DNA of 55,697 nucleotides from Verrucomicrobiota bacterium (GTDB taxonomy: Bacteria; Verrucomicrobiota; Verrucomicrobiia; Limisphaerales; UBA9464): assembly GCA_016871615.1 (NCBI GenBank), contig VHCX01000019.1, positions 1 to 55,697 of the forward strand, given 5' to 3'. Positions within the stretch are counted from its first letter, which is position 1; each line of letters opens with the position of its first letter. The notes under the pieces were generated by a model. It was not told where the DNA came from, searched no databases, and was given only the letters and a program-made list of their open reading frames with translations. Both the position numbers and the translations under genes were made by a program. This document shows, piece by piece, positions 1 to 55,697 of this stretch.

Positions 1-2
1 TC

Positions 3-119
3 CGCCGGCATCGAAGCCACTTCGGCCCTCGCCGCACCGACGGCGCCCGACCCATCCGCGGCGTCCCGCTGCCCCACCTCAAAACCCTCCGCGACCTCCG
101 CGTCCGCGCCGTGGGATAG
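3..119 (+). CDS. C-terminal fragment of an unidentified protein
   Basis: An open frame runs from the left edge to a TAG at 117-119 and encodes about 38 residues ending in LKTLRDLRVRAVG. Nearly every codon ends in G or C, as in the clear genes of this window, so it is probably the tail of a real plus-strand gene that begins outside. The fragment is rich in Arg and His and has no motif I recognise. It converges on the minus-strand HAD gene. No function is assigned. Confidence 0.4.
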   Translation, partial: RRHRSHFGPRRTDGARPIRGVPLPHLKTLRDLRVRAVG

Positions 120-140
120 GCCGGCCGCAGGGCGTACCCC

Positions 141-154
141 GGGCCTTCGGGCCT
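141..154. terminator. Weak hairpin between convergent genes
   Basis: GGCC-TTCG-GGCC forms a four-base stem, extendable by one wobble and one further pair, around a stable TTCG tetraloop. It sits between the partial plus-strand gene and the 3' end of the minus-strand HAD gene. There is no T run on either side, so termination is only a guess from location. Confidence 0.2.
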
Positions 155-217
155 GACTTGAACTCCGCGGGGCATCCCAAGGCACCGGTTCGGATACGCC
201 ACCGGATGCCCAATGGG

Positions 218-835
218 TCAGCCTCCCATGAGAGAGAGGACCCGGGGCACGGTGATGTCGGGATCTTCGTGGATCCAGGCCCGCCACCCCCGGGAGGCAC
301 CGGCGGCGATGTTCTCCGGGCGATCGTCCAGGTACAGCAGGTCGGCGCCGCCGAAGCCGGACATCCGCTCAATGGCCTCGTAGATCTTCACGTCGGGCTT
401 CATGGATTGCACCTCGTACGAGAGCACCTCACCCGTGAATCTCCGGTAGAACGGAAACACCCTCCGGACATGCCGGATCGCATGGGCATTGGTGTTGGAG
501 AACACGTAGGTCGGCACACCCCGATCGACGAGGGTCGAGTGCAACGCCACCATGGGAGCGATCTCCGTGAAGATGTCGCCGAACCAGTCGAGGAACCGCC
601 CCTGGTCCCCGCGGAAACCGGTGGCGGCCACGACGGCCTCGAAGAATTCCCCGTCACCCAGTAGGCCCGTCTCGTACCGGTGCAGGAGCGGCGTCTGGTT
701 GACGACCGCGAGGATCGCCGGGGCGGAAAGGTCGGACAGCGGCGCCATGCGTCGTGCCAGGATGCCGTAGTCGAAATCCAGCAGGACTTTGCCAAGGTCG
801 AAGACGACGGCCCTCGGGCGGCTCGCGTTGCTCAT
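218..835 (-). CDS. HAD-superfamily hydrolase (subfamily IA-like)
   Basis: This 205-residue protein opens with VVFDLGKVLLDFDYG, the HAD motif I region. The usual DxD nucleophile pair is altered: the first Asp is present (FDLG) but the second position is Gly-Lys, as in YihX-type phosphatases of the FDLGKVL class. Motif II is SNTNA near residue 115, and the motif III/IV region is LYLDDRPENIAAGASRGW near the C-terminus. The family dephosphorylates small phosphorylated metabolites in the cytoplasm; the substrate cannot be read from sequence. Its ATG overlaps the recR stop by four bases, so it is the last gene of the dnaX-ybaB-recR operon and translationally coupled. Length is normal for the family. 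Confidence 0.85.
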   Translation of the reverse strand: MSNASRPRAVVFDLGKVLLDFDYGILARRMAPLSDLSAPAILAVVNQTPLLHRYETGLLGDGEFFEAVVAATGFRGDQGRFLDWFGDIFTEIAPMVALHSTLVDRGVPTYVFSNTNAHAIRHVRRVFPFYRRFTGEVLSYEVQSMKPDVKIYEAIERMSGFGGADLLYLDDRPENIAAGASRGWRAWIHEDPDITVPRVLSLMGG

Positions 836-1434
836 GGAAACTCGCGCCTCCCTTCCATCGCCCGACTGAGGGTCAGCTCATCGGCATACTCGAGACCCGC
901 GCCGGCCGGCAGGCCCTGCGCCAACCGCGTGATGCGAACGCCCCGGCCCGAAAGCCGCTGGCGGAGGTAATGCGCCGTCGCCTCCCCCTCGACGTCCCCG
1001 GAGAGGGCCATCACCACCTCACGGACCTCCCCGCCCTCCAGTCGCGCCTCGAGGCCCCCGATCCTGAGGTCCGCCGGGCCCACGCCCTCCAAGGGGCTCA
1101 GTTTGCCACCCAGCACGTGGTAGGTGCCGCGGAAGGCTCCCGATCTCTCGAATCCCAGCAGGTCGGTCGCCCGCTCGACGACACAGATCACCGTCGCGTC
1201 CCGACGCGAATCGGCACAAATCCGGCACGGTTGGGTTTCGGTCAGGCCGCCGCAGCGCCCGCAGGCGACCACACGTTCCCGGGCTGCCACCAACGCCTCG
1301 GCCAGCGTGCGCACGCGTTCCGGGTCGAGATGAAGCACGTGGAGGGCCAGGCGCTCGGCCGACCGCGGTCCGATACCCGGAAGGGATTTCAGCGCCAGGA
1401 CCAGCGCCTGGACCGGCAGGGGCAACTCGGTCAT
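832..1434 (-). CDS. recR: Recombination mediator protein RecR
   Basis: A 200-residue protein of standard RecR length. An N-terminal helix-hairpin-helix region (SLPGIGPRSAERLALH) is followed by a four-cysteine zinc module (CGRC...CRIC, about residues 58-72) and a Toprim domain that starts around VICVVE and continues through VVMALSGDVEGEATAHYL. RecR acts with RecO, and often RecF, to load RecA on SSB-coated single-stranded DNA at gaps. The gene lies 15 bases downstream of ybaB and overlaps the HAD gene by four bases. The dnaX-ybaB-recR order is a widely conserved bacterial operon, which strengthens the call. Confidence 0.97.
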   Translation of the reverse strand: MTELPLPVQALVLALKSLPGIGPRSAERLALHVLHLDPERVRTLAEALVAARERVVACGRCGGLTETQPCRICADSRRDATVICVVERATDLLGFERSGAFRGTYHVLGGKLSPLEGVGPADLRIGGLEARLEGGEVREVVMALSGDVEGEATAHYLRQRLSGRGVRITRLAQGLPAGAGLEYADELTLSRAMEGRREFP

Positions 1435-1449
1435 CGCATCGGCCCGGGT

Positions 1450-1761
1450 TCAGAACATGCCGGGCAGGCCGAATCCTTGGGTCACCGCCCCCATCTCCTG
1501 GTTGGACAGCTCCTTGGCCTTCTCCAACCCCTGATTGACCGCCGTCAGGACCAGATCCTCGAGGAACGCCACGTCGTCCTTGTTGACCGCATCCGGGTTG
1601 ATCCGGATGGACTTCACCTGCCCATCCCCGGAAACAACCACCTTGACCGCGCCCCCGCCCGACGACGTCTCGACGGACTTCTGGGCAAGGGCCGCCTGCG
1701 CGGCTTCCATCTGTTGCTGGATGCGCTGGGCCTGGCGCATGAGTTTGCCGACACTGCTCAT
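1450..1761 (-). CDS. YbaB/EbfC family nucleoid-associated protein
   Basis: A 103-residue protein starting MSSVGKLMRQAQRIQQQMEA. It has the helical N-terminus, the central strand region with VKVVVSGDGQVKSIRINPD, and the helical C-terminus ending GFGLPGMF that are typical of the YbaB/EbfC DNA-binding dimer. The family binds and compacts DNA. The frame stays open far upstream on this strand, but that part is the antisense-like shadow of dnaX; the ATG at 1759-1761 gives the normal family length. It lies between dnaX and recR, its usual place. Confidence 0.93.
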   Translation of the reverse strand: MSSVGKLMRQAQRIQQQMEAAQAALAQKSVETSSGGGAVKVVVSGDGQVKSIRINPDAVNKDDVAFLEDLVLTAVNQGLEKAKELSNQEMGAVTQGFGLPGMF

Positions 1762-1830
1762 AGTCTTGTTGGATTGCTCTTCCCGACGTTGCGTTGCAGG
1801 GAGTCTGGACGATGGCCCCGGGCCAAGGCA

Positions 1831-1866
1831 ATCCCGCCGCAGATCCCGCCGCAGATCCCGCCGGCG
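1831..1866. repeat. 12-bp tandem repeat between dnaX and ybaB
   Basis: The unit ATCCCGCCGCAG occurs twice in a row, followed by a third imperfect copy ATCCCGCCGGCG. It sits in the 131-bp spacer after the dnaX stop (minus strand) and before ybaB. On the transcribed strand it reads as CTGCGGCGGGAT units. It may simply be slippage in GC-rich DNA. Confidence 0.7.
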
Positions 1867-1892
1867 GCGGGGGATCGGATTGCGCCGACGCC

Positions 1893-3800
1893 TCACGGAG
1901 TGTCGGAGGGGGCGCGAACCTCGAGGATTCGACCCTTGAACACCTCGAGAGCCTGGCGGATCCGCGGATCGTTCCGGAATTCCTCCTTGTCGAGCAGCAC
2001 CGGCGCGGCGGGCTTGGGCCTTGGCTCGGCCGACTTCGGATCGGTCGGCCGCACGGCGGCGGTCGCTGTGGGACGAGGTCCCGGGTTCGACCCGCCGTTC
2101 GGGCTCCCCGCAGCCCCTGCCCCGGCCGGAGCCACCGCTGCAGCCAGGCTCTCCGCGACCACGAAACGCACCGATGCCGACTGGCCGGTCAGCACCTGCA
2201 GGGCCGTCTGGATCGCCGCCACGTTGCGGGCGGTGTCGAGGTAGGCCTCCGGGGCATGGGCGATGGACAGCACTCCGCGCGCCCAACCCTCGACCCGACA
2301 TTGCCGGAGGGAGGACCGGAGGAGCGTCTCGGCCGTCGCGAGGTGTTCCAACAGCGCCTGCCAGACCGACTCGGCCGACTGCGAACCCTCGGGAAGCCTC
2401 GGGGGTGGCTCGACGGGCGCCGCCGAAGAAAGGACCAGGACAGCGGCATCCGGAGGGGTCGGAGGCACCGGCCGCGACGCTGGTGGCGGGGCGACCGGCG
2501 TCGGGGCCACGGGGATCGGGGGCGCTGGCTGAGGCACCGGAGCCGCCGGCGCAGGCGGCGGCTCGGGCGCACGCCCCGCCGCCTCGGACCGCACGGGTGC
2601 CGACCGCGTTTCGGCCGGACCTCCCCGCGATGCGGACACCCCGGCTCCAGAGTCCGGAGCCTGGCCCCGCAGCGCCTTGAGCTGCCGGAGCACGGCGTCG
2701 AGGCTGGTGGCCTCGCGGGCCTGCATGGCCTTGAGCAGAGTGACCTCCATGAAGATGCGCTTGGAGGCCACGTCCCGTTGTCGCCCCTCGGCCGCACTGA
2801 GCACCTCCATCATGCGCGTCAGCGCATCGGCATCGACCAGGCGGGCCTGGCGGGCCAACGCCGCCAGTTCGGCCTCGCCGGCCGAGAGCAGGCCGGTGTC
2901 GCCACCCGACACGGTGAAGATCAGCAGGTTGCGCAGGTGGTTGAGCAGGTCGGCCAGCAACCGGCCCAGGTCCTTGCCCGACGAGGTGAGCGTGTCGAGC
3001 AGGCAAAGGGCCCCCGGGGTGTCGCCACCGAGCAGGGCATCCACCAGTTCCAGCAGCTGGGCCCGGGCGGCCAACCCGAACATCGACAGGACGTCCGACT
3101 CGACGATCCGGTCGCCGCAGAAGCTGATCAACTGGTCGAGCGTGGACTCGGCATCCCGCATGCCGCCATCGGCACCGCGGGCGATGGCCGACAGGGCGTC
3201 GGCGTCGATCGAGACCTTCTCCTGCCCCGCGATCCACGCCAGGTGCTTCACGATGAGGGCGGCCGGGATCCTCCGCAGGTCGAAGCGCTGGCACCGGCTC
3301 AGGATCGTCGGCAGCACCTTTTCCGGATCGGTCGTCGCGAAGAGGAACTTCACGTGCGGCGGCGGCTCCTCCAGCGTCTTCAGCAACGCGTTGAAGGCGG
3401 CCGCCGAGAGCATGTGCACCTCGTCGATGATGTAGATCTTGTACTTGCCCGAAGCCGGCGCAAACTTGGCCGTGTCGCGCAACTCGCGGACCTGGTCGAC
3501 ACCGTTGTTCGACGCACCGTCGATCTCCAGCACGTCCAACGAGCGTCCCTCCGTGATCTCCTTCACCCGGGGATCGGCGTCGTCGAACTCCACGCTGGGC
3601 CCACCCGTGCAGTTGAGCGCCTTGGCGAAGATTCGGGCGAGTGTCGTCTTGCCGGTGCCACGGGGACCACAGAAGAGGTACCCGTGGGCGATGCGCCCCT
3701 GGCGGATGGCGTTGGCCAGCGTCGTGGTCACGTGCTCCTGGCCCACGACGTCGGAGAAACGCTGCGGCCGGTACTTTCGGGCGATGACCTGGTAACTCAC
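1893..3800 (-). CDS. dnaX: DNA polymerase III subunit gamma/tau
   Basis: The clamp-loader ATPase, about 635 residues from a GTG at 3798-3800; a TTG at 3845 would add 15 poorly conserved residues. The GTG is preferred because the protein then starts at SYQVIARKYRPQRF, the family's usual N-terminus. Visible motifs are Walker A GPRGTGKTTLA, Walker B IIDEVHML, the AAA+ sensor and SRC arginine-finger region (TILSRCQRF), then a clamp-loader domain III. A long Pro/Ala-rich linker precedes a C-terminal tau-like domain ending in EVRAPSDTP. Unusually, only the first of the four zinc-module cysteines is present (after KALN). It is the first gene of the dnaX-ybaB-recR-HAD operon. Confidence 0.96.
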   Translation of the reverse strand: MSYQVIARKYRPQRFSDVVGQEHVTTTLANAIRQGRIAHGYLFCGPRGTGKTTLARIFAKALNCTGGPSVEFDDADPRVKEITEGRSLDVLEIDGASNNGVDQVRELRDTAKFAPASGKYKIYIIDEVHMLSAAAFNALLKTLEEPPPHVKFLFATTDPEKVLPTILSRCQRFDLRRIPAALIVKHLAWIAGQEKVSIDADALSAIARGADGGMRDAESTLDQLISFCGDRIVESDVLSMFGLAARAQLLELVDALLGGDTPGALCLLDTLTSSGKDLGRLLADLLNHLRNLLIFTVSGGDTGLLSAGEAELAALARQARLVDADALTRMMEVLSAAEGRQRDVASKRIFMEVTLLKAMQAREATSLDAVLRQLKALRGQAPDSGAGVSASRGGPAETRSAPVRSEAAGRAPEPPPAPAAPVPQPAPPIPVAPTPVAPPPASRPVPPTPPDAAVLVLSSAAPVEPPPRLPEGSQSAESVWQALLEHLATAETLLRSSLRQCRVEGWARGVLSIAHAPEAYLDTARNVAAIQTALQVLTGQSASVRFVVAESLAAAVAPAGAGAAGSPNGGSNPGPRPTATAAVRPTDPKSAEPRPKPAAPVLLDKEEFRNDPRIRQALEVFKGRILEVRAPSDTP

Positions 3801-3964
3801 GGTTGTCGGACCATTGAAGTCCGAAGTCGGGCCGATGGGAAGCAAACAGCGCGCCCCGGTGATCCCGCCCCCGGTGCCCAGGCACCCGGGGCGTTCGAAC
3901 CACGCCGAGGCCTCCGGCCACGGACCTCACGACCACCCGGGGATTCGACGCGACCCCAGCAGGC

Positions 3965-4771
3965 CTATCGCCCGAAGCGCCTGAGGTATTTGAGCGCCAC
4001 CTCCAGGTCGCGGGGCCACGGCGCGGTGATCTCGACCGCGCGCCCGTCGTCCGGATGGTCCACCCGGAGCTTCCAGGCGTGCAGCGAAAGCGAGGGGGTG
4101 AGCGGTCGCTCCTCCTGCCCTTCCTTCAGGCGGTACGAGGGCTTGAGGGCCGACAGGAACAGACGGCGGCCATCGCCATAGAACCCGTCGCCATAGATCG
4201 GGAACCCGGCAAACTTCAGGTGGACCCGGATCTGATGGGTTCGACCGGTCTCAGGATGGCAGGACAGGAGGGTGACACCCCGGAACCGCTCCAGGACGCG
4301 GAAGCGCGTGAGTGCCTTCTTGCCGTCCTTGGACCACCGCATCATGCCGGGCAGGCGCGGATCGGGCATCAGCTTGAGATCCACCTCGAACTCGTCCTGC
4401 TCGGGATTGCCGGGCACCAGCGCGACATAGGTTTTCTCAGGCCGGCTGCCGCCGAACTGGTTGGCCAGATGCACGAGCGCAGGCTTGTCCTTGGCCAGCA
4501 GGAGCACCCCGGTGGTCTCGAAATCCAGCCGATGCGCGTTGGCGAGATAGTCGATCCGGCGCTGGACGGCCCACTCGGCGCCTCGCTCGATGCCGGCGTG
4601 GAGCAGTTTCATGAGGTTGGGCCGCTCCTTGTCGTAGCGGTCGGGCGACGTCAGGAGACGGGCTGGCTTGTCGATCGCCAGAAGCCTGCCGTCCTCATGA
4701 ATCACCGGGACAGGCCAGAACTGGCCGGCCCCGGGTGCGGAGAGCTTGATGACCGGCCCGGAGGCCTTCAT
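3965..4771 (-). CDS. RluA-family pseudouridine synthase
   Basis: A 268-residue protein with the RluA active-site motif AHRLDFETTGVLLLAK, in which the Asp is the catalytic residue, and the later signature HPETGRTHQIRVHLKFAGFPIYGD. The family isomerises uridine to pseudouridine in rRNA or tRNA. There is no N-terminal S4 domain, so this is a short RluA-type enzyme and the target base cannot be assigned. The ATG overlaps the stop of the upstream PpiD-like gene by four bases (4768-4771), so the two are probably co-transcribed and coupled although functionally unrelated. Confidence 0.92.
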   Translation of the reverse strand: MKASGPVIKLSAPGAGQFWPVPVIHEDGRLLAIDKPARLLTSPDRYDKERPNLMKLLHAGIERGAEWAVQRRIDYLANAHRLDFETTGVLLLAKDKPALVHLANQFGGSRPEKTYVALVPGNPEQDEFEVDLKLMPDPRLPGMMRWSKDGKKALTRFRVLERFRGVTLLSCHPETGRTHQIRVHLKFAGFPIYGDGFYGDGRRLFLSALKPSYRLKEGQEERPLTPSLSLHAWKLRVDHPDDGRAVEITAPWPRDLEVALKYLRRFGR

Positions 4772-6423
4772 TGCCCCGGCGAGCCGGCGGGAACGGTCGA
4801 CTTGGAGGACGCCATGGCCCCGGACTTCTGGAACTCCGCGGCGAACCAGTTCTGGAAGACCGCCATGCGTCGCTGCTGACGGGCCTCGGCAAGGGCCGAC
4901 GGCAGCGCCTGCTTCAGGGTCTCCTCAGAGACGGGTTCCTTCTTCTCCAGGTACAGCACGAACCCGCCATCCGAGCTGTCGGTGTAGCGGGCGACCCCAT
5001 TGGGCTTGGCCCCCTGGACCGCGTTGCGCACCAGGTAGAGATTCAGCCTGGAATCAAGACCCACGACATTCTGCGAGGCCGCCGTGAACTCCGGCACGTT
5101 GACCAGCGTCGCCTTCTGGGCGGCGGCGATGTCGGCGAAGCGTTTGCCCGCGGCCAATCCGGCCTCCGCGGCCGCGTGCAACTTCTCACCCGCCTCGCGG
5201 GCGGCGGCCCGGGCGCGGTCCATGCGGTGGTCCTGGACCACGCGCTCCCGGACGGTCTCGAAGGAGGGCACCTCGGGCGGCAGCTTGGTCTGCAGCATGG
5301 GGATGACCACGAAACCCTCGCCATCGAGCGGCTCGGTGTAGGGGGTCTCTGCGTTGAGCGAGGCCACGCGCTGGGCCAGTCCCTGGACAGTGTCCAGGCC
5401 GGCGATCCGCTCGCCGCTGCGGAACGGCGTGGTGCTCCGCAGGGGCACCTTGAACTTCGAGGCCGTGAGCGCGAAGGCCGACGGGGTGACATTGGTCAGG
5501 GCTCCCAGCTCGTCGTTGAACCGGATGGCCTCCTGACGGGCCAGGCCGAGGGCCCCCTGCGCGAGGGCCTCGTCGCGGATCTTCCGCAGCGCGGCCTCCT
5601 TGGCCAGCACCTTGTCGTTCTCGTCGCGGAAGGCCTCCGCCCCGCGCTGCCGGTAGAACTCCTCGAGACGGTTGGTGAAGCCCGCCTCCTTGGCAATCAG
5701 GGCCTCGGCCTCGGCCAGGTGGTTGGTGGCGTCGAAACGGACGTAGACCAGCACGGTGCGCTCGGGGATGCGATAGAACGCGATGCGGTTGCTGTAGAAC
5801 CGGCTTAGATCCTCCGGCTTGGCGACCACGCCGGCCAGGTGGTTGGAGAGGCTGAACAACGCGGCCTTGGTCACCCATCGCTCATTGTCCCGGCGGTAGT
5901 CGGCCGCCACCTCGCGCGGGGTCACCATGCGGGAGGCCGAGCCGACGGTCTCCACCAGGTGCTGGATGGCCACCTGGTTGCGGATGTGCTCGAGGAAGGT
6001 GGCCTCGTCGATCCTCGTGCGCTGCTGGAGGTTCTGGATGAAGGTGTCGTAGTTGAACGCGCCCGTGGCCGGATCCTTGAAGTTCTCGCGCAGGTACTTG
6101 CCCACGGCCACGTCGCCGACCTCGATGCCCAGTTCCTTGACCTTGGCGTGCAGCACCATCAATTCGGCCACCGCCCGCTCGTTGTCCGCCGAGGCGCCGC
6201 GCCGGCCCCCGCGCAGCGCCTCGTCGACGGCGGCGGCGGTGCGCGCCTTGAGCAGCTGGTCGCGGGTGATCGGACGCCCGTAGAGCTTGCCGAAATCGGC
6301 CCCACCGAAGTCAAAGGAGGTCCGGCCCGGCCGCGCGTCGCTCCAGATGACGAAGCTGGCGATGACCGCCGTGACGATGATGGCCCAGAGCCAGTTCGAG
6401 TGTTTGCGAATCGATCCGATCAT
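4768..6423 (-). CDS. PpiD/SurA-like membrane-anchored periplasmic folding factor
   Basis: A 551-residue protein. Residues about 12-28 (WLWAIIVTAVIASFVIW) form one membrane anchor close to the N-terminus, and the rest should be periplasmic. The SurA-N/PpiD-like region follows: GRPITRDQLLKARTAAAVDEAL, then a helical stretch containing KYLRENFKDPATGAFNYDTF. This arrangement is typical of PpiD chaperones, which help outer-membrane and secreted proteins fold. I do not see a well-conserved parvulin rotamase core in the middle, so catalytic activity is doubtful. The C-terminal helices resemble the end of PpiD. It is the first gene of a two-gene unit with the pseudouridine synthase. Confidence 0.75.
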   Translation of the reverse strand: MIGSIRKHSNWLWAIIVTAVIASFVIWSDARPGRTSFDFGGADFGKLYGRPITRDQLLKARTAAAVDEALRGGRRGASADNERAVAELMVLHAKVKELGIEVGDVAVGKYLRENFKDPATGAFNYDTFIQNLQQRTRIDEATFLEHIRNQVAIQHLVETVGSASRMVTPREVAADYRRDNERWVTKAALFSLSNHLAGVVAKPEDLSRFYSNRIAFYRIPERTVLVYVRFDATNHLAEAEALIAKEAGFTNRLEEFYRQRGAEAFRDENDKVLAKEAALRKIRDEALAQGALGLARQEAIRFNDELGALTNVTPSAFALTASKFKVPLRSTTPFRSGERIAGLDTVQGLAQRVASLNAETPYTEPLDGEGFVVIPMLQTKLPPEVPSFETVRERVVQDHRMDRARAAAREAGEKLHAAAEAGLAAGKRFADIAAAQKATLVNVPEFTAASQNVVGLDSRLNLYLVRNAVQGAKPNGVARYTDSSDGGFVLYLEKKEPVSEETLKQALPSALAEARQQRRMAVFQNWFAAEFQKSGAMASSKSTVPAGSPGQ

Positions 6424-6762
6424 AAAAGTTGCCGAGGCTGCGGAGCCGCAGAACGTAATGGCGGGGGGAAAATCCGGTCAAACCGTAAAACGATGGGACT
6501 TTCGCCCGGGGGTGGGCGGGCAATCCACCGGACAAGCCTTCCAAGTATGGCCAATGGCGGAAGGAAGTCCTCCCTCCGCCCTTGGGGAGCCGAACCGGGA
6601 GCCGAAGGCCTGGAGAGCCAGCGTTTGTGGGGATCCTTGCCGGCCGGCAAGGGGTTGGGCCAACCCCTTGAGCGGACGTTGCAACGCCCACCGGGTCAGA
6701 CTCCCAGGCAGGGATGCCCCGCCTGAAACCAGACGCGCCGCAGGACTGCCGGCCCGAGACGC
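6424..6762. other. Intergenic region upstream of the ppiD-like gene
   Basis: About 340 bases without a convincing gene. It lies between the peroxiredoxin stop and the ppiD-like start, both on the minus strand, so it should hold the ppiD-like promoter. Open frames here have no family resemblance and no consistent codon bias. I see no convincing terminator or RNA structure. Confidence 0.5.
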
Positions 6763-7242
6763 TTACGGCAGCGTGGCCAGGGCGGCCTTCACGGCCTCGA
6801 AATTGGGGAGATCCTTCGGCGTGCCGGTCTGCTCGGCGTAGTGCACGTTGCCATCCTTGCCGATCACGAACGCGGCCCGAGCCGAGGTGTCACCCACACC
6901 GGCCAGCATCGGGAACAGCACCCCGTAGGCCTTGGTGGTCTCCTTGTTGAGGTCGCTGGCCAGCTTGATGCCGATCTTGCTCTGGTTGGCCCAGGCCTCC
7001 TGAGCGAACGGGCTGTCGACGCTCACGCCGATGACCTCGGCGTTGAGGCTGGAATACTGCGACAGTCCGGCCGTGATGTCGCACAACTCCTGGGTGCAGA
7101 CACCGGTGAAGGCCAGCGGGAAGAACAGGAGGACGGTGTTCTTGGAACCAAAGTTGGCGCTGAGCTTGACGTCGACCAGACCGGTCGGGGTCTTGGACTT
7201 GAGGGTGAAGTCAGGGGCGGCGGATCCGACGGCGATAGGCAT
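6763..7242 (-). CDS. Peroxiredoxin (AhpC/TSA superfamily)
   Basis: A 159-residue thioredoxin-fold peroxidase that reduces hydrogen peroxide and organic hydroperoxides. The active-site loop PLAFTGVC fits the PxxxTxxC signature, with the peroxidatic Cys at about residue 49. A second Cys at about 54 gives the CxxxxC spacing seen in BCP/PrxQ atypical two-Cys enzymes, so it may form an intramolecular disulfide. The N-terminus GSAAPDFTL and the downstream VIGVSVDSPFAQEAW are also typical. There is no signal peptide, so it is cytoplasmic. It appears to be a single-gene unit. Confidence 0.94.
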   Translation of the reverse strand: MPIAVGSAAPDFTLKSKTPTGLVDVKLSANFGSKNTVLLFFPLAFTGVCTQELCDITAGLSQYSSLNAEVIGVSVDSPFAQEAWANQSKIGIKLASDLNKETTKAYGVLFPMLAGVGDTSARAAFVIGKDGNVHYAEQTGTPKDLPNFEAVKAALATLP

Positions 7243-7400
7243 GGTGGGTACTTGGTTGGATCGGGTTCAAACCCGGTTGAAAGACAGAGGGCTAACTCCG
7301 GACGCGTCGCCTGTCAAACCACCGGTGGGCCGAATCGGCAACTTGGGACGAAACGGCGACCTGGCCTCGCCCCCCTCGCCCCGGCAGCGACCCCTTCCCA

Positions 7401-8762
7401 TCAATCGCGCAGGAGGCGCCGGATCGCCCCCATGAGCACCGGCTCGACCTCAGGTGCCACGTTGGACGACCGCGGCTCGGTCTCATAGCCCCCCTCGGTG
7501 TAGGCCACCGTGGTGCCGATGTAGTAGGGACCGTAGTCGCCATAGGCGGCCATGGCCACGAAGAGGTCCTTGCGCTCGGCCTTGGCGGCCAACTGGTACT
7601 CCACGAAGAGCTCGCCGGGCAGGTGCAGCACCCGGGCCTTGCCCAGCGACAGGCAACCGACATCGATGCGGTGGCCCGCCTTGGCCCGGCGCAACCAGGC
7701 CAGCCGCCCCGCCCCGTTGGCGGTCAGGAAGCCCGCGTCGCGACCCTTCAACTGGGCCACCATCCGCTCCTCGTCGAGGTGCCGGGAGACCGGCAAGGCC
7801 ACGGCCTCGGAACGCCAGCGCAGGTCGTTGGTGGTCACCGGCTCGCGTCGCGTCGCCTCCCAGGCGCGGCGCATGCCGTCGGCGAGTCGTTCGCCCAGCA
7901 GCCGCCGGTTGCCCGGCGATCCGTCGTTGTACTTGCCGGCCCCGAGGTTGCCGCCCGCGCCGTTGAAATGGACATGGAGCGCCTCGGGCACGGCGATCTG
8001 CCGCAGGAACCGGGCGATGCCCGGGAAGTCCGGGTTGGCCACGCCCGTCCGGTAATAGCTCTGGGGATGCGTGGCGTAGTAGCTCAAGACCGCCACCGGA
8101 CGGTCATCCTTCCAGAAGCTGACCAAGGAAACCATGGGGTCGATGAGCCCCTCGGGCTCGGCCCGCAAGGCCGGGTCGGTGGTGGTCGTGTAGCGGACGG
8201 CCCGCACCTTGCCATCGGGGCCGAAGATGCGGCGGTTGGAGGCCACCTCGCGGACCTCGGCCTGGCCCGTACCCACCTGGTTGAAGGGCCGCGCCTCGGC
8301 GGTGGCCCGGGCCACGGCGTTGCTCAGGCGACCCAGGAATTCCCGGGCGAAGGTGCCGTCGTAGTTCCACGGGCTCACGCCGGCCTCCCGGAGGATGACC
8401 TCGGCGCCGAAGTCGCATTCCGGGGCGTCGTGCTGGTGCAGGGCGTGCACCGCCACCCGGTCCATCGTGGTGCCGGCCGCCGCGGCCAGCCGGCGGCGGA
8501 ACTCGTCATGTCCCTCGTTGGCGATGCCGATCCAGTCCAGCGCGCAGAGCACCACCGGCCGGTCGCCCCCCAGCACGACCACGCCCCGGGCCCGCAGGCC
8601 GAGGTCCCAGACGTTGGTGACCGGGTCGTAGGCCATGCGCGAGCCGACCGGCGGGGAGGCATCGATGTCGAAGAGACCCACCCTGGGCTGTGCGAGCAAC
8701 GTGACAGCCACCATCCACGACCAGAACAGACACAGCAACAGGGACCTCGTCCGGGGAAACAT
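7401..8762 (-). CDS. Secreted ceramidase-like hydrolase
   Basis: About 453 residues when started at the ATG at 8760-8762, which places a clean signal peptide (MFPRTRSLLLCLFW..., ending near AQP) at the N-terminus; an upstream in-frame ATG would bury it. The mature part begins RVGLFDIDASPPVG, has LRARGVVVLGGDRPVVLCALD, and the His-rich VAVHALHQHDAPECDFG. These match the N-terminal strands and metal-binding His region of the neutral/alkaline non-lysosomal ceramidase-like family, which is abundant in Verrucomicrobia and Planctomycetes. The true substrate is unknown; amide hydrolysis is the family expectation. It is divergent from cstA, with a shared upstream gap of about 73 bp. Confidence 0.65.
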   Translation of the reverse strand: MFPRTRSLLLCLFWSWMVAVTLLAQPRVGLFDIDASPPVGSRMAYDPVTNVWDLGLRARGVVVLGGDRPVVLCALDWIGIANEGHDEFRRRLAAAAGTTMDRVAVHALHQHDAPECDFGAEVILREAGVSPWNYDGTFAREFLGRLSNAVARATAEARPFNQVGTGQAEVREVASNRRIFGPDGKVRAVRYTTTTDPALRAEPEGLIDPMVSLVSFWKDDRPVAVLSYYATHPQSYYRTGVANPDFPGIARFLRQIAVPEALHVHFNGAGGNLGAGKYNDGSPGNRRLLGERLADGMRRAWEATRREPVTTNDLRWRSEAVALPVSRHLDEERMVAQLKGRDAGFLTANGAGRLAWLRRAKAGHRIDVGCLSLGKARVLHLPGELFVEYQLAAKAERKDLFVAMAAYGDYGPYYIGTTVAYTEGGYETEPRSSNVAPEVEPVLMGAIRRLLRD

Positions 8763-8835
8763 GGCCCCGACATTATCCAGATGCCCGTGGCTTTCGAGGT
8801 GAAGTTTGCCGGCGGGTTCTGGCAGTATCCGTTCC

Positions 8836-11196
8836 ATGCATTCCCTCGGACGCGGATTGGCCTGGACCCTCGTGGCGGGCCTCGGGGCCTTCGCTTATGT
8901 CGTGCTGGCCACCCGCCGGCAGGAGCCGGTCAGCTCGGCCTACATCCTGGTCGCGGCCCTGTGCACCTACGCCATCGGCTACCGCTTCTACTCGCGCTGG
9001 ATCGCCGCCAAGGCCCTGCAACTCGACGACCGGCGGGCGACGCCCTGCGAACGGCACGAGGACGGTCGCGACTTCGTGAAGACCCACCGATGGATCGTCT
9101 TCGGGCACCATTTCGCCGCGATCTCCGGGCCCGGCCCGCTGGTCGGACCCGTCCTGGCCGCGCAGTTCGGCTACCTGCCCGGCACGCTCTGGATCCTCAT
9201 CGGCGTGGTGCTGGGAGGCGCGGCGCAGGATTTCATCATCCTGGTCGCATCCATGCGCCGCAACGGACGCTCGCTCGGCCAGATGGTGAAGGACGAGTTG
9301 AACCCGTTCCTCGGGGCGCTGGCGCTGGTGTCCATCCTGTCCATCATGATCATCCTCCTGGCGGTGCTGGGACTGGTGGTGGTCAAGGTGCTGGCCGAGA
9401 GCCCGTGGGGCGTCTTCACGGTCGGGGCCACCCTCCCGATCGCCCTGCTCATGGGGCTGTACCTGCGCTTCATCCGGCCCGGCAAGACGCTCGAGGGCTC
9501 GGTGCTCGGGGTCGTGCTGCTGCTGGCGGCGGTCTGGGGCGGGCAGTGGGTCCACAGCCACCCCGAGGTGGCCAAGGCCTTCACCTTCGGGGCCGAGACC
9601 CTGGCGTGGTCCATCGTGGTGTACGGGTTCGCGGCCAGCGTGCTGCCCGTCTGGCTGCTCCTGGCCCCGCGCGACTACCTGAGCACCTTCATGAAGCTCG
9701 GCACCATCATCGCACTGGCCGGCGGGGTGCTGCTGGTGCTGCCCACGTTGAAGATGCCCGCCATCACCTCCTTCATCGACGGGTCCGGCCCCGTGGTGCT
9801 CGGGAACTTGTTCCCGTTCTGCTTCATCACCATCGCCTGCGGGGCCATCAGCGGGTTCCACACGCTCATCGCCAGCGGCATCACGCCGAAGATCATCACG
9901 CGCGAGAGCTACGCCCGGCCTATCGGCTACGGGGCGATGCTGCTGGAGTCGCTGGTGGCCATCATGGCCCTGATCGCCGCCTGCACCCTCGAGCCCGGCG
10001 TCTACCTCGCCATCAACATCCCCGGGGTTGGGGCCGACGCCGCTGCCATCGCGGCCGACACGGTGGCGAAGGTGCGCGCCACGGGCTTCGCGCTCGAGGC
10101 CGGCACGATGGAATCCCTGGCCCGCCAGGTCGGCGAGACATCGCTCTACGGGCGCACCGGCGGCGCCGCCACGCTGGCCGTCGGCATGGCCAACCTGTTT
10201 TCGCAGGTGACCCACGGACGGTGGCTCGATGTCTGGTACCACTTCGCCATCATGTTCGAGGCGCTGTTCATCCTGACCACCCTCGATGCCGGCACCCGGG
10301 TGGGCCGCTACCTGCTTCAGGACGCCCTCGGGCACCTTTGGAAGCCCTTGGGCGACGTGCGGTCGACGGCCGCCGGCGCCCTGGCCAGCGCGCTCATCGT
10401 GGCCGGATGGGGCTGGTTCCTCATCCAGGGCGTCCGCGACCCGCTGGGCGGCATCAACTCGCTGTGGCCGCTTTTCGGCATCGCCAACCAACTGCTCGCG
10501 GCGATCGCGCTGGTGCTGGCCGCCACGGTGCTAATCAAGCAGGCGGTGTCCCGAGGCCGCTCGGCGGCCATCGCCTGGGTGGCGTTGCTGCCGCTCATCT
10601 GGCTCCTGGCGGTCACCGGCACCGCCGGGATCCAGAAGATCTTCCATCCCTCGCCGCGCATCGGGTTCCTGGCCACCGTGTGGGACCTCGACCAGAAGCT
10701 GCCGGCGCTGCGACAGGCCGCGGAGGCTGCACCGAACGATGCCGACGCGCGCAAGGCCGTGGCGGTGAACCGCAGCCGGCGGATGAACAACGCCCTCGAC
10801 GCCGCGGTGACCGGGGTCTTCCTCGTCCTGGCTGCGCTGATCGTCGGCGGAGCCGTGGTCGAATGGATCCGGCTCCTCCGAGGGCGCAAGTCGCCCGACT
10901 CGAGCGAGGATCCTCCGGTCTGGCTGCCGGAGTCCGCGCTGGCCGAGGGCGGCCGGCGCACCGGTTGGGCCGGCATCTTCGCGCTTGGTCTGGCGCTGCT
11001 CCGCCACTGGTCGGGCCAGGAGTCCGTGGACCGGGAGGCCCGACGCCTCGAGACGTCCGTGACACGCGAGGTGCCTGCCCAGGCGATGCTGATCCCCCTG
11101 CCCGAGGTGGCCGAGGAAGTCCGCCGTCACAACGCGCCGATCGCCTACCAGCAGGCCGCCGAGTCGCTGGCAGCCAATCCCAACCGCTGCTGCTGA
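8836..11196 (+). CDS. cstA: Carbon starvation protein CstA (pyruvate/peptide transporter family)
   Basis: A polytopic membrane protein of about 786 residues from the ATG at 8836; a TTG ten codons upstream is less likely. It shows the CstA signatures RFYSRWIAAK, the DGRDFVKTHRWIVFGHHFAAISGPGPLVGP block, GGAAQDFIILVASMRRNGRSLG and later CGAISGFHTLIASGITPK. Many hydrophobic segments are visible, consistent with some 16-18 helices. The family imports peptides or pyruvate, usually under carbon limitation. The C-terminus carries a variable hydrophilic region after about residue 680. It is divergent from the ceramidase-like gene. Confidence 0.93.
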   Translation: MHSLGRGLAWTLVAGLGAFAYVVLATRRQEPVSSAYILVAALCTYAIGYRFYSRWIAAKALQLDDRRATPCERHEDGRDFVKTHRWIVFGHHFAAISGPGPLVGPVLAAQFGYLPGTLWILIGVVLGGAAQDFIILVASMRRNGRSLGQMVKDELNPFLGALALVSILSIMIILLAVLGLVVVKVLAESPWGVFTVGATLPIALLMGLYLRFIRPGKTLEGSVLGVVLLLAAVWGGQWVHSHPEVAKAFTFGAETLAWSIVVYGFAASVLPVWLLLAPRDYLSTFMKLGTIIALAGGVLLVLPTLKMPAITSFIDGSGPVVLGNLFPFCFITIACGAISGFHTLIASGITPKIITRESYARPIGYGAMLLESLVAIMALIAACTLEPGVYLAINIPGVGADAAAIAADTVAKVRATGFALEAGTMESLARQVGETSLYGRTGGAATLAVGMANLFSQVTHGRWLDVWYHFAIMFEALFILTTLDAGTRVGRYLLQDALGHLWKPLGDVRSTAAGALASALIVAGWGWFLIQGVRDPLGGINSLWPLFGIANQLLAAIALVLAATVLIKQAVSRGRSAAIAWVALLPLIWLLAVTGTAGIQKIFHPSPRIGFLATVWDLDQKLPALRQAAEAAPNDADARKAVAVNRSRRMNNALDAAVTGVFLVLAALIVGGAVVEWIRLLRGRKSPDSSEDPPVWLPESALAEGGRRTGWAGIFALGLALLRHWSGQESVDREARRLETSVTREVPAQAMLIPLPEVAEEVRRHNAPIAYQQAAESLAANPNRCC

Positions 11197-11368
11197 TCAC
11201 CGTCCGGCTGGACTTGGACCGCCCCGCCCGAGGGCACGCAGGACCACGGACGTCGGCAACGCCCCCGTCCTTGTTCCACCGCCAAGACCGGATCTGCGCC
11301 CCGGAGATCAACGCCGCAGCGGAGGACGTCACTGCGAGCCACGACCTTGGGAGCCGTCTGGAGGGGCG

Positions 11369-12622
11369 CTACGCGGTCACCGACTCGGGTCGGAGAAAAG
11401 ACTGCCCCGCCGCATCGGCGAAGCGCAGGCCGGCACGGGTCAACCGGAAATGGGTCGGGGTGATCTCGCCCCATCCCCGGGCGACGAGGGCGGCCATGTC
11501 GGAAGCCCAACCGGTCCGCAACTCGAACCCGGTGCGCTCCCGGAACTCGTCCCAGGGCCACCCGGCATTCATCCGGAGACCGAAGGCCGCGGTCTCACCG
11601 GCACGGGCCAAGGGCGGCAACGCCTCGGCGAATTCCTTGGCCCGGTGCCCTTTCTCGAGCTGCTCGCAATAAAGAACGGTGTTGGACCAGTTGCGCGAGC
11701 GCAACCCGCGCACCCATTCGCTGGCGCTCGGGCCCAGCCCGTAGCTGTCGCGGCCTCGCCAGTAGCCCAGGTTGTGGCGGCAGGCGAAGGCGGGGATTCC
11801 CGGCTCGGCCTCGGGGCGCTCGACCGTTTCGACCACCCGACGGGTCCGCGCGAAGTTGGCGACCTCGTAGGGACGGAAGCCCGCCTCGCCGCTCCGGTCG
11901 TAGAGCACCTCGTACTGGTCGGCCGCGAGGTCCTCGTCCACGTCGAAGCGCCCGGCCTTGAGCTGCTCGTATAGCGGGGTGTCCTCCTCGTAGATGACCT
12001 CGTAGCAGCTCAGGTGTTCGGTGCCCAGGGCCAGCGCCTCGTCGAGCGTGCGGTTCCAGACCTCCAGCGTCTGGCCCGGGATGGCGAACATCAGGTCGAT
12101 GTTCACGTTGTCGAAACCGGCCGCCCTCAGGATGTCGTGACTGCGGAAGACCATGTCGCGGCTGTGCACGCGACCGAGCCGGTCGAGCAGACCCTCGTCG
12201 AGCGACTGCACGCCCATGGAGATGCGGTTGACCCCGAACCGGCGCAAGAGGGCGGCCTTGTCGGCGGACACGGTCGCCGGGTTGCACTCCACGCTGAACT
12301 CCCGGGCACCACCCAGGCCGAGCCGGTGCAGTGTCGTCAAGACCGCCTCCCATTGACGGAGGTTCAGGAGCGACGGCGTCCCGCCACCGAAGAACACCGT
12401 GTCGGGACGGCAATCCGGGGCGATGAGCTCCAGCTCCCGGATCAGGGCGTCGACGTAGCGCTGGATCAACTCGCCGGGCGCCGGCCCGGAGTAGAACGCG
12501 CAATACTCGCACTTGTGCGCGCAGAACGGCACGTGCACGTAGAGGGAGCGCACGGGAGCGTCTCCGAAGGCGGCGGCGGCGACGGCGGCACCCCGCCCTG
12601 GATCACTCGACGGAGAGGACAT
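11369..12622 (-). CDS. hemW: Radical SAM heme chaperone HemW
   Basis: About 417 residues from the ATG at 12620-12622. The radical-SAM cysteines are in HVPFCAHKCEYCAFYSG (CxxxCxxC). The HemW/HemN pattern continues with DTVFFGGGTPSLL, VNRISMGVQSLDEGLLDRLGR, VNIDLMFAIPGQT and the HemW block RHNLGYWRGRDSYGLGPSA, followed by a small C-terminal winged-helix part. HemW delivers heme to target proteins; older annotation called it oxygen-independent coproporphyrinogen oxidase, which is a related family. The open frame upstream of this ATG is a shadow of the receiver gene. HemW overlaps that gene by about 20 bases, so translation is probably coupled. Confidence 0.93.
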   Translation of the reverse strand: MSSPSSDPGRGAAVAAAAFGDAPVRSLYVHVPFCAHKCEYCAFYSGPAPGELIQRYVDALIRELELIAPDCRPDTVFFGGGTPSLLNLRQWEAVLTTLHRLGLGGAREFSVECNPATVSADKAALLRRFGVNRISMGVQSLDEGLLDRLGRVHSRDMVFRSHDILRAAGFDNVNIDLMFAIPGQTLEVWNRTLDEALALGTEHLSCYEVIYEEDTPLYEQLKAGRFDVDEDLAADQYEVLYDRSGEAGFRPYEVANFARTRRVVETVERPEAEPGIPAFACRHNLGYWRGRDSYGLGPSASEWVRGLRSRNWSNTVLYCEQLEKGHRAKEFAEALPPLARAGETAAFGLRMNAGWPWDEFRERTGFELRTGWASDMAALVARGWGEITPTHFRLTRAGLRFADAAGQSFLRPESVTA

Positions 12623-12977
12623 GATCAAGAAGTTGGGGCAACTGGTCGGGGATTCCCTGCTCGGCGGCCACCAGCTTCGCGCCGGCCTCGAGGGCGGCAT
12701 CGACCAACCGGCGGTTCTTGGGATCGCAGTAGCCGAGCACGGGCACATGGGCGAGGTCGGGGCTGGCCCGCAACTGGCCGATGATGCCGCAGAAATCCCC
12801 GTGGCGAAGGGCCAGGTCGACGATGAGGACCATGGGATGGTGCTCGCGCACGAGTCGCGGGACATCGGTGGCCGTCTGGGTGGCCGTGACGCGGTACCCC
12901 AGGTCGGTCAGGCGGTTCACCACCTGGGTCCCGGGGAGGAGTCGCTCGTAGAAGACGATGGCCAAGGGTCGCGTCAC
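12603..12977 (-). CDS. Degenerate response-regulator receiver-like protein
   Basis: About 124 residues from a GTG at 12975-12977, where the receiver-like fold starts (TRPLAIVFYERLLPGTQV). It resembles a stand-alone CheY-like domain: MVLIVDLALRHGDF holds an Asp in the phosphoacceptor position, followed by LRASPDLAHVPVLGY and an AGAKLVAAE segment. The acidic pair after strand one is absent, and the Lys normally found near the end of strand five is not evident. Phosphorylation is therefore unlikely and it may be a pseudo-receiver. It overlaps hemW by about 20 bases on the same strand; any functional link is unknown. Confidence 0.65.
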   Translation of the reverse strand: MTRPLAIVFYERLLPGTQVVNRLTDLGYRVTATQTATDVPRLVREHHPMVLIVDLALRHGDFCGIIGQLRASPDLAHVPVLGYCDPKNRRLVDAALEAGAKLVAAEQGIPDQLPQLLDHVLSVE

Positions 12978-13112
12978 TGCCCCGGAGGTTGGGAGACGCC
13001 CCCCGCGAAGGCAAGCGACCAAGGGGATCGTTGCGTGGCCCTCGGACGCCGCCCGAAAAGGGGCTGGCAGGAGACCTGGTTTCGGCCGATCCTCCGTCTA
13101 GGACTTCCGCCC

Positions 13113-13835
13113 ATGCTCTCGAGACTTTTTCCACCCCGCCCCGGGCCCAAGGCATCCGGTCGGACGATCTACCGGGCGTTCCACCCGTGGACCATGGTCT
13201 CGCCGCCGATGTACGCCGACAACATCGACCTGGCCCGGTGCGTGAGGGACATCCCGGGTGACGTGGTCGAGTGCGGCGTCTGGCGCGGGGGCATGGTGGC
13301 CGGCATCGCCTCGGTACTGCAGGGGCAAGGGCGCACCTACCACCTCTTCGACAGCTTCGAGGGCCTGCCCGAGGCCAAGGACATCGACGGGGACGCCGCC
13401 AAGCAGTGGCAGGCCGCCAAGACCGACACCTACTATTTCGACAACTGCAAGGCCGAGCAGGCCTACGCCGAGGAGGCCATGGCCAAGGCCGGCGAGTCGC
13501 GCTACCGGATCCACAAGGGCTGGTTCAACCAGACGGTCCCCGGCGTCCGCATCGAACCGGGGATCGCCCTGCTCCGCCTCGACGGCGACTGGTACGAGTC
13601 CACCTGGGTGTGCCTCGAAGCCTTCTATCCCCAGGTCGTGAAGGGCGGCCTCATCCTCATCGACGATTACTTCATCTGGGACGGGTGCTCCCGGGCCGTG
13701 CACGATTACCTCTCCAAGACCCAGAGCACCGACCGCATCCGCCACACGCCCGAGGGCGTGGCCTACCTCGTGAAGGGAGCACCGAACACCTACGAGAAGT
13801 ACCTCGCGGAGAAGGCCTCGAAGCCGGCGGCCTGA
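13113..13835 (+). CDS. TylF/MycF-type class I methyltransferase
   Basis: A 240-residue protein started at the ATG at 13113, after which family similarity begins. SAM-binding motif I is GDVVECGVWRGGMVAGIA. HLFDSFEGLPEAKDID is the TylF block, and LLRLDGDWYESTWVCLE with LILIDDYFIWDGC carries the metal-binding Asp residues. The family O-methylates sugars, as in macrolide or surface-glycan tailoring, and needs a divalent metal. No sugar-biosynthesis genes are adjacent, so the substrate is open. It is divergent from the receiver gene. Confidence 0.88.
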   Translation: MLSRLFPPRPGPKASGRTIYRAFHPWTMVSPPMYADNIDLARCVRDIPGDVVECGVWRGGMVAGIASVLQGQGRTYHLFDSFEGLPEAKDIDGDAAKQWQAAKTDTYYFDNCKAEQAYAEEAMAKAGESRYRIHKGWFNQTVPGVRIEPGIALLRLDGDWYESTWVCLEAFYPQVVKGGLILIDDYFIWDGCSRAVHDYLSKTQSTDRIRHTPEGVAYLVKGAPNTYEKYLAEKASKPAA

Positions 13836-13958
13836 CCGGCTGCCGGCCGACCTTGGCGATCCGGCATCGGCGTCGGCCAGCGAGCCCGCGTTCACCGTCC
13901 CTTCGCACACCCGCCGGCTTGGCAACCCCGGCAAATCGGACATATTCACTCCAGTTCA

Positions 13959-15893
<1,935 letters not shown>

Positions 15894-16018
15894 CCCCGGG
15901 GGGACTCTCCGCCGCGCCGGCGATCGATCAGGACATCGGCAGGATCGGGGCGGGATTGGGGATTCCCCTCGGCAAGCGGCGGCGATAGCCTCCCGCCCAC
16001 AGTCGTCCCACCAGTCCT

Positions 16019-17383
16019 ATGCTTGCCATCTTCGCCCCTTCCTGGCTTCCCCTGGTCGCCGTTTTCCTCGGCGGAATGACCGTCAAGTGGCTGCTGGACC
16101 TGTTTTTCCTCCGCCGGGCGATGTTCGAGACCCAGGAGGCCCTGCTGACGCGGGAACGGCAGATCACCGATCTGCGGCATGAGCTGAACCGCTCGGTCGA
16201 GGCCCTCAAGAACCGGACCACCGAGCTGGACGCCACCGTCCGGAGCAAGGCCGCCGCCGAGGCCCTTGCCGCCGGAACCGCCGCCGAGCTGGCCGAGACC
16301 ACCGGCAGGAAGGACATCGAGGTGCTAGCCCTGCAGCAGGCCCTCGAGGGCGAACGGGCGGCCGCCGCCTGTCTCCGGGGCGAGGTCCGGACCCTGCTGG
16401 CCCATCTGGACTCGGAACGGGGCGACCGACGCGCCGCCGGGTCCGAGGCGCTGGGCCTGAGGCTCCGCGCGGCCGAGGACCGGGCCCGGGCGCTGGACCA
16501 GGAAGCGGCCCTGGGGAGGCTGCGCGGAGCCCTTATGGTGCTCGAGACCGAGGCAGACGCGCTGCGGACCCCGCTCGAGAAGGCCCGCCGCGATCTCGCC
16601 TCCCAGCTCACGGTCAACGAGGTGCTCCAGGACGCGGTGCGCGTGCGCGACACGGCGCTCGAGGAACTCCGCTCGAGGCTCACGGGGGCCGAGGTCGAGA
16701 TCCGATCGGTGTCCGGACTGCTGGCCCGCCAGGACGAGGAGCGGGCCCGACTCGAGGAGGCCCGCGCGGCGCAGGCCGACGCGGAATCCCGATGCGCCAC
16801 GGCCCGCGCCGAGGCCGAGGCGGCGCGCCTTGAGCTCGAGGGCCTGCAGACGCGCCGCATCGACTTCGACGCGGCGCTGATGCTCAAGGAGGCGCAGGCC
16901 AACGCGTGGGAGCGCGAGTACCGGAACGCCCGTGGACGGGCCGAGGCGGCCACCGCCCGGTCCGCCCAGGACGCCCGGGCCCTGGACGCCCTCCGGTCTG
17001 AGCTGACGGCCTGCCAGGCCGACCTTGAACGGGTCCGGCTCGCCGCCTCCCAGGCCCCGGCGGCCGATCCAGCCGACGACCGGCGGATGGGGGAGCTCGA
17101 GGCCGAGCTGGCCGCCGTGTCCGAGTCGCACGCCCGCCTGGAGGCGCAACTGGCCGAGGCACGGGTCACGGCCTCGCGCGCGGAAGACCTCGCGGAGCAG
17201 TTGGGCACTGTCGAGGCCGAACTGGCGGCCCTCAAGCTGGATCCCGGACCGTCGGCCCATGCGGCCGGCGGGGACCTCGACACCCTGCTCCAGGACCTCG
17301 ACAGCCTCACCCGTGAACGCAACCGACTGGCCGCCGAGGTCGCCGCGTTCAAGGCTTCCGGAGGACGCCACGCCACCGACTGA
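16019..17383 (+). CDS. Membrane-anchored long coiled-coil protein
   Basis: A 454-residue protein. One hydrophobic segment lies at residues about 5-32 (APSWLPLVAVFLGGMTVKWLLDLFF), followed by roughly 400 residues of Ala/Glu/Arg/Leu-rich heptads (for example LTRERQITDLRHELNRSVEAL) with almost no Pro until about 350. This is a tethered rod facing the cytoplasm or periplasm. No known domain is recognised. The protein ends in another coil (LLQDLDSLTRERNRLAAEVAAF). Only six bases separate it from the next gene, so the two are co-transcribed and may build one envelope structure. Function is unknown. Confidence 0.8.
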   Translation: MLAIFAPSWLPLVAVFLGGMTVKWLLDLFFLRRAMFETQEALLTRERQITDLRHELNRSVEALKNRTTELDATVRSKAAAEALAAGTAAELAETTGRKDIEVLALQQALEGERAAAACLRGEVRTLLAHLDSERGDRRAAGSEALGLRLRAAEDRARALDQEAALGRLRGALMVLETEADALRTPLEKARRDLASQLTVNEVLQDAVRVRDTALEELRSRLTGAEVEIRSVSGLLARQDEERARLEEARAAQADAESRCATARAEAEAARLELEGLQTRRIDFDAALMLKEAQANAWEREYRNARGRAEAATARSAQDARALDALRSELTACQADLERVRLAASQAPAADPADDRRMGELEAELAAVSESHARLEAQLAEARVTASRAEDLAEQLGTVEAELAALKLDPGPSAHAAGGDLDTLLQDLDSLTRERNRLAAEVAAFKASGGRHATD

Positions 17384-17389
17384 CCGTCC

Positions 17390-17959
17390 ATGCCCAACGC
17401 CCAGGTAAGACCCCGTTACTGGCTCGGCGCCTATGACGCCTGGCACCTCATGCTCCCCGTGGCGCTCGCCGCGGTGCTGGTGGTGTGGGCGCTGGCGCCC
17501 CAGCCTCCGGCCCCTCGCCGGGTGGCGACTGCCCCGAGGCCGCCGCTGGCCCCGTCATCGATCACCCAACCCGCCGCCGGGGCCGAGCTGAGGGCCCGGC
17601 AGTTCCAGTCGATCCAGGGCGTGGCCGTGCCCCAGGCTCGGGTGTTCCTATTCCTCCGCCAGATCCCCAGGCCGGAGCAACTGCTGGGCGAGACGCGATC
17701 GGCCACCAACGGGGCCTTCCTCTTCACGATGGTCGGGTTCCCGCCGGGCGATTACGGGTTCCGCGTCGAGGCCGTCGCGGCCGATGGCCGTCGCTCCCCG
17801 TCGCCGGAAATCTCCGTGCGCCTGACCCCGGAGCCGCCGCCGACCCCTCACGGGCCCGCCGGCCGCGCCCCGGCGGCCGTGGCCCCTCGCAAGCCCAAGC
17901 CCGTCAAGCCACCCGCGAAGGCCCCCGCCCCGGCCAGGAAAACTCCGGCCCGCGACTGA
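17390..17959 (+). CDS. Membrane protein with Ig-like/regulatory fold and Pro-rich tail
   Basis: A 189-residue protein. One transmembrane segment lies at about 20-36 (LMLPVALAAVLVVWALA). An extracytoplasmic domain follows, in which QGVAVPQARVFLFLR and TNGAFLFTMVGFPPGDYGFRVEAVAADGRRSP look like a carboxypeptidase-regulatory or Ig-like beta-sandwich. The tail is rich in Pro, Lys and Ala (APRKPKPVKPPAKAP) and may bind peptidoglycan or partners non-specifically. It lies directly downstream of the coiled-coil gene, and a hairpin after its stop probably ends the transcript. No specific function is assigned. Confidence 0.7.
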   Translation: MPNAQVRPRYWLGAYDAWHLMLPVALAAVLVVWALAPQPPAPRRVATAPRPPLAPSSITQPAAGAELRARQFQSIQGVAVPQARVFLFLRQIPRPEQLLGETRSATNGAFLFTMVGFPPGDYGFRVEAVAADGRRSPSPEISVRLTPEPPPTPHGPAGRAPAAVAPRKPKPVKPPAKAPAPARKTPARD

Positions 17960-17984
17960 CTCACGGGTCGGGACAGCCCTGCGG

Positions 17985-18008
17985 AGGCTCCGGGGACCGG
18001 TGCCTTTT
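17985..18008 (+). terminator. Probable intrinsic terminator after the Pro-rich membrane gene
   Basis: AGGC-T-CCGG-GGA-CCGG-T-GCCT forms a two-part stem with one T/T mismatch and a GGA loop, and runs straight into TTT. It starts 26 bases after the stop of the Pro-rich gene and lies before asd, so it fits termination of the upstream unit. The T tract is short. Confidence 0.55.
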
Positions 18009-18055
18009 ACGTCTCGACACGGATCGAGCGGCCAACACCATCGCCCCCCTACGTT

Positions 18056-19066
18056 ATGAAGAGCAGTCCCCATGTGGCCGTTGTCGGCGCCACCGGCGCC
18101 GTCGGCATCGAGATGATCCGCACCCTGGAGCAGCGCCATTTCCCGGTCGGGAAACTCACCCTGCTGGCCTCGGCCCGCTCGGTCGGCAAGAAGCTCACCT
18201 TCCGGGGCACCGAGATCACCGTCCAGGAACTGACCCATGACGCCTTCGCCGGCATCGACATCGCCCTCTTCAGCGCCGGTGGATCCATCTCGCGCGACTA
18301 TGCCCCGTCGGCGGTCAAGGCCGGCTGCGTGGTGGTGGACAACTCCAGCCACTTCCGCCAGGACCCGAAGGTTCCGCTGGTGGTGCCCGAGATCAACGCG
18401 GCCGACGTGGCCTCGCACCAGGGCATCATCGCCAACCCCAACTGCACCACGGCCATCACCCTGATGGCCTTGTACCCGCTGCACCAGGCCTTCGGCGTGA
18501 AGCGCATCTTCGCCTCGAGCTACCAGGCCGTTTCGGGCACCGGCGCGAAGGCCATCGAGGAACTCGAGAGGCAGGTCGGCCAGATCGTCCGTGGTGAACC
18601 GGTCACCCGGGAGGTGTACCCGCACCAGATCGCCTTCAACGTGCTGCCGCAGGTCGATTCGCTCCTGGCCACCGGCTACACCAAGGAGGAGATGAAGCTC
18701 GAGAACGAGGGCCGCAAGATCATGCACCATCCGGGCTTCAAGGCCTCGGTCACCTGCGTGCGCGTGCCGGTGTACCGCTCGCACTCGGTGGCCGTGAGCG
18801 CCGAGTTCGAGAAGCCCGTCACGGTGGAGGCCGCCCGCGCCGTGCTGCAGCAGGCCCCGGGCCTCGACGTGGTCGACACCCCCTCGGCCTCGCAATACCC
18901 GATGCCCCTGCACACCTCCGAGAAGGACCACTGCGCCGTCGGCCGCCTCCGCATGGACTGCGCCCTCGACAACGGCCTGGCCTTCTGGGTCTGCGGCGAC
19001 CAGCTGCTCAAGGGCGCGGCACTGAACGCCGTGCAGATCGCCGAAGAGCTCCTGAAGCTGAAGTGA
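18056..19066 (+). CDS. asd: Aspartate-semialdehyde dehydrogenase
   Basis: A 336-residue enzyme that reduces beta-aspartyl phosphate to aspartate semialdehyde with NADPH, the branch point to lysine/diaminopimelate, threonine and methionine. The N-terminal Rossmann motif is VAVVGATGAVGIEM. The catalytic Cys is about residue 130 in IIANPNCTT, and SYQAVSGTGAKAIEEL matches the family. Further conserved blocks are YPHQIAFNVLPQVD and CVRVPVYRSHSVAV. Length is normal. It has a hairpin terminator on each side, so it is probably monocistronic. Confidence 0.97.
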   Translation: MKSSPHVAVVGATGAVGIEMIRTLEQRHFPVGKLTLLASARSVGKKLTFRGTEITVQELTHDAFAGIDIALFSAGGSISRDYAPSAVKAGCVVVDNSSHFRQDPKVPLVVPEINAADVASHQGIIANPNCTTAITLMALYPLHQAFGVKRIFASSYQAVSGTGAKAIEELERQVGQIVRGEPVTREVYPHQIAFNVLPQVDSLLATGYTKEEMKLENEGRKIMHHPGFKASVTCVRVPVYRSHSVAVSAEFEKPVTVEAARAVLQQAPGLDVVDTPSASQYPMPLHTSEKDHCAVGRLRMDCALDNGLAFWVCGDQLLKGAALNAVQIAEELLKLK

Positions 19067-19086
19067 CCCGGCCCGGGCCGATCCCC

Positions 19087-19115
19087 CGCCGATCCCGGGA
19101 GCGGCGAGTTTTTTT
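19087..19115 (+). terminator. Intrinsic terminator after asd
   Basis: CGCCG pairs with CGGCG around an internal palindrome TCCCGGGA, and a run of seven T residues (19109-19115) follows two bases later. It starts 20 bases after the asd stop. This is the clearest rho-independent terminator in the window. Confidence 0.8.
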
Positions 19116-19174
19116 CCGCTTCGTCACACGGTTACGCTTGAAGTCTTGCCGCACCGGACAAGGCTGACGCCGTG

Positions 19175-20809
19175 ATGGCACGCTGGACCCGGATCCTCAC
19201 CCTGACGGTGCTCGTTGTCGCGGGCACGCACCCCGGGTCGCTTTTCGGGGCCGAAGCGGATGCCAAGACGCCGAGGCCCGGTTTCAAGAAAGCCCGGCAG
19301 GCAGCCGACGACGCGGCGGCCGAGTCGCTGTTCACAGGGCCCATCCAGCGCTTCGCCATCACCTTCGTCCCGGCGGAGCTCAACCAACTCCGCGACAACC
19401 CGCGCTCCCCCGTGTCCTGCACGGTCCAGGTGGGCACCCAGCGCTTCGAGAAGGTGCTGGTGCACGTGAAGGGTTCGGCGGGCAGCACGCGCGGCGTGGA
19501 TGACAACCCGGCCCTGACGCTGAACTTCGACAAGCTCGTGCCCGGCCAGCGTTTCAGCGGCCTGGACAAGATCCACCTCAACAACTCCGTCCAGGATCCG
19601 TCCCTGCTGAGCGAGCAGCTGGGCAGGCATCTCTACGAGAAGGTGGGCATTCCCACAGCCCGGGCCACGCAGGCCCTGGTGACCTTCGACGGACGCGACC
19701 TCGGGCCCTACGTGCTCAAGGAGGGCTACAACCGCAGCTTTCTCAGACGTCACTATCCCGACCCCACCGGCAATTTCTACGACGGCGGGTTCGTCCGCGA
19801 CATCGACCAGGACCTCGACCGCGACAGCGGCGACGGTCCGCTCGACTACAAGGACCTCCAGAAGCTCCGCGACGCGGCCAACCTGTCCGACCTGCGACGC
19901 CGCGAGACGGCCCTCGAGGCCATCCTGGATGTCGACCGGTTCATCACCGAGTGCGCGATGCAGGCCCTGCTGGTCGACTGGGATGGCTACGGGCACAACC
20001 GCAACAACTACCGCATCTACTTCGAGCCGCGCACCGGCAAGGCCACCTTCCAGCCGCACGGCATGGACCAGTTGCTCGGCAACATCGGCAAGGACCTCGA
20101 ACTCCCCGGCGGCGGACTGCTGGCCCGGCAGCTCTTCGATGTGCCGCCCTTCCGCGACCGCTTCTTCTCGGAGATCGACCGCCTGTTGAAGGAGGTCTTG
20201 ACCACCCAGGTGCTCGACGCGCACTTCAAGCGGGTGGGCGCCCGACTCATGCCGACCATCCAGTCGCTGCCGAAGGACCAGCGCGAGTGGCGCACCGAGG
20301 CCATCCATGCCTTCCAGGACCGGGCTTTCCGCCGCATCGAGATCGCGAAAGCCCGGCTCGAGTCGCAGCCCAAGCCCATCCGCTTCGAGGTCGGCGGGGT
20401 CACGGCGCTGGCCCGGTGGCAGCCCCGCTACCAACGCGGCCAGGTGAAGATCGAGACGGCCAAGCTCGACGACATCGACACGCTGTACATCCAGGCTCAG
20501 GCTCCGGACTCGGTGGCCTCGTTCCGGGCGATGATCCGCCTGCCGATCGGGAAGTACGAAGTGCGCGGGCGCGTCCGCACCCGGGGCGTCCGGCCCGCCC
20601 CCGACCAACGGTACCCCGGCGGAGCCGCCTTCCGGCTCAGCGGCGGGGACCCGGTGCGGCTCTTCAGCGGCGACACCGGTTGGACCGAGTTCGTCCATCC
20701 CTTCCAGATCCACGACCCCCGCGACCTCGAGATGGTCACCGAGATCCGGGCCCATGCCGGGGAGGTCTGGTTCGACCTCAAGTCGCTGCAGCTCACGAGG
20801 GTGCCCTGA
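19175..20809 (+). CDS. Secreted CotH-kinase family protein
   Basis: About 544 residues from the ATG at 19175; a GTG one codon upstream is possible. The N-terminus is a signal peptide (WTRILTLTVLVVAG...LFGAEA). The core follows CotH: FAITFVPAELNQLRDNP, VLVHVKGSAGSTRGVDDNP, KIHLNNSVQDPSLLSEQLG, YVLKEGYNRSFLRRHY with a candidate ATP-binding Lys, and WDGYGHNRNNYRIYFEP then HGMDQLLG, where the catalytic Asp residues would lie. Relatives are atypical protein kinases, and many bacterial members are secreted with unknown targets. The C-terminal 150 residues look like a beta-rich carbohydrate- or lipid-binding domain. It stands alone after the asd terminator. Confidence 0.85.
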   Translation: MARWTRILTLTVLVVAGTHPGSLFGAEADAKTPRPGFKKARQAADDAAAESLFTGPIQRFAITFVPAELNQLRDNPRSPVSCTVQVGTQRFEKVLVHVKGSAGSTRGVDDNPALTLNFDKLVPGQRFSGLDKIHLNNSVQDPSLLSEQLGRHLYEKVGIPTARATQALVTFDGRDLGPYVLKEGYNRSFLRRHYPDPTGNFYDGGFVRDIDQDLDRDSGDGPLDYKDLQKLRDAANLSDLRRRETALEAILDVDRFITECAMQALLVDWDGYGHNRNNYRIYFEPRTGKATFQPHGMDQLLGNIGKDLELPGGGLLARQLFDVPPFRDRFFSEIDRLLKEVLTTQVLDAHFKRVGARLMPTIQSLPKDQREWRTEAIHAFQDRAFRRIEIAKARLESQPKPIRFEVGGVTALARWQPRYQRGQVKIETAKLDDIDTLYIQAQAPDSVASFRAMIRLPIGKYEVRGRVRTRGVRPAPDQRYPGGAAFRLSGGDPVRLFSGDTGWTEFVHPFQIHDPRDLEMVTEIRAHAGEVWFDLKSLQLTRVP

Positions 20810-20920
20810 TCCCGGGGATCCGGCGAGCGCACGGGTCCATGCCCGGTCCGACCCACCCGGTCCAGCCCGCCTGTCCGCCCGCTTGCCGGGCCGGCCCGTC
20901 GCACCGCACCCTCACGGCCG

Positions 20921-22060
20921 ATGCCGCTCCGCGTCCTGATCGCACCCGACAAGTTCAAGGGCACCCTGACCGCCGCCGAGGCGGCCAAGGCCATCGCGGA
21001 GGGCTGGCGGCGGATCCGCCCGGAAGACTCGCTCACCCTGCTGCCGATCAGCGATGGGGGAGACGGCTTCGGGTCGGTGCTGGCCGGACGCCTCGGGGCC
21101 GGGCGACACACCGTGGAGACCGTCGACGCGGCCCATCGCCCGATCCAGGCCCACTGGTGGTACGACCCGGATTCCGGGCGCGCCCTGATCGAGTCGGCAG
21201 CCATCATCGGATTGGCGTTGTTGCCGGCCGGGCGATTCCACCCCTTCGAACTCGACACCACCGGGCTCGGGGCTGCGCTGGAGGCCGCCCGACAGGCCGG
21301 GGCGCGCGAGATCCTCATGGGCATCGGCGGCAGCGCGACCAATGATGCCGGGTTCGGACTCGCCCGGGCCCTGGGCTGGCGATTCCTGGACCCGGCCGGT
21401 CAATCCATCGAACGCTGGACCGGGCTGGATCGCCTCCACCGCTGGCAGGCTCCGGAATCCCCCTTTCCCGTGCCGGTCACCGTGGCCGTCGACGTGGACA
21501 ACCCCCTGCTCGGTCCCCGGGGCTGCAGTCGGGTCTACGGGCCCCAGAAAGGCCTCCGACCGGAGGATCTTCCGGTCGCCGACGCCGCCCTGGGACGCCT
21601 GGCCGAGGTGGCCGCCAAGACGGTCGGAAGCCGTCTCGACACCCTCCCCGGTTCCGGGGCGGCGGGTGGCTTGGGTTTCGGCCTGCGGCTGTTCTTGGGC
21701 GCCACCCTCGAGTCGGGGTTCGCCATCGTGGCCCGGACCACCGGACTGGTCGCCGAGATCGACCGTGCCGACCTCGTCCTCACGGGCGAAGGTTGCATCG
21801 ATGAGCAGACCCTCATGGGCAAGGGCACCGGCCAGATCGCCCGCCTTTGCCGGGAGCGCGGCAAACCGTGCTGGGGAATGGCGGGCCTGGTTGGAGGGGT
21901 TCCGGGCACGACCGTCACGCCCGATTCCGCGACGGATACTCCGCTTCCGCTGTTTGAGCGCCTCGCAGCGATCGCGCCGGAATTGGCCCCGCCGTCCGAG
22001 GCCCGGGCCCATGCCGCCTACTGGCTGGGCGAACTCGGCGCCCGGATGGCCGCCCATTGA
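20921..22060 (+). CDS. Glycerate kinase (GlxK/GarK family)
   Basis: A 379-residue cytoplasmic enzyme that phosphorylates D-glycerate, giving 2- or 3-phosphoglycerate. Family blocks visible are IAPDKFKGTLTAAEAAKAIAEGW, PISDGGDGF, REILMGIGGSATNDAGFGLARALG, NPLLGPRGCSRVYGPQKG and DLVLTGEGCIDEQTLMGKG. Length is standard. It follows the CotH-kinase gene by about 110 bp without obvious functional linkage. No other glycerate or glyoxylate pathway gene is in the window. Confidence 0.95.
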   Translation: MPLRVLIAPDKFKGTLTAAEAAKAIAEGWRRIRPEDSLTLLPISDGGDGFGSVLAGRLGAGRHTVETVDAAHRPIQAHWWYDPDSGRALIESAAIIGLALLPAGRFHPFELDTTGLGAALEAARQAGAREILMGIGGSATNDAGFGLARALGWRFLDPAGQSIERWTGLDRLHRWQAPESPFPVPVTVAVDVDNPLLGPRGCSRVYGPQKGLRPEDLPVADAALGRLAEVAAKTVGSRLDTLPGSGAAGGLGFGLRLFLGATLESGFAIVARTTGLVAEIDRADLVLTGEGCIDEQTLMGKGTGQIARLCRERGKPCWGMAGLVGGVPGTTVTPDSATDTPLPLFERLAAIAPELAPPSEARAHAAYWLGELGARMAAH

Positions 22061-22210
22061 GATTGCCGCCGCGCAGAGTCGCCGGGGCTTGGAAACACTC
22101 CGTACATCCCACGCCCGGATGAACACGGGCCTGTCGAGCAGGCTCCCTCCCGAACGAGCCGAAATCGAAGGGGGCAGCCGCTATGGCGACGCACCCGACT
22201 GCCTGCCCTG

Positions 22211-22235
22211 GGTCATGTCATTCCGACATGGCCCG
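22211..22235. repeat. 10-bp hairpin downstream of glycerate kinase
   Basis: GGGTCATGTC and GACATGGCCC form a ten-base stem with one G/T wobble and an ATTCC loop, about 150 bases after the glycerate kinase stop and 75 bases before tRNA-Gly. There is no T run. It may be part of a terminator or a stray inverted repeat. Confidence 0.45.
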
Positions 22236-22309
22236 CGGTGCACGCCCGGAATGGCTGAATGCAAGGCTTGAAATCCCCCGGCGGATGGAACAGCTTCCGC
22301 TTGTGGAGT

Positions 22310-22384
22310 GCGGGCGTAGCTCAGCGGTAGAGTACTAGTCTTCCAAACTAGTTGTCACGGGTTCGAATCCCGTCGCCCGCTCCA
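22310..22384 (+). tRNA. tRNA-Gly, anticodon TCC
   Basis: A complete cloverleaf. The acceptor arms GCGGGCG and CGCCCGC pair fully; the D arm is GCTC..GAGT with one wobble; the anticodon stem CTAGT/ACTAG holds loop CTTCCAA, giving anticodon TCC for GGA (and GGG) glycine codons. The variable loop is five bases. The T arm is ACGGG-TTCGAAT-CCCGT. The discriminator T is followed by encoded CCA at 22382-22384. No integrase or duplicated 3' fragment is seen next to it. Confidence 0.98.
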
Positions 22385-22810
22385 CTTTCCACGTTTCCCA
22401 ATGCCTGTCTTTGGCCGGTCTTTGGCCTGTGTTGGCGGGACGTTGGAGCATGGCCCTTGGACGTGTCTTCGGGACACCGATGACCCCAAGGATCCTCGAA
22501 CGCAGAGAACCTCACCGGATTCCTCCGAGCGAATTCGGGGTCCGGGAAACGGGGGTGACGGTGGTCGAAAGTCGCCACGTTGGACATTAGTGAGCAAACC
22601 CTCCGCCCGCGCGACGAGGCCGGGCCGCATGGGGGCTCCTACAGCCCTTCCCCTCCGAGGCCGTGAGGGATCGCGCCGGGCTGTTTCGGGGCACGGGGCG
22701 GTCGCGGGCAGGACCAAACCCGGGCTTCCGGGAGACACCCGCTCGGATGGCACACCGTATGCGTCCAAGCGAGCCACGGTCTCGTCGGCATCCGCGGGGC
22801 CCGTTGTGCC
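22385..22810. other. Intergenic region between tRNA-Gly and the ATP-grasp cluster
   Basis: About 425 bases without a convincing gene. It probably carries the promoter of the five-gene ATP-grasp cluster. A small imperfect hairpin (GTGTC-TTCGG-GACAC) lies near 22470, and there is a short repeat of TCTTTGGCC at about 22410-22428. Open frames crossing it have low-complexity products without family resemblance. Confidence 0.5.
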
Positions 22811-24331
22811 ATGAACTTCTCCCGCTATGACCGGGGCGACTTCTACGACGAGATGATCTCGGCGTCCGGAGACCCCCACCCCGCCTCACGCCTGCTGGCC
22901 CGCGAGATCGAGGGTCTGCCCCAGGGCGAACTCAAGCTTCGCCAGAAGTCGGCCGAGCGGGCGCTGATGCAGGCGGGAATCACCTTCAACGTCTACAGCG
23001 ACAACCGGGGTGTCGAGAAGACCCTGCCCTTCGACCTCATCCCTCGCATCGTTTCCGGCACCGAGTGGACCCGGCTCGAAAAGGGCCTCCAGCAGCGCAT
23101 CCAAGCGTTGAACCTCTTCCTCGACGACCTCTACCACGACCAGAAGATCCTCAAGGACGGGATCATCCCGCGCGAGGTCATCGCCTCCTCGAAGGGCTTC
23201 CGGGAACAGTGCGTGGGCCTCAAGCCGCCGCAGGGCATCTGGTGCCATGTCACCGGCACCGACCTCGTCCGGGACCGCACCGGGCAAATCCTCGTGCTTG
23301 AGGACAACCTGCGTTGCCCATCGGGTGTCTCCTACGTGCTGGAGAACCGGCGCCTGATGAAGAGCCTCTTCCCCGAGGTCTTTTCGGGCGCGCGCATCAA
23401 ACCCGTGTCGAACTACCCGGCCCGCCTGCGCGACATGCTGGAGTTCATCGCGCCGGACGGCGGGACCCAGCCTCGCGTGGTGGTGCTCACGCCCGGCCGG
23501 TACAACTCGGCCTACTTCGAGCATTCGTTCCTCGCGCAGCAGATGGGCGTCCAACTGGTGGAGGGCAGCGACCTGGTGGTCCACGAGGGCTTCGTGTGGA
23601 TGCGCACGACCAGCGGCTTCGAGCGGGTGGACGTGATCTACCGCCGCATCGACGACGATTTCCTCGACCCGAGGGCCTTCCGCCCCGACTCCATGCTCGG
23701 CGTGCCCGGCCTGATGGACGTGTACAAGGCCGGCAACGTGGCCCTGGCCAACGCGCCGGGAACCGGCGTGGCCGACGACAAGGCCGTGTACGCCTACATC
23801 CCCCGGGTGATCCGCTACTACCTGGGCGAGGAGGCGATCATCCCCAACGTGACCACCTACATCTGCTCGGAGGAAAAGGACCTCCGCTACGTGCTCGAGC
23901 ATCTCGGGGAGCTGGTGGTCAAGGCGGCCAACGAGTCGGGCGGCTACGGCATGCTCATCGGTCCGCACGCGTCGCGGGAGCAGATCGAGGAGTTCCGACG
24001 GCTGGTGATCGCCAACCCGCGCAACTATATCGCCCAGCCCACCCTGTCGCTCTCGAGGGTGCCCACGATCTGCGAGACCAACCTCGAGGGGAGGCACGTC
24101 GACCTCCGTCCCTACATCCTCTACGGGCGCGACATCTTCGTGCTGCCCGGCGGCCTGACCCGGGTCGCCCTGCGCAAGGGATCGCTGGTGGTGAATTCGT
24201 CGCAGGGCGGCGGCACCAAGGACACCTGGGTGCTGGCCGAGACGGACGAGGCGGGCGCAGGGCAGCCCGGCTCACCGGGCGGCGGGAGACCTCCGTCGAT
24301 GGTCCTGGCGTCGCCGCTGGGGCCGCACTGA
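22811..24331 (+). CDS. Circularly permuted type 2 ATP-grasp protein
   Basis: A 506-residue enzyme of the DUF404/DUF407 class. It shows the family blocks [64 protein letters not shown] and [34 protein letters not shown]-grasp elements are [18 protein letters not shown] (near residue 370) and, late in the chain, DLRPYILYG and [16 protein letters not shown]. The family is predicted to ligate a carboxylate to an amine with ATP; no substrate is established. It leads a cluster with alpha-E and transglutaminase genes. The last 30 residues after TWVL are a variable Gly/Pro tail. Confidence 0.92.
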
Positions 24332-24414
24332 CATGGCACGCCCTCAGGCCCAAACCCCAACGCCCGAGCCAGCGATCCCTTGAACCCCCAACGCATCCCG
24401 CACCCCAAACCGCC

Positions 24415-25401
24415 ATGCTGAGCCGCGTCGCTGATTCGCTCTACTGGATGAGCCGCTACGTCGAACGGGCCGAGAACGTGTCCCGCATCATCGACGTCAA
24501 CCTCAACCTGATGCTCGACAACCCGGTCGGCGGGGAGCAGCAGTGGCAGCCGCTCATCGATACCCTGGCCGACCATCAGGCCTTCGCGGACCGGGGCGTG
24601 GTGGCCGACTCGGAGACCACCATCCGTTTCCTGAGCTTCGACCCCGGCAACGGCAACTCCATCCTCTCCTGCCTCGGCGCGGCCCGCGAGAATGCGCGCT
24701 CGATCCGCGAGATCATCTCCTCGGAGATGTGGGAGCAGCTCAACAGCTTCTACCTCCGCCTCCAGGACCAAGCGGCGCAGGCCGAACGCGGCGAGGAGAC
24801 CCCTCTGGCCTTCTACGCCGAGGTCAAGCAGGCCTGCCACCTCTTCAGCGGCATCACGGGCGCCACGATGACCCGCAACGAGGCGTGGCATTTCATCGAG
24901 CTGGGCCGCCTCATCGAACGGGCCGACAAGACCTCGCGCATCCTCGACGTGAAGTACTACATCCCGGTCGGGTCGAGCGTGGAGACGGCCGGCCTGGACG
25001 ACATCCACTGGGCGGCCGTGCTGCGCAGCGCCAGCGCCTTCGAGATGTACCGCAAGCGCCATGGACGGATCCGTCCCGACGGGATCATCGAGTTCCTGCT
25101 GCTGGACGCCGACTTCCCCCGCAGCGTTCGCCACTGCCTCGACGGCGCCCGCAGCTCCCTGCACCACATCACCGGCACGCCCCTGGGCACCTTCCGCAAC
25201 CCTTCCGAGAAGCTCCTCGGGCAACTGTGCTCCGACCTCGCCTTCACCCAGGCGGACGAGATCGAGGACGAGGGCCTCCACGAGTACCTCGACGGCCTGC
25301 AGACGAAGATCAACCAGGTGGGATCCGGGGTCTACGACACCTTCTTCGCGTTCCGGACGCCCACGCTGAGCCGGCGCAACCGCTACAACGAGGCCGACTG
25401 A
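24415..25401 (+). CDS. Alpha-E domain-containing protein
   Basis: A 328-residue all-helical protein of the alpha-E (DUF403) family, beginning MLSRVADSLYWMSRYVERAENVSRI. Other family blocks are RENARSIREIISSEMWEQLN, GATMTRNEAWHFIELGRLIERADKTSRILD and RSVRHCLDGARSSLHHI. The family has many conserved Arg, Glu and His residues but no known biochemistry. It almost always sits beside a circularly permuted ATP-grasp gene, as here, and the two may form one enzyme. The ATG is about 80 bases after the ATP-grasp stop, and 33 bases separate it from the next gene, which implies one transcript. Confidence 0.93.
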   Translation: MLSRVADSLYWMSRYVERAENVSRIIDVNLNLMLDNPVGGEQQWQPLIDTLADHQAFADRGVVADSETTIRFLSFDPGNGNSILSCLGAARENARSIREIISSEMWEQLNSFYLRLQDQAAQAERGEETPLAFYAEVKQACHLFSGITGATMTRNEAWHFIELGRLIERADKTSRILDVKYYIPVGSSVETAGLDDIHWAAVLRSASAFEMYRKRHGRIRPDGIIEFLLLDADFPRSVRHCLDGARSSLHHITGTPLGTFRNPSEKLLGQLCSDLAFTQADEIEDEGLHEYLDGLQTKINQVGSGVYDTFFAFRTPTLSRRNRYNEAD

Positions 25402-25434
25402 CCGGGCACCACCGGTCCTCCCTCGACCCACGCC

Positions 25435-28400
25435 ATGGCCATCCACGTCGCGCTCCACCATCTCACGCACTACCGCTACGACACGCCGGTCGCCCACGGG
25501 CCGCATGTGATCCGGCTGCGGCCGGCGCCCCACAGCCGCACCCGCATCCTGAGCCACTCGCTGCGGATCGGCGGCGGAGACCACTTCATCCACTGGCAGC
25601 AGGACCCGTTCTCCAACTGGAACGCCCGGCTGACCTTCCCGGAGCCGATGGCCGAGCTGCGCGTCGAGGTCGACCTCGTGGCCGAGATGGCGGTCCACAA
25701 CCCGTTCGATTTCTTCCTTGAGCCGGGGGCCACCACCTTCCCCTTCGACCACGAGCCGGCCCTCGCGCGGGATCTCGAGCCGTTTCTCCGGGCCGGTGCC
25801 CCCGACGAGGCGGTCCGCGGCTTCCTCGACCGTCTGTGCCGGGATCTGCTGGGCGGCACGGCATGGCCCCATGCCGGCACGCGGGGGAAGCGGGTGCCCA
25901 CCGTGGACTTCGTTGTGGCCCTGAACCGGCGGGTCCAGGAGGCCGTCCGGTACCAGATCCGCCTCGAACCTGGGGTCCAGTCGCCGGCCCAGACGCTGCG
26001 CCTCGGCTCCGGTTCCTGCCGCGATTCGGCGTGGCTGCTGGTGCACCTGATGCGGCACCTCGGCCTGGCGGCGCGCTTCGTCAGCGGCTACCTCATCCAG
26101 CTGACGCCCGACGTCAAATCCCTCGACGGACCCTCGGGAGCCGAGAGCGACTTCATCGACCTGCACGCCTGGAGCGAGGTGTACCTGCCGGGGGCTGGCT
26201 GGATCGGGCTCGATCCCACCTCGGGGCTGCTGGCCGGAGAAGGCCACATCCCGCTGTCGTGCACGCCCGAGCCCGGATCGGCGGCCCCGGTGACCGGGGC
26301 GGTCGACCCCTGCACCTCGACGCTGGTGCACGAGATGAAGGTGTCGCGGGTGCACGAGAGCCCTCGGGTGACACGGCCCTACACCGAGGACCAATGGCGT
26401 CGGATCCTCGAGGTGGGACGCCAGGTGGACGGGGACCTCGATGGCGGTGATGTGCGGTTGACCCTCGGCGGGGAGCCCACCTTCGTCTCGATGGACGACC
26501 CGCAGGGCGCCGAGTGGAACACGGCGGCGGTGTCGGCACGCAAGCGGGTGCTTTCGGGCGATCTGCTGCGGCGCCTCCAGCGACGCTTCGCCCCCGGGGC
26601 GCTGCTCCACCATGGCCTCGGAAAGTGGTATCCGGGCGAGCAGCTGCCCCGCTGGGCCCTCTCGGCCTTCTGGCGCCGGGACGGCGTCCCGATCTGGCGG
26701 GATCCCTCGCTGATCGCCGACGAGTCCAGGGACTACGGGTACGGCCCCGGGCAGGCGAGGGCCCTGGCGGCCGGCATCGCCCGTCGCCTCGGGGTCGACG
26801 AGGGCCGGATCCTACCGGGCTTCGAGGACGTCTTCTACCTCACTTGGCGCGAACGCCGGCTGCCCAGCAACGTCACCGCCGAGGCCTCGCGCCTGCGGGA
26901 CAAGCTGGAGCGCGAGCGGCTGGCACGGATCTTCCAGCAGGGGATCGGATCGGTGGTGGGCTATGCCCTGCCCCTCGCGGCCGACGGCCCGGGATCGTGG
27001 CGCTCGGGCCCGTGGTTCCTGCGCGACGACGACACGCTGTGGCTCATCCCGGGCGATTCGCCGATGGGCCTGAGGCTGCCGCTCGACTCGATCCCGTGGG
27101 TGTCCGACCGCGACCGCCCCCACGTGATCGCGCCGGATCCGTCGGTCCCGCAGCCGCCCCTGCCCCGGGAGTTCCGGAGGTGGATGGAGGCCCGGGGGCT
27201 TCCGTCCCGGCAGGACGACGGGAGGCCCGGGGCGGCCTACCCTGAGGGGGGCGCCGGCAGGCCCCGTCCGCAGTCGCCGGAGGATCGGCCTCCTGCGCCG
27301 GGCCAGTCGGCCGACTGGATCGTCCGGACGGCCCTGTGCGTCGAGCCCCGGGAGGGACGGCTGCACGTGTTCATGCCGCCGCTGCCCTCCACCGAGAGCT
27401 ATCTCGAATTGGTCGAGGCGATCGAGGCCACGGCCGGCAGCCTCGCGACGCCGGTGATCCTCGAGGGCGAGGCGCCTCCGCGCGACGCGCGCCTCGAACG
27501 GTTGTCCGTGACGCCGGACCCCGGCGTGATCGAGGTGAACATCCACCCCAGCCGCAGCTGGGAAGAACTGGTGGACCGAACCACCGCGATCTACGAGGAG
27601 GCGCGGCAGACGCGCCTGTGCGCCGAGAAGTTCATGCTCGACGGGCGGCACACCGGCACCGGGGGCGGCAACCACATCGTGCTCGGCGGGCAGACGCCGT
27701 CGGACTCGCCCTTCCTGCGTCGGCCGGACCTCCTCCGGTCGCTCCTGGCCTACTGGCAGAACCATCCCTCGCTCAGCTGGGTCTTCAGCGGGCTGTTCAT
27801 CGGGCCCACCAGCCAGGCCCCGAGGATCGACGAGGCCCGGCACGATGCGCTGCACGAACTCGAGGTGGCCTTCCGGCAGGTTCCCCCGCCCGGTGCCCAG
27901 GTGCCGCCGTGGCTGGTGGACCGGCTGTTCCGGAACCTGCTCATCGACTCCAGCGGCAACACCCACCGGGCCGAGTTCAGCATCGACAAGCTCTACTCGC
28001 CCGATGCCGCGTCCGGACGCCTGGGGCTGGTGGAGATGCGGGGCTTCGAGATGCCCCCGGATGCCCGGATGAGCCTGGCCCAACAGCTCCTGATCCGGGC
28101 GCTGGTCGGGCGATTCTGGAAGGAGCCGTACACCCGGGGGCTGGTGCGCTGGGGCAGCGACCTCCACGACCGCTGGATGCTGCCGCACTTCTGCCGCACC
28201 GACTTCGACGAGGTGGTGCGCGACCTGCGCGAGTCGGGCTACCCGTTCGAACCCGCATGGTTCGACCCTCATTTCGAGTTCCGGTTCCCGAGGATCGGCG
28301 ACTTCGCCCAGCGGGATGTCCACGTGGAGCTGCGCACCGCCCTCGAGCCATGGCACGTGCTCGGCGAGGAGCCCGCCGGCGGCGGCACCGTGCGCTACGT

Positions 28401-28824
28401 GGACAGTTCGCTCGAGCGCCTGCAGGTCTTCGCCCGCGGCATGGTCGGCGACCGCTTCGTGCTGGCCTGCAACGGCCATCGGGTGCCGCTGCACCCGACC
28501 GGCACTCCCGGCGACCAGGTCGGCGGGGTGCGCTACCGCGCGTGGCAGCCGCCGCAATGCCTGCAGCCCACCATCGGGGTGCACGCCCCGCTGGTCTTCG
28601 ACCTCGTGGACACCTGGAACCGCCGTTCGCTCGGCGGCTGCACCTACCACGTGGCCCACCCGGGAGGGCGCAACCACGAGACGTTTCCGGTCAACGCCTA
28701 CGAGGCCGAGAGCCGGCGTCTGGCCCGCTTCATGACCCATGGCCACACGCCGGGGCGGGTGGAGGTGCCGCCGGCGGCGCGGCCGGCCGATTTTCCCTTC
28801 ACCCTCGATCTCCGATGCGCCTAA
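25435..28824 (+). CDS. Transglutaminase-like / DUF2126 two-domain protein
   Basis: A 1129-residue protein. Residues 1-90 match the bacterial transglutaminase N-terminal sandwich (HHLTHYRYDTPVAHGPHVIRLRP). The papain-like core follows, with Cys about 195 in LRLGSGSCRDSAW, His about 244 in DLHAWSEVYLPG and Asp about 260 in GWIGLDPTSG, so the triad is complete. From about 340 to the end it is DUF2126: RLTLGGEPTFVSMDDPQG, LDGRHTGTGGGNHIVLGG, GNTHRAEFSIDKLYSP and the end FPFTLDLRCA. The transglutaminase half may cleave or transfer amide bonds. DUF2126 activity is unproven. A Pro/Gly-rich linker lies at about 585-620. Central gene of the cluster. Confidence 0.92.
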   Translation: MAIHVALHHLTHYRYDTPVAHGPHVIRLRPAPHSRTRILSHSLRIGGGDHFIHWQQDPFSNWNARLTFPEPMAELRVEVDLVAEMAVHNPFDFFLEPGATTFPFDHEPALARDLEPFLRAGAPDEAVRGFLDRLCRDLLGGTAWPHAGTRGKRVPTVDFVVALNRRVQEAVRYQIRLEPGVQSPAQTLRLGSGSCRDSAWLLVHLMRHLGLAARFVSGYLIQLTPDVKSLDGPSGAESDFIDLHAWSEVYLPGAGWIGLDPTSGLLAGEGHIPLSCTPEPGSAAPVTGAVDPCTSTLVHEMKVSRVHESPRVTRPYTEDQWRRILEVGRQVDGDLDGGDVRLTLGGEPTFVSMDDPQGAEWNTAAVSARKRVLSGDLLRRLQRRFAPGALLHHGLGKWYPGEQLPRWALSAFWRRDGVPIWRDPSLIADESRDYGYGPGQARALAAGIARRLGVDEGRILPGFEDVFYLTWRERRLPSNVTAEASRLRDKLERERLARIFQQGIGSVVGYALPLAADGPGSWRSGPWFLRDDDTLWLIPGDSPMGLRLPLDSIPWVSDRDRPHVIAPDPSVPQPPLPREFRRWMEARGLPSRQDDGRPGAAYPEGGAGRPRPQSPEDRPPAPGQSADWIVRTALCVEPREGRLHVFMPPLPSTESYLELVEAIEATAGSLATPVILEGEAPPRDARLERLSVTPDPGVIEVNIHPSRSWEELVDRTTAIYEEARQTRLCAEKFMLDGRHTGTGGGNHIVLGGQTPSDSPFLRRPDLLRSLLAYWQNHPSLSWVFSGLFIGPTSQAPRIDEARHDALHELEVAFRQVPPPGAQVPPWLVDRLFRNLLIDSSGNTHRAEFSIDKLYSPDAASGRLGLVEMRGFEMPPDARMSLAQQLLIRALVGRFWKEPYTRGLVRWGSDLHDRWMLPHFCRTDFDEVVRDLRESGYPFEPAWFDPHFEFRFPRIGDFAQRDVHVELRTALEPWHVLGEEPAGGGTVRYVDSSLERLQVFARGMVGDRFVLACNGHRVPLHPTGTPGDQVGGVRYRAWQPPQCLQPTIGVHAPLVFDLVDTWNRRSLGGCTYHVAHPGGRNHETFPVNAYEAESRRLARFMTHGHTPGRVEVPPAARPADFPFTLDLRCA

Positions 28825-28905
28825 CCATTCCCGGACCCCCGGCAACACACGGGGACGTCACCTGACGGCCACGAACCACCCGCCACGTCACGGACCATCG
28901 CCACG

Positions 28906-31479
28906 ATGCTCGAGACCCCACAGGCCAGCGCCCTGATCCGGCCGGCCGGCATGCGCCGGACGACAGGCGGGCTGCCCGCCCCGCACGACGAGTGCTTCGG
29001 GGAGGACGGCCGACCGCGGACCCAGTGGGCCTCGATGATCGAGGCCATCGAGCGGCTCGGGCCGTCGCGCCTGAGTGCCCGGTGGGACGAGGGATTGAGG
29101 ATCATCCGCGAGCACGGGGTGACCTACAATGTGTACGGCGACCCCCAGGGACGCGACCGGCCCTGGTCCCTCGACCCGGTGCCCCTGATCCTGTCGGCGG
29201 CGGAATGGCGCATCCTCGAGGCCGGACTGGCACAGCGGTCCCGGCTTCTCAACCTCATCCTCCGCGACCTGTACCTCGGGACCCAGCGCCTGCTCGTCGA
29301 CGGGTTCCTGCCGCCGGAACTGGTCTACTCGAATCCCGGCTTCCTCCGCCCATGCCGCGGCCTGCCGGTCGCCGGCCAGGTGCTGCTCCATCTGTACGGT
29401 GCAGACCTGGTGCGATCCGAGGACGGGGGCTGGAGGTGCTTCGCCGACCGCACCCAGTCGGCCAGCGGGGCCGGGTACGCCCACGAGAACCGCAAGGTCG
29501 TGTCCCGGGTGCTCCCGGACGAGATCCGCGAGGTGTCGGTCCGCAGCCCATCCCCGTTTTTCCGGAACCTGCGCTCCATCCTCGAGTCGCTGGCCCCGAT
29601 GGGTCGCGAGAACCCGGTCATGGTGCTCCTGACACCCGGGCCCCTCAACGCGACCTACTTCGAGCACGCCTACCTCGCCCGACACCTCGGGATCCCCCTC
29701 GTGGAGGGCGCCGACCTGACGGTCCGGGACCTGCGGGTCTGCCTGAAGACCCTCGCGGGCCTCCAGCCGGTGGACGTGATCCTGAGGCGGGTGGACGACA
29801 GCTTCTGCGACCCCCTGGAACTGCGGGCCGAGTCGGTGCTCGGGGTGCCCGGGCTGGTCCAAGCGGCCCGCGCCGGCCACGTGACGCTCGCCAACGCCCT
29901 CGGGTCGGGATTGCTCGAGAGCCCGGCCTTCCTCGCATTCCTGCCCGCCGTCTGCCGGCACCTGCTCAACGAGGAACTGATGCTGCCCTCGCTGCCCACC
30001 TGGTGGTGCGGCGAGGCCGAGGGGTTGCGCTACGTCACGGGCCATCTCGAACGGCTGGTGGTCAAGCCCGCCTTCGGCCGGCGGCGCGGACGGATCTGGT
30101 TCGGCCACCAGCTCTCCACGGCCGACAAGGCCCGTCTGCTCGACCTCATCGCCGCCCGTCCCCAGGAGTTCGTCGCGCAGGAGTGCGTGCTGCCGTCCTC
30201 GGCCCCGGTGTGGACCCCCGCCGGGTTCGAACGCCGCTCGGTGCTGCTCCGGGCCTACGTGGCCACCGACGGCGCCGACCACGCGGTGCTTCCCGGGGGC
30301 CTCGCCCGGGTGGCGGCATCGGAGGACGACCCGCTGGTCTCCATGCAGGGAGGGGCCGGGAGCAAGGACACCTGGGTGCTGCGCTCCGGCGATGACGACC
30401 ACGAGGAGGCGCTGGCGGCGGCCCCGGCGCAGGGAACGTCCGACCGACGCCTGACCGGGCTTCCAAGCCGCGCCGCCGACAGCCTCTTCTGGCTCGGACG
30501 CTACACGGAACGGCTCGAGCAGCGTCTCCGGGTGCTGCGATGCGTGCTCGGGCAACTGGCCTCGGACACCAGCCCGGAGACCTCCGGCCTCGACGACCGG
30601 CTCGGGCATCTGGTCGCCGGGATCGGGCTGCTGCCCTTGGGCCCGGATTCCACGCCGGCCCGAGCCGTGGCCCCGGCCGGCGACACCGAGGGTCACGATC
30701 CCGAGGCGCCCCCCTCCGACCTGTCCGCGAGGGTGCTCGACTGGGTCTACCGCTTCGATGGGCCGGGATCGATCCCCGACCTGATGGGGCGCATCCGCCA
30801 GAACGCCGCCGCGGTGCGCGATCGCCTGTCGGGAGACACCTGGCAGATCCTGGACCGGCTGGTGCCCCACCCGGAGGTGCCGCTGGCGCGGCGGTCGATC
30901 GCCCACGCCCTCGGGCTCGTCCAGGGGTTGATCCTCAACCTGGCCGCCTTCAACGGCCTGGCGATGGAGAACATGACCCGGGGCCCGGGATGGCGCTTCC
31001 TCGACTGCGGCCGCCGCCTTGAGCGTGGCTTCTCCATGACGGCCCTCATGACGGCCGCGGCCTTCGTGCACGGGGCTCCGACCCCGCTCCTCGAGATGAT
31101 CCTCGACATCGCCGACAGCGGCATGACCCACCGGCAACGCTACTTCGCCAGCGCCGGCTGGGACGGGGTGGTCGAGGTGCTGGTGCGCGACGTGTCTAAC
31201 CCGCGTGCGCTGGCGTTCCAGCTGTCGGCCCTGAGGAACCACCTCGAAGCCCTGCAGGACGAGTTCCGGGTCGGCGTGGACGACCGCTGGTCGGCCCTGG
31301 TCGAGGGCATCCAGGGCCGGTTGCGCTCCTCCGGGTCCAACCCGGCGCCGCCGGAGCCGGAGGGCTTCGACCGCCACGCGCTCATCGCCCTCATGGAGAC
31401 CTGCGCCCAGGGCCTCGCGGGCCTTTCCGACGACCTGACCCACCGCTACTTCAGCCACACGCATCCTCGGGTCAGTTGA
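28906..31479 (+). CDS. Fusion of circularly permuted ATP-grasp and alpha-E domains
   Basis: An 857-residue protein. Residues about 30-500 are a second ATP-grasp domain, parallel to the gene at 22811: GVTYNVYGDPQGRDRPW, EWRILEAGLAQRSRLLNLILRDLY, VMVLLTPGPLNATYFEHAYLARHLGIPLVEG and SKDTWVL. Residues about 520-850 are an alpha-E domain starting SRAADSLFWLGRYTERLEQ. The fusion supports a physical partnership of the two families. The nucleotide-site blocks differ from the stand-alone copy: LVVKPAFGRRRGRIWFG, RSVLLRAYV and VSMQGGAGSKD replace the DLRPY and VVNSSQGGG forms. The 3' end abuts the second transglutaminase gene. Confidence 0.92.
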   Translation: MLETPQASALIRPAGMRRTTGGLPAPHDECFGEDGRPRTQWASMIEAIERLGPSRLSARWDEGLRIIREHGVTYNVYGDPQGRDRPWSLDPVPLILSAAEWRILEAGLAQRSRLLNLILRDLYLGTQRLLVDGFLPPELVYSNPGFLRPCRGLPVAGQVLLHLYGADLVRSEDGGWRCFADRTQSASGAGYAHENRKVVSRVLPDEIREVSVRSPSPFFRNLRSILESLAPMGRENPVMVLLTPGPLNATYFEHAYLARHLGIPLVEGADLTVRDLRVCLKTLAGLQPVDVILRRVDDSFCDPLELRAESVLGVPGLVQAARAGHVTLANALGSGLLESPAFLAFLPAVCRHLLNEELMLPSLPTWWCGEAEGLRYVTGHLERLVVKPAFGRRRGRIWFGHQLSTADKARLLDLIAARPQEFVAQECVLPSSAPVWTPAGFERRSVLLRAYVATDGADHAVLPGGLARVAASEDDPLVSMQGGAGSKDTWVLRSGDDDHEEALAAAPAQGTSDRRLTGLPSRAADSLFWLGRYTERLEQRLRVLRCVLGQLASDTSPETSGLDDRLGHLVAGIGLLPLGPDSTPARAVAPAGDTEGHDPEAPPSDLSARVLDWVYRFDGPGSIPDLMGRIRQNAAAVRDRLSGDTWQILDRLVPHPEVPLARRSIAHALGLVQGLILNLAAFNGLAMENMTRGPGWRFLDCGRRLERGFSMTALMTAAAFVHGAPTPLLEMILDIADSGMTHRQRYFASAGWDGVVEVLVRDVSNPRALAFQLSALRNHLEALQDEFRVGVDDRWSALVEGIQGRLRSSGSNPAPPEPEGFDRHALIALMETCAQGLAGLSDDLTHRYFSHTHPRVS

Positions 31480-31520
31480 CCGCCCCCCCCGCAAAGCCCC
31501 CTTTCCTGCCCGAGGCCGCC

Positions 31521-32480
31521 ATGCAGCACCTGCTCTACGATATCGTCCACGTCACCGACTACGACTACCAGGGGGCCGTGTCGGTGTCGCACCACCTGCT
31601 CCGTCTCGAGCCCCGGCAGACCTCCCGGCAGCGGTGCCTGCAGCACGAGTTCCGAATCTTCCCCGAGCCCACAGTGGTCACCTCCCACGGCGACTACTTC
31701 GGCAACCGCGCGCACTTCATCGCGGTCGAGCGCCCGCACGGATCGCTGTCGATCACCTCGCGGGCCCGCGTGGCCGTGTCGCCGGCCTTCCTGCCCGACA
31801 CCTCCGAAACCCCCGCCTGGGAGATGGTGCGCGCCCGCTGCCGGGTCGACCGGACCTGGGCGGCGCTCGAGGCCAACGAGTACACCCACGCCTCCCCCCT
31901 GGTGCCTACCTCGCCGGAGTTCGCCGACTACGCCCTGGGCTCGTTCACCCGGTCGCGCCCCATCTTCGAGGCCCTCTCCGACCTCATGACGAGGCTCCAG
32001 GCCGACTTCCGCTTCGATCCCACCGCGACCACCGTCTCCACCCCGCTGGCCGACTTCCACCGGAACCGTCGCGGCGTCTGCCAGGACTTCGCCCACTTCC
32101 TCATCGCCTGCCTGCGCTCCATCGGCCTGCCGGCCCGCTACGTGAGCGGATACCTGGAGACGGACCCGCCGCCGGGCCTGCCGAAGCTGCGCGGCGTCGA
32201 CGCCTCGCATGCCTGGGTCTCGCTCTTCTGCCCCGGCATCGGCTGGATCGACGCGGACCCGACCAACGGCTGCTACGCCTCGCTGCGGCACCTCTCCATC
32301 GGCTGGGGCCGCGACTACGGTGACATCGCCCCGGTCCGCGGCGTGCTGATCGGCGGCACGCAACAGATCCTCCGCGTGTCCGTGGACGTCACGGCGCTCC
32401 CGCCCGCGGAAGAGTCCGGCCCCACGATGGACACGGATTCCCCGGCGGATGCCGGAAGCGCCGACGCCTCCGGCCAGTGA
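31521..32480 (+). CDS. Transglutaminase family protein
   Basis: About 319 residues from the ATG at 31521; an earlier TTG overlaps the preceding stop but adds only low-complexity residues. The N-terminal beta domain ([27 protein letters not shown]) is followed by the transglutaminase core with Cys about 187 ([14 protein letters not shown]), His about 230 ([13 protein letters not shown]) and Asp about 246 ([10 protein letters not shown]). There is no signal peptide, so it is cytoplasmic. Relatives act as peptidases or amide transferases, often encoded with ATP-grasp/alpha-E genes and sometimes a proteasome-like peptidase, which is not seen here. Last gene of the cluster. Confidence 0.93.
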
Positions 32481-32491
32481 CGCGCAACGAT

Positions 32492-32508
32492 CCCGGGGAT
32501 CCCCCGGG
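32492..32508 (+). terminator. GC hairpin after the ATP-grasp cluster
   Basis: CCCGGGG and CCCCGGG form a seven-base perfect stem with a three-base loop, 12 bases after the stop of the last cluster gene. No T tract follows, so it would be a weak or factor-dependent terminator, or an RNA-stabilising 3' hairpin. Confidence 0.35.
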
Positions 32509-32661
32509 CCTCTGGGAATCCATCCAGAAGTCTCCCGTGGGCTCCCTGGCCAAGTGCCTCTCACGAAGAACCCGCCCGCGTGGGAAGCGCAATCCCGACC
32601 GTCCGGCCTTGACGGCGACCAGACGCTCCCCCGGGATTTCCGTCCGGCATCCGCCCGTCCC

Positions 32662-35600
32662 ATGTCGCCAACCCGATCCTCCCTCCGCCGCCCGGTCACC
32701 GTGGTGGTGCTGGTGCTGGCCCTTTGCCTGGGCGGTGTCTTCGGCCTGTTCCGGATGGCGCGCGACGTGTTCCCGCCGCTGGGCATCCCCACCCTGTACG
32801 TCGCCCAACCCTACGGCGGCATGGATCCGGCGCAGATGGAGGGCGCCCTGACGTACTACTACGAATACCACTTCCTCTACATCACGGGCATCGAGCACGT
32901 CGAGTCGCGCAACATCCAGGGCGCCTCCGTCATGAAGCTCCAGTTCCATCCCGGGACGGACATGTCGACGGCCCTGGCCGAGACCGTGGCCTACGTGAAC
33001 CGGGCCCGGGCCTTCATGCCGCCAGGCACCCCGGGACCCTTCGTGACACGCTTCGATGCAGGCAGCGTGCCGGTGGGGCAACTGGTCTTCTCCAGCACCA
33101 ATGCGGCGCGGACCGTCGGCCAGATGCAGGATGCCGCGCTGAACCGGGTGCGCCCGCTGTTCGCAACCCTGCCCGGGGTCTCGGCGCCACCTCCGTTCGG
33201 CGGCAGCGCGCGCACCATCACGGTGGATCTGAAGCCCGAGCGGATGGCGTCCCTCGGCCTGTCGGCGGACGAGGTGGTCCAAGCCATCGCCCAGGCCAAC
33301 ACCCTGAGCCCGTCGGGCAACCTGCGCCTCGGGGACCTGTACCCGATCGTCCCGGCCAACAGCCAGGTGCGTGACAGTCGTGACCTCGAGGCGGTCGCCG
33401 TGCGCCTGAAGGGTTCCACGCCGGTCTTCGTCCGCGACGTGGCGACCGTGTCCGACGCGGCCGACCTGGTGACAAGCCACGCCCTGGTCGACGGCCGGCG
33501 CACGGTGTACATGCCGGTCACCAAGCGTGCCGACGCCTCGACCCTGGCGGTGGTGGACCTGGTGCGGGAAAACCTCCCGAAGTTCCAGGCCGCCGTCGCC
33601 GACGACATCCGGGTCAGCTACGAGTTCGACCAGTCCCCGGTGGTCCACCGGGCGATCGGCGACCTGCTGAAGGAAGGAGCCCTTGGCGCGGTCTTGACCG
33701 GCCTGATGGTGCTGGTCTTCCTGCGGGACGCACGCAGCGCGCTGGTGGTGGTGCTCAACATCCCGCTGTCGCTCCTGGCCGCCTCGCTGGGCCTCTGGCT
33801 GACCGGTCAGACCATCAACCTCATGACCCTCGGCGGCTTGGCGCTGGCCGTGGGCATCCTGGTCGACGAGGCCACCGTCACCGTCGAGAACCTGCACGCG
33901 CATCTCGCGCGCGGGCAATCGGCCGCGCGGGCGGCCCTCGATGCGTCCCACGAAACGGCCGTGCCCCGTCTGCTGGCGATGCTGTGCCTCCTGGCGGTGT
34001 TCCTCCCGGCCGTCTTCATGCAGGGGGCCGCGCGGGCCCTGTTCGCCCCGATCGCCCTGGCCGTCGGCTTCGCGATGGTCGCGTCGTACGCGCTGTCGGG
34101 CACGCTCGTGCCGGTGCTGGGCGCTTGGTGGCTTGGCGGGCCCGGCCACCGGTCCGAACCGGCATGACTGGAGTCCCTCCGTCGGAACCATGCCACCCTG
34201 CTCGGGTGGACCCTGGCGGCCCGGTGGCCCTGGATCGGTGCCGGGATCACGCTGGTCGTCGCGGTCCTCCTGGGGGCCACGCCTCGCCTCGGGCGGGAGA
34301 TCTTCCCTTCGGTCGAGTCCGGCCAGTTCGCCTTCCGCCTGCGCGCCGCGGCGGGCACCCGCCTCGACCTCACCGAGCAGATCGCCCTCAAGGCTCTCGA
34401 ACTCGTCCACCGGGAGGCCGGCCCGGGCAACGTGGACCTGACCCTCGGTCTGGTGGGGGTGCACGCGCCGAACTACCCGGTCAACCTCATCCATCTCTGG
34501 AACAGCGGGCCCGACGAGGCGCACCTGTCGGTCCGGCTCCGGCCGGGTTCCGGTGTCGGCGTGCCCGACCTCAAGGAGCGCCTGCGCCTGGCCTTCGCGG
34601 CCTCCCTGCCCGAGGTCCGCGTGTCCTTCGAGCCGAGCGACCTCGTCAGCCGGGTGATGAGCTTCGGCTCGGCGACACCGATCGAGGTGGCGGTGAGCGG
34701 CCCGAACCTCGCGGACAACCGGGAACATGCCCGCAAGATCCTCGAGCGTATGCGCGCCGTGCCGGGCATGCGCGACGTGCAGATCGCCCAGGCCCTCGAC
34801 TATCCCAGCGTCGAGGTTTCCGTGGACCGGGAGCGGGCCGGTCTCCTGGGGGTCCGGGTGACCGACGTCGCCCGGTCGCTCGTCCCGGCGACGGCCTCGA
34901 GCCGGTTCACGGTGCCCAACTTCTGGGCCGACCCCGCCTCGGGCGTCAGCTACAGCGTGCAGGTGCAGGTGCCCCAGGCCCGGATGACCTCCCTCGAGGA
35001 TCTCGCCAACCTGCCGGTCGGTGCCGCCGGCCCACGGTCCGGGACGCTGCTGCGCAACGTGGCCACCCTCACGCCGGGCACCACCGTGGGCCAATACGAC
35101 CGCTACAACATGGCCCGCGTCGTGAGCATCACGGCCAATCTCTCCGGCCGGGATCTCGGCTCGGCCCTGAGCGAGCTCGAATCGATCCCGGAGGTCGCCG
35201 ACCGATCCCTCTGGCCCGCGCGCACCCGGGTGGACCTGCGGGGACAGGCCGTGCCGATGCGGCAACTGGCCGACGGCCTGAAGACCGGCCTCGGGGTCGC
35301 GGTGGCGGCGGTGTTCCTGATGCTCCTGGCGAACTTCCAGAGCCTGCGGCTGGCGCTCGTGGTGATGTCCTCGGTGCCGTGGGTGCTCGCCGGCGTGGCG
35401 GGACTGTTGGCCGCCACCGGGACGACCCTGAACCTGCAATCGGCCATCGGCGCGATCATGGCCGTGGGCGTGGCGGTGGCGAATGCCATCCTGCTGGTGA
35501 GCTTGGCCGAACAGGCGCGACGGGAGGGCCTGGCTCCCGGGGAGGCCGCGATCCGCGGGGCGACCTCGCGGCTGAGACCGATCCTCATGACCAGCCTGGC

Positions 35601-35826
35601 GATGATCGCCGGCATGGTGCCGATGGCCCTCGGCCTCGGGGAGGGTGGGGCCCAGACCGCGCCGCTGGGCCGAGCCGTGGCGGGCGGCCTGCTTGCCGCC
35701 ACCGTGGCCACCCTGACGTTCCTGCCCGCGGTGTTCGCCGTGCTGGCCCCGAGGTCCGCCGGCTCCCCCTCCCTCGATCCGGACGATCCCGAAAGCCCCA
35801 GGTTCCAGAAGGAAGACCCCGCATGA
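32662..35826 (+). pseudogene. RND efflux pump permease interrupted by an in-frame TGA
   Basis: An AcrB-type inner-membrane pump, about 1053 residues if read through. The ATG at 32662 gives the usual [21 protein letters not shown] first helix. The first half (501 residues) has the porter region, then helices 2-6 including [21 protein letters not shown], the proton-relay segment with one Asp. TGA at 34165-34167 follows GHRSEPA. The same frame continues at once with LGWTLAARWPWIGAGITLVVAVLLG (helix 7), EIFPSVESGQFAFRLRAAAGT (second porter) and helices 8-12. No ATG, GTG or TTG restart in frame precedes helix 7. This is a nonsense mutation, a sequence error or, less likely, a split protein. Its last stop overlaps the next ATG (ATGA). 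Confidence 0.85.
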
Positions 35827-36986
35827 TCCCCACCCCTCCCCGAAGTCGATCCCAGGCGCTCCCCCGGGCCACGCGCCCCAACCCCGTCCCCACCCCACCA
35901 CCCCGGGACATCGGCCGACCGGTCGGCCACCTGGGGGTGGTCTCCGGCCTGTCGGTCCTGGCCATGGTGCTGGCGACACACGAGGTCGCCCTCGGGGTCG
36001 ATCCGGTGCGCGTCACGACCACGCGGCCCGCGACCGGCGAGATCACGCGGTACGTCGCGCTGCCGGGAACCCTCCGGGCCAACCAGCAGGTCACGGTGCA
36101 GGCCCGGGTGGCCGGCTTCGTCCGGTCCATCACGGTCGACCGGGGTGACCGGGTGTCCGCCGGCCAAACCCTGGCCGAGATCGAGGTGCCGGAGCTGCTC
36201 GCCGAGAAGGCGCGGCAACTGGCCGAGGTGAAGGTCGCCGAGGCGGAGGCCCGGCGCCTGGAGACCGCCCGCCAGCGTTCCCCCGACCTCGTGACCGCCC
36301 AATCGTTGGACACGGCCACGGGCCGTCTCGAGGTGGCCCGGGCCGACCTCGAAAAGACCTCCACCTTGCTCCGCTACGCCAACCTCACGGCCCCGTTCTC
36401 CGGCACGGTCACCGGCCGCTTCGTCGACCCCGGGGCCTTCGTCCCGGCCGGCGCAGGCGGGGGGGCTTCGGCGGTGGTGACCCTGGTCGACACGACCGTG
36501 ATCCGGGCCCTGGTCGGGGTGCCGGAGACCGACGCCGTCCGGATCCGTCCCGGGCAACCGGTCCGGGTCTCGGTCGAAGGATCGGGCCCACCGCTCGCGG
36601 CCACGGTGAGCCGCCATGCCGGCGCCCTCGACGAGGATACCCGGGTGCGGACGGCCGACTCCCAACTCCGGATCGCCCGCCTGCAGGGCGACCAGTGGCG
36701 GGACGAGATCATCCGCGAGGTTGTCGAGCTCCGGTCCCGGGCCGAGATGGCGTCGGGCAAGGTCGATGCGACCACCCGCACGGTCGCCGCCGCGAACCGT
36801 CTGGCGGACCTGACCCGCGCCCGGCGGGATTTTGGCATCGGCGTCGTCCTCGAGGCCCTGGAGGCCGAGCGGGACCTCGTCCGCGCCAAGGCCGAGCACC
36901 TCCAAGCCCTCGCCGACCACAATCGCACCCAGTGGGAGTTGTGGCGCGCCTCCGGCCTCGACGAAAAGGGGTCGGGACTTCCCTAG
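35823..36986 (+). CDS. Chimeric efflux protein: membrane-fusion N-terminus joined to a TolC-like C-terminus
   Basis: A 387-residue ORF. After a hydrophobic segment (about 36-52), residues 60-275 are a periplasmic adaptor: GTLRANQQVTVQARVAGFVRSI with DRGDRVSAGQTLAEIEVPELL (lipoyl/barrel-sandwich half), a short helical hairpin, LTAPFSGTVTGRFVDPGAFV (second half), and a beta-barrel up to SRHAGALDEDTRVRT. There the expected barrel end and membrane-proximal domain are missing. Instead residues about 280-380 (EVVELRSRAEMASGKVDATTR, FGIGVVLEALEAERDLVRAKA, NRTQWELWRASG) are long helices typical of the C-terminal repeat of TolC-type outer-membrane factors. This looks like a deletion fusing two neighbouring genes. 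Function as a pump part is doubtful. Confidence 0.75.
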   Translation: MIPTPPRSRSQALPRATRPNPVPTPPPRDIGRPVGHLGVVSGLSVLAMVLATHEVALGVDPVRVTTTRPATGEITRYVALPGTLRANQQVTVQARVAGFVRSITVDRGDRVSAGQTLAEIEVPELLAEKARQLAEVKVAEAEARRLETARQRSPDLVTAQSLDTATGRLEVARADLEKTSTLLRYANLTAPFSGTVTGRFVDPGAFVPAGAGGGASAVVTLVDTTVIRALVGVPETDAVRIRPGQPVRVSVEGSGPPLAATVSRHAGALDEDTRVRTADSQLRIARLQGDQWRDEIIREVVELRSRAEMASGKVDATTRTVAAANRLADLTRARRDFGIGVVLEALEAERDLVRAKAEHLQALADHNRTQWELWRASGLDEKGSGLP

Positions 36987-37037
36987 GAGTCAGTCCTCAC
37001 TATTGACACACTTGTGTCAATAGTGAGGACTGACTCC
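36986..37037. repeat. Perfect 25-bp inverted repeat with 2-nt spacer
   Basis: The left arm at 36986-37010 begins GGAGTCAGTCCTCACTATTG and ends ACACA. A CT spacer follows at 37011-37012, and the exact reverse complement runs 37013-37037. The first base is the last base of the TAG stop of the chimeric efflux gene. The arms are clearly less GC-rich than the surrounding coding DNA. There is no T run after it, so it is not a standard terminator. It could be a REP-like palindromic element or the remnant of a mobile unit. Confidence 0.92.
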
Positions 37038-37050
37038 CTCTTACGTGGGG

Positions 37051-37069
37051 TGGGACTGTTTTTGTCCCA
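37051..37069. repeat. Small hairpin beside the large palindrome
   Basis: TGGGAC-TGTTTTT-GTCCCA is a six-base perfect stem with a seven-base T-rich loop, 13 bases after the 52-base palindrome. The two may belong to one composite element. It lies about 110 bases upstream of recC and could affect that leader. Confidence 0.6.
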
Positions 37070-37180
37070 GGGGTCTGCGAGGATGCGCCTGTGGATCGGC
37101 GGTGACGGATTGCCTTGCGGTCGGTGCGGCCGGATGGTCGAACCGTCCCGACCGATTCGTCCTGATCCATTTCTCCTGAC

Positions 37181-40100
37181 ATGCTCTTCGTCGCCGAGAC
37201 CCACGATGCCCTGCTGGACGAGATCGCACGCCAACTGGCCGCCACCCGCGACGTGCGGGGGCGACATTGGCTGGTGTTCCCCCGGCGGGGATTGCGCGAA
37301 GTCGTGCTTCAGCGCTGGGCCCGAGTCTCGGGAGTGGCCAGCCACTCGCAGGAGGTCGAGTTGCGCGAACTCCTCGAGCAGGCCTCGGGAGGTGGCCAAT
37401 CCCGTTTCGATGTGGAGCGGCTTCGCTGGACGATCGCCGGTGCCCTGCCCGGGCTGCGGAACCACCCGGCCTTTCCCCTGCCGGCCAACGCCGCCCTCGA
37501 CCCGATGGACGCCACCGTGCTCTCGGCTGTCACCCAGTGGGCAGGGGCGATGCACGAGACGCTGACATGCCGCCCGGGTGGCAACCCGTGGCCCGAGGAC
37601 TCGTTCCTGGCGACGCTGGCCGGAACCGAGCCGGTGGCCCGGCTGCTCCAGACCCACCCCGGCGTCCAGTCGGAGTCGGACTTCCTCCAGGCCACCGACG
37701 CCTGGATGGACGCCTGGGACGCCAAGGGTGGCATTCCGCACCTCTGGATCCTCCTCGACGCCGCCCTGCCGGCGGGCCTGTTCGAGAGACTCCAGTGCCT
37801 GCTCGGGCGCCTGCTCTCCCGTTGCCCGGGGCGGATCCACCTGTTCGCGATGACCCCGAGCCTGACCTTCTGGGCCGACCAGCCGCTCAAGTCCCGATCC
37901 CGACGGTCGAATGCCGCCGGCGACGCCGGCGGTTCCGACGACGCGGCCCCGGGCGGTCTGCTCTGGGCCTTGGGCCGGCAATCGCAGGATCTCCAACGCG
38001 CGCTGGCCGACACCTTCCTCGCCCAAGGGGACGGTGGCACCGAGCTTCCCAGCCGGGAGCCGGGCACCTCACTGCTGGGCCGACTGCAGGCCTCGTGTCG
38101 CCGGGCCGAGGCCGTTCCCGCAGCAGACCGCCTGCCCCTCGACCCGTCCGACGCCTCCCTCACCGTCCATGCCACGCATCCGGGCCTGCGGGAACTGGAA
38201 GTCTGCCGAGACCGGATCCTCCAGGCCTTCCAGGAGCTGCCGGACCTGCGACCGGAACAGGTCCTGGTGCTGCTGGCCAACCCGGGGGAACAGGCGCCAT
38301 GGGTCGAGGCGGCCCTCGGTGGCGACACCTCCTCCTCCTCACGCCTCCCGCACCGGATGCCCTCGGGCGGGGGTCTCGTGCCGTCACCCTTCGCCTCGAC
38401 GCTGCTGCGATTGCTGGAGGGCTTGCAGGGACGTCTCACGCTCGACGAAATCGAGGCCCTGCTCGAGAACCCCCTGGTCGCCGACCGCTTCGATCTCGAC
38501 CTTGCCGATGGAGACGGCCTGACACTGGTGCAGTGGCTCCGCGACGCCCGGTTCCGCTGGGGCCTGTCCCCGGGACATCGCCAGGAGTACCAGGCCATCG
38601 ACGAACCCCGCTGGACCCTCGAATGGGCCCTGCGCCGTCTGGGCCTGGGAGGCGTCGTGTCGGAGGAGGCCCGGGACGCCGTCCGGACGGAGCCCGGGCT
38701 GCCCGTGGGCATCGTCCCGCTGGAGCGGGCCACGGGCCTGGGCCTGGGGCTGCTGGCCCGCCTCGCCCGCCTCGCCGACAGCCTGGCCAAGGCCAGACGC
38801 CTGTGGTCCGAGGGCGGTGCGCGCACCATCACGGCCTGGAACGAGGCGGTGGCCTGGATCGTCCGGGAATGCCTGTCGACCCGTGTGGGCGATGCAGCGG
38901 CCCAGACGGCGGCCCTGCACCGTGAAGTCCTTGAACCGATGGCCCGGGCATCGGCCTCCGCACCGGCCCTGCAGCCCACGGCCTACCTGCGACTGCTCTC
39001 CGTGAAGCTGCGCGCGCTCGCCGACTCCGGCGGCCGGGGCCAGGGCGGCATCACCGTAGCCGACCTCCGGCAGCACGCCGGAGTCCCGGCCCGATTGGTG
39101 GTCGTGGCCGGCCTCGCCGACGGGGTGTTCCCGCGCTCCGACGACCGCCCGGGCTGGCATCCCCTGACGCTGGCGCCGGCTCCCGGCGACCCCTCGTCGC
39201 GGGACGCCGACCGCCATTGCCTGTTGATGGCCATCCTCGCCTGCCAGGACCGGCTGGTGCTCACCTACGGCGCGCATTCCGACGAGGATGGGGACGAGCG
39301 CCCTCCGTCCACGGCGCTGGCCGACCTGCTCGAGGCGGTCGACCAGGTGCTGCCGGAGACGCCGACCTCGCCAGCCCCCGGGCGGACGACTTGCGGCACC
39401 CGGGTCTGGCATCATCCGCTCCATGGCTTCAGCCCCGCGGCATTCCAGGACCACCTTCCCGCCAGTGCGCGCGGATTCCGCCCGGCCGATTACCGGGCGG
39501 CCCAGGCCCTCTTGGATCGACGGGGCCTGCCCCCGCTGCCGGGTCCGTGGGCGTCGGTCCTCCCGGAGTCCCCGGGAGCGCGGATCCGCCTCGACGACCT
39601 GCGCCAGGTGCTTGACGAACCCCAGCGACTGTTCGCCGAACGGCTCGGACTGCACTGGCCCGAGAAGTCCGAGTCGACACCGGGTGAGGATCTCATCGAA
39701 CTCGACACCCTCGAGCGCTGGTCCCTGCGGGATCGTCTCCTGCGGGCCCGGATCGAGCGACGCGATCCCCAGGTCGAGGCCCGGATCCTTGATGCGTCCG
39801 GGGATCTGCCACGCGGTCCGATGGGCCGGTGCCTGCTCGAGGAGACGCTGGAGGAACTTCCCGACCTCTCGACCCTGCCGGAGTTCGCCCCGGGCGACCG
39901 CCTCACCGCCACCCTGCGCTTCGAGCTGCCCGACGCCGAGACCGATCTGGGAACCGACCCGGGCCGGACCCCGGATCCATCCGGCGGGCAGTTGCCGATG
40001 GAGGGTCGCCCGAGGTCGACCTGGTACCGTCGCCCGGGCGATCCGGTGGTGTGGCAGTTCATGGCCTCCAAGCCAAGCGTCGGCAGCGATCACCGGCGCC

Positions 40101-40609
40101 GGCTGCTCTTCGGGTTCGATGTACTGGCCCTGGCAGCCTCCGCGTCACCCCAGGACCCGCAGCCGATCCGGGAGGCACGGTGCCTCGGGCCGGGTCAGAC
40201 CTGGACGATGCCACTGCCGGATCCTCCCACCGCCCGGGCGAGACTTGCCCGGCTGGTGCCGCTGGCACGCCTCGGGCGCCGCCTCCCATTGCCCTTCTGG
40301 CCACGGACCACCGGTGATGCTCTCAAGAAGGTCCCGCTGACCGACGCGCCCACCCCGGAGACCCGGGCCGAGTTCCTCGAGGCGGCGCTGCTGGAGTGGT
40401 CGAAAGAGCCCCTCGAGAACACCGGGGAGCCCGACTGCCGCCGCCCGCTCACCCGCGCCCTCTTCCGAGGCTGCGACGACCCCTTCACCCTCGTGCCGGA
40501 GGGGTTGGCCGAAGACCTGCCCGACCCGGGAACCCCACTGGCATGGCGGCTCGTCGTCGAGATCCGGTCGTGGGTGGCGCAACTGGATCTCACCAGCACC
40601 AAGTCATGA
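37181..40609 (+). CDS. recC: Exodeoxyribonuclease V subunit gamma (RecC)
   Basis: A 1142-residue protein of normal RecC length, starting MLFVAETHDALLDEIARQLA. It contains the characteristic block LTVHATHPGLRELEVCRDRILQAFQELPDLRPEQVLVLLAN. The helicase-like middle has TLDEIEALLENPLVADRF, and the Chi-recognition-side region has VPARLVVVAGLADGVFPRSDDRPG and DRLVLTYGAHSDEDGDERPPS. RecC holds the complex together and scans for the Chi sequence during double-strand-end resection. It is the first gene of a recC-recB-recD operon, and its stop overlaps the recB start as ATGA. Confidence 0.93.
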   Translation: MLFVAETHDALLDEIARQLAATRDVRGRHWLVFPRRGLREVVLQRWARVSGVASHSQEVELRELLEQASGGGQSRFDVERLRWTIAGALPGLRNHPAFPLPANAALDPMDATVLSAVTQWAGAMHETLTCRPGGNPWPEDSFLATLAGTEPVARLLQTHPGVQSESDFLQATDAWMDAWDAKGGIPHLWILLDAALPAGLFERLQCLLGRLLSRCPGRIHLFAMTPSLTFWADQPLKSRSRRSNAAGDAGGSDDAAPGGLLWALGRQSQDLQRALADTFLAQGDGGTELPSREPGTSLLGRLQASCRRAEAVPAADRLPLDPSDASLTVHATHPGLRELEVCRDRILQAFQELPDLRPEQVLVLLANPGEQAPWVEAALGGDTSSSSRLPHRMPSGGGLVPSPFASTLLRLLEGLQGRLTLDEIEALLENPLVADRFDLDLADGDGLTLVQWLRDARFRWGLSPGHRQEYQAIDEPRWTLEWALRRLGLGGVVSEEARDAVRTEPGLPVGIVPLERATGLGLGLLARLARLADSLAKARRLWSEGGARTITAWNEAVAWIVRECLSTRVGDAAAQTAALHREVLEPMARASASAPALQPTAYLRLLSVKLRALADSGGRGQGGITVADLRQHAGVPARLVVVAGLADGVFPRSDDRPGWHPLTLAPAPGDPSSRDADRHCLLMAILACQDRLVLTYGAHSDEDGDERPPSTALADLLEAVDQVLPETPTSPAPGRTTCGTRVWHHPLHGFSPAAFQDHLPASARGFRPADYRAAQALLDRRGLPPLPGPWASVLPESPGARIRLDDLRQVLDEPQRLFAERLGLHWPEKSESTPGEDLIELDTLERWSLRDRLLRARIERRDPQVEARILDASGDLPRGPMGRCLLEETLEELPDLSTLPEFAPGDRLTATLRFELPDAETDLGTDPGRTPDPSGGQLPMEGRPRSTWYRRPGDPVVWQFMASKPSVGSDHRRRLLFGFDVLALAASASPQDPQPIREARCLGPGQTWTMPLPDPPTARARLARLVPLARLGRRLPLPFWPRTTGDALKKVPLTDAPTPETRAEFLEAALLEWSKEPLENTGEPDCRRPLTRALFRGCDDPFTLVPEGLAEDLPDPGTPLAWRLVVEIRSWVAQLDLTSTKS

Positions 40610-43600
40610 ACCCGGCCCCCGCATTCAACGCCCTGGCCCTCCGGTTGGACGGCGTCACCTCGATCGAGGCCAGCGCCGGCACCGGCAAGACGCACTCCAT
40701 CACGCGGCTGTGGCTGCGCCTGCTGGTGGAGGCGCGGCTGCCGGCCGACCGGATCCTCGTGAGCACCTTCACCCAGGCGGCGACGGCGGAACTGCGCGAG
40801 CGCCTGCTCCGAATATTGCGCACGGCCCTCACGGCCGCCCGGGAGGCCCGCGAAGGCGTGGCCTTGGGCGACGGGGCCACCGACGAGGTCCAATGGATCC
40901 GGCAGTGGCTGGAGGACCATCGGGACCAGGCCGACGCCGTGGTCGCCCACCTGGCCCACTGCCTCAGCGCCTTCGACCTGGCCCCGATCCAGACCATCCA
41001 CGGGTTCTGCCAGTCGCTCATCGGCCGGCATGCGCTCGAATTGGCCTGTGATCCCGACCTGGCCATCCGGGAGGATTGCGAGCGGATCGTCCGCCAGGTC
41101 ACCGACGACTTCATCCTCGAGCTGTCCACAACCGGGGCGGTCGACGTGGGGGCCTTGCGGAAGGTCGCCCGGACCCTGATGGCGCGACCGGCAGCCGAGG
41201 TCTGCGGGGTCGGCTCGTCGCCGGAGCAACTGGCGTCAGCCAAGACCCGGTGCCGGGATCGGATCCTCGCGGAGGCGCCTGCGGCGATCGCTGCGGCGAA
41301 GCCGGCGCTCCGTTCAGGGACTCGGAAGCGGGTGGAAGAACTGACCGGAGCCGGTCGTTGGCGTGGACTGTCCGACCCTCAGATCCAGGGGCTGCCCGCC
41401 GGGTTTGTGTCACTGTGCGCCGAATACAGGCACCTCGAATCCGCGGAGGCGCGGTGGCCTGCGTCCCGCCTGGCGCAGCATCTGCGGGAGCGGTTGCCGG
41501 GTCTCCAGGCGCGGGCGGGCGTCCGGACCTTCGACGACATCCTCCGCACCGTGCGCGACGCCCTTCGCGACCAAGGCCCCGAGGGGCCGCTGGCGCGGGC
41601 GGTCCGGGATCGGCTCCGGGCGGCCATCCTCGACGAATGCCAGGACAGCGACACCCTCCAGATCGAGGTTTTCCGTGCGCTCTTCGAGCATCCGGACATC
41701 CGGTCGTTCCTGGTCATCGGCGATCCCAAGCAGAGCATCTACCGTTTCCGCGGCGCCGACCTGGCGAGCTACCGGGCGCTGGCCGAGCATGCCACGGCGG
41801 CGCCCCGCATGACCGTCAACCACCGGTCCGATCCCGCGCTGATCGAGGCCCTGAACCAGCTGTACGGCCCGGCATTCCAATTCCCGGACAGCCTCGCCGG
41901 CGACCGGCCCTTCGACTACGTACCGGTGACCGCCCAAGCCATGGCCAACCGCCTGTTCGACCCGGCGGACCCGGGGGAGCTGGTGATCCATCCAAGCGTC
42001 GAGGACAACCGCCCGCGGGCCGCCAACCGGCTCGCGTCGTGGGCCGCCCAAGAGATCGCCCGGTTGCTGTCGGAGCCCGTGGAATTGATCGACCGGCACT
42101 CGGGCCAGCGACGCCGCTTGGGGCCCGGGGACATCGGGGTGCTCGCCGCCAGCCACCGGGATCTCCGAAGGGTCCGGCGCGCCCTGCAGGCCCTGGGCAT
42201 TGCCTGCCGCTCCTCGGGCAAGGGACTCGGCAGCGTCCTCGACAGCGACGAGGCCCTCGACGTGCTGGGCTGGCTGGAACTCCTCGAGGCCCTCTGCCAC
42301 CACGGCCGACTGATGGGCAGGCTCTCGGCATTCCTGCTTGGGCCGCTCGGCGCGGCCACCGCGGGCCGAGTCCTCGAACTCCAGGCCCGCCCGGCCGATC
42401 AGGCGGCGCTGCTGCGCAAACTCACCCAGGCCCGCAACGACCTGGCGCGGGTCGGACCACTGCCCGGCCTGCTGCGATGGATCCAGGCGGAGGGAATCGC
42501 CGCCTCGACGCTCCGCTTCGTGGACGGCGAGCGCCGGCTGACCAACTGGCGGCAGGTCGGAGCCTTGTTGCAGAGGCGGTTCGAGGAGGGCCTGAGGAGC
42601 CCCGAGGCGCTGGCGGCCTGGCTGTCCCGCCAGATCGGCCGGGCGCCGGAATCGATCGATGGGGCCGCGGCGTCCACCGCGTCGGAGAGCGCCCTGATGC
42701 GCCTCGAAACCGATGCACCCGCCGTCCGCCTCGATACGATCCACGGGGCCAAAGGTCTGGAATACCCGGTGGTCTTCTGCCCGTTCGCCGGAGCGCCCCC
42801 AGGACGCTCCCGCCAAGGCACGCCACCGGCGGCTGTGGCCCGTTTGGCCGATCGCTGGGTCGTGGACCTCGGCTCCGACCGATTCGAGGAGATCCTTCAG
42901 GCGGCCGAGGCGCAGGAGGCCGAGGAGGATCATCGCCGGCTTTATGTGGCCCTGACCCGGGCTCGCCACCGGCTCTACCTCGGGATTGGTCCCAATCTGG
43001 GTGGTTCCCCGCTGGACAAACTTCCCGGCCTTTCGGCGGCCATCGCGCGGTCGGCGGAAAGGAACTCCCAGACCACCCCGCCCCGACCGACCGACGGCGG
43101 CCTTTCCCCGGCCGCCGATCCCTGCGGCGCCGCCTCCGCGCCGGAATCTCCCGGACCGGCCCCCGCCCCACCGCTGGCCGCTCCCCCGGCCGAACCCGCG
43201 ATGCCGCAACCGCTGTGGACCCACCACAGCTTCACCTCGCTCTCCCGATCGGACCTCGATCATGAGCCCGCAGCGGCCGACCGCGACCTGGGCATGCCCG
43301 GGTCCGCGGCGGAGGGTGGCGGGGTGGATGCACCACCGACGGCCTCCGACCGGGTGGATGCGGCCCTGGTCGTTCCAGGCCGACCGTCCATGCCCGCTGC
43401 GGTCCCGCCCGCAGACGATCCCCTCGCGGCACTGGGGTCGGCGGGCAACGTCCTGGGCGACCGCCTGCACCGCGCCCTTGAGGACGTGCTGGGCAACGGA
43501 CGCGACCTCGGGTCGGCTGTTGCCGGGCTCGACGATCCCACCGCCTGGACCTCGAGCCTCCAGGGCATCCTCGAGGCCAACCTGGAGCTGATGCCGGAGG

Positions 43601-44175
43601 TGCGCTTCCGCTTGGGCGACCTCCGGGGGCGCTGCATCACCGAGATGGAGTTCCACCTGCCCGTGGACAACCTGTCGCCCCGCACCCTGTCCGAGGCGTT
43701 GGAGCACGACCCGGCCGTGAAGGCCATTCCGGGCGGCACCGCCTGGGCCCGGGGACTTTCGGAGTGGACCTTCCCGGGCTTCACCGGGTTCCTTCGCGGC
43801 TTCATCGACCTGATCTTCGAATTGCAAGGCCGCTGGTATGTCGCCGACTACAAGAGCAACCGGCTCGACGCCTACTCACGGCCGCGGCTCGACCGGGCCA
43901 TGCTGGAGTCGAACTACCTCCTTCAGGCGCGCCTGTATTTCGTGGCGCTGCACCGGCATCTCAAGGCCAACCTGTCGGGCTACGATCCGGCCCAGCACCT
44001 CGGCGGCGTGGCCTACCTGTTCGTCCGGGGATTCCCCTCGCAGGGCGTCTGGTTCGAGGCGCCATCCCGGGAGACCCTTGCCCGGCTGGATGCCTTGTTT
44101 GCGATCCCGGCCATCCAGTCCATCCCCACCGCCCCTGCGGCCACCCCGCCTGTCGACCCCGTGTTCGAGCCATGA
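40606..44175 (+). CDS. recB: Exodeoxyribonuclease V subunit beta (RecB)
   Basis: A 1189-residue UvrD-type helicase-nuclease. Walker A ASAGTGKT is at residues 22-29, with VSTFTQAATAELRERL (Ia) next, ILDECQDSDTLQIEVFRALF (II, Walker B), VIGDPKQSIYRFRGADL (III), VRLDTIHGAKGLEYPVVFCP (V) and RLYVALTRARHRLYLG (VI). A Pro-rich linker at about 820-940 joins the C-terminal nuclease domain, where GFLRGFIDLIFELQGRWYVADYKSNRL carries the Asp and Asp-Tyr-Lys catalytic residues. RecB is the 3'-5' motor and the only nuclease of RecBCD, and it loads RecA. Overlaps at both ends (ATGA) show coupling with recC and recD. Confidence 0.95.
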   Translation: MNPAPAFNALALRLDGVTSIEASAGTGKTHSITRLWLRLLVEARLPADRILVSTFTQAATAELRERLLRILRTALTAAREAREGVALGDGATDEVQWIRQWLEDHRDQADAVVAHLAHCLSAFDLAPIQTIHGFCQSLIGRHALELACDPDLAIREDCERIVRQVTDDFILELSTTGAVDVGALRKVARTLMARPAAEVCGVGSSPEQLASAKTRCRDRILAEAPAAIAAAKPALRSGTRKRVEELTGAGRWRGLSDPQIQGLPAGFVSLCAEYRHLESAEARWPASRLAQHLRERLPGLQARAGVRTFDDILRTVRDALRDQGPEGPLARAVRDRLRAAILDECQDSDTLQIEVFRALFEHPDIRSFLVIGDPKQSIYRFRGADLASYRALAEHATAAPRMTVNHRSDPALIEALNQLYGPAFQFPDSLAGDRPFDYVPVTAQAMANRLFDPADPGELVIHPSVEDNRPRAANRLASWAAQEIARLLSEPVELIDRHSGQRRRLGPGDIGVLAASHRDLRRVRRALQALGIACRSSGKGLGSVLDSDEALDVLGWLELLEALCHHGRLMGRLSAFLLGPLGAATAGRVLELQARPADQAALLRKLTQARNDLARVGPLPGLLRWIQAEGIAASTLRFVDGERRLTNWRQVGALLQRRFEEGLRSPEALAAWLSRQIGRAPESIDGAAASTASESALMRLETDAPAVRLDTIHGAKGLEYPVVFCPFAGAPPGRSRQGTPPAAVARLADRWVVDLGSDRFEEILQAAEAQEAEEDHRRLYVALTRARHRLYLGIGPNLGGSPLDKLPGLSAAIARSAERNSQTTPPRPTDGGLSPAADPCGAASAPESPGPAPAPPLAAPPAEPAMPQPLWTHHSFTSLSRSDLDHEPAAADRDLGMPGSAAEGGGVDAPPTASDRVDAALVVPGRPSMPAAVPPADDPLAALGSAGNVLGDRLHRALEDVLGNGRDLGSAVAGLDDPTAWTSSLQGILEANLELMPEVRFRLGDLRGRCITEMEFHLPVDNLSPRTLSEALEHDPAVKAIPGGTAWARGLSEWTFPGFTGFLRGFIDLIFELQGRWYVADYKSNRLDAYSRPRLDRAMLESNYLLQARLYFVALHRHLKANLSGYDPAQHLGGVAYLFVRGFPSQGVWFEAPSRETLARLDALFAIPAIQSIPTAPAATPPVDPVFEP

Positions 44176-46091
44176 AGACTTCCGCCTCCCTCCCGATGCC
44201 TGGCCGACCTTCCGGCGATCCCCAGCTCCACGGCACCGCCGAGGACGGATTCGAGGAACTCGCGCGGGCGATCTGGCCCCCGCCAACCGGACGGAGCCCC
44301 GATCCGGCCGAGGCGACCGGCCGACAAGCCCTGGCCGAACTGCTTCGACGGGCCGCCTCGGGTGTCGGCTCACTGCCGCTGGCCAATTCGGGACTCGGGC
44401 CGGACGCTCTTTCCCGCCTGGAGGGGGCGGCCGGATGCCTGGTCCTCGAGGGCGCCTCGCTGGTGCTGCCCCGCTACGCCATGCAGGTGCGGGAGATCCG
44501 GGCCTTCCTCGAACACCGGTGCGAGGCCGCCGGCACCCGGTTCGCCGACGACGACGTCGCGCGTCCCCTCGCGGCCATCCTCCCGCCTGAGCGGATCGCT
44601 GGGGAATCCCGGGGATCGACGCCGCCGGCGCAGTTCGACAACGCCCAACAACGCCTCGCCGTCGCGGCGCTGGTCGATGCGCCCCTCGGGGTGCTCACCG
44701 GCGGCCCTGGCACCGGCAAGACCACCACCGCCGCCGCGTTGCTGGCCATCCGGCACCGGATCGACCCGGGGCTGCGGCCCTCTCAGGTGTTGGTCGCCGC
44801 CCCCACCGGGCGTGCGGCCAGCCGGATGGGCGAGGCCATTTCTCAGGCCGCAGACCGTCTGCCCGGCCTGAATCCGGACGACCGGGACTTCCTGCGCCGC
44901 ATCCCCACCACGACGCTGCACCGGGCCCTCGAGTGGGGACCCGAGCCGCCCGAGCGTGGCGGGCCCTATCGCCGCAACGCGTTGCGACCGCTGGAAGTGC
45001 GGATGCTGGTGGTGGATGAGGCGAGCATGGTCGACCTGGCCCTGATGCACGCACTGGTGCGCGCGATGCCGACCGACGCCTCCCTGCTGCTGCTGGGCGA
45101 CGCCGACCAACTGGAGAGCGTGGAGGTCGGAGGCGTCCTCTCGGAATGCGTCCGGCGCGCCGATCGGCAGCCGGGTGCCGACTGGAGGAACCGCCTCGCG
45201 GCCCGCCTCGGCATCCCCGGCGACCAGGTCCAGGCCGACCACACGGAGGGCCTGCCGACGCCGGGGCCCCAGGCGGGCGTGCCGACGTCGCCGCTGCCGG
45301 GGGTGGTCGTGGGTCTCAGGCACAGTTGGCGCGCCTTGAACGCCCCGTGGATCCTTGAGATGGCGTCCTTGGTGCGCCCCGGGGGCCTTGGAACCTCGGC
45401 CTCGGTGGCCGGTTGCATCGCGCACCACGCCGGTGGCCCGGACCCGGTGATGACGTGGCAGCCGGAGGAAACCGACGCACCGGCCTCGAGGCTGTGCCTG
45501 GGGCGCTGGCAGGCCTCGCGCGACGAGGCGGCCCGATGGCCCCGCCTGGATGCCGAACCGGAAGGTCTCGAACCGGACACCGCCACGGCCATCCTGCGCG
45601 GCCGGCGCGACGCGTTGCGGCAGCTCGCGGCGTTCCAGTTGCTGTGCAGCACCAATCATCAGGTCGAACGGGCCAACCTCGCCGGTCTGGCCGTCCTGTG
45701 GGCCGGCCGCGCCCGGCCGGCGGGCGAACTGCCCCACGGCTGTCCGGTGCTCGTGCTCGCCAACGACCGCGATCTCGGCCTCAGCAACGGAGACCTCGGC
45801 ATCGCGCTGGGCGAGGGCTGCGGGATGCCCGCCGGCCTCGTGCTCTTCGCCGGACCCGACAGCTCCCCCCGGATGATCCCGCGCGTGCGCCTGCCATCCC
45901 ACCAACCGGCCTTCGGCATGACCATCCACAAGAGCCAGGGCAGCGAGTGGGACACCGTGGCCATCGAGCTGCCCGACCGGTCCGAGTCCCCCCTGCTGAC
46001 CCGCAACCTGCTCTACACCGCCATCACCCGCGCCCGCCGCTCGCTCCACCTGTTCGGCCCCATCCCGTCGAGCCTCCTTCCGTCGCCGTGA
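44172..46091 (+). CDS. recD: Exodeoxyribonuclease V subunit alpha (RecD)
   Basis: A 639-residue SF1B helicase, the 5'-3' motor of RecBCD. An N-terminal RecBC-binding domain (residues 1-150) precedes Walker A GGPGTGKTTT at about 177-186. The following blocks are VLVAAPTGRAASRMGEAI (Ia), LVVDEASMVDLALM (II), LLLLGDADQLESVEVGGVL (III), FGMTIHKSQGSEWDTVAIELP (V) and LLYTAITRARRSLHLFG (VI). The ATG at 44172 overlaps the recB stop; the longer open frame upstream is a shadow of recB. Length is close to that of E. coli RecD. Confidence 0.96.
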   Translation: MKTSASLPMPGRPSGDPQLHGTAEDGFEELARAIWPPPTGRSPDPAEATGRQALAELLRRAASGVGSLPLANSGLGPDALSRLEGAAGCLVLEGASLVLPRYAMQVREIRAFLEHRCEAAGTRFADDDVARPLAAILPPERIAGESRGSTPPAQFDNAQQRLAVAALVDAPLGVLTGGPGTGKTTTAAALLAIRHRIDPGLRPSQVLVAAPTGRAASRMGEAISQAADRLPGLNPDDRDFLRRIPTTTLHRALEWGPEPPERGGPYRRNALRPLEVRMLVVDEASMVDLALMHALVRAMPTDASLLLLGDADQLESVEVGGVLSECVRRADRQPGADWRNRLAARLGIPGDQVQADHTEGLPTPGPQAGVPTSPLPGVVVGLRHSWRALNAPWILEMASLVRPGGLGTSASVAGCIAHHAGGPDPVMTWQPEETDAPASRLCLGRWQASRDEAARWPRLDAEPEGLEPDTATAILRGRRDALRQLAAFQLLCSTNHQVERANLAGLAVLWAGRARPAGELPHGCPVLVLANDRDLGLSNGDLGIALGEGCGMPAGLVLFAGPDSSPRMIPRVRLPSHQPAFGMTIHKSQGSEWDTVAIELPDRSESPLLTRNLLYTAITRARRSLHLFGPIPSSLLPSP

Positions 46092-46173
46092 AGGCAGGAT
46101 CCCGACGCCGGCCGTGGGCAAGGTTTGCGTGGCCTCGGGGCGGCAGGCGTGGTCTCCTCCAAGCCCAGAACAC

Positions 46174-47289
46174 ATGAGCGATCCGCGTTACACCAAGCTG
46201 GCCCAGCTCCTCATCGAGTACTCCTGCGAACTCAAGGCGGGGGAAAACATCCTGATGGACCTGGTCGACACCCCGGACGCGATGGCGGTGGAGCTGATCC
46301 GAGCCGCCCGGGCCCGCGGGGCGACCCCGATCATCGAGACACGGCACTCGCGGGTGTTGCGCGAGGCGCAGATCGGCACCGACGAGCGCCACGCCCGACT
46401 GGTCCGCGACCTTGAGCTGGCCCGCATCCGGAAGATGCAGGCCTACATCGCCATCCGCGGGGCCAACAACGCCAGCGAGAACAGCGACATCCCCTCGGCC
46501 AAGACCCGGCTCTACTCCAAGACCCTGCGCCCCGCCCTCGACCACCGCATCAACAAGACGCGCTGGTGTGTGCTGCGCTGGCCGACGCCGAGCATGGCCC
46601 AGTCGGCCAACATGAGCACCGAGGCCTTCGAGAAGTTCTACTTCGACGTGTGCACCATGGACTACGCCCGGATGGCGCGGGCGATGAAGCCGCTGGAAAA
46701 GCGCATGCGCAAGGCCGACAAGGTCCGCATCGTGGCTCCGGGCACCGACCTGTCCTTCTCCATCAAGGGCATCGGGGCCAAGCCCTGCGCGGGCCTGCGC
46801 AACATCCCCGACGGCGAGTGCTTCACCTGCCCGACACTCAAGTCGTCCAACGGCGTGATCACCTTCAACACGCCGACCCTCTACGCCGGCACCAAGTTCG
46901 AGGGCATCCGTCTGGAGCTGAAGGATGGCCGCATCGTCAAGGCCACCTGCCAGGGTGGGGCCGAACGCAAGCTCAACGAGATCCTCGACATGGATCCAGG
47001 CGCCCGCTTCATCGGAGAGTTCAGCCTCGGTTTCAACCCGTACATCCTGAACCCGATGTGCGACATCCTCTTCGACGAGAAGATCGCCGGGTCCCTGCAC
47101 TACACCCCGGGGCAGGCCTACGAGGACCCGGGCAACGGCAACAAGTCGGCCGTGCATTGGGACATGGTTCAGATCCAGCGGCCGGAATGGGGTGGCGGCG
47201 AGGTGTGGTTCGACGGTGAACGGATCCGCAAGGATGGGCTCTTCGTGCCGAAGGACCTGCAGGGGCTCAATCCGGAAAACCTCCGCTGA
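46174..47289 (+). CDS. M29-family aminopeptidase
   Basis: A 371-residue protein related to aminopeptidase T/AmpS, started at the ATG at 46174 (MSDPRYTKLAQLLIEYSCEL). The conserved metal-site blocks are recognisable: NIPDGECFTCP (Glu), FIGEFSLGFNP (Glu), a HYTPGQAYED region and SAVHWDMVQIQ (His, Asp), followed by GGGEVWFDGERIRKDGLF. These enzymes remove N-terminal residues using two divalent metals. There is no signal peptide, so it is cytoplasmic. It stands between recD and the amidase gene without obvious linkage. Confidence 0.9.
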   Translation: MSDPRYTKLAQLLIEYSCELKAGENILMDLVDTPDAMAVELIRAARARGATPIIETRHSRVLREAQIGTDERHARLVRDLELARIRKMQAYIAIRGANNASENSDIPSAKTRLYSKTLRPALDHRINKTRWCVLRWPTPSMAQSANMSTEAFEKFYFDVCTMDYARMARAMKPLEKRMRKADKVRIVAPGTDLSFSIKGIGAKPCAGLRNIPDGECFTCPTLKSSNGVITFNTPTLYAGTKFEGIRLELKDGRIVKATCQGGAERKLNEILDMDPGARFIGEFSLGFNPYILNPMCDILFDEKIAGSLHYTPGQAYEDPGNGNKSAVHWDMVQIQRPEWGGGEVWFDGERIRKDGLFVPKDLQGLNPENLR

Positions 47290-47320
47290 GACCTCCCCCG
47301 GCCCGACCGGCTCCATCGCC

Positions 47321-48433
47321 ATGACGCCCCGGCCAGCCCCACGTGCATGGAGTCCGCGAAGATGGCCCCGGGGTCCCTCGGAATCCGGCCGGCCCGTCGG
47401 GCCGTTCGGGAGCCCATCCCCGGCACGGCCCGGGCGCACGCCCGCCGACTTTTGGCCAACCACCGTCGGCCTGCGATGGCTGGCGGCCGCGCTGCTGGGG
47501 TTCCTCCTGACGGCCACGGGGGCCTCGGCCCGTGGCTGGGAACCCGGTTTCCGGGACCTGGCAGCCTGGGGACGGGACATGCACCTGCGGCCCATCGCCT
47601 CGAAGGAGGAGATGCTCCTGACCAACCGCTGGACCCGGTTCCGGTTCCGCAAGGACTCCGACCGGGTAACCTACAACGAGGTCGAGTTCCGCCTTTCCGA
47701 CCGCATCACGATCGAGTCGGGGCGGTTCCGCGTCTCCCAGCGTGACATCGACTCCCTGATGGCCCCGCTGCTCGCGCCCCCGAAGCGGAGCGTGCGCCCC
47801 ATCCGGCGCATCGCGATCAATGCAGGCCACGGGGGCCGTGACCCGGGCAACATGGAAGGACGTCGGATGGAGAAGACCCTGACCCTCGACCTGGCGACCG
47901 ACCTGGCCCGGCACCTGAAGGCGGCCGGACTCCAGGTGGTCTTCATCCGAAGTACCGACCGCTTCATCGAATTGCCCGAGCGGGCGGAGGCGGCCAACCG
48001 CTCCGGGGCCGACCTCTACGTCAGCCTGCACTTCAACGGGTTCGACGGACCGGGGAGTGATTCCGTGCAGGGGTTGGAGACCTATTGCCTGACTCCGGCT
48101 GGCGCGCCCTCCAGCAACGATGCGCAGCGCCGGGGTCGCATGGCCGGATTCGAGGCCAACCGGTTTGACCGCGAGAACCTGACCTTGGCCCATCAGGTGC
48201 ACCGGGCGATCCTGGACCAGACCCCACTGGCCGACCGGGGCGTGCGCCGGGCGCGCTTCAAGGAACTGACCCTCCTCAAGATGCCCGGCATCCTGGTCGA
48301 GGGTGGCTACATGTCCCACCCGACGGACACCCGGCTGATGGAATCCCGGAAGTCGCGGGACCAACTCGCCGCCGCCATCGCCGATGGCATCCTGCGGCAC
48401 AAGAAGCTCGTCGAACGCGGGGCGCCCGAGTGA
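47321..48433 (+). CDS. N-acetylmuramoyl-L-alanine amidase (Amidase_3)
   Basis: About 370 residues from the ATG at 47321. A hydrophobic export segment (LRWLAAALLGFLLTATGASARG) lies unusually far in, at about residues 48-70, after a Pro/Arg-rich leader, so the true start could be later. A linker domain precedes the zinc amidase core: IAINAGHGGRDPGNMEG with the first zinc His, GLQVVFIRSTDRFIELPERAEAAN with the Glu-containing segment, ADLYVSLHFNGF with the second His, and LLKMPGILVEGGYMSHPTD with the catalytic Glu. It cleaves the MurNAc-L-Ala bond of peptidoglycan in the periplasm for cell separation or turnover. Confidence 0.93.
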   Translation: MTPRPAPRAWSPRRWPRGPSESGRPVGPFGSPSPARPGRTPADFWPTTVGLRWLAAALLGFLLTATGASARGWEPGFRDLAAWGRDMHLRPIASKEEMLLTNRWTRFRFRKDSDRVTYNEVEFRLSDRITIESGRFRVSQRDIDSLMAPLLAPPKRSVRPIRRIAINAGHGGRDPGNMEGRRMEKTLTLDLATDLARHLKAAGLQVVFIRSTDRFIELPERAEAANRSGADLYVSLHFNGFDGPGSDSVQGLETYCLTPAGAPSSNDAQRRGRMAGFEANRFDRENLTLAHQVHRAILDQTPLADRGVRRARFKELTLLKMPGILVEGGYMSHPTDTRLMESRKSRDQLAAAIADGILRHKKLVERGAPE

Positions 48434-48473
48434 TCCGGCGCCCGTTGGGATTGGGTGACGGGATGAGGGCGAC

Positions 48474-48511
48474 GGTATTGGCTTGAGGGTATTCGCCTGA
48501 GGGTATTGGGG
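48474..48511. repeat. 14-bp imperfect tandem repeat
   Basis: GGTATTGGCTTGAG and GGTATTCGCCTGAG lie in tandem, followed by a partial third copy GGTATTGGGG. They are in the 127-bp gap between the convergent amidase and S46 peptidase genes. No function is visible. Confidence 0.65.
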
Positions 48512-48527
48512 CGCCCCCAGGAGGGCC

Positions 48528-48546
48528 GCCGGGTCCATCACCCGGC
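48528..48546. terminator. Hairpin between convergent amidase and S46 genes
   Basis: GCCGGGT-CCATC-ACCCGGC is a perfect seven-base stem with a five-base loop. It lies 14 bases before the S46 stop on the opposite strand. No T run is present on either strand, but the convergent setting makes a role in ending one or both transcripts plausible. Confidence 0.4.
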
Positions 48547-48560
48547 AGCCCGCACAGGGG

Positions 48561-50639
48561 TCACTTGCGCGGGCCGGCGAGCAGTTCGTTGACCAGCGGC
48601 TTGGCCCCGTAGACGCTCCGCAACGACTCCAGGATGCCGGCACTGTGGACCGACAACGCCCGGGCCTGCGTCTCCTCGTAGGCGAATCCCAGCACGAGCG
48701 ACTCGATGTTGCCGTCGAAGATGATGCCGACGAATTCCCCGGCGCGGTTGACCACCGGGCTGCCCGAGTTGCCCCCGATGATGTCATGGGTGGAAACGAA
48801 GTTGAACGGCACGTCGGCACGGATGGCCTTGCGTTTCTTGAGCCAGCGATCCGGCAGATCGAACGGCGGCCGCCCCTCCATCTCGGCGGACCGCTCGAAG
48901 ATCCCGCCCAGCCGCGTGACGGCCGGGACCGGCTTTCCGGCCGAGGTGTAGCCCTTCACCACGCCATAGGAGAGGCGGAGCGTGAAGGTGGCGTCGGGAT
49001 ACCGGCCCTTGCCCTCGAGGGCGAACCGGGCCGCGGCGATCGCCGCGTGCGCCTGCTTCTTCACCTCGGACTCGGCCTCCATGCGGCGGCGCACCTCGCG
49101 GGCCTCCGGGTCGATGGTCCTGGCCAGCTGGATGAGCGGATCCGCCGAGGCGGCAACGGCCGTCGCCCCGGCCTGATGGAGACGGCGGCGCTCGTCCACG
49201 GAACGCAACCGGCTGCCGGTGATGAGTTCCGCGGCACGCGCGCGGGGCGACTTGCCGGCCAGCACCTTCAGCACGGTGGGGTTCTGGGCCCCCAGCTGCT
49301 CGGCGAGATACGTCAGCGAGTCGGCTAGGCGCAGGATCTCCAGGTCGTCATGGATGGGCTTGTCGGAGAAGAGCCCCATCTCGAGGGATGCTTTCCCGGC
49401 CTCGGCGAACTCCCGGAGACGCTCCCCGTCGGCCTTCGGGTATTCTTCGGCGGCCCGGACCAGCGTGTGGGCGATGTCGAAGAGCTCCGACTGGAAGGCG
49501 TGGCCGAGTTCCAGCAGGCGATACACTTGCTCGTGTTGGGCGATCTTCGCCTGGGCGTCCTGGATCCGATCGAAAGCGGCGGCCGCCCTGGCAAAGTCCG
49601 GGTTGGCGGCCAACCGGACCCGCAGGGCCTTCTCCTGCTGTCGCTTGGACTCCATGAGCGCCGGATCGTACAGGCCGGCGTGGCCGCCATCGCGGGCCTT
49701 GCGGCTGTTCTGGATGCCGAAGAGCTCGTCCTTGGCCCGACGGGCGTTCTCGGCGCTGCGCTCGCTCCACGACCTGAGCAGCACCTCTCGGCGCTTCAGG
49801 TAGGCCAGAGCGATGGGGTACTGCCGATCACGCAGGTACTCCAACTCGGCGACCGTGAGCAGGCGTTCCGTGCGTCCCGGGTGTCCCGAAACGAAGGTCA
49901 ATTCACCCTCGGCGGCCCCCTTCTGGGACCACTTCAAGAAGTGGGGCACCTTCACCGGCTTCCCGTTCTCGTAGGCCCGGAACAGGCAGATATCGAGGTC
50001 GAAACGGGGATACTCGAAATTGTCGGGATCGCCGCCAAAGAACGCCACCTGCTGTTCCGGGGCGAAGACCAGACGGACGTCGGTGTACTTCTTGAACCGG
50101 TAGAGGTGGTAGGCGCCGCCCTGGTACAAGGTGACGACATCGGATCGGAATCCGGTTGCGTCGAGGGATTCCTTCTCAATGGCGGCCATCACCGCGCGCC
50201 GGGCCTTGGACGCCTCGTCGGGCGACATGCCGGCGGGAACGGCGACGTTGACCCGGGCCGTGACGTCCACGATGGACTGAAGGACGTTGAGTTCGAGGTC
50301 GACGCACGGGATCTCCTCGGACCAGTTCCGGGCATAGAAGCCGTCGCGCAGGTAGTTCTTCTGGGCGCTCGAGACCTTCTGGAGGGCGTCGGCCCCGACG
50401 TGGTGGTTCGACAGGACCAGGCCGTCTTCGCTGACGAAGGACCCGGAGCCGCCCGAATTGAACCGCACCGACGATTTCTGCAGATGCTCCAGCCAGGCGT
50501 CGGTCAACTCGAAACCGTACGTGGCCCGCACCCGCTCCCGGGGAGGATCGTTGTAGAGCCACATGCCCTCGTCGGAACGGAGGACTCCGGTGCCACAGAT
50601 CACCGCCAGCGAGGCGGCCAGGAAGGTCTTGCGCGACAT
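48561..50639 (-). CDS. S46-family dipeptidyl-peptidase (DPP7/DPP11 family)
   Basis: A 692-residue secreted serine peptidase from the ATG at 50637-50639, with a signal peptide (KTFLAASLAVICGTGVLRSDEG) and the S46 start GMWLYNDPP. The catalytic triad is in LVLSNHHVGADAL (His about 79-80), GGDPDNFEYPRFDLDICLFR (Asp) and DIIGGNSGSPVVN (Ser about 625). The residue 18 positions after the Ser is Gly (IIFDGNIES). In this family Gly there goes with hydrophobic P1 specificity (DPP7 type) and Arg with acidic P1 (DPP11 type), so a DPP7-like preference is inferred. It removes dipeptides from peptides in the periplasm. The gene is divergent from kup. Confidence 0.93.
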   Translation of the reverse strand: MSRKTFLAASLAVICGTGVLRSDEGMWLYNDPPRERVRATYGFELTDAWLEHLQKSSVRFNSGGSGSFVSEDGLVLSNHHVGADALQKVSSAQKNYLRDGFYARNWSEEIPCVDLELNVLQSIVDVTARVNVAVPAGMSPDEASKARRAVMAAIEKESLDATGFRSDVVTLYQGGAYHLYRFKKYTDVRLVFAPEQQVAFFGGDPDNFEYPRFDLDICLFRAYENGKPVKVPHFLKWSQKGAAEGELTFVSGHPGRTERLLTVAELEYLRDRQYPIALAYLKRREVLLRSWSERSAENARRAKDELFGIQNSRKARDGGHAGLYDPALMESKRQQEKALRVRLAANPDFARAAAAFDRIQDAQAKIAQHEQVYRLLELGHAFQSELFDIAHTLVRAAEEYPKADGERLREFAEAGKASLEMGLFSDKPIHDDLEILRLADSLTYLAEQLGAQNPTVLKVLAGKSPRARAAELITGSRLRSVDERRRLHQAGATAVAASADPLIQLARTIDPEAREVRRRMEAESEVKKQAHAAIAAARFALEGKGRYPDATFTLRLSYGVVKGYTSAGKPVPAVTRLGGIFERSAEMEGRPPFDLPDRWLKKRKAIRADVPFNFVSTHDIIGGNSGSPVVNRAGEFVGIIFDGNIESLVLGFAYEETQARALSVHSAGILESLRSVYGAKPLVNELLAGPRK

Positions 50640-50753
50640 GGGTTCAGGAACCCCTCGGAGCACCCGCCCGTCAAGGGATGAATTGGCGGGAATGCCACCG
50701 ACACTCGGAACGGCTGCCGACGCCGGGCGAAGGCCCCTGGGGCGTCGCCCCGA
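50640..50753. other. Proximal part of the S46/kup divergent intergenic region
   Basis: The S46 and kup genes are divergent and separated by about 505 bases. This part should hold the S46 promoter on the minus strand. It has no convincing gene. Downstream of it lie the kup promoter candidate, the riboswitch and a long leader, listed separately. Confidence 0.5.
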
Positions 50754-50781
50754 TTGACAGGAAGGCCGGCTTTGGCATACC
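50754..50781 (+). promoter_or_regulatory. Candidate sigma-70-type promoter for the kup leader
   Basis: TTGACA at 50754-50759 is a perfect -35 box. CATACC at 50776-50781, spaced 16 bases away, matches three of six -10 positions including the central ATA. The predicted start near 50788 falls just before the c-di-AMP aptamer, as expected. The -10 box is weak, so this is tentative. Confidence 0.45.
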
Positions 50782-50799
50782 ACGCCCTCCGCAGCCGAA

Positions 50800-50937
50800 G
50801 CCTGGTCGGTGTCCGATCGAACGGGCGCGGGGGACCCAACGCCGGGGGATGAAAACGTCCCCATGGCATGGGGCGCAGGGTCGGAACACCGATCCGGGGC
50901 ACTTCCAGGCCCTAGCCCGTCAGCTAACCTCGCAGGC
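50800..50937 (+). promoter_or_regulatory. c-di-AMP riboswitch (ydaO/yuaA type) upstream of kup
   Basis: The leader carries the conserved core of ydaO-class aptamers in order: GGGGGACCCAA (about 50829-50839), CGGGGGATGAA (about 50843-50853), a GCAGGG segment (about 50875-50880) and the highly characteristic CCCGTCAGCTAACCTCGCAGGC (about 50916-50937). The closing helix P1 can form between GCCTG at 50800-50804 and CAGGC at 50933-50937. This class binds cyclic di-AMP and in other bacteria usually switches off potassium-uptake or wall-turnover genes when the ligand is high. Its position upstream of a Kup potassium importer is the classic context. Confidence 0.93.
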
Positions 50938-50982
50938 AATTGGAAGGGTATCCGGTGGCGTGCCGCTCGGTGATGACCGGCA

Positions 50983-51015
50983 GGCGCCCTCGGCGACCCT
51001 CGGTCGTCGTGCGCC
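50983..51015 (+). promoter_or_regulatory. Possible expression-platform hairpin between riboswitch and kup
   Basis: GGCGC/GCGCC form an outer stem, and inside it CGACC-CTC-GGTCG forms a second five-base stem. The structure lies about 45 bases after the aptamer and 130 bases before the kup ATG. There is no T tract, so it is not a standard terminator; it may be part of a rho-dependent or translational control region. Confidence 0.35.
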
Positions 51016-51144
51016 ACCGCCACCCATGAACACCCCCACCCGACCGGCTCGACGCCGGATCCAGGGGCCCAACGGCCCGGGAGTCCCCCCTACCACCACC
51101 TCGCCCGGGCCATCCGGCCCGATCGCCCGGAGGAGACCGAGCCG

Positions 51145-53052
51145 ATGAGCCATCCCACCTCCACCCCCACCGGCAGCCGGCTCGCCGGCCTGTCGATGGC
51201 AGCCTTGGGTATCGTGTATGGCGACATCGGCACCAGCCCGCTCTACGCCTTCAAGGAATGCTTCGCTCCGGGACACGGGGCCCCGGCCAACCCCGCCAAT
51301 GTCCTGGGGGTGCTTTCCCTGATCATCTGGGCGCTCGTCCTCATCGTCACCATCAAGTACCTCGTCTACGTCCTGCGGGCTGACAACAAGGGGGAGGGCG
51401 GCATCCTGGCCCTGATGGCGCTGGCGTTCCCCGAGGCGAAGTCCGGCCATCGCACCCGGTTGGCCAAGACCTTCGCCGCCATCGGCATCGCCGGAGCCTG
51501 CCTGCTTTACGGCGATGGGATCATCACCCCGGCCATCTCGGTGCTCGGGGCGGTCGAGGGGCTCAAGATCGCCACCCCGGGATTCGAGCGGTTCATCCTT
51601 CCGGTCTCGGCGGGCATCATCGTGGCGCTCTTCGCCGCGCAGCGCGTGGGCACCGCGAAGGTGGGCCGGATCTTTGGTCCCATCACCCTCCTGTGGTTCA
51701 TCGCCATCGGACTGCTGGGAGTCCGGGGCATCCTCCTGAAACCCGAGGTCCTGGGCGCCTTCAACCCGCTCCACGGTCTCGGCTTCCTGGCCGGACACGG
51801 CTGGGTCGGCCTGGTGGTGCTGGGCTCGGTGGTGCTGGCCGTGACCGGTGGCGAGGCCCTGTATGCCGACATGGGACACTTCGGGATGCAACCCATCCGG
51901 CTGGCCTGGTTCTGCGTCGTCCTCCCGGCCCTCGGACTCAACTACCTGGGCCAAGGCGGCCTGCTGATGGCGCGACCGGAACTGGCCACCGGGGCGTCGT
52001 TCAACCCGTTCTACCAGCTCTGCCCCGCTTGGGCACTCTACCCCACCGTGGCGCTGGCCACGGCGGCGGCGATCATCGCCTCCCAGGCCCTCATCTCCGG
52101 GGCCTATTCGCTGACCATGCACGCGATCCAGCTGGGGTACATGCCTCGCCTGCTCATCGAGCACACCTCGGAGCGGGAGCGCGGCCAGATCTACATGCCG
52201 CAGGTCAATTTCGGGCTGATGGTGGCCTGTCTGGGACTGGTCTTCGGTTTTCGGACCTCGGACAAACTCGCGAGCGCCTACGGGGTGGCCGTGACCTTCA
52301 CCATGGTGACCACCACCCTGCTGTTTTTCTTCGCCTCGCAACGGGTGTTCGGCTGGTCGCGACTTCATGCCTCGCTCGTGGCCGGGGCCATGCTGGTGGT
52401 GGAAACCCCGTTGGCCCTCTCCAACCTGCTGAAGATCCCGCATGGCGGATGGTTCCCGCTGCTGATCGCGGGTTCCATGTTCTTCATCATGTCGACCTGG
52501 AAGACTGGCCGTCGACTGGTCTGGGAGCGGCTGCGGGTGAGTGCCATGCCGGCCAAGAAGTTCGTCGCCGAGATCGCCCGCAAGGACCCGCTCCGCGTCG
52601 CGGGCACGGCCGTCTATCTGGCGGGCAACCCCAACACCACGCCGATCGCGTTGCTCCACAACCTCAAGCACAACAAGGTGCTCCACCGGCGGGTGATCTT
52701 CTTCACGATCAGCATCGAGGAGGTGCCGGTGGTGGACGCCTCCGAGCGGCTGGAGGTCGAGCGCATGGATGCCGGGTTCTGGCGCGTCCAGGCCCATTAC
52801 GGCTTCATGGAGACCCCGGACATCCAGGCGATCTTCAGGCTGTGCGCGGAGCACGACCTCGAGTTCCGGGAGATGGAGACGACCTTCTTCCTCAGCCGCG
52901 AGACCGTCATCCCCAAGTCGGGCAATGGCGGCATGAACCCATGGCAAGAGCGCCTCTTCTCGGTGATGTCGCGCAACGCCCTGAGCGCCACGGCCTACTT
53001 CCGATTGCCGGCCAACCGCGTGGTCGAACTCGGCATGCAGGTCGAAATCTGA
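51145..53052 (+). CDS. kup: Kup-family low-affinity potassium transporter
   Basis: A 635-residue membrane protein that imports K+ with protons. Family blocks are ALGIVYGDIGTSPLYAFKECF at the N-terminus, VLRADNKGEGGILALMALAFP, CLLYGDGIITPAISVLGAVEGL, VTGGEALYADMGHFG and NYLGQGGLLMARPELA. About twelve hydrophobic helices are followed by a cytoplasmic C-terminal domain (LHRRVIFFTISIEEVPVVD). A GGAGGAGA ribosome-binding site lies about ten bases before the ATG. The 357-base leader from the candidate promoter contains the c-di-AMP riboswitch, so expression should respond to that second messenger. It converges with the PfkB-family gene. Confidence 0.96.
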   Translation: MSHPTSTPTGSRLAGLSMAALGIVYGDIGTSPLYAFKECFAPGHGAPANPANVLGVLSLIIWALVLIVTIKYLVYVLRADNKGEGGILALMALAFPEAKSGHRTRLAKTFAAIGIAGACLLYGDGIITPAISVLGAVEGLKIATPGFERFILPVSAGIIVALFAAQRVGTAKVGRIFGPITLLWFIAIGLLGVRGILLKPEVLGAFNPLHGLGFLAGHGWVGLVVLGSVVLAVTGGEALYADMGHFGMQPIRLAWFCVVLPALGLNYLGQGGLLMARPELATGASFNPFYQLCPAWALYPTVALATAAAIIASQALISGAYSLTMHAIQLGYMPRLLIEHTSERERGQIYMPQVNFGLMVACLGLVFGFRTSDKLASAYGVAVTFTMVTTTLLFFFASQRVFGWSRLHASLVAGAMLVVETPLALSNLLKIPHGGWFPLLIAGSMFFIMSTWKTGRRLVWERLRVSAMPAKKFVAEIARKDPLRVAGTAVYLAGNPNTTPIALLHNLKHNKVLHRRVIFFTISIEEVPVVDASERLEVERMDAGFWRVQAHYGFMETPDIQAIFRLCAEHDLEFREMETTFFLSRETVIPKSGNGGMNPWQERLFSVMSRNALSATAYFRLPANRVVELGMQVEI

Positions 53053-53095
53053 CGACGCCGACCCGACGATCGGACACGGACCCAACCGACTGGAT

Positions 53096-53134
53096 GGGAG
53101 GGCGGACCGGAAATCCCCTTCCTTCCGGCCTCCC
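53096..53134. terminator. Large hairpin between convergent kup and sugar-kinase genes
   Basis: GGGAGG pairs with CCTCCC, and inside it CCGGAA pairs with TTCCGG, with a five-base bulge on one side and a ten-base loop. It lies 43 bases after the kup stop and 16 bases before the stop of the opposite gene. It may act as a two-way terminator, although no T run follows. Confidence 0.45.
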
Positions 53135-53150
53135 AATCGGCGCCGGGGAC

Positions 53151-54056
53151 TCAGAACCTGCTTAGTCGCTCGAGTTCCTTCACCCGCTCCAGGATCTTGG
53201 CCTTGGTGGTGCGGGTGGTGACGTTCAGCCCGAAGCCCTCGCAGCAGAACGAGGCCACGACGCTGCCGTGCAGGATGGCCCGACGGAGGTTGGTGTCGAC
53301 CGATCCGCTCTTCTGGGCGGCGAGGTAGCCGATCAGCCCCCCGACGAACGAGTCGCCCGCACCGGTCGGGTCCACCACCTTCCGCAGCGGGTAGGCTGGC
53401 GCCAGGAACATCCCCTTCGGACCCGAGAGGATCGAGCCATGCTCGCCCTTCTTGATGATCACGTACCTCGGCCCCATGCGGTGGATCTTGGCCAGGGCCA
53501 GCACGAGATTGTCGTCGGAGACCAGTTGACGGGCCTCGCCGTCGTTCAGCACCAGGCAGTCGATGCGCTTGAGCAGGCTCAAGACCTCCGGCAGCGCGAT
53601 GTTCAGCCACAGGTCCATGGTGTCGGCGATGACGAACTTGGCCTTGGACACCTGGTCGAGCACGCGGTGCTGGACGGCCGGAGAGATGTTGGCCAAGAGC
53701 ACGAACGGCGTGGTCTCGTAGTCGGCCGGCAGGGCCGGCTGCCAGTGCTCAATGACCCCGAGGACGGTCTCGACCGTCCGACGGTTGTTCATGTTCACCT
53801 CGTACTCGCCCGACCAGTGGAAGGTCTTGCCGTCCTTCACGCTCTCGAGGCCCTTGAGGCAGACGCCGTGCTTCTGGAAGAGGCGGATGTACTTGGCGGG
53901 AAAATCTCCGCCGACGACGCCCATCAGCTGCGTCCGTGCGAAGAAGCTGGCCGCCACGGCCGCGTGGCTGGCGGAGCCGCCGAGGAGACGGGGGTTCTCC
54001 GACTTCGGGGTCTTGATGGAATCCAGCGCGGTGGTGCCGACGACGAGAACGCTCAT
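53151..54056 (-). CDS. PfkB/ribokinase-family sugar or nucleoside kinase
   Basis: A 301-residue cytoplasmic kinase. It opens SVLVVGTTALDSIKTP and has LLGGSASHAAVAASFF (substrate-binding Gly-Gly region) and GVVGGDFPAKYIRLFQKHGV. The C-terminal signature KVVDPTGAGDSFVGGLIGYLA holds the catalytic Asp and the anion hole. The family phosphorylates sugars, nucleosides or related hydroxyl compounds with ATP; the substrate is not evident. It lies on the minus strand after flgL, 129 bases away, and has no obvious functional link to the flagellar genes. Confidence 0.92.
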   Translation of the reverse strand: MSVLVVGTTALDSIKTPKSENPRLLGGSASHAAVAASFFARTQLMGVVGGDFPAKYIRLFQKHGVCLKGLESVKDGKTFHWSGEYEVNMNNRRTVETVLGVIEHWQPALPADYETTPFVLLANISPAVQHRVLDQVSKAKFVIADTMDLWLNIALPEVLSLLKRIDCLVLNDGEARQLVSDDNLVLALAKIHRMGPRYVIIKKGEHGSILSGPKGMFLAPAYPLRKVVDPTGAGDSFVGGLIGYLAAQKSGSVDTNLRRAILHGSVVASFCCEGFGLNVTTRTTKAKILERVKELERLSRF

Positions 54057-54185
54057 TTGGTGGAGCGCAACCTACCGTCATCCCGGCGTCCCGATCAAGA
54101 CCGTCGCCCAGGCCGCCCCAGGTGGGGAGAGCCTTGCCGCCACCGGATCCTCCATCGGTGGACCGTGGACGCGGCCGCGACGTGG

Positions 54186-55121
54186 CTACCGGATGTAGTC
54201 CATCAGGGACATTGTCATGATTCGCCCGCCGGTCTGGAGGGCGGCCTGGTAGGACAACTGGACCTGGTTGAGCTGCACGAGGGCCTTGGCCAGGTCGACA
54301 TCGGTCTCGCCGGAGATCTGGCTCTCCAGCGCCGGCAGCCGGTCCCCGACCGATGCACCGGCCGCCTCGAGCCGCCCCTGCACGACGCCGTTGGCGGCGA
54401 CATGTCGGAGCAGATTGTCGGCGTCGGCCTGCAGTCCCACCGCCGTCGTGGAGGTGATGGCCGCCCCGTTGCCCGCCAGCAGCTGGTCCTGCAACTGGAT
54501 GAGGTGACCGAAGAGGTCGGCACTGGACCGGGGATCCTGGATCAGGCCGGCCGGCCCGCTGCCCGCCGGGTTGGATCCGACCACCCCGGCCACGAGGTCC
54601 TGTCCCTCGGCGATCTCCAGCGCCGGGGCGTCCTGGTTGCCGTTGTAGGTCACCGCCTGGACCCTTCCATCCGCACCGAGGGTCACGCTGTAGGCCGGTT
54701 GCCCGTTGCGGGTGCCCGCCAGCACGGCGTCCCCGCGCAGGTTGGCGTTCGCCGACGAGACGGCCTGATAGATCATCTGGGTCACCTCCGCCGCGTAGGC
54801 CTTCAGGTCGTCCGCCGAGCGGACGCTGTTGGCCTTGACGGCGATCTCCGAGGCGCGGGTGGCGATCGTGGTGAGCGACCGCATCACCGTATGGGTCGTG
54901 GTGGCCGTCTCCTTGAGGCGGGTGATGTTGCGGCCGTACTGCCCGAGGCGGCCGCGCTCCGTCTCGAGGTCCAGCGTGCGGCGGACGGCGGAGGGATTGT
55001 CCTCGGGCAGGGCGATGCGCTGGCCTGTCGCGACCTGGTTCTGGTAGCGGGCCTGTCGCGTCGTGATGTTGCCGAGGTTGGCAACCAGTCGATCGGCGCA
55101 GGAACCGTTGGTGACTCGCAT
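54186..55121 (-). CDS. flgL: Flagellar hook-associated protein 3 (hook-filament junction)
   Basis: A 311-residue protein of the flagellin/FlgL family. The N-terminal coil (NLGNITTRQARYQNQVATGQR with LPEDNPSAVRRTLDLE) and the C-terminal coil (ETDVDLAKALVQLNQVQLSYQAALQTGGRI) are the paired terminal helices that pack the junction. The central domain (DAVLAGTRNGQPAYSV) is the FlgL type rather than flagellin. FlgL sits between FlgK and the filament and is secreted by the flagellar export apparatus without a cleaved signal. It follows flgK by 24 bases on the same strand, the usual order. Confidence 0.93.
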   Translation of the reverse strand: MRVTNGSCADRLVANLGNITTRQARYQNQVATGQRIALPEDNPSAVRRTLDLETERGRLGQYGRNITRLKETATTTHTVMRSLTTIATRASEIAVKANSVRSADDLKAYAAEVTQMIYQAVSSANANLRGDAVLAGTRNGQPAYSVTLGADGRVQAVTYNGNQDAPALEIAEGQDLVAGVVGSNPAGSGPAGLIQDPRSSADLFGHLIQLQDQLLAGNGAAITSTTAVGLQADADNLLRHVAANGVVQGRLEAAGASVGDRLPALESQISGETDVDLAKALVQLNQVQLSYQAALQTGGRIMTMSLMDYIR

Positions 55122-55145
55122 GATGTCAGTGGCCTTTCAGTGGGG

Positions 55146-55697
55146 CTAGCGCTTGAGCCCGAGGGTGGTCTCCAGCATCTCGTCGATGGTCGTGATCAGC
55201 TTGGCGCTGGCCTGATAGCCGCGCTGGAAGCGCGTCAGGTCGGTCATCTCCTCGTCGATCGACACGCCGATGACCGAGTCGCGCTGTCCCTTGAGCAGGT
55301 CCGAGACGACCTTCTGGTCGGCCAGACGCTGGTTGACCGAGGAGAGTTCCCCGCCGAGGCGGCCGACGGCGCGGTTGTAGGCGCCACCGAAGGTCTGGCC
55401 GCCGAGGTCGGCGATGGCTTCATTGCCCAGCTTGGACAGGGCCAGCGCCGTGCGGTTGTCGCCGCGCGCGAAGGAGCCGCCGACCGGCGGTGCACCGGCC
55501 GCCTGCAGGGTGGTCGGGTCGTCGAGCAGGACCTGGTTGACCCGGATGTCCGCCGCCGAGGAACCGAGGAAGAACGCCCGCCCGGTGGTCCCGTCGAGGG
55601 CCAGGCCGGTGGTGTGGATGGCGTTGACCTCGTCGATCAGCGCGGCCGCCAGCTCATCGATGCCGTCGCGCAGGACCTTCAGGGCCCCGTCCCGGGC
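55146..55697 (-). CDS. flgK: Flagellar hook-associated protein 1, C-terminal part (cut by window edge)
   Basis: A frame open to the right edge encodes 183 residues ending at TAG (55146-55148). It reads LRDGIDELAAALIDEVNAIH, then TGLALDGTTGRAFFLGSSAA, later LAAxx-type coils including SSVNQRLADQKVVSDLLKGQ, and ends FQRGYQASAKLITTIDEMLE plus TTLGLKR. The D0/D1 C-terminal helix with QASAK and the terminal DEMLETTLGL is the FlgK hallmark. No start codon lies within the window, so the N-terminal part is missing only because the window ends. It is co-transcribed with flgL. Confidence 0.9.
   Translation of the reverse strand, partial: ARDGALKVLRDGIDELAAALIDEVNAIHTTGLALDGTTGRAFFLGSSAADIRVNQVLLDDPTTLQAAGAPPVGGSFARGDNRTALALSKLGNEAIADLGGQTFGGAYNRAVGRLGGELSSVNQRLADQKVVSDLLKGQRDSVIGVSIDEEMTDLTRFQRGYQASAKLITTIDEMLETTLGLKR

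Follow-up and report, generated by a model that had tools for sequence, protein, structure and literature searches.

Excerpts of PMC6488665 and PMC9960051 describe transcription termination as the mode of action of c-di-AMP riboswitches in B. subtilis and in B. thuringiensis. The S. coelicolor rpfA riboswitch for the same ligand also terminates, without a canonical terminator, according to passages of PMC9960051 and PMC10117811. The excerpted PMC9960051 further presents data pointing to translational OFF switching by c-di-AMP at C. glutamicum nlpC, and its authors state that a translational c-di-AMP riboswitch had not been shown before. That switch acts on the gene's own ribosome-binding site, the CTCC-GGAG pairing being a proposal of the authors. 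Its target is a cell-wall peptidase, and no leader ORF relay is described in the excerpt.

A relay through a short upstream ORF (uORF) with an AUGA stop-start overlap was shown experimentally for the B12 riboswitch of M. tuberculosis ppe2, as reported in the excerpted PMC11260477. There, start-codon mutants lost expression and shifting the stop reduced it. The ppe2 expression depends on translation of the ORF, mainly by termination-reinitiation.

Here, we compare these systems with a window of 55,697 nucleotides from a Verrucomicrobiota bacterium (contig VHCX01000019.1), in which a c-di-AMP riboswitch precedes the K+ importer gene kup. The window is like ppe2, as far as the excerpt describes it, in having a short ORF between the aptamer and the gene with the stop and start overlapping in AUGA. 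It differs in the ligand, the aptamer class, the phylum and the target, and its ORF is without the Shine-Dalgarno sequence that the ppe2 uORF has. Moreover, the ppe2 relay was shown at the bench (PMC11260477), whereas the one proposed here is a prediction from sequence. With C. glutamicum nlpC, as excerpted, the window shares the aptamer class, the lack of a canonical terminator and the likely translational OFF switching.

The RF00379 covariance model of the ydaO/yuaA class matches the window over the full model length (1–134) with an E-value of 1e-12, its score being well above the gathering score of 38 (Table 1). At E ≤ 0.001, this is the single matching locus across the 3.8-Mb genome assembly. 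The first-pass annotation had assigned the ydaO class from the ordered conserved blocks including GTCAGCTAACCTCGCAGGC, and the match bears this out. It had also taken GCCTG at 50800–50804 and CAGGC at 50933–50937 as the P1 helix. These strands are indeed complementary but are not the family's P1, as the model alignment puts 50800–50802 in the next helix and forms P1 from GCC and GGC, the fourth model pair being non-standard.

Both P1 and the loop-to-3′-tail pseudoknot, which are class features, are present at the locus. In the crystallised ydaO sequence of PMC5393176, whose excerpt notes a pseudoknot, we read the loop CUCCUUC and the tail GAAGGAG as the pairing partners. Members of the class bind two c-di-AMP molecules and thereby change gene expression. 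Judged by its sequence, the window element is a genuine c-di-AMP riboswitch with predicted ligand binding.

The window has in common with the class the full-length aptamer, the conserved core, P1 and the loop-tail pseudoknot, and also the downstream K+ importer and the genomic c-di-AMP synthase. It is unlike the class in that it has no T-run terminator, its tail has a second possible partner in the platform hairpin and it is a leader ORF, coupled to the importer, that has the first start codon. The tail with rival partners and the kup-coupled leader ORF seem to be new features. Among the matches listed for the open-access literature, we found none that reports a leader-ORF relay behind a c-di-AMP riboswitch.

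Table 1. Features of the riboswitch-kup locus in window coordinates
Feature	Position	Strand	Basis or remark
c-di-AMP riboswitch aptamer	50783–50953	+	RF00379 covariance model, 64.4 bits
P1 5′ strand GCC	50794–50796	+	covariance-model alignment, letters checked
Aptamer loop CUUCCA, partner of 3′ tail in pseudoknot	50902–50907	+	100% of cells paired
P1 3′ strand GGC	50935–50937	+	covariance-model alignment, letters checked
Aptamer 3′ tail UGGAAGGGU	50941–50949	+	50941–50946 (UGGAAG) pairs 50902–50907; 50945–50949 (AGGGU) pairs 50996–51000 (ACCCU)
Platform structure, outer helix GGUGGCG 50954–50960/CGCCACC 51012–51018	50954–51018	+	window's own sequence and fold
Platform hairpin CGGCGACC-CUC-GGUCGUCG	50991–51009	+	98.2% of cells paired, 14 distinct genus sequences
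Leader ORF, 40 codons, ATGA start, TGA stop overlapping kup ATG (AUGA)	51026–51148	+	
GGAGGAG, Shine-Dalgarno-like, inside leader ORF before kup	51129–51135	+	
kup, K+ uptake permease, 635 aa	51145–53052	+	PF02705, PF22776, TIGR00794

The next gene on the same strand is kup with a spacing of 191 nt from the aptamer, and its naming as the target holds, with K_trans (PF02705) at an E-value of 4.6e-177 and TIGR00794 above its cut-off. A place in the 5′ leader of such a gene suits the class, which stands before genes for K+ importers, osmolytes or the cell wall. The verrucomicrobial origin supposed in the first pass agrees with the nearest named kup relatives, which are verrucomicrobial MAGs (L094, 'Verrucomicrobium sp. 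isolate 49614_E7', 92%; L032, 89%). Absence of any c-di-AMP synthase had been named as a sign against the riboswitch, and the genome does encode a diadenylate cyclase. This sole DAC-family gene is CdaA by TIGR00159 (212.2 bits, cut-off 188.8).

Two neighbourhoods may be mentioned. In the window's genome, cdaA (L002) lies directly behind a folP-like ORF, with folP read from the translation. Divergent from the riboswitch is a peptidase S46 gene (48561–50639, − strand, start assigned by eye), and about 140 nt between them are left for the riboswitch promoter.

The genomes with matches to RF00379 are 45 of 50 for the window's family, at least 111 of 245 for its order and 15 of 288 for a phylum-wide draw, each with the window's genome counted and by searches whose stricter filters lose weak matches. 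The family matches number 59, and kup is downstream in 41 of them by tblastn. Two of the other 18 (L022 and L028) end at contig ends, and the rest precede SPFH-like, kimA-like and other ORFs, mostly named by eye. Both kup and Verrucomicrobia are already in print for predicted c-di-AMP riboswitches (excerpt of PMC6488665), so the find as first stated is ordinary.

For the other families of the order, we used 119 loci among the matches listed, at least 6 more listed ones at contig ends or with weak matches being left out. The downstream genes are kup at 46 loci, SPFH at 30, kimA-like at 16 and a second band-7 type at 10, while 17 matched none of the queries. Pfam was run on one ORF each of the SPFH, second band-7 and kimA-like types and confirmed Band_7 for both band-7 types; the tested kimA-like ORF matches the solved KimA (6s3k, E 2.3e-64).

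Downstream of the order's c-di-AMP riboswitches, SPFH/band-7 (flotillin-like) genes rank second in frequency (40/119 among the matches listed), with further examples at L130:1071–2654 and L124:753–2174. The terms 'c-di-AMP riboswitch' and 'SPFH' were not found together in the open-access literature searched. A common riboswitch tail of about ATTAAGGGC, with small variations, occurs at L231, L236, L239, L245, L249, L251, L253, L255 and L258 before similar permease-like ORFs. That of L245 matches AA_permease_2 and that of L231 matched no Pfam family and no PDB chain. Possibly they are an unrecognised type of K+ importer.

In one other genus of the order (L162, L164, L185, L197, L199, L223 and L230), a 76–84-codon ORF lies between the riboswitch and kup. 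It is zinc-ribbon-like with PF09855 in the one tested (L223). Hence, genes standing between the riboswitch and kup are found in this order outside the window's family too.

The first-pass annotation had noted that no T-run terminator follows the aptamer, and the longest T run in 50954–51144 is indeed 1. A T5 comes before the first AUG in 2 of the 41 family kup leaders and within 120 nt at 10 of the 119 loci elsewhere in the order (among the matches listed). A T-run terminator is rejected on the window's T run of 1 and these T5 counts. The first pass had taken the long platform without a terminator as a possible sign of translational or Rho-dependent control, and the translational half is favoured by the comparative evidence for control of a leader ORF.

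This leader ORF, missed in the first pass, takes up 119 of the 191 nt from the aptamer to kup. In the alignment of the genus leaders, its ATGA about 73 nt behind the aptamer is invariant in 15/15 rows. The AUGA overlap with kup is found in 14 of the 15 genus kup leaders, and in L015, which is close to the window, the leader ORF ends 20 nt before kup. The distances from the leader start to the kup start are 89, 98, 101, 107, 119 and 122 nt in the genus, all in one frame (15/15).

The 3′ tail of the aptamer can pair with either of two partners, and the two pairings overlap at 50945–50946. Among 15 genus loci (14 distinct), the tail-loop pseudoknot has all its cells paired and 1 double-change pair. 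The tail-platform helix has 94.3% of its cells paired in the same loci and 2 pairs changed on both sides, with 7 such cells. One end pair of this helix is unpaired in L013/L023 and in the L026 group.

None of 500 shuffles was as high as the tail-platform helix in cells paired, double-change cells or covariation score. Two other measures were unexceptional, 131/500 shuffles being as high in double-change pairs and 500/500 in further pair types. Six slid controls gave no double changes at all.

The ACCCU partner sits in the 5′ strand and loop of the platform hairpin, so the tail-platform helix excludes this hairpin and also the outer part of the pseudoknot. The outer platform helix differs in most genus members. 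Two patterns in the alignment speak for a real alternation of the pairings. One is a three-way change in L013 and L023, where tail column 166 goes from G to A and its rival partners in the loop (column 122) and the platform (column 220) each go from C to U. The other is the column pair 169/217, with U-A in nine of the distinct sequences and C-G in the remaining five, a change that only weakens the hairpin alone (A-U to G-U).

On the kup tree, L015 with its C-G is nested among the U-A rows, so at least two events are needed at 169/217. The covarying events are few in total, being two or three on the tree.

Across the family, an exact complement of the leader's own tail lies 5–95 nt downstream in 19 of 33 kup leaders, as compared with 4.4 expected from shuffles and 3 in the sense control, the other 8 of the 41 leaders having no tail pattern and being left out. 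In L023 and L139, this complement is a different pairing from the conserved one, so that 17 leaders remain. By eye, GCCCU is in the platform of 16 of 26 other family leaders. The family's other loci have a tail complement in 2 of 18 (3.4 expected), one of which is the cut-off genus leader L022. In the other families of the order, the switch helix was not found, the tail complement occurring in 2 of 115 loci vs 17.2 expected. These comparisons support the aptamer and its two rival pairings, as well as the conserved site of the leader start and the coupling of the leader stop to kup, as predicted features of the locus.

As to how they may work together, we lean towards a translational OFF switch on the leader ORF that is relayed to kup by termination-reinitiation. 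When c-di-AMP is bound, the aptamer loop would hold the 3′ tail in the known ydaO pseudoknot, and the platform hairpin would form at a distance of 16 nt before the leader AUG, hindering initiation. Without c-di-AMP, the tail AGGGU would pair with ACCCU and open the hairpin so that ribosomes could start the 40-codon leader ORF. They would terminate at the TGA overlapping the kup AUG and then reinitiate on kup, and low c-di-AMP would mean more K+ uptake. With the leader ORF untranslated, kup would be left without ribosome supply, and the exposed C-rich RNA may in addition be a target of Rho. In this scheme, we infer the ligand binding, the direction of the response, the translation of the leader ORF and the dependence of kup on it.

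Models folded with either state imposed fail to confirm the proposed direction and are partly contrary to it. Of 14 genus members, 9 have a lower mean unpaired probability over the 20 nt before the AUG when the bound state is imposed, 4 have a higher one and 1 shows no difference. The AUG region proper is predicted to be more accessible in the bound state for 10 of the 14.

That the folding does not show the ligand closing the leader AUG would suit an ordinary RF00379 termination switch, which is an unlikely but serious alternative. Rho would act on the untranslated C-rich leader, or the platform hairpin would terminate without a U-tract, and the leader ORF would be a bystander or a shield against Rho. 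The leader ORF region is indeed C-rich and G-poor, with C 0.47 and G 0.29 in the window and G 0.15–0.26 in the other genus members. Precedents are the B. subtilis and B. thuringiensis riboswitches and, without a canonical terminator, S. coelicolor rpfA (excerpts of PMC6488665, PMC9960051 and PMC10117811). However, the window platform has no T run and the family kup leaders hardly ever have a T5, and pure termination leaves unexplained both the stop-start overlap and four leaders in which kup itself stands at the conserved start site.

For the translational relay through the leader ORF, the coupling was counted by one uniform rule, that is, any ATG 20–110 nt behind the aptamer opening at least 8 codons with a stop at −25 to +12 nt of the importer start. 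The stop range was chosen after seeing the data, and the rule was applied to unselected loci. It finds a coupled ORF in 36 of 41 family kup leaders vs 15 of 61 K+-importer leaders of other order families, the latter being the kup and kimA leaders with a usable start (61/62). When the importer start is at least 100 nt behind the aptamer, the counts are 36/36 in the family vs 11/36 outside it. Fisher's test of family against outside gives 2.8e-10 for loci that are related and a range set post hoc.

The five family kup leaders without a coupled ORF are L021, L025, L112, L133 and L139. In the latter four, kup itself opens at the conserved start site.

We rely on the unselected rule because a frame count of 33/33 for the conserved-site ORFs used loci that were picked for having an ORF from the site. 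Its +2 frame control gave 7/33 and its +1 control is trivially empty by the ATGA. It left out 8 of the 41 leaders, namely the four with kup at the site and the unclear cases L021, L012, L019 and L128. Under shuffling that keeps the frame, 16.8 of 31 coupled stops are expected already, and the leader frame in the window is open from as far back as 50678, so its openness is weak evidence for the window's leader ORF. On these two grounds, a case for the leader ORF from the window only was dropped as too weak.

The counts by the uniform rule also bear on the reading that the leader ORF is there by chance, kup initiating by itself and the riboswitch acting on the kup start region over 190 nt. It gains from the GGAGGAG before kup in the window, from the unconserved peptide and from the coupled ORFs in about a quarter of the other-family leaders (15/61). 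Yet this reading is quite improbable, since 36/41 stands against 15/61 by one rule and the family count is complete given room. Moreover, 31 of 33 family kup starts are without a Shine-Dalgarno sequence, which precedes kup only in the window and L014. The start site is also kept while what it opens varies from a 143–147-aa protein gene to a 30–63-codon ORF or kup itself. The leader AUG too is without a Shine-Dalgarno sequence in 32 of 33 family leaders, the window's own included.

What the coupled ORF encodes changes freely in the genus, where no conservation of the 30–41-residue leader peptide and no third-position bias were found. Pairwise differences summed over 11 genus loci in four equal-length groups are 41, 25 and 34 for the first, second and third codon positions of the leader ORFs, and 123, 41 and 463 for those of a 480-nt stretch of kup. 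A functional leader peptide in the genus is not supported by these counts.

In one pair of loci, the two stretches disagree. The leader ORFs of L007 and L008 are 1 base apart while their kup stretches have 99 differences in 480 nt, and the kup of L008 groups with that of L004. The locus may have recombined, or a contig may be chimeric.

In five relatives of the family (L120, L132, L135, L137 and L138), the same site opens a gene for a protein of 143–147 aa, with 48 invariant columns among the five sequences. No relative of this long protein was found in Pfam, NCBIfam or PDB, so an assignment to the bPH/DUF304 type is not borne out, and its single-sequence structure model has a mean pLDDT of 47. 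It occurs in 17 of the 245 order genomes, and 4 of the 17 loci have an RF00379 match within the stretch examined.

A homologue of this protein of about 145 aa lies at L157, with a c-di-AMP riboswitch before it and a kimA-like gene after it. Another is behind a riboswitch-led SPFH gene at L264 with L227, and L263 is also among such loci. These places suggest a role of the protein in c-di-AMP-controlled K+ or membrane physiology.

The short and long forms can be compared on the kup tree. The sister of L135 there, L127, has a 63-aa ORF that resembles the N terminus of the long protein (0/500 shuffles). Such homology of the other short ORFs was rejected, L015 and L026 at 0.02 being unconvincing in 26 tests. 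The long form sits on four separate branches amid short-ORF lineages. Our reading is that a single old gene was worn down to a coupling ORF on several occasions, with the erosion directly visible in L127 only.

Four gains suffice by parsimony, and one gain with losses only takes about 7 losses by our own count. The repeated erosion is preferred because a gene is more easily lost than gained again and again at one start site, although counting alone opposes it.

That the leader ORF is a functional small protein controlled with Kup as a two-gene operon is very improbable, for it is favoured by the conserved long protein of the five relatives and the homologues at L157 and at L264 with L227, but the peptide of the window and its genus is short and changeable without the third-position bias that kup has, and N-terminal similarity to the long protein is convincing for L127 only.

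With the translational relay, a wider picture can be offered tentatively. The riboswitch may control the K+ importer only second-hand by gating a leader cistron, which may descend from a membrane-protein-like gene and have been separately eroded in several lineages to an unconserved peptide. Its start site, open frame and stop-start overlap would be kept for carrying ribosomes to kup, and the three-way covariation would be the visible trace of a bistable switch formed by the tail and the platform.

The c-di-AMP riboswitches in the literature consulted, largely as excerpts, are mostly transcription terminators, PMC9960051 giving evidence for a translational one. For the most part, the kup leaders of the window's family have no T runs. 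Comparison supports a different arrangement that they share, with rival partners for the tail and a coupled leader ORF. At one and the same site, they have a full gene, a decayed copy, a bare coupling ORF or none, and this series may show how a regulatory uORF is made from a protein gene, or the reverse.
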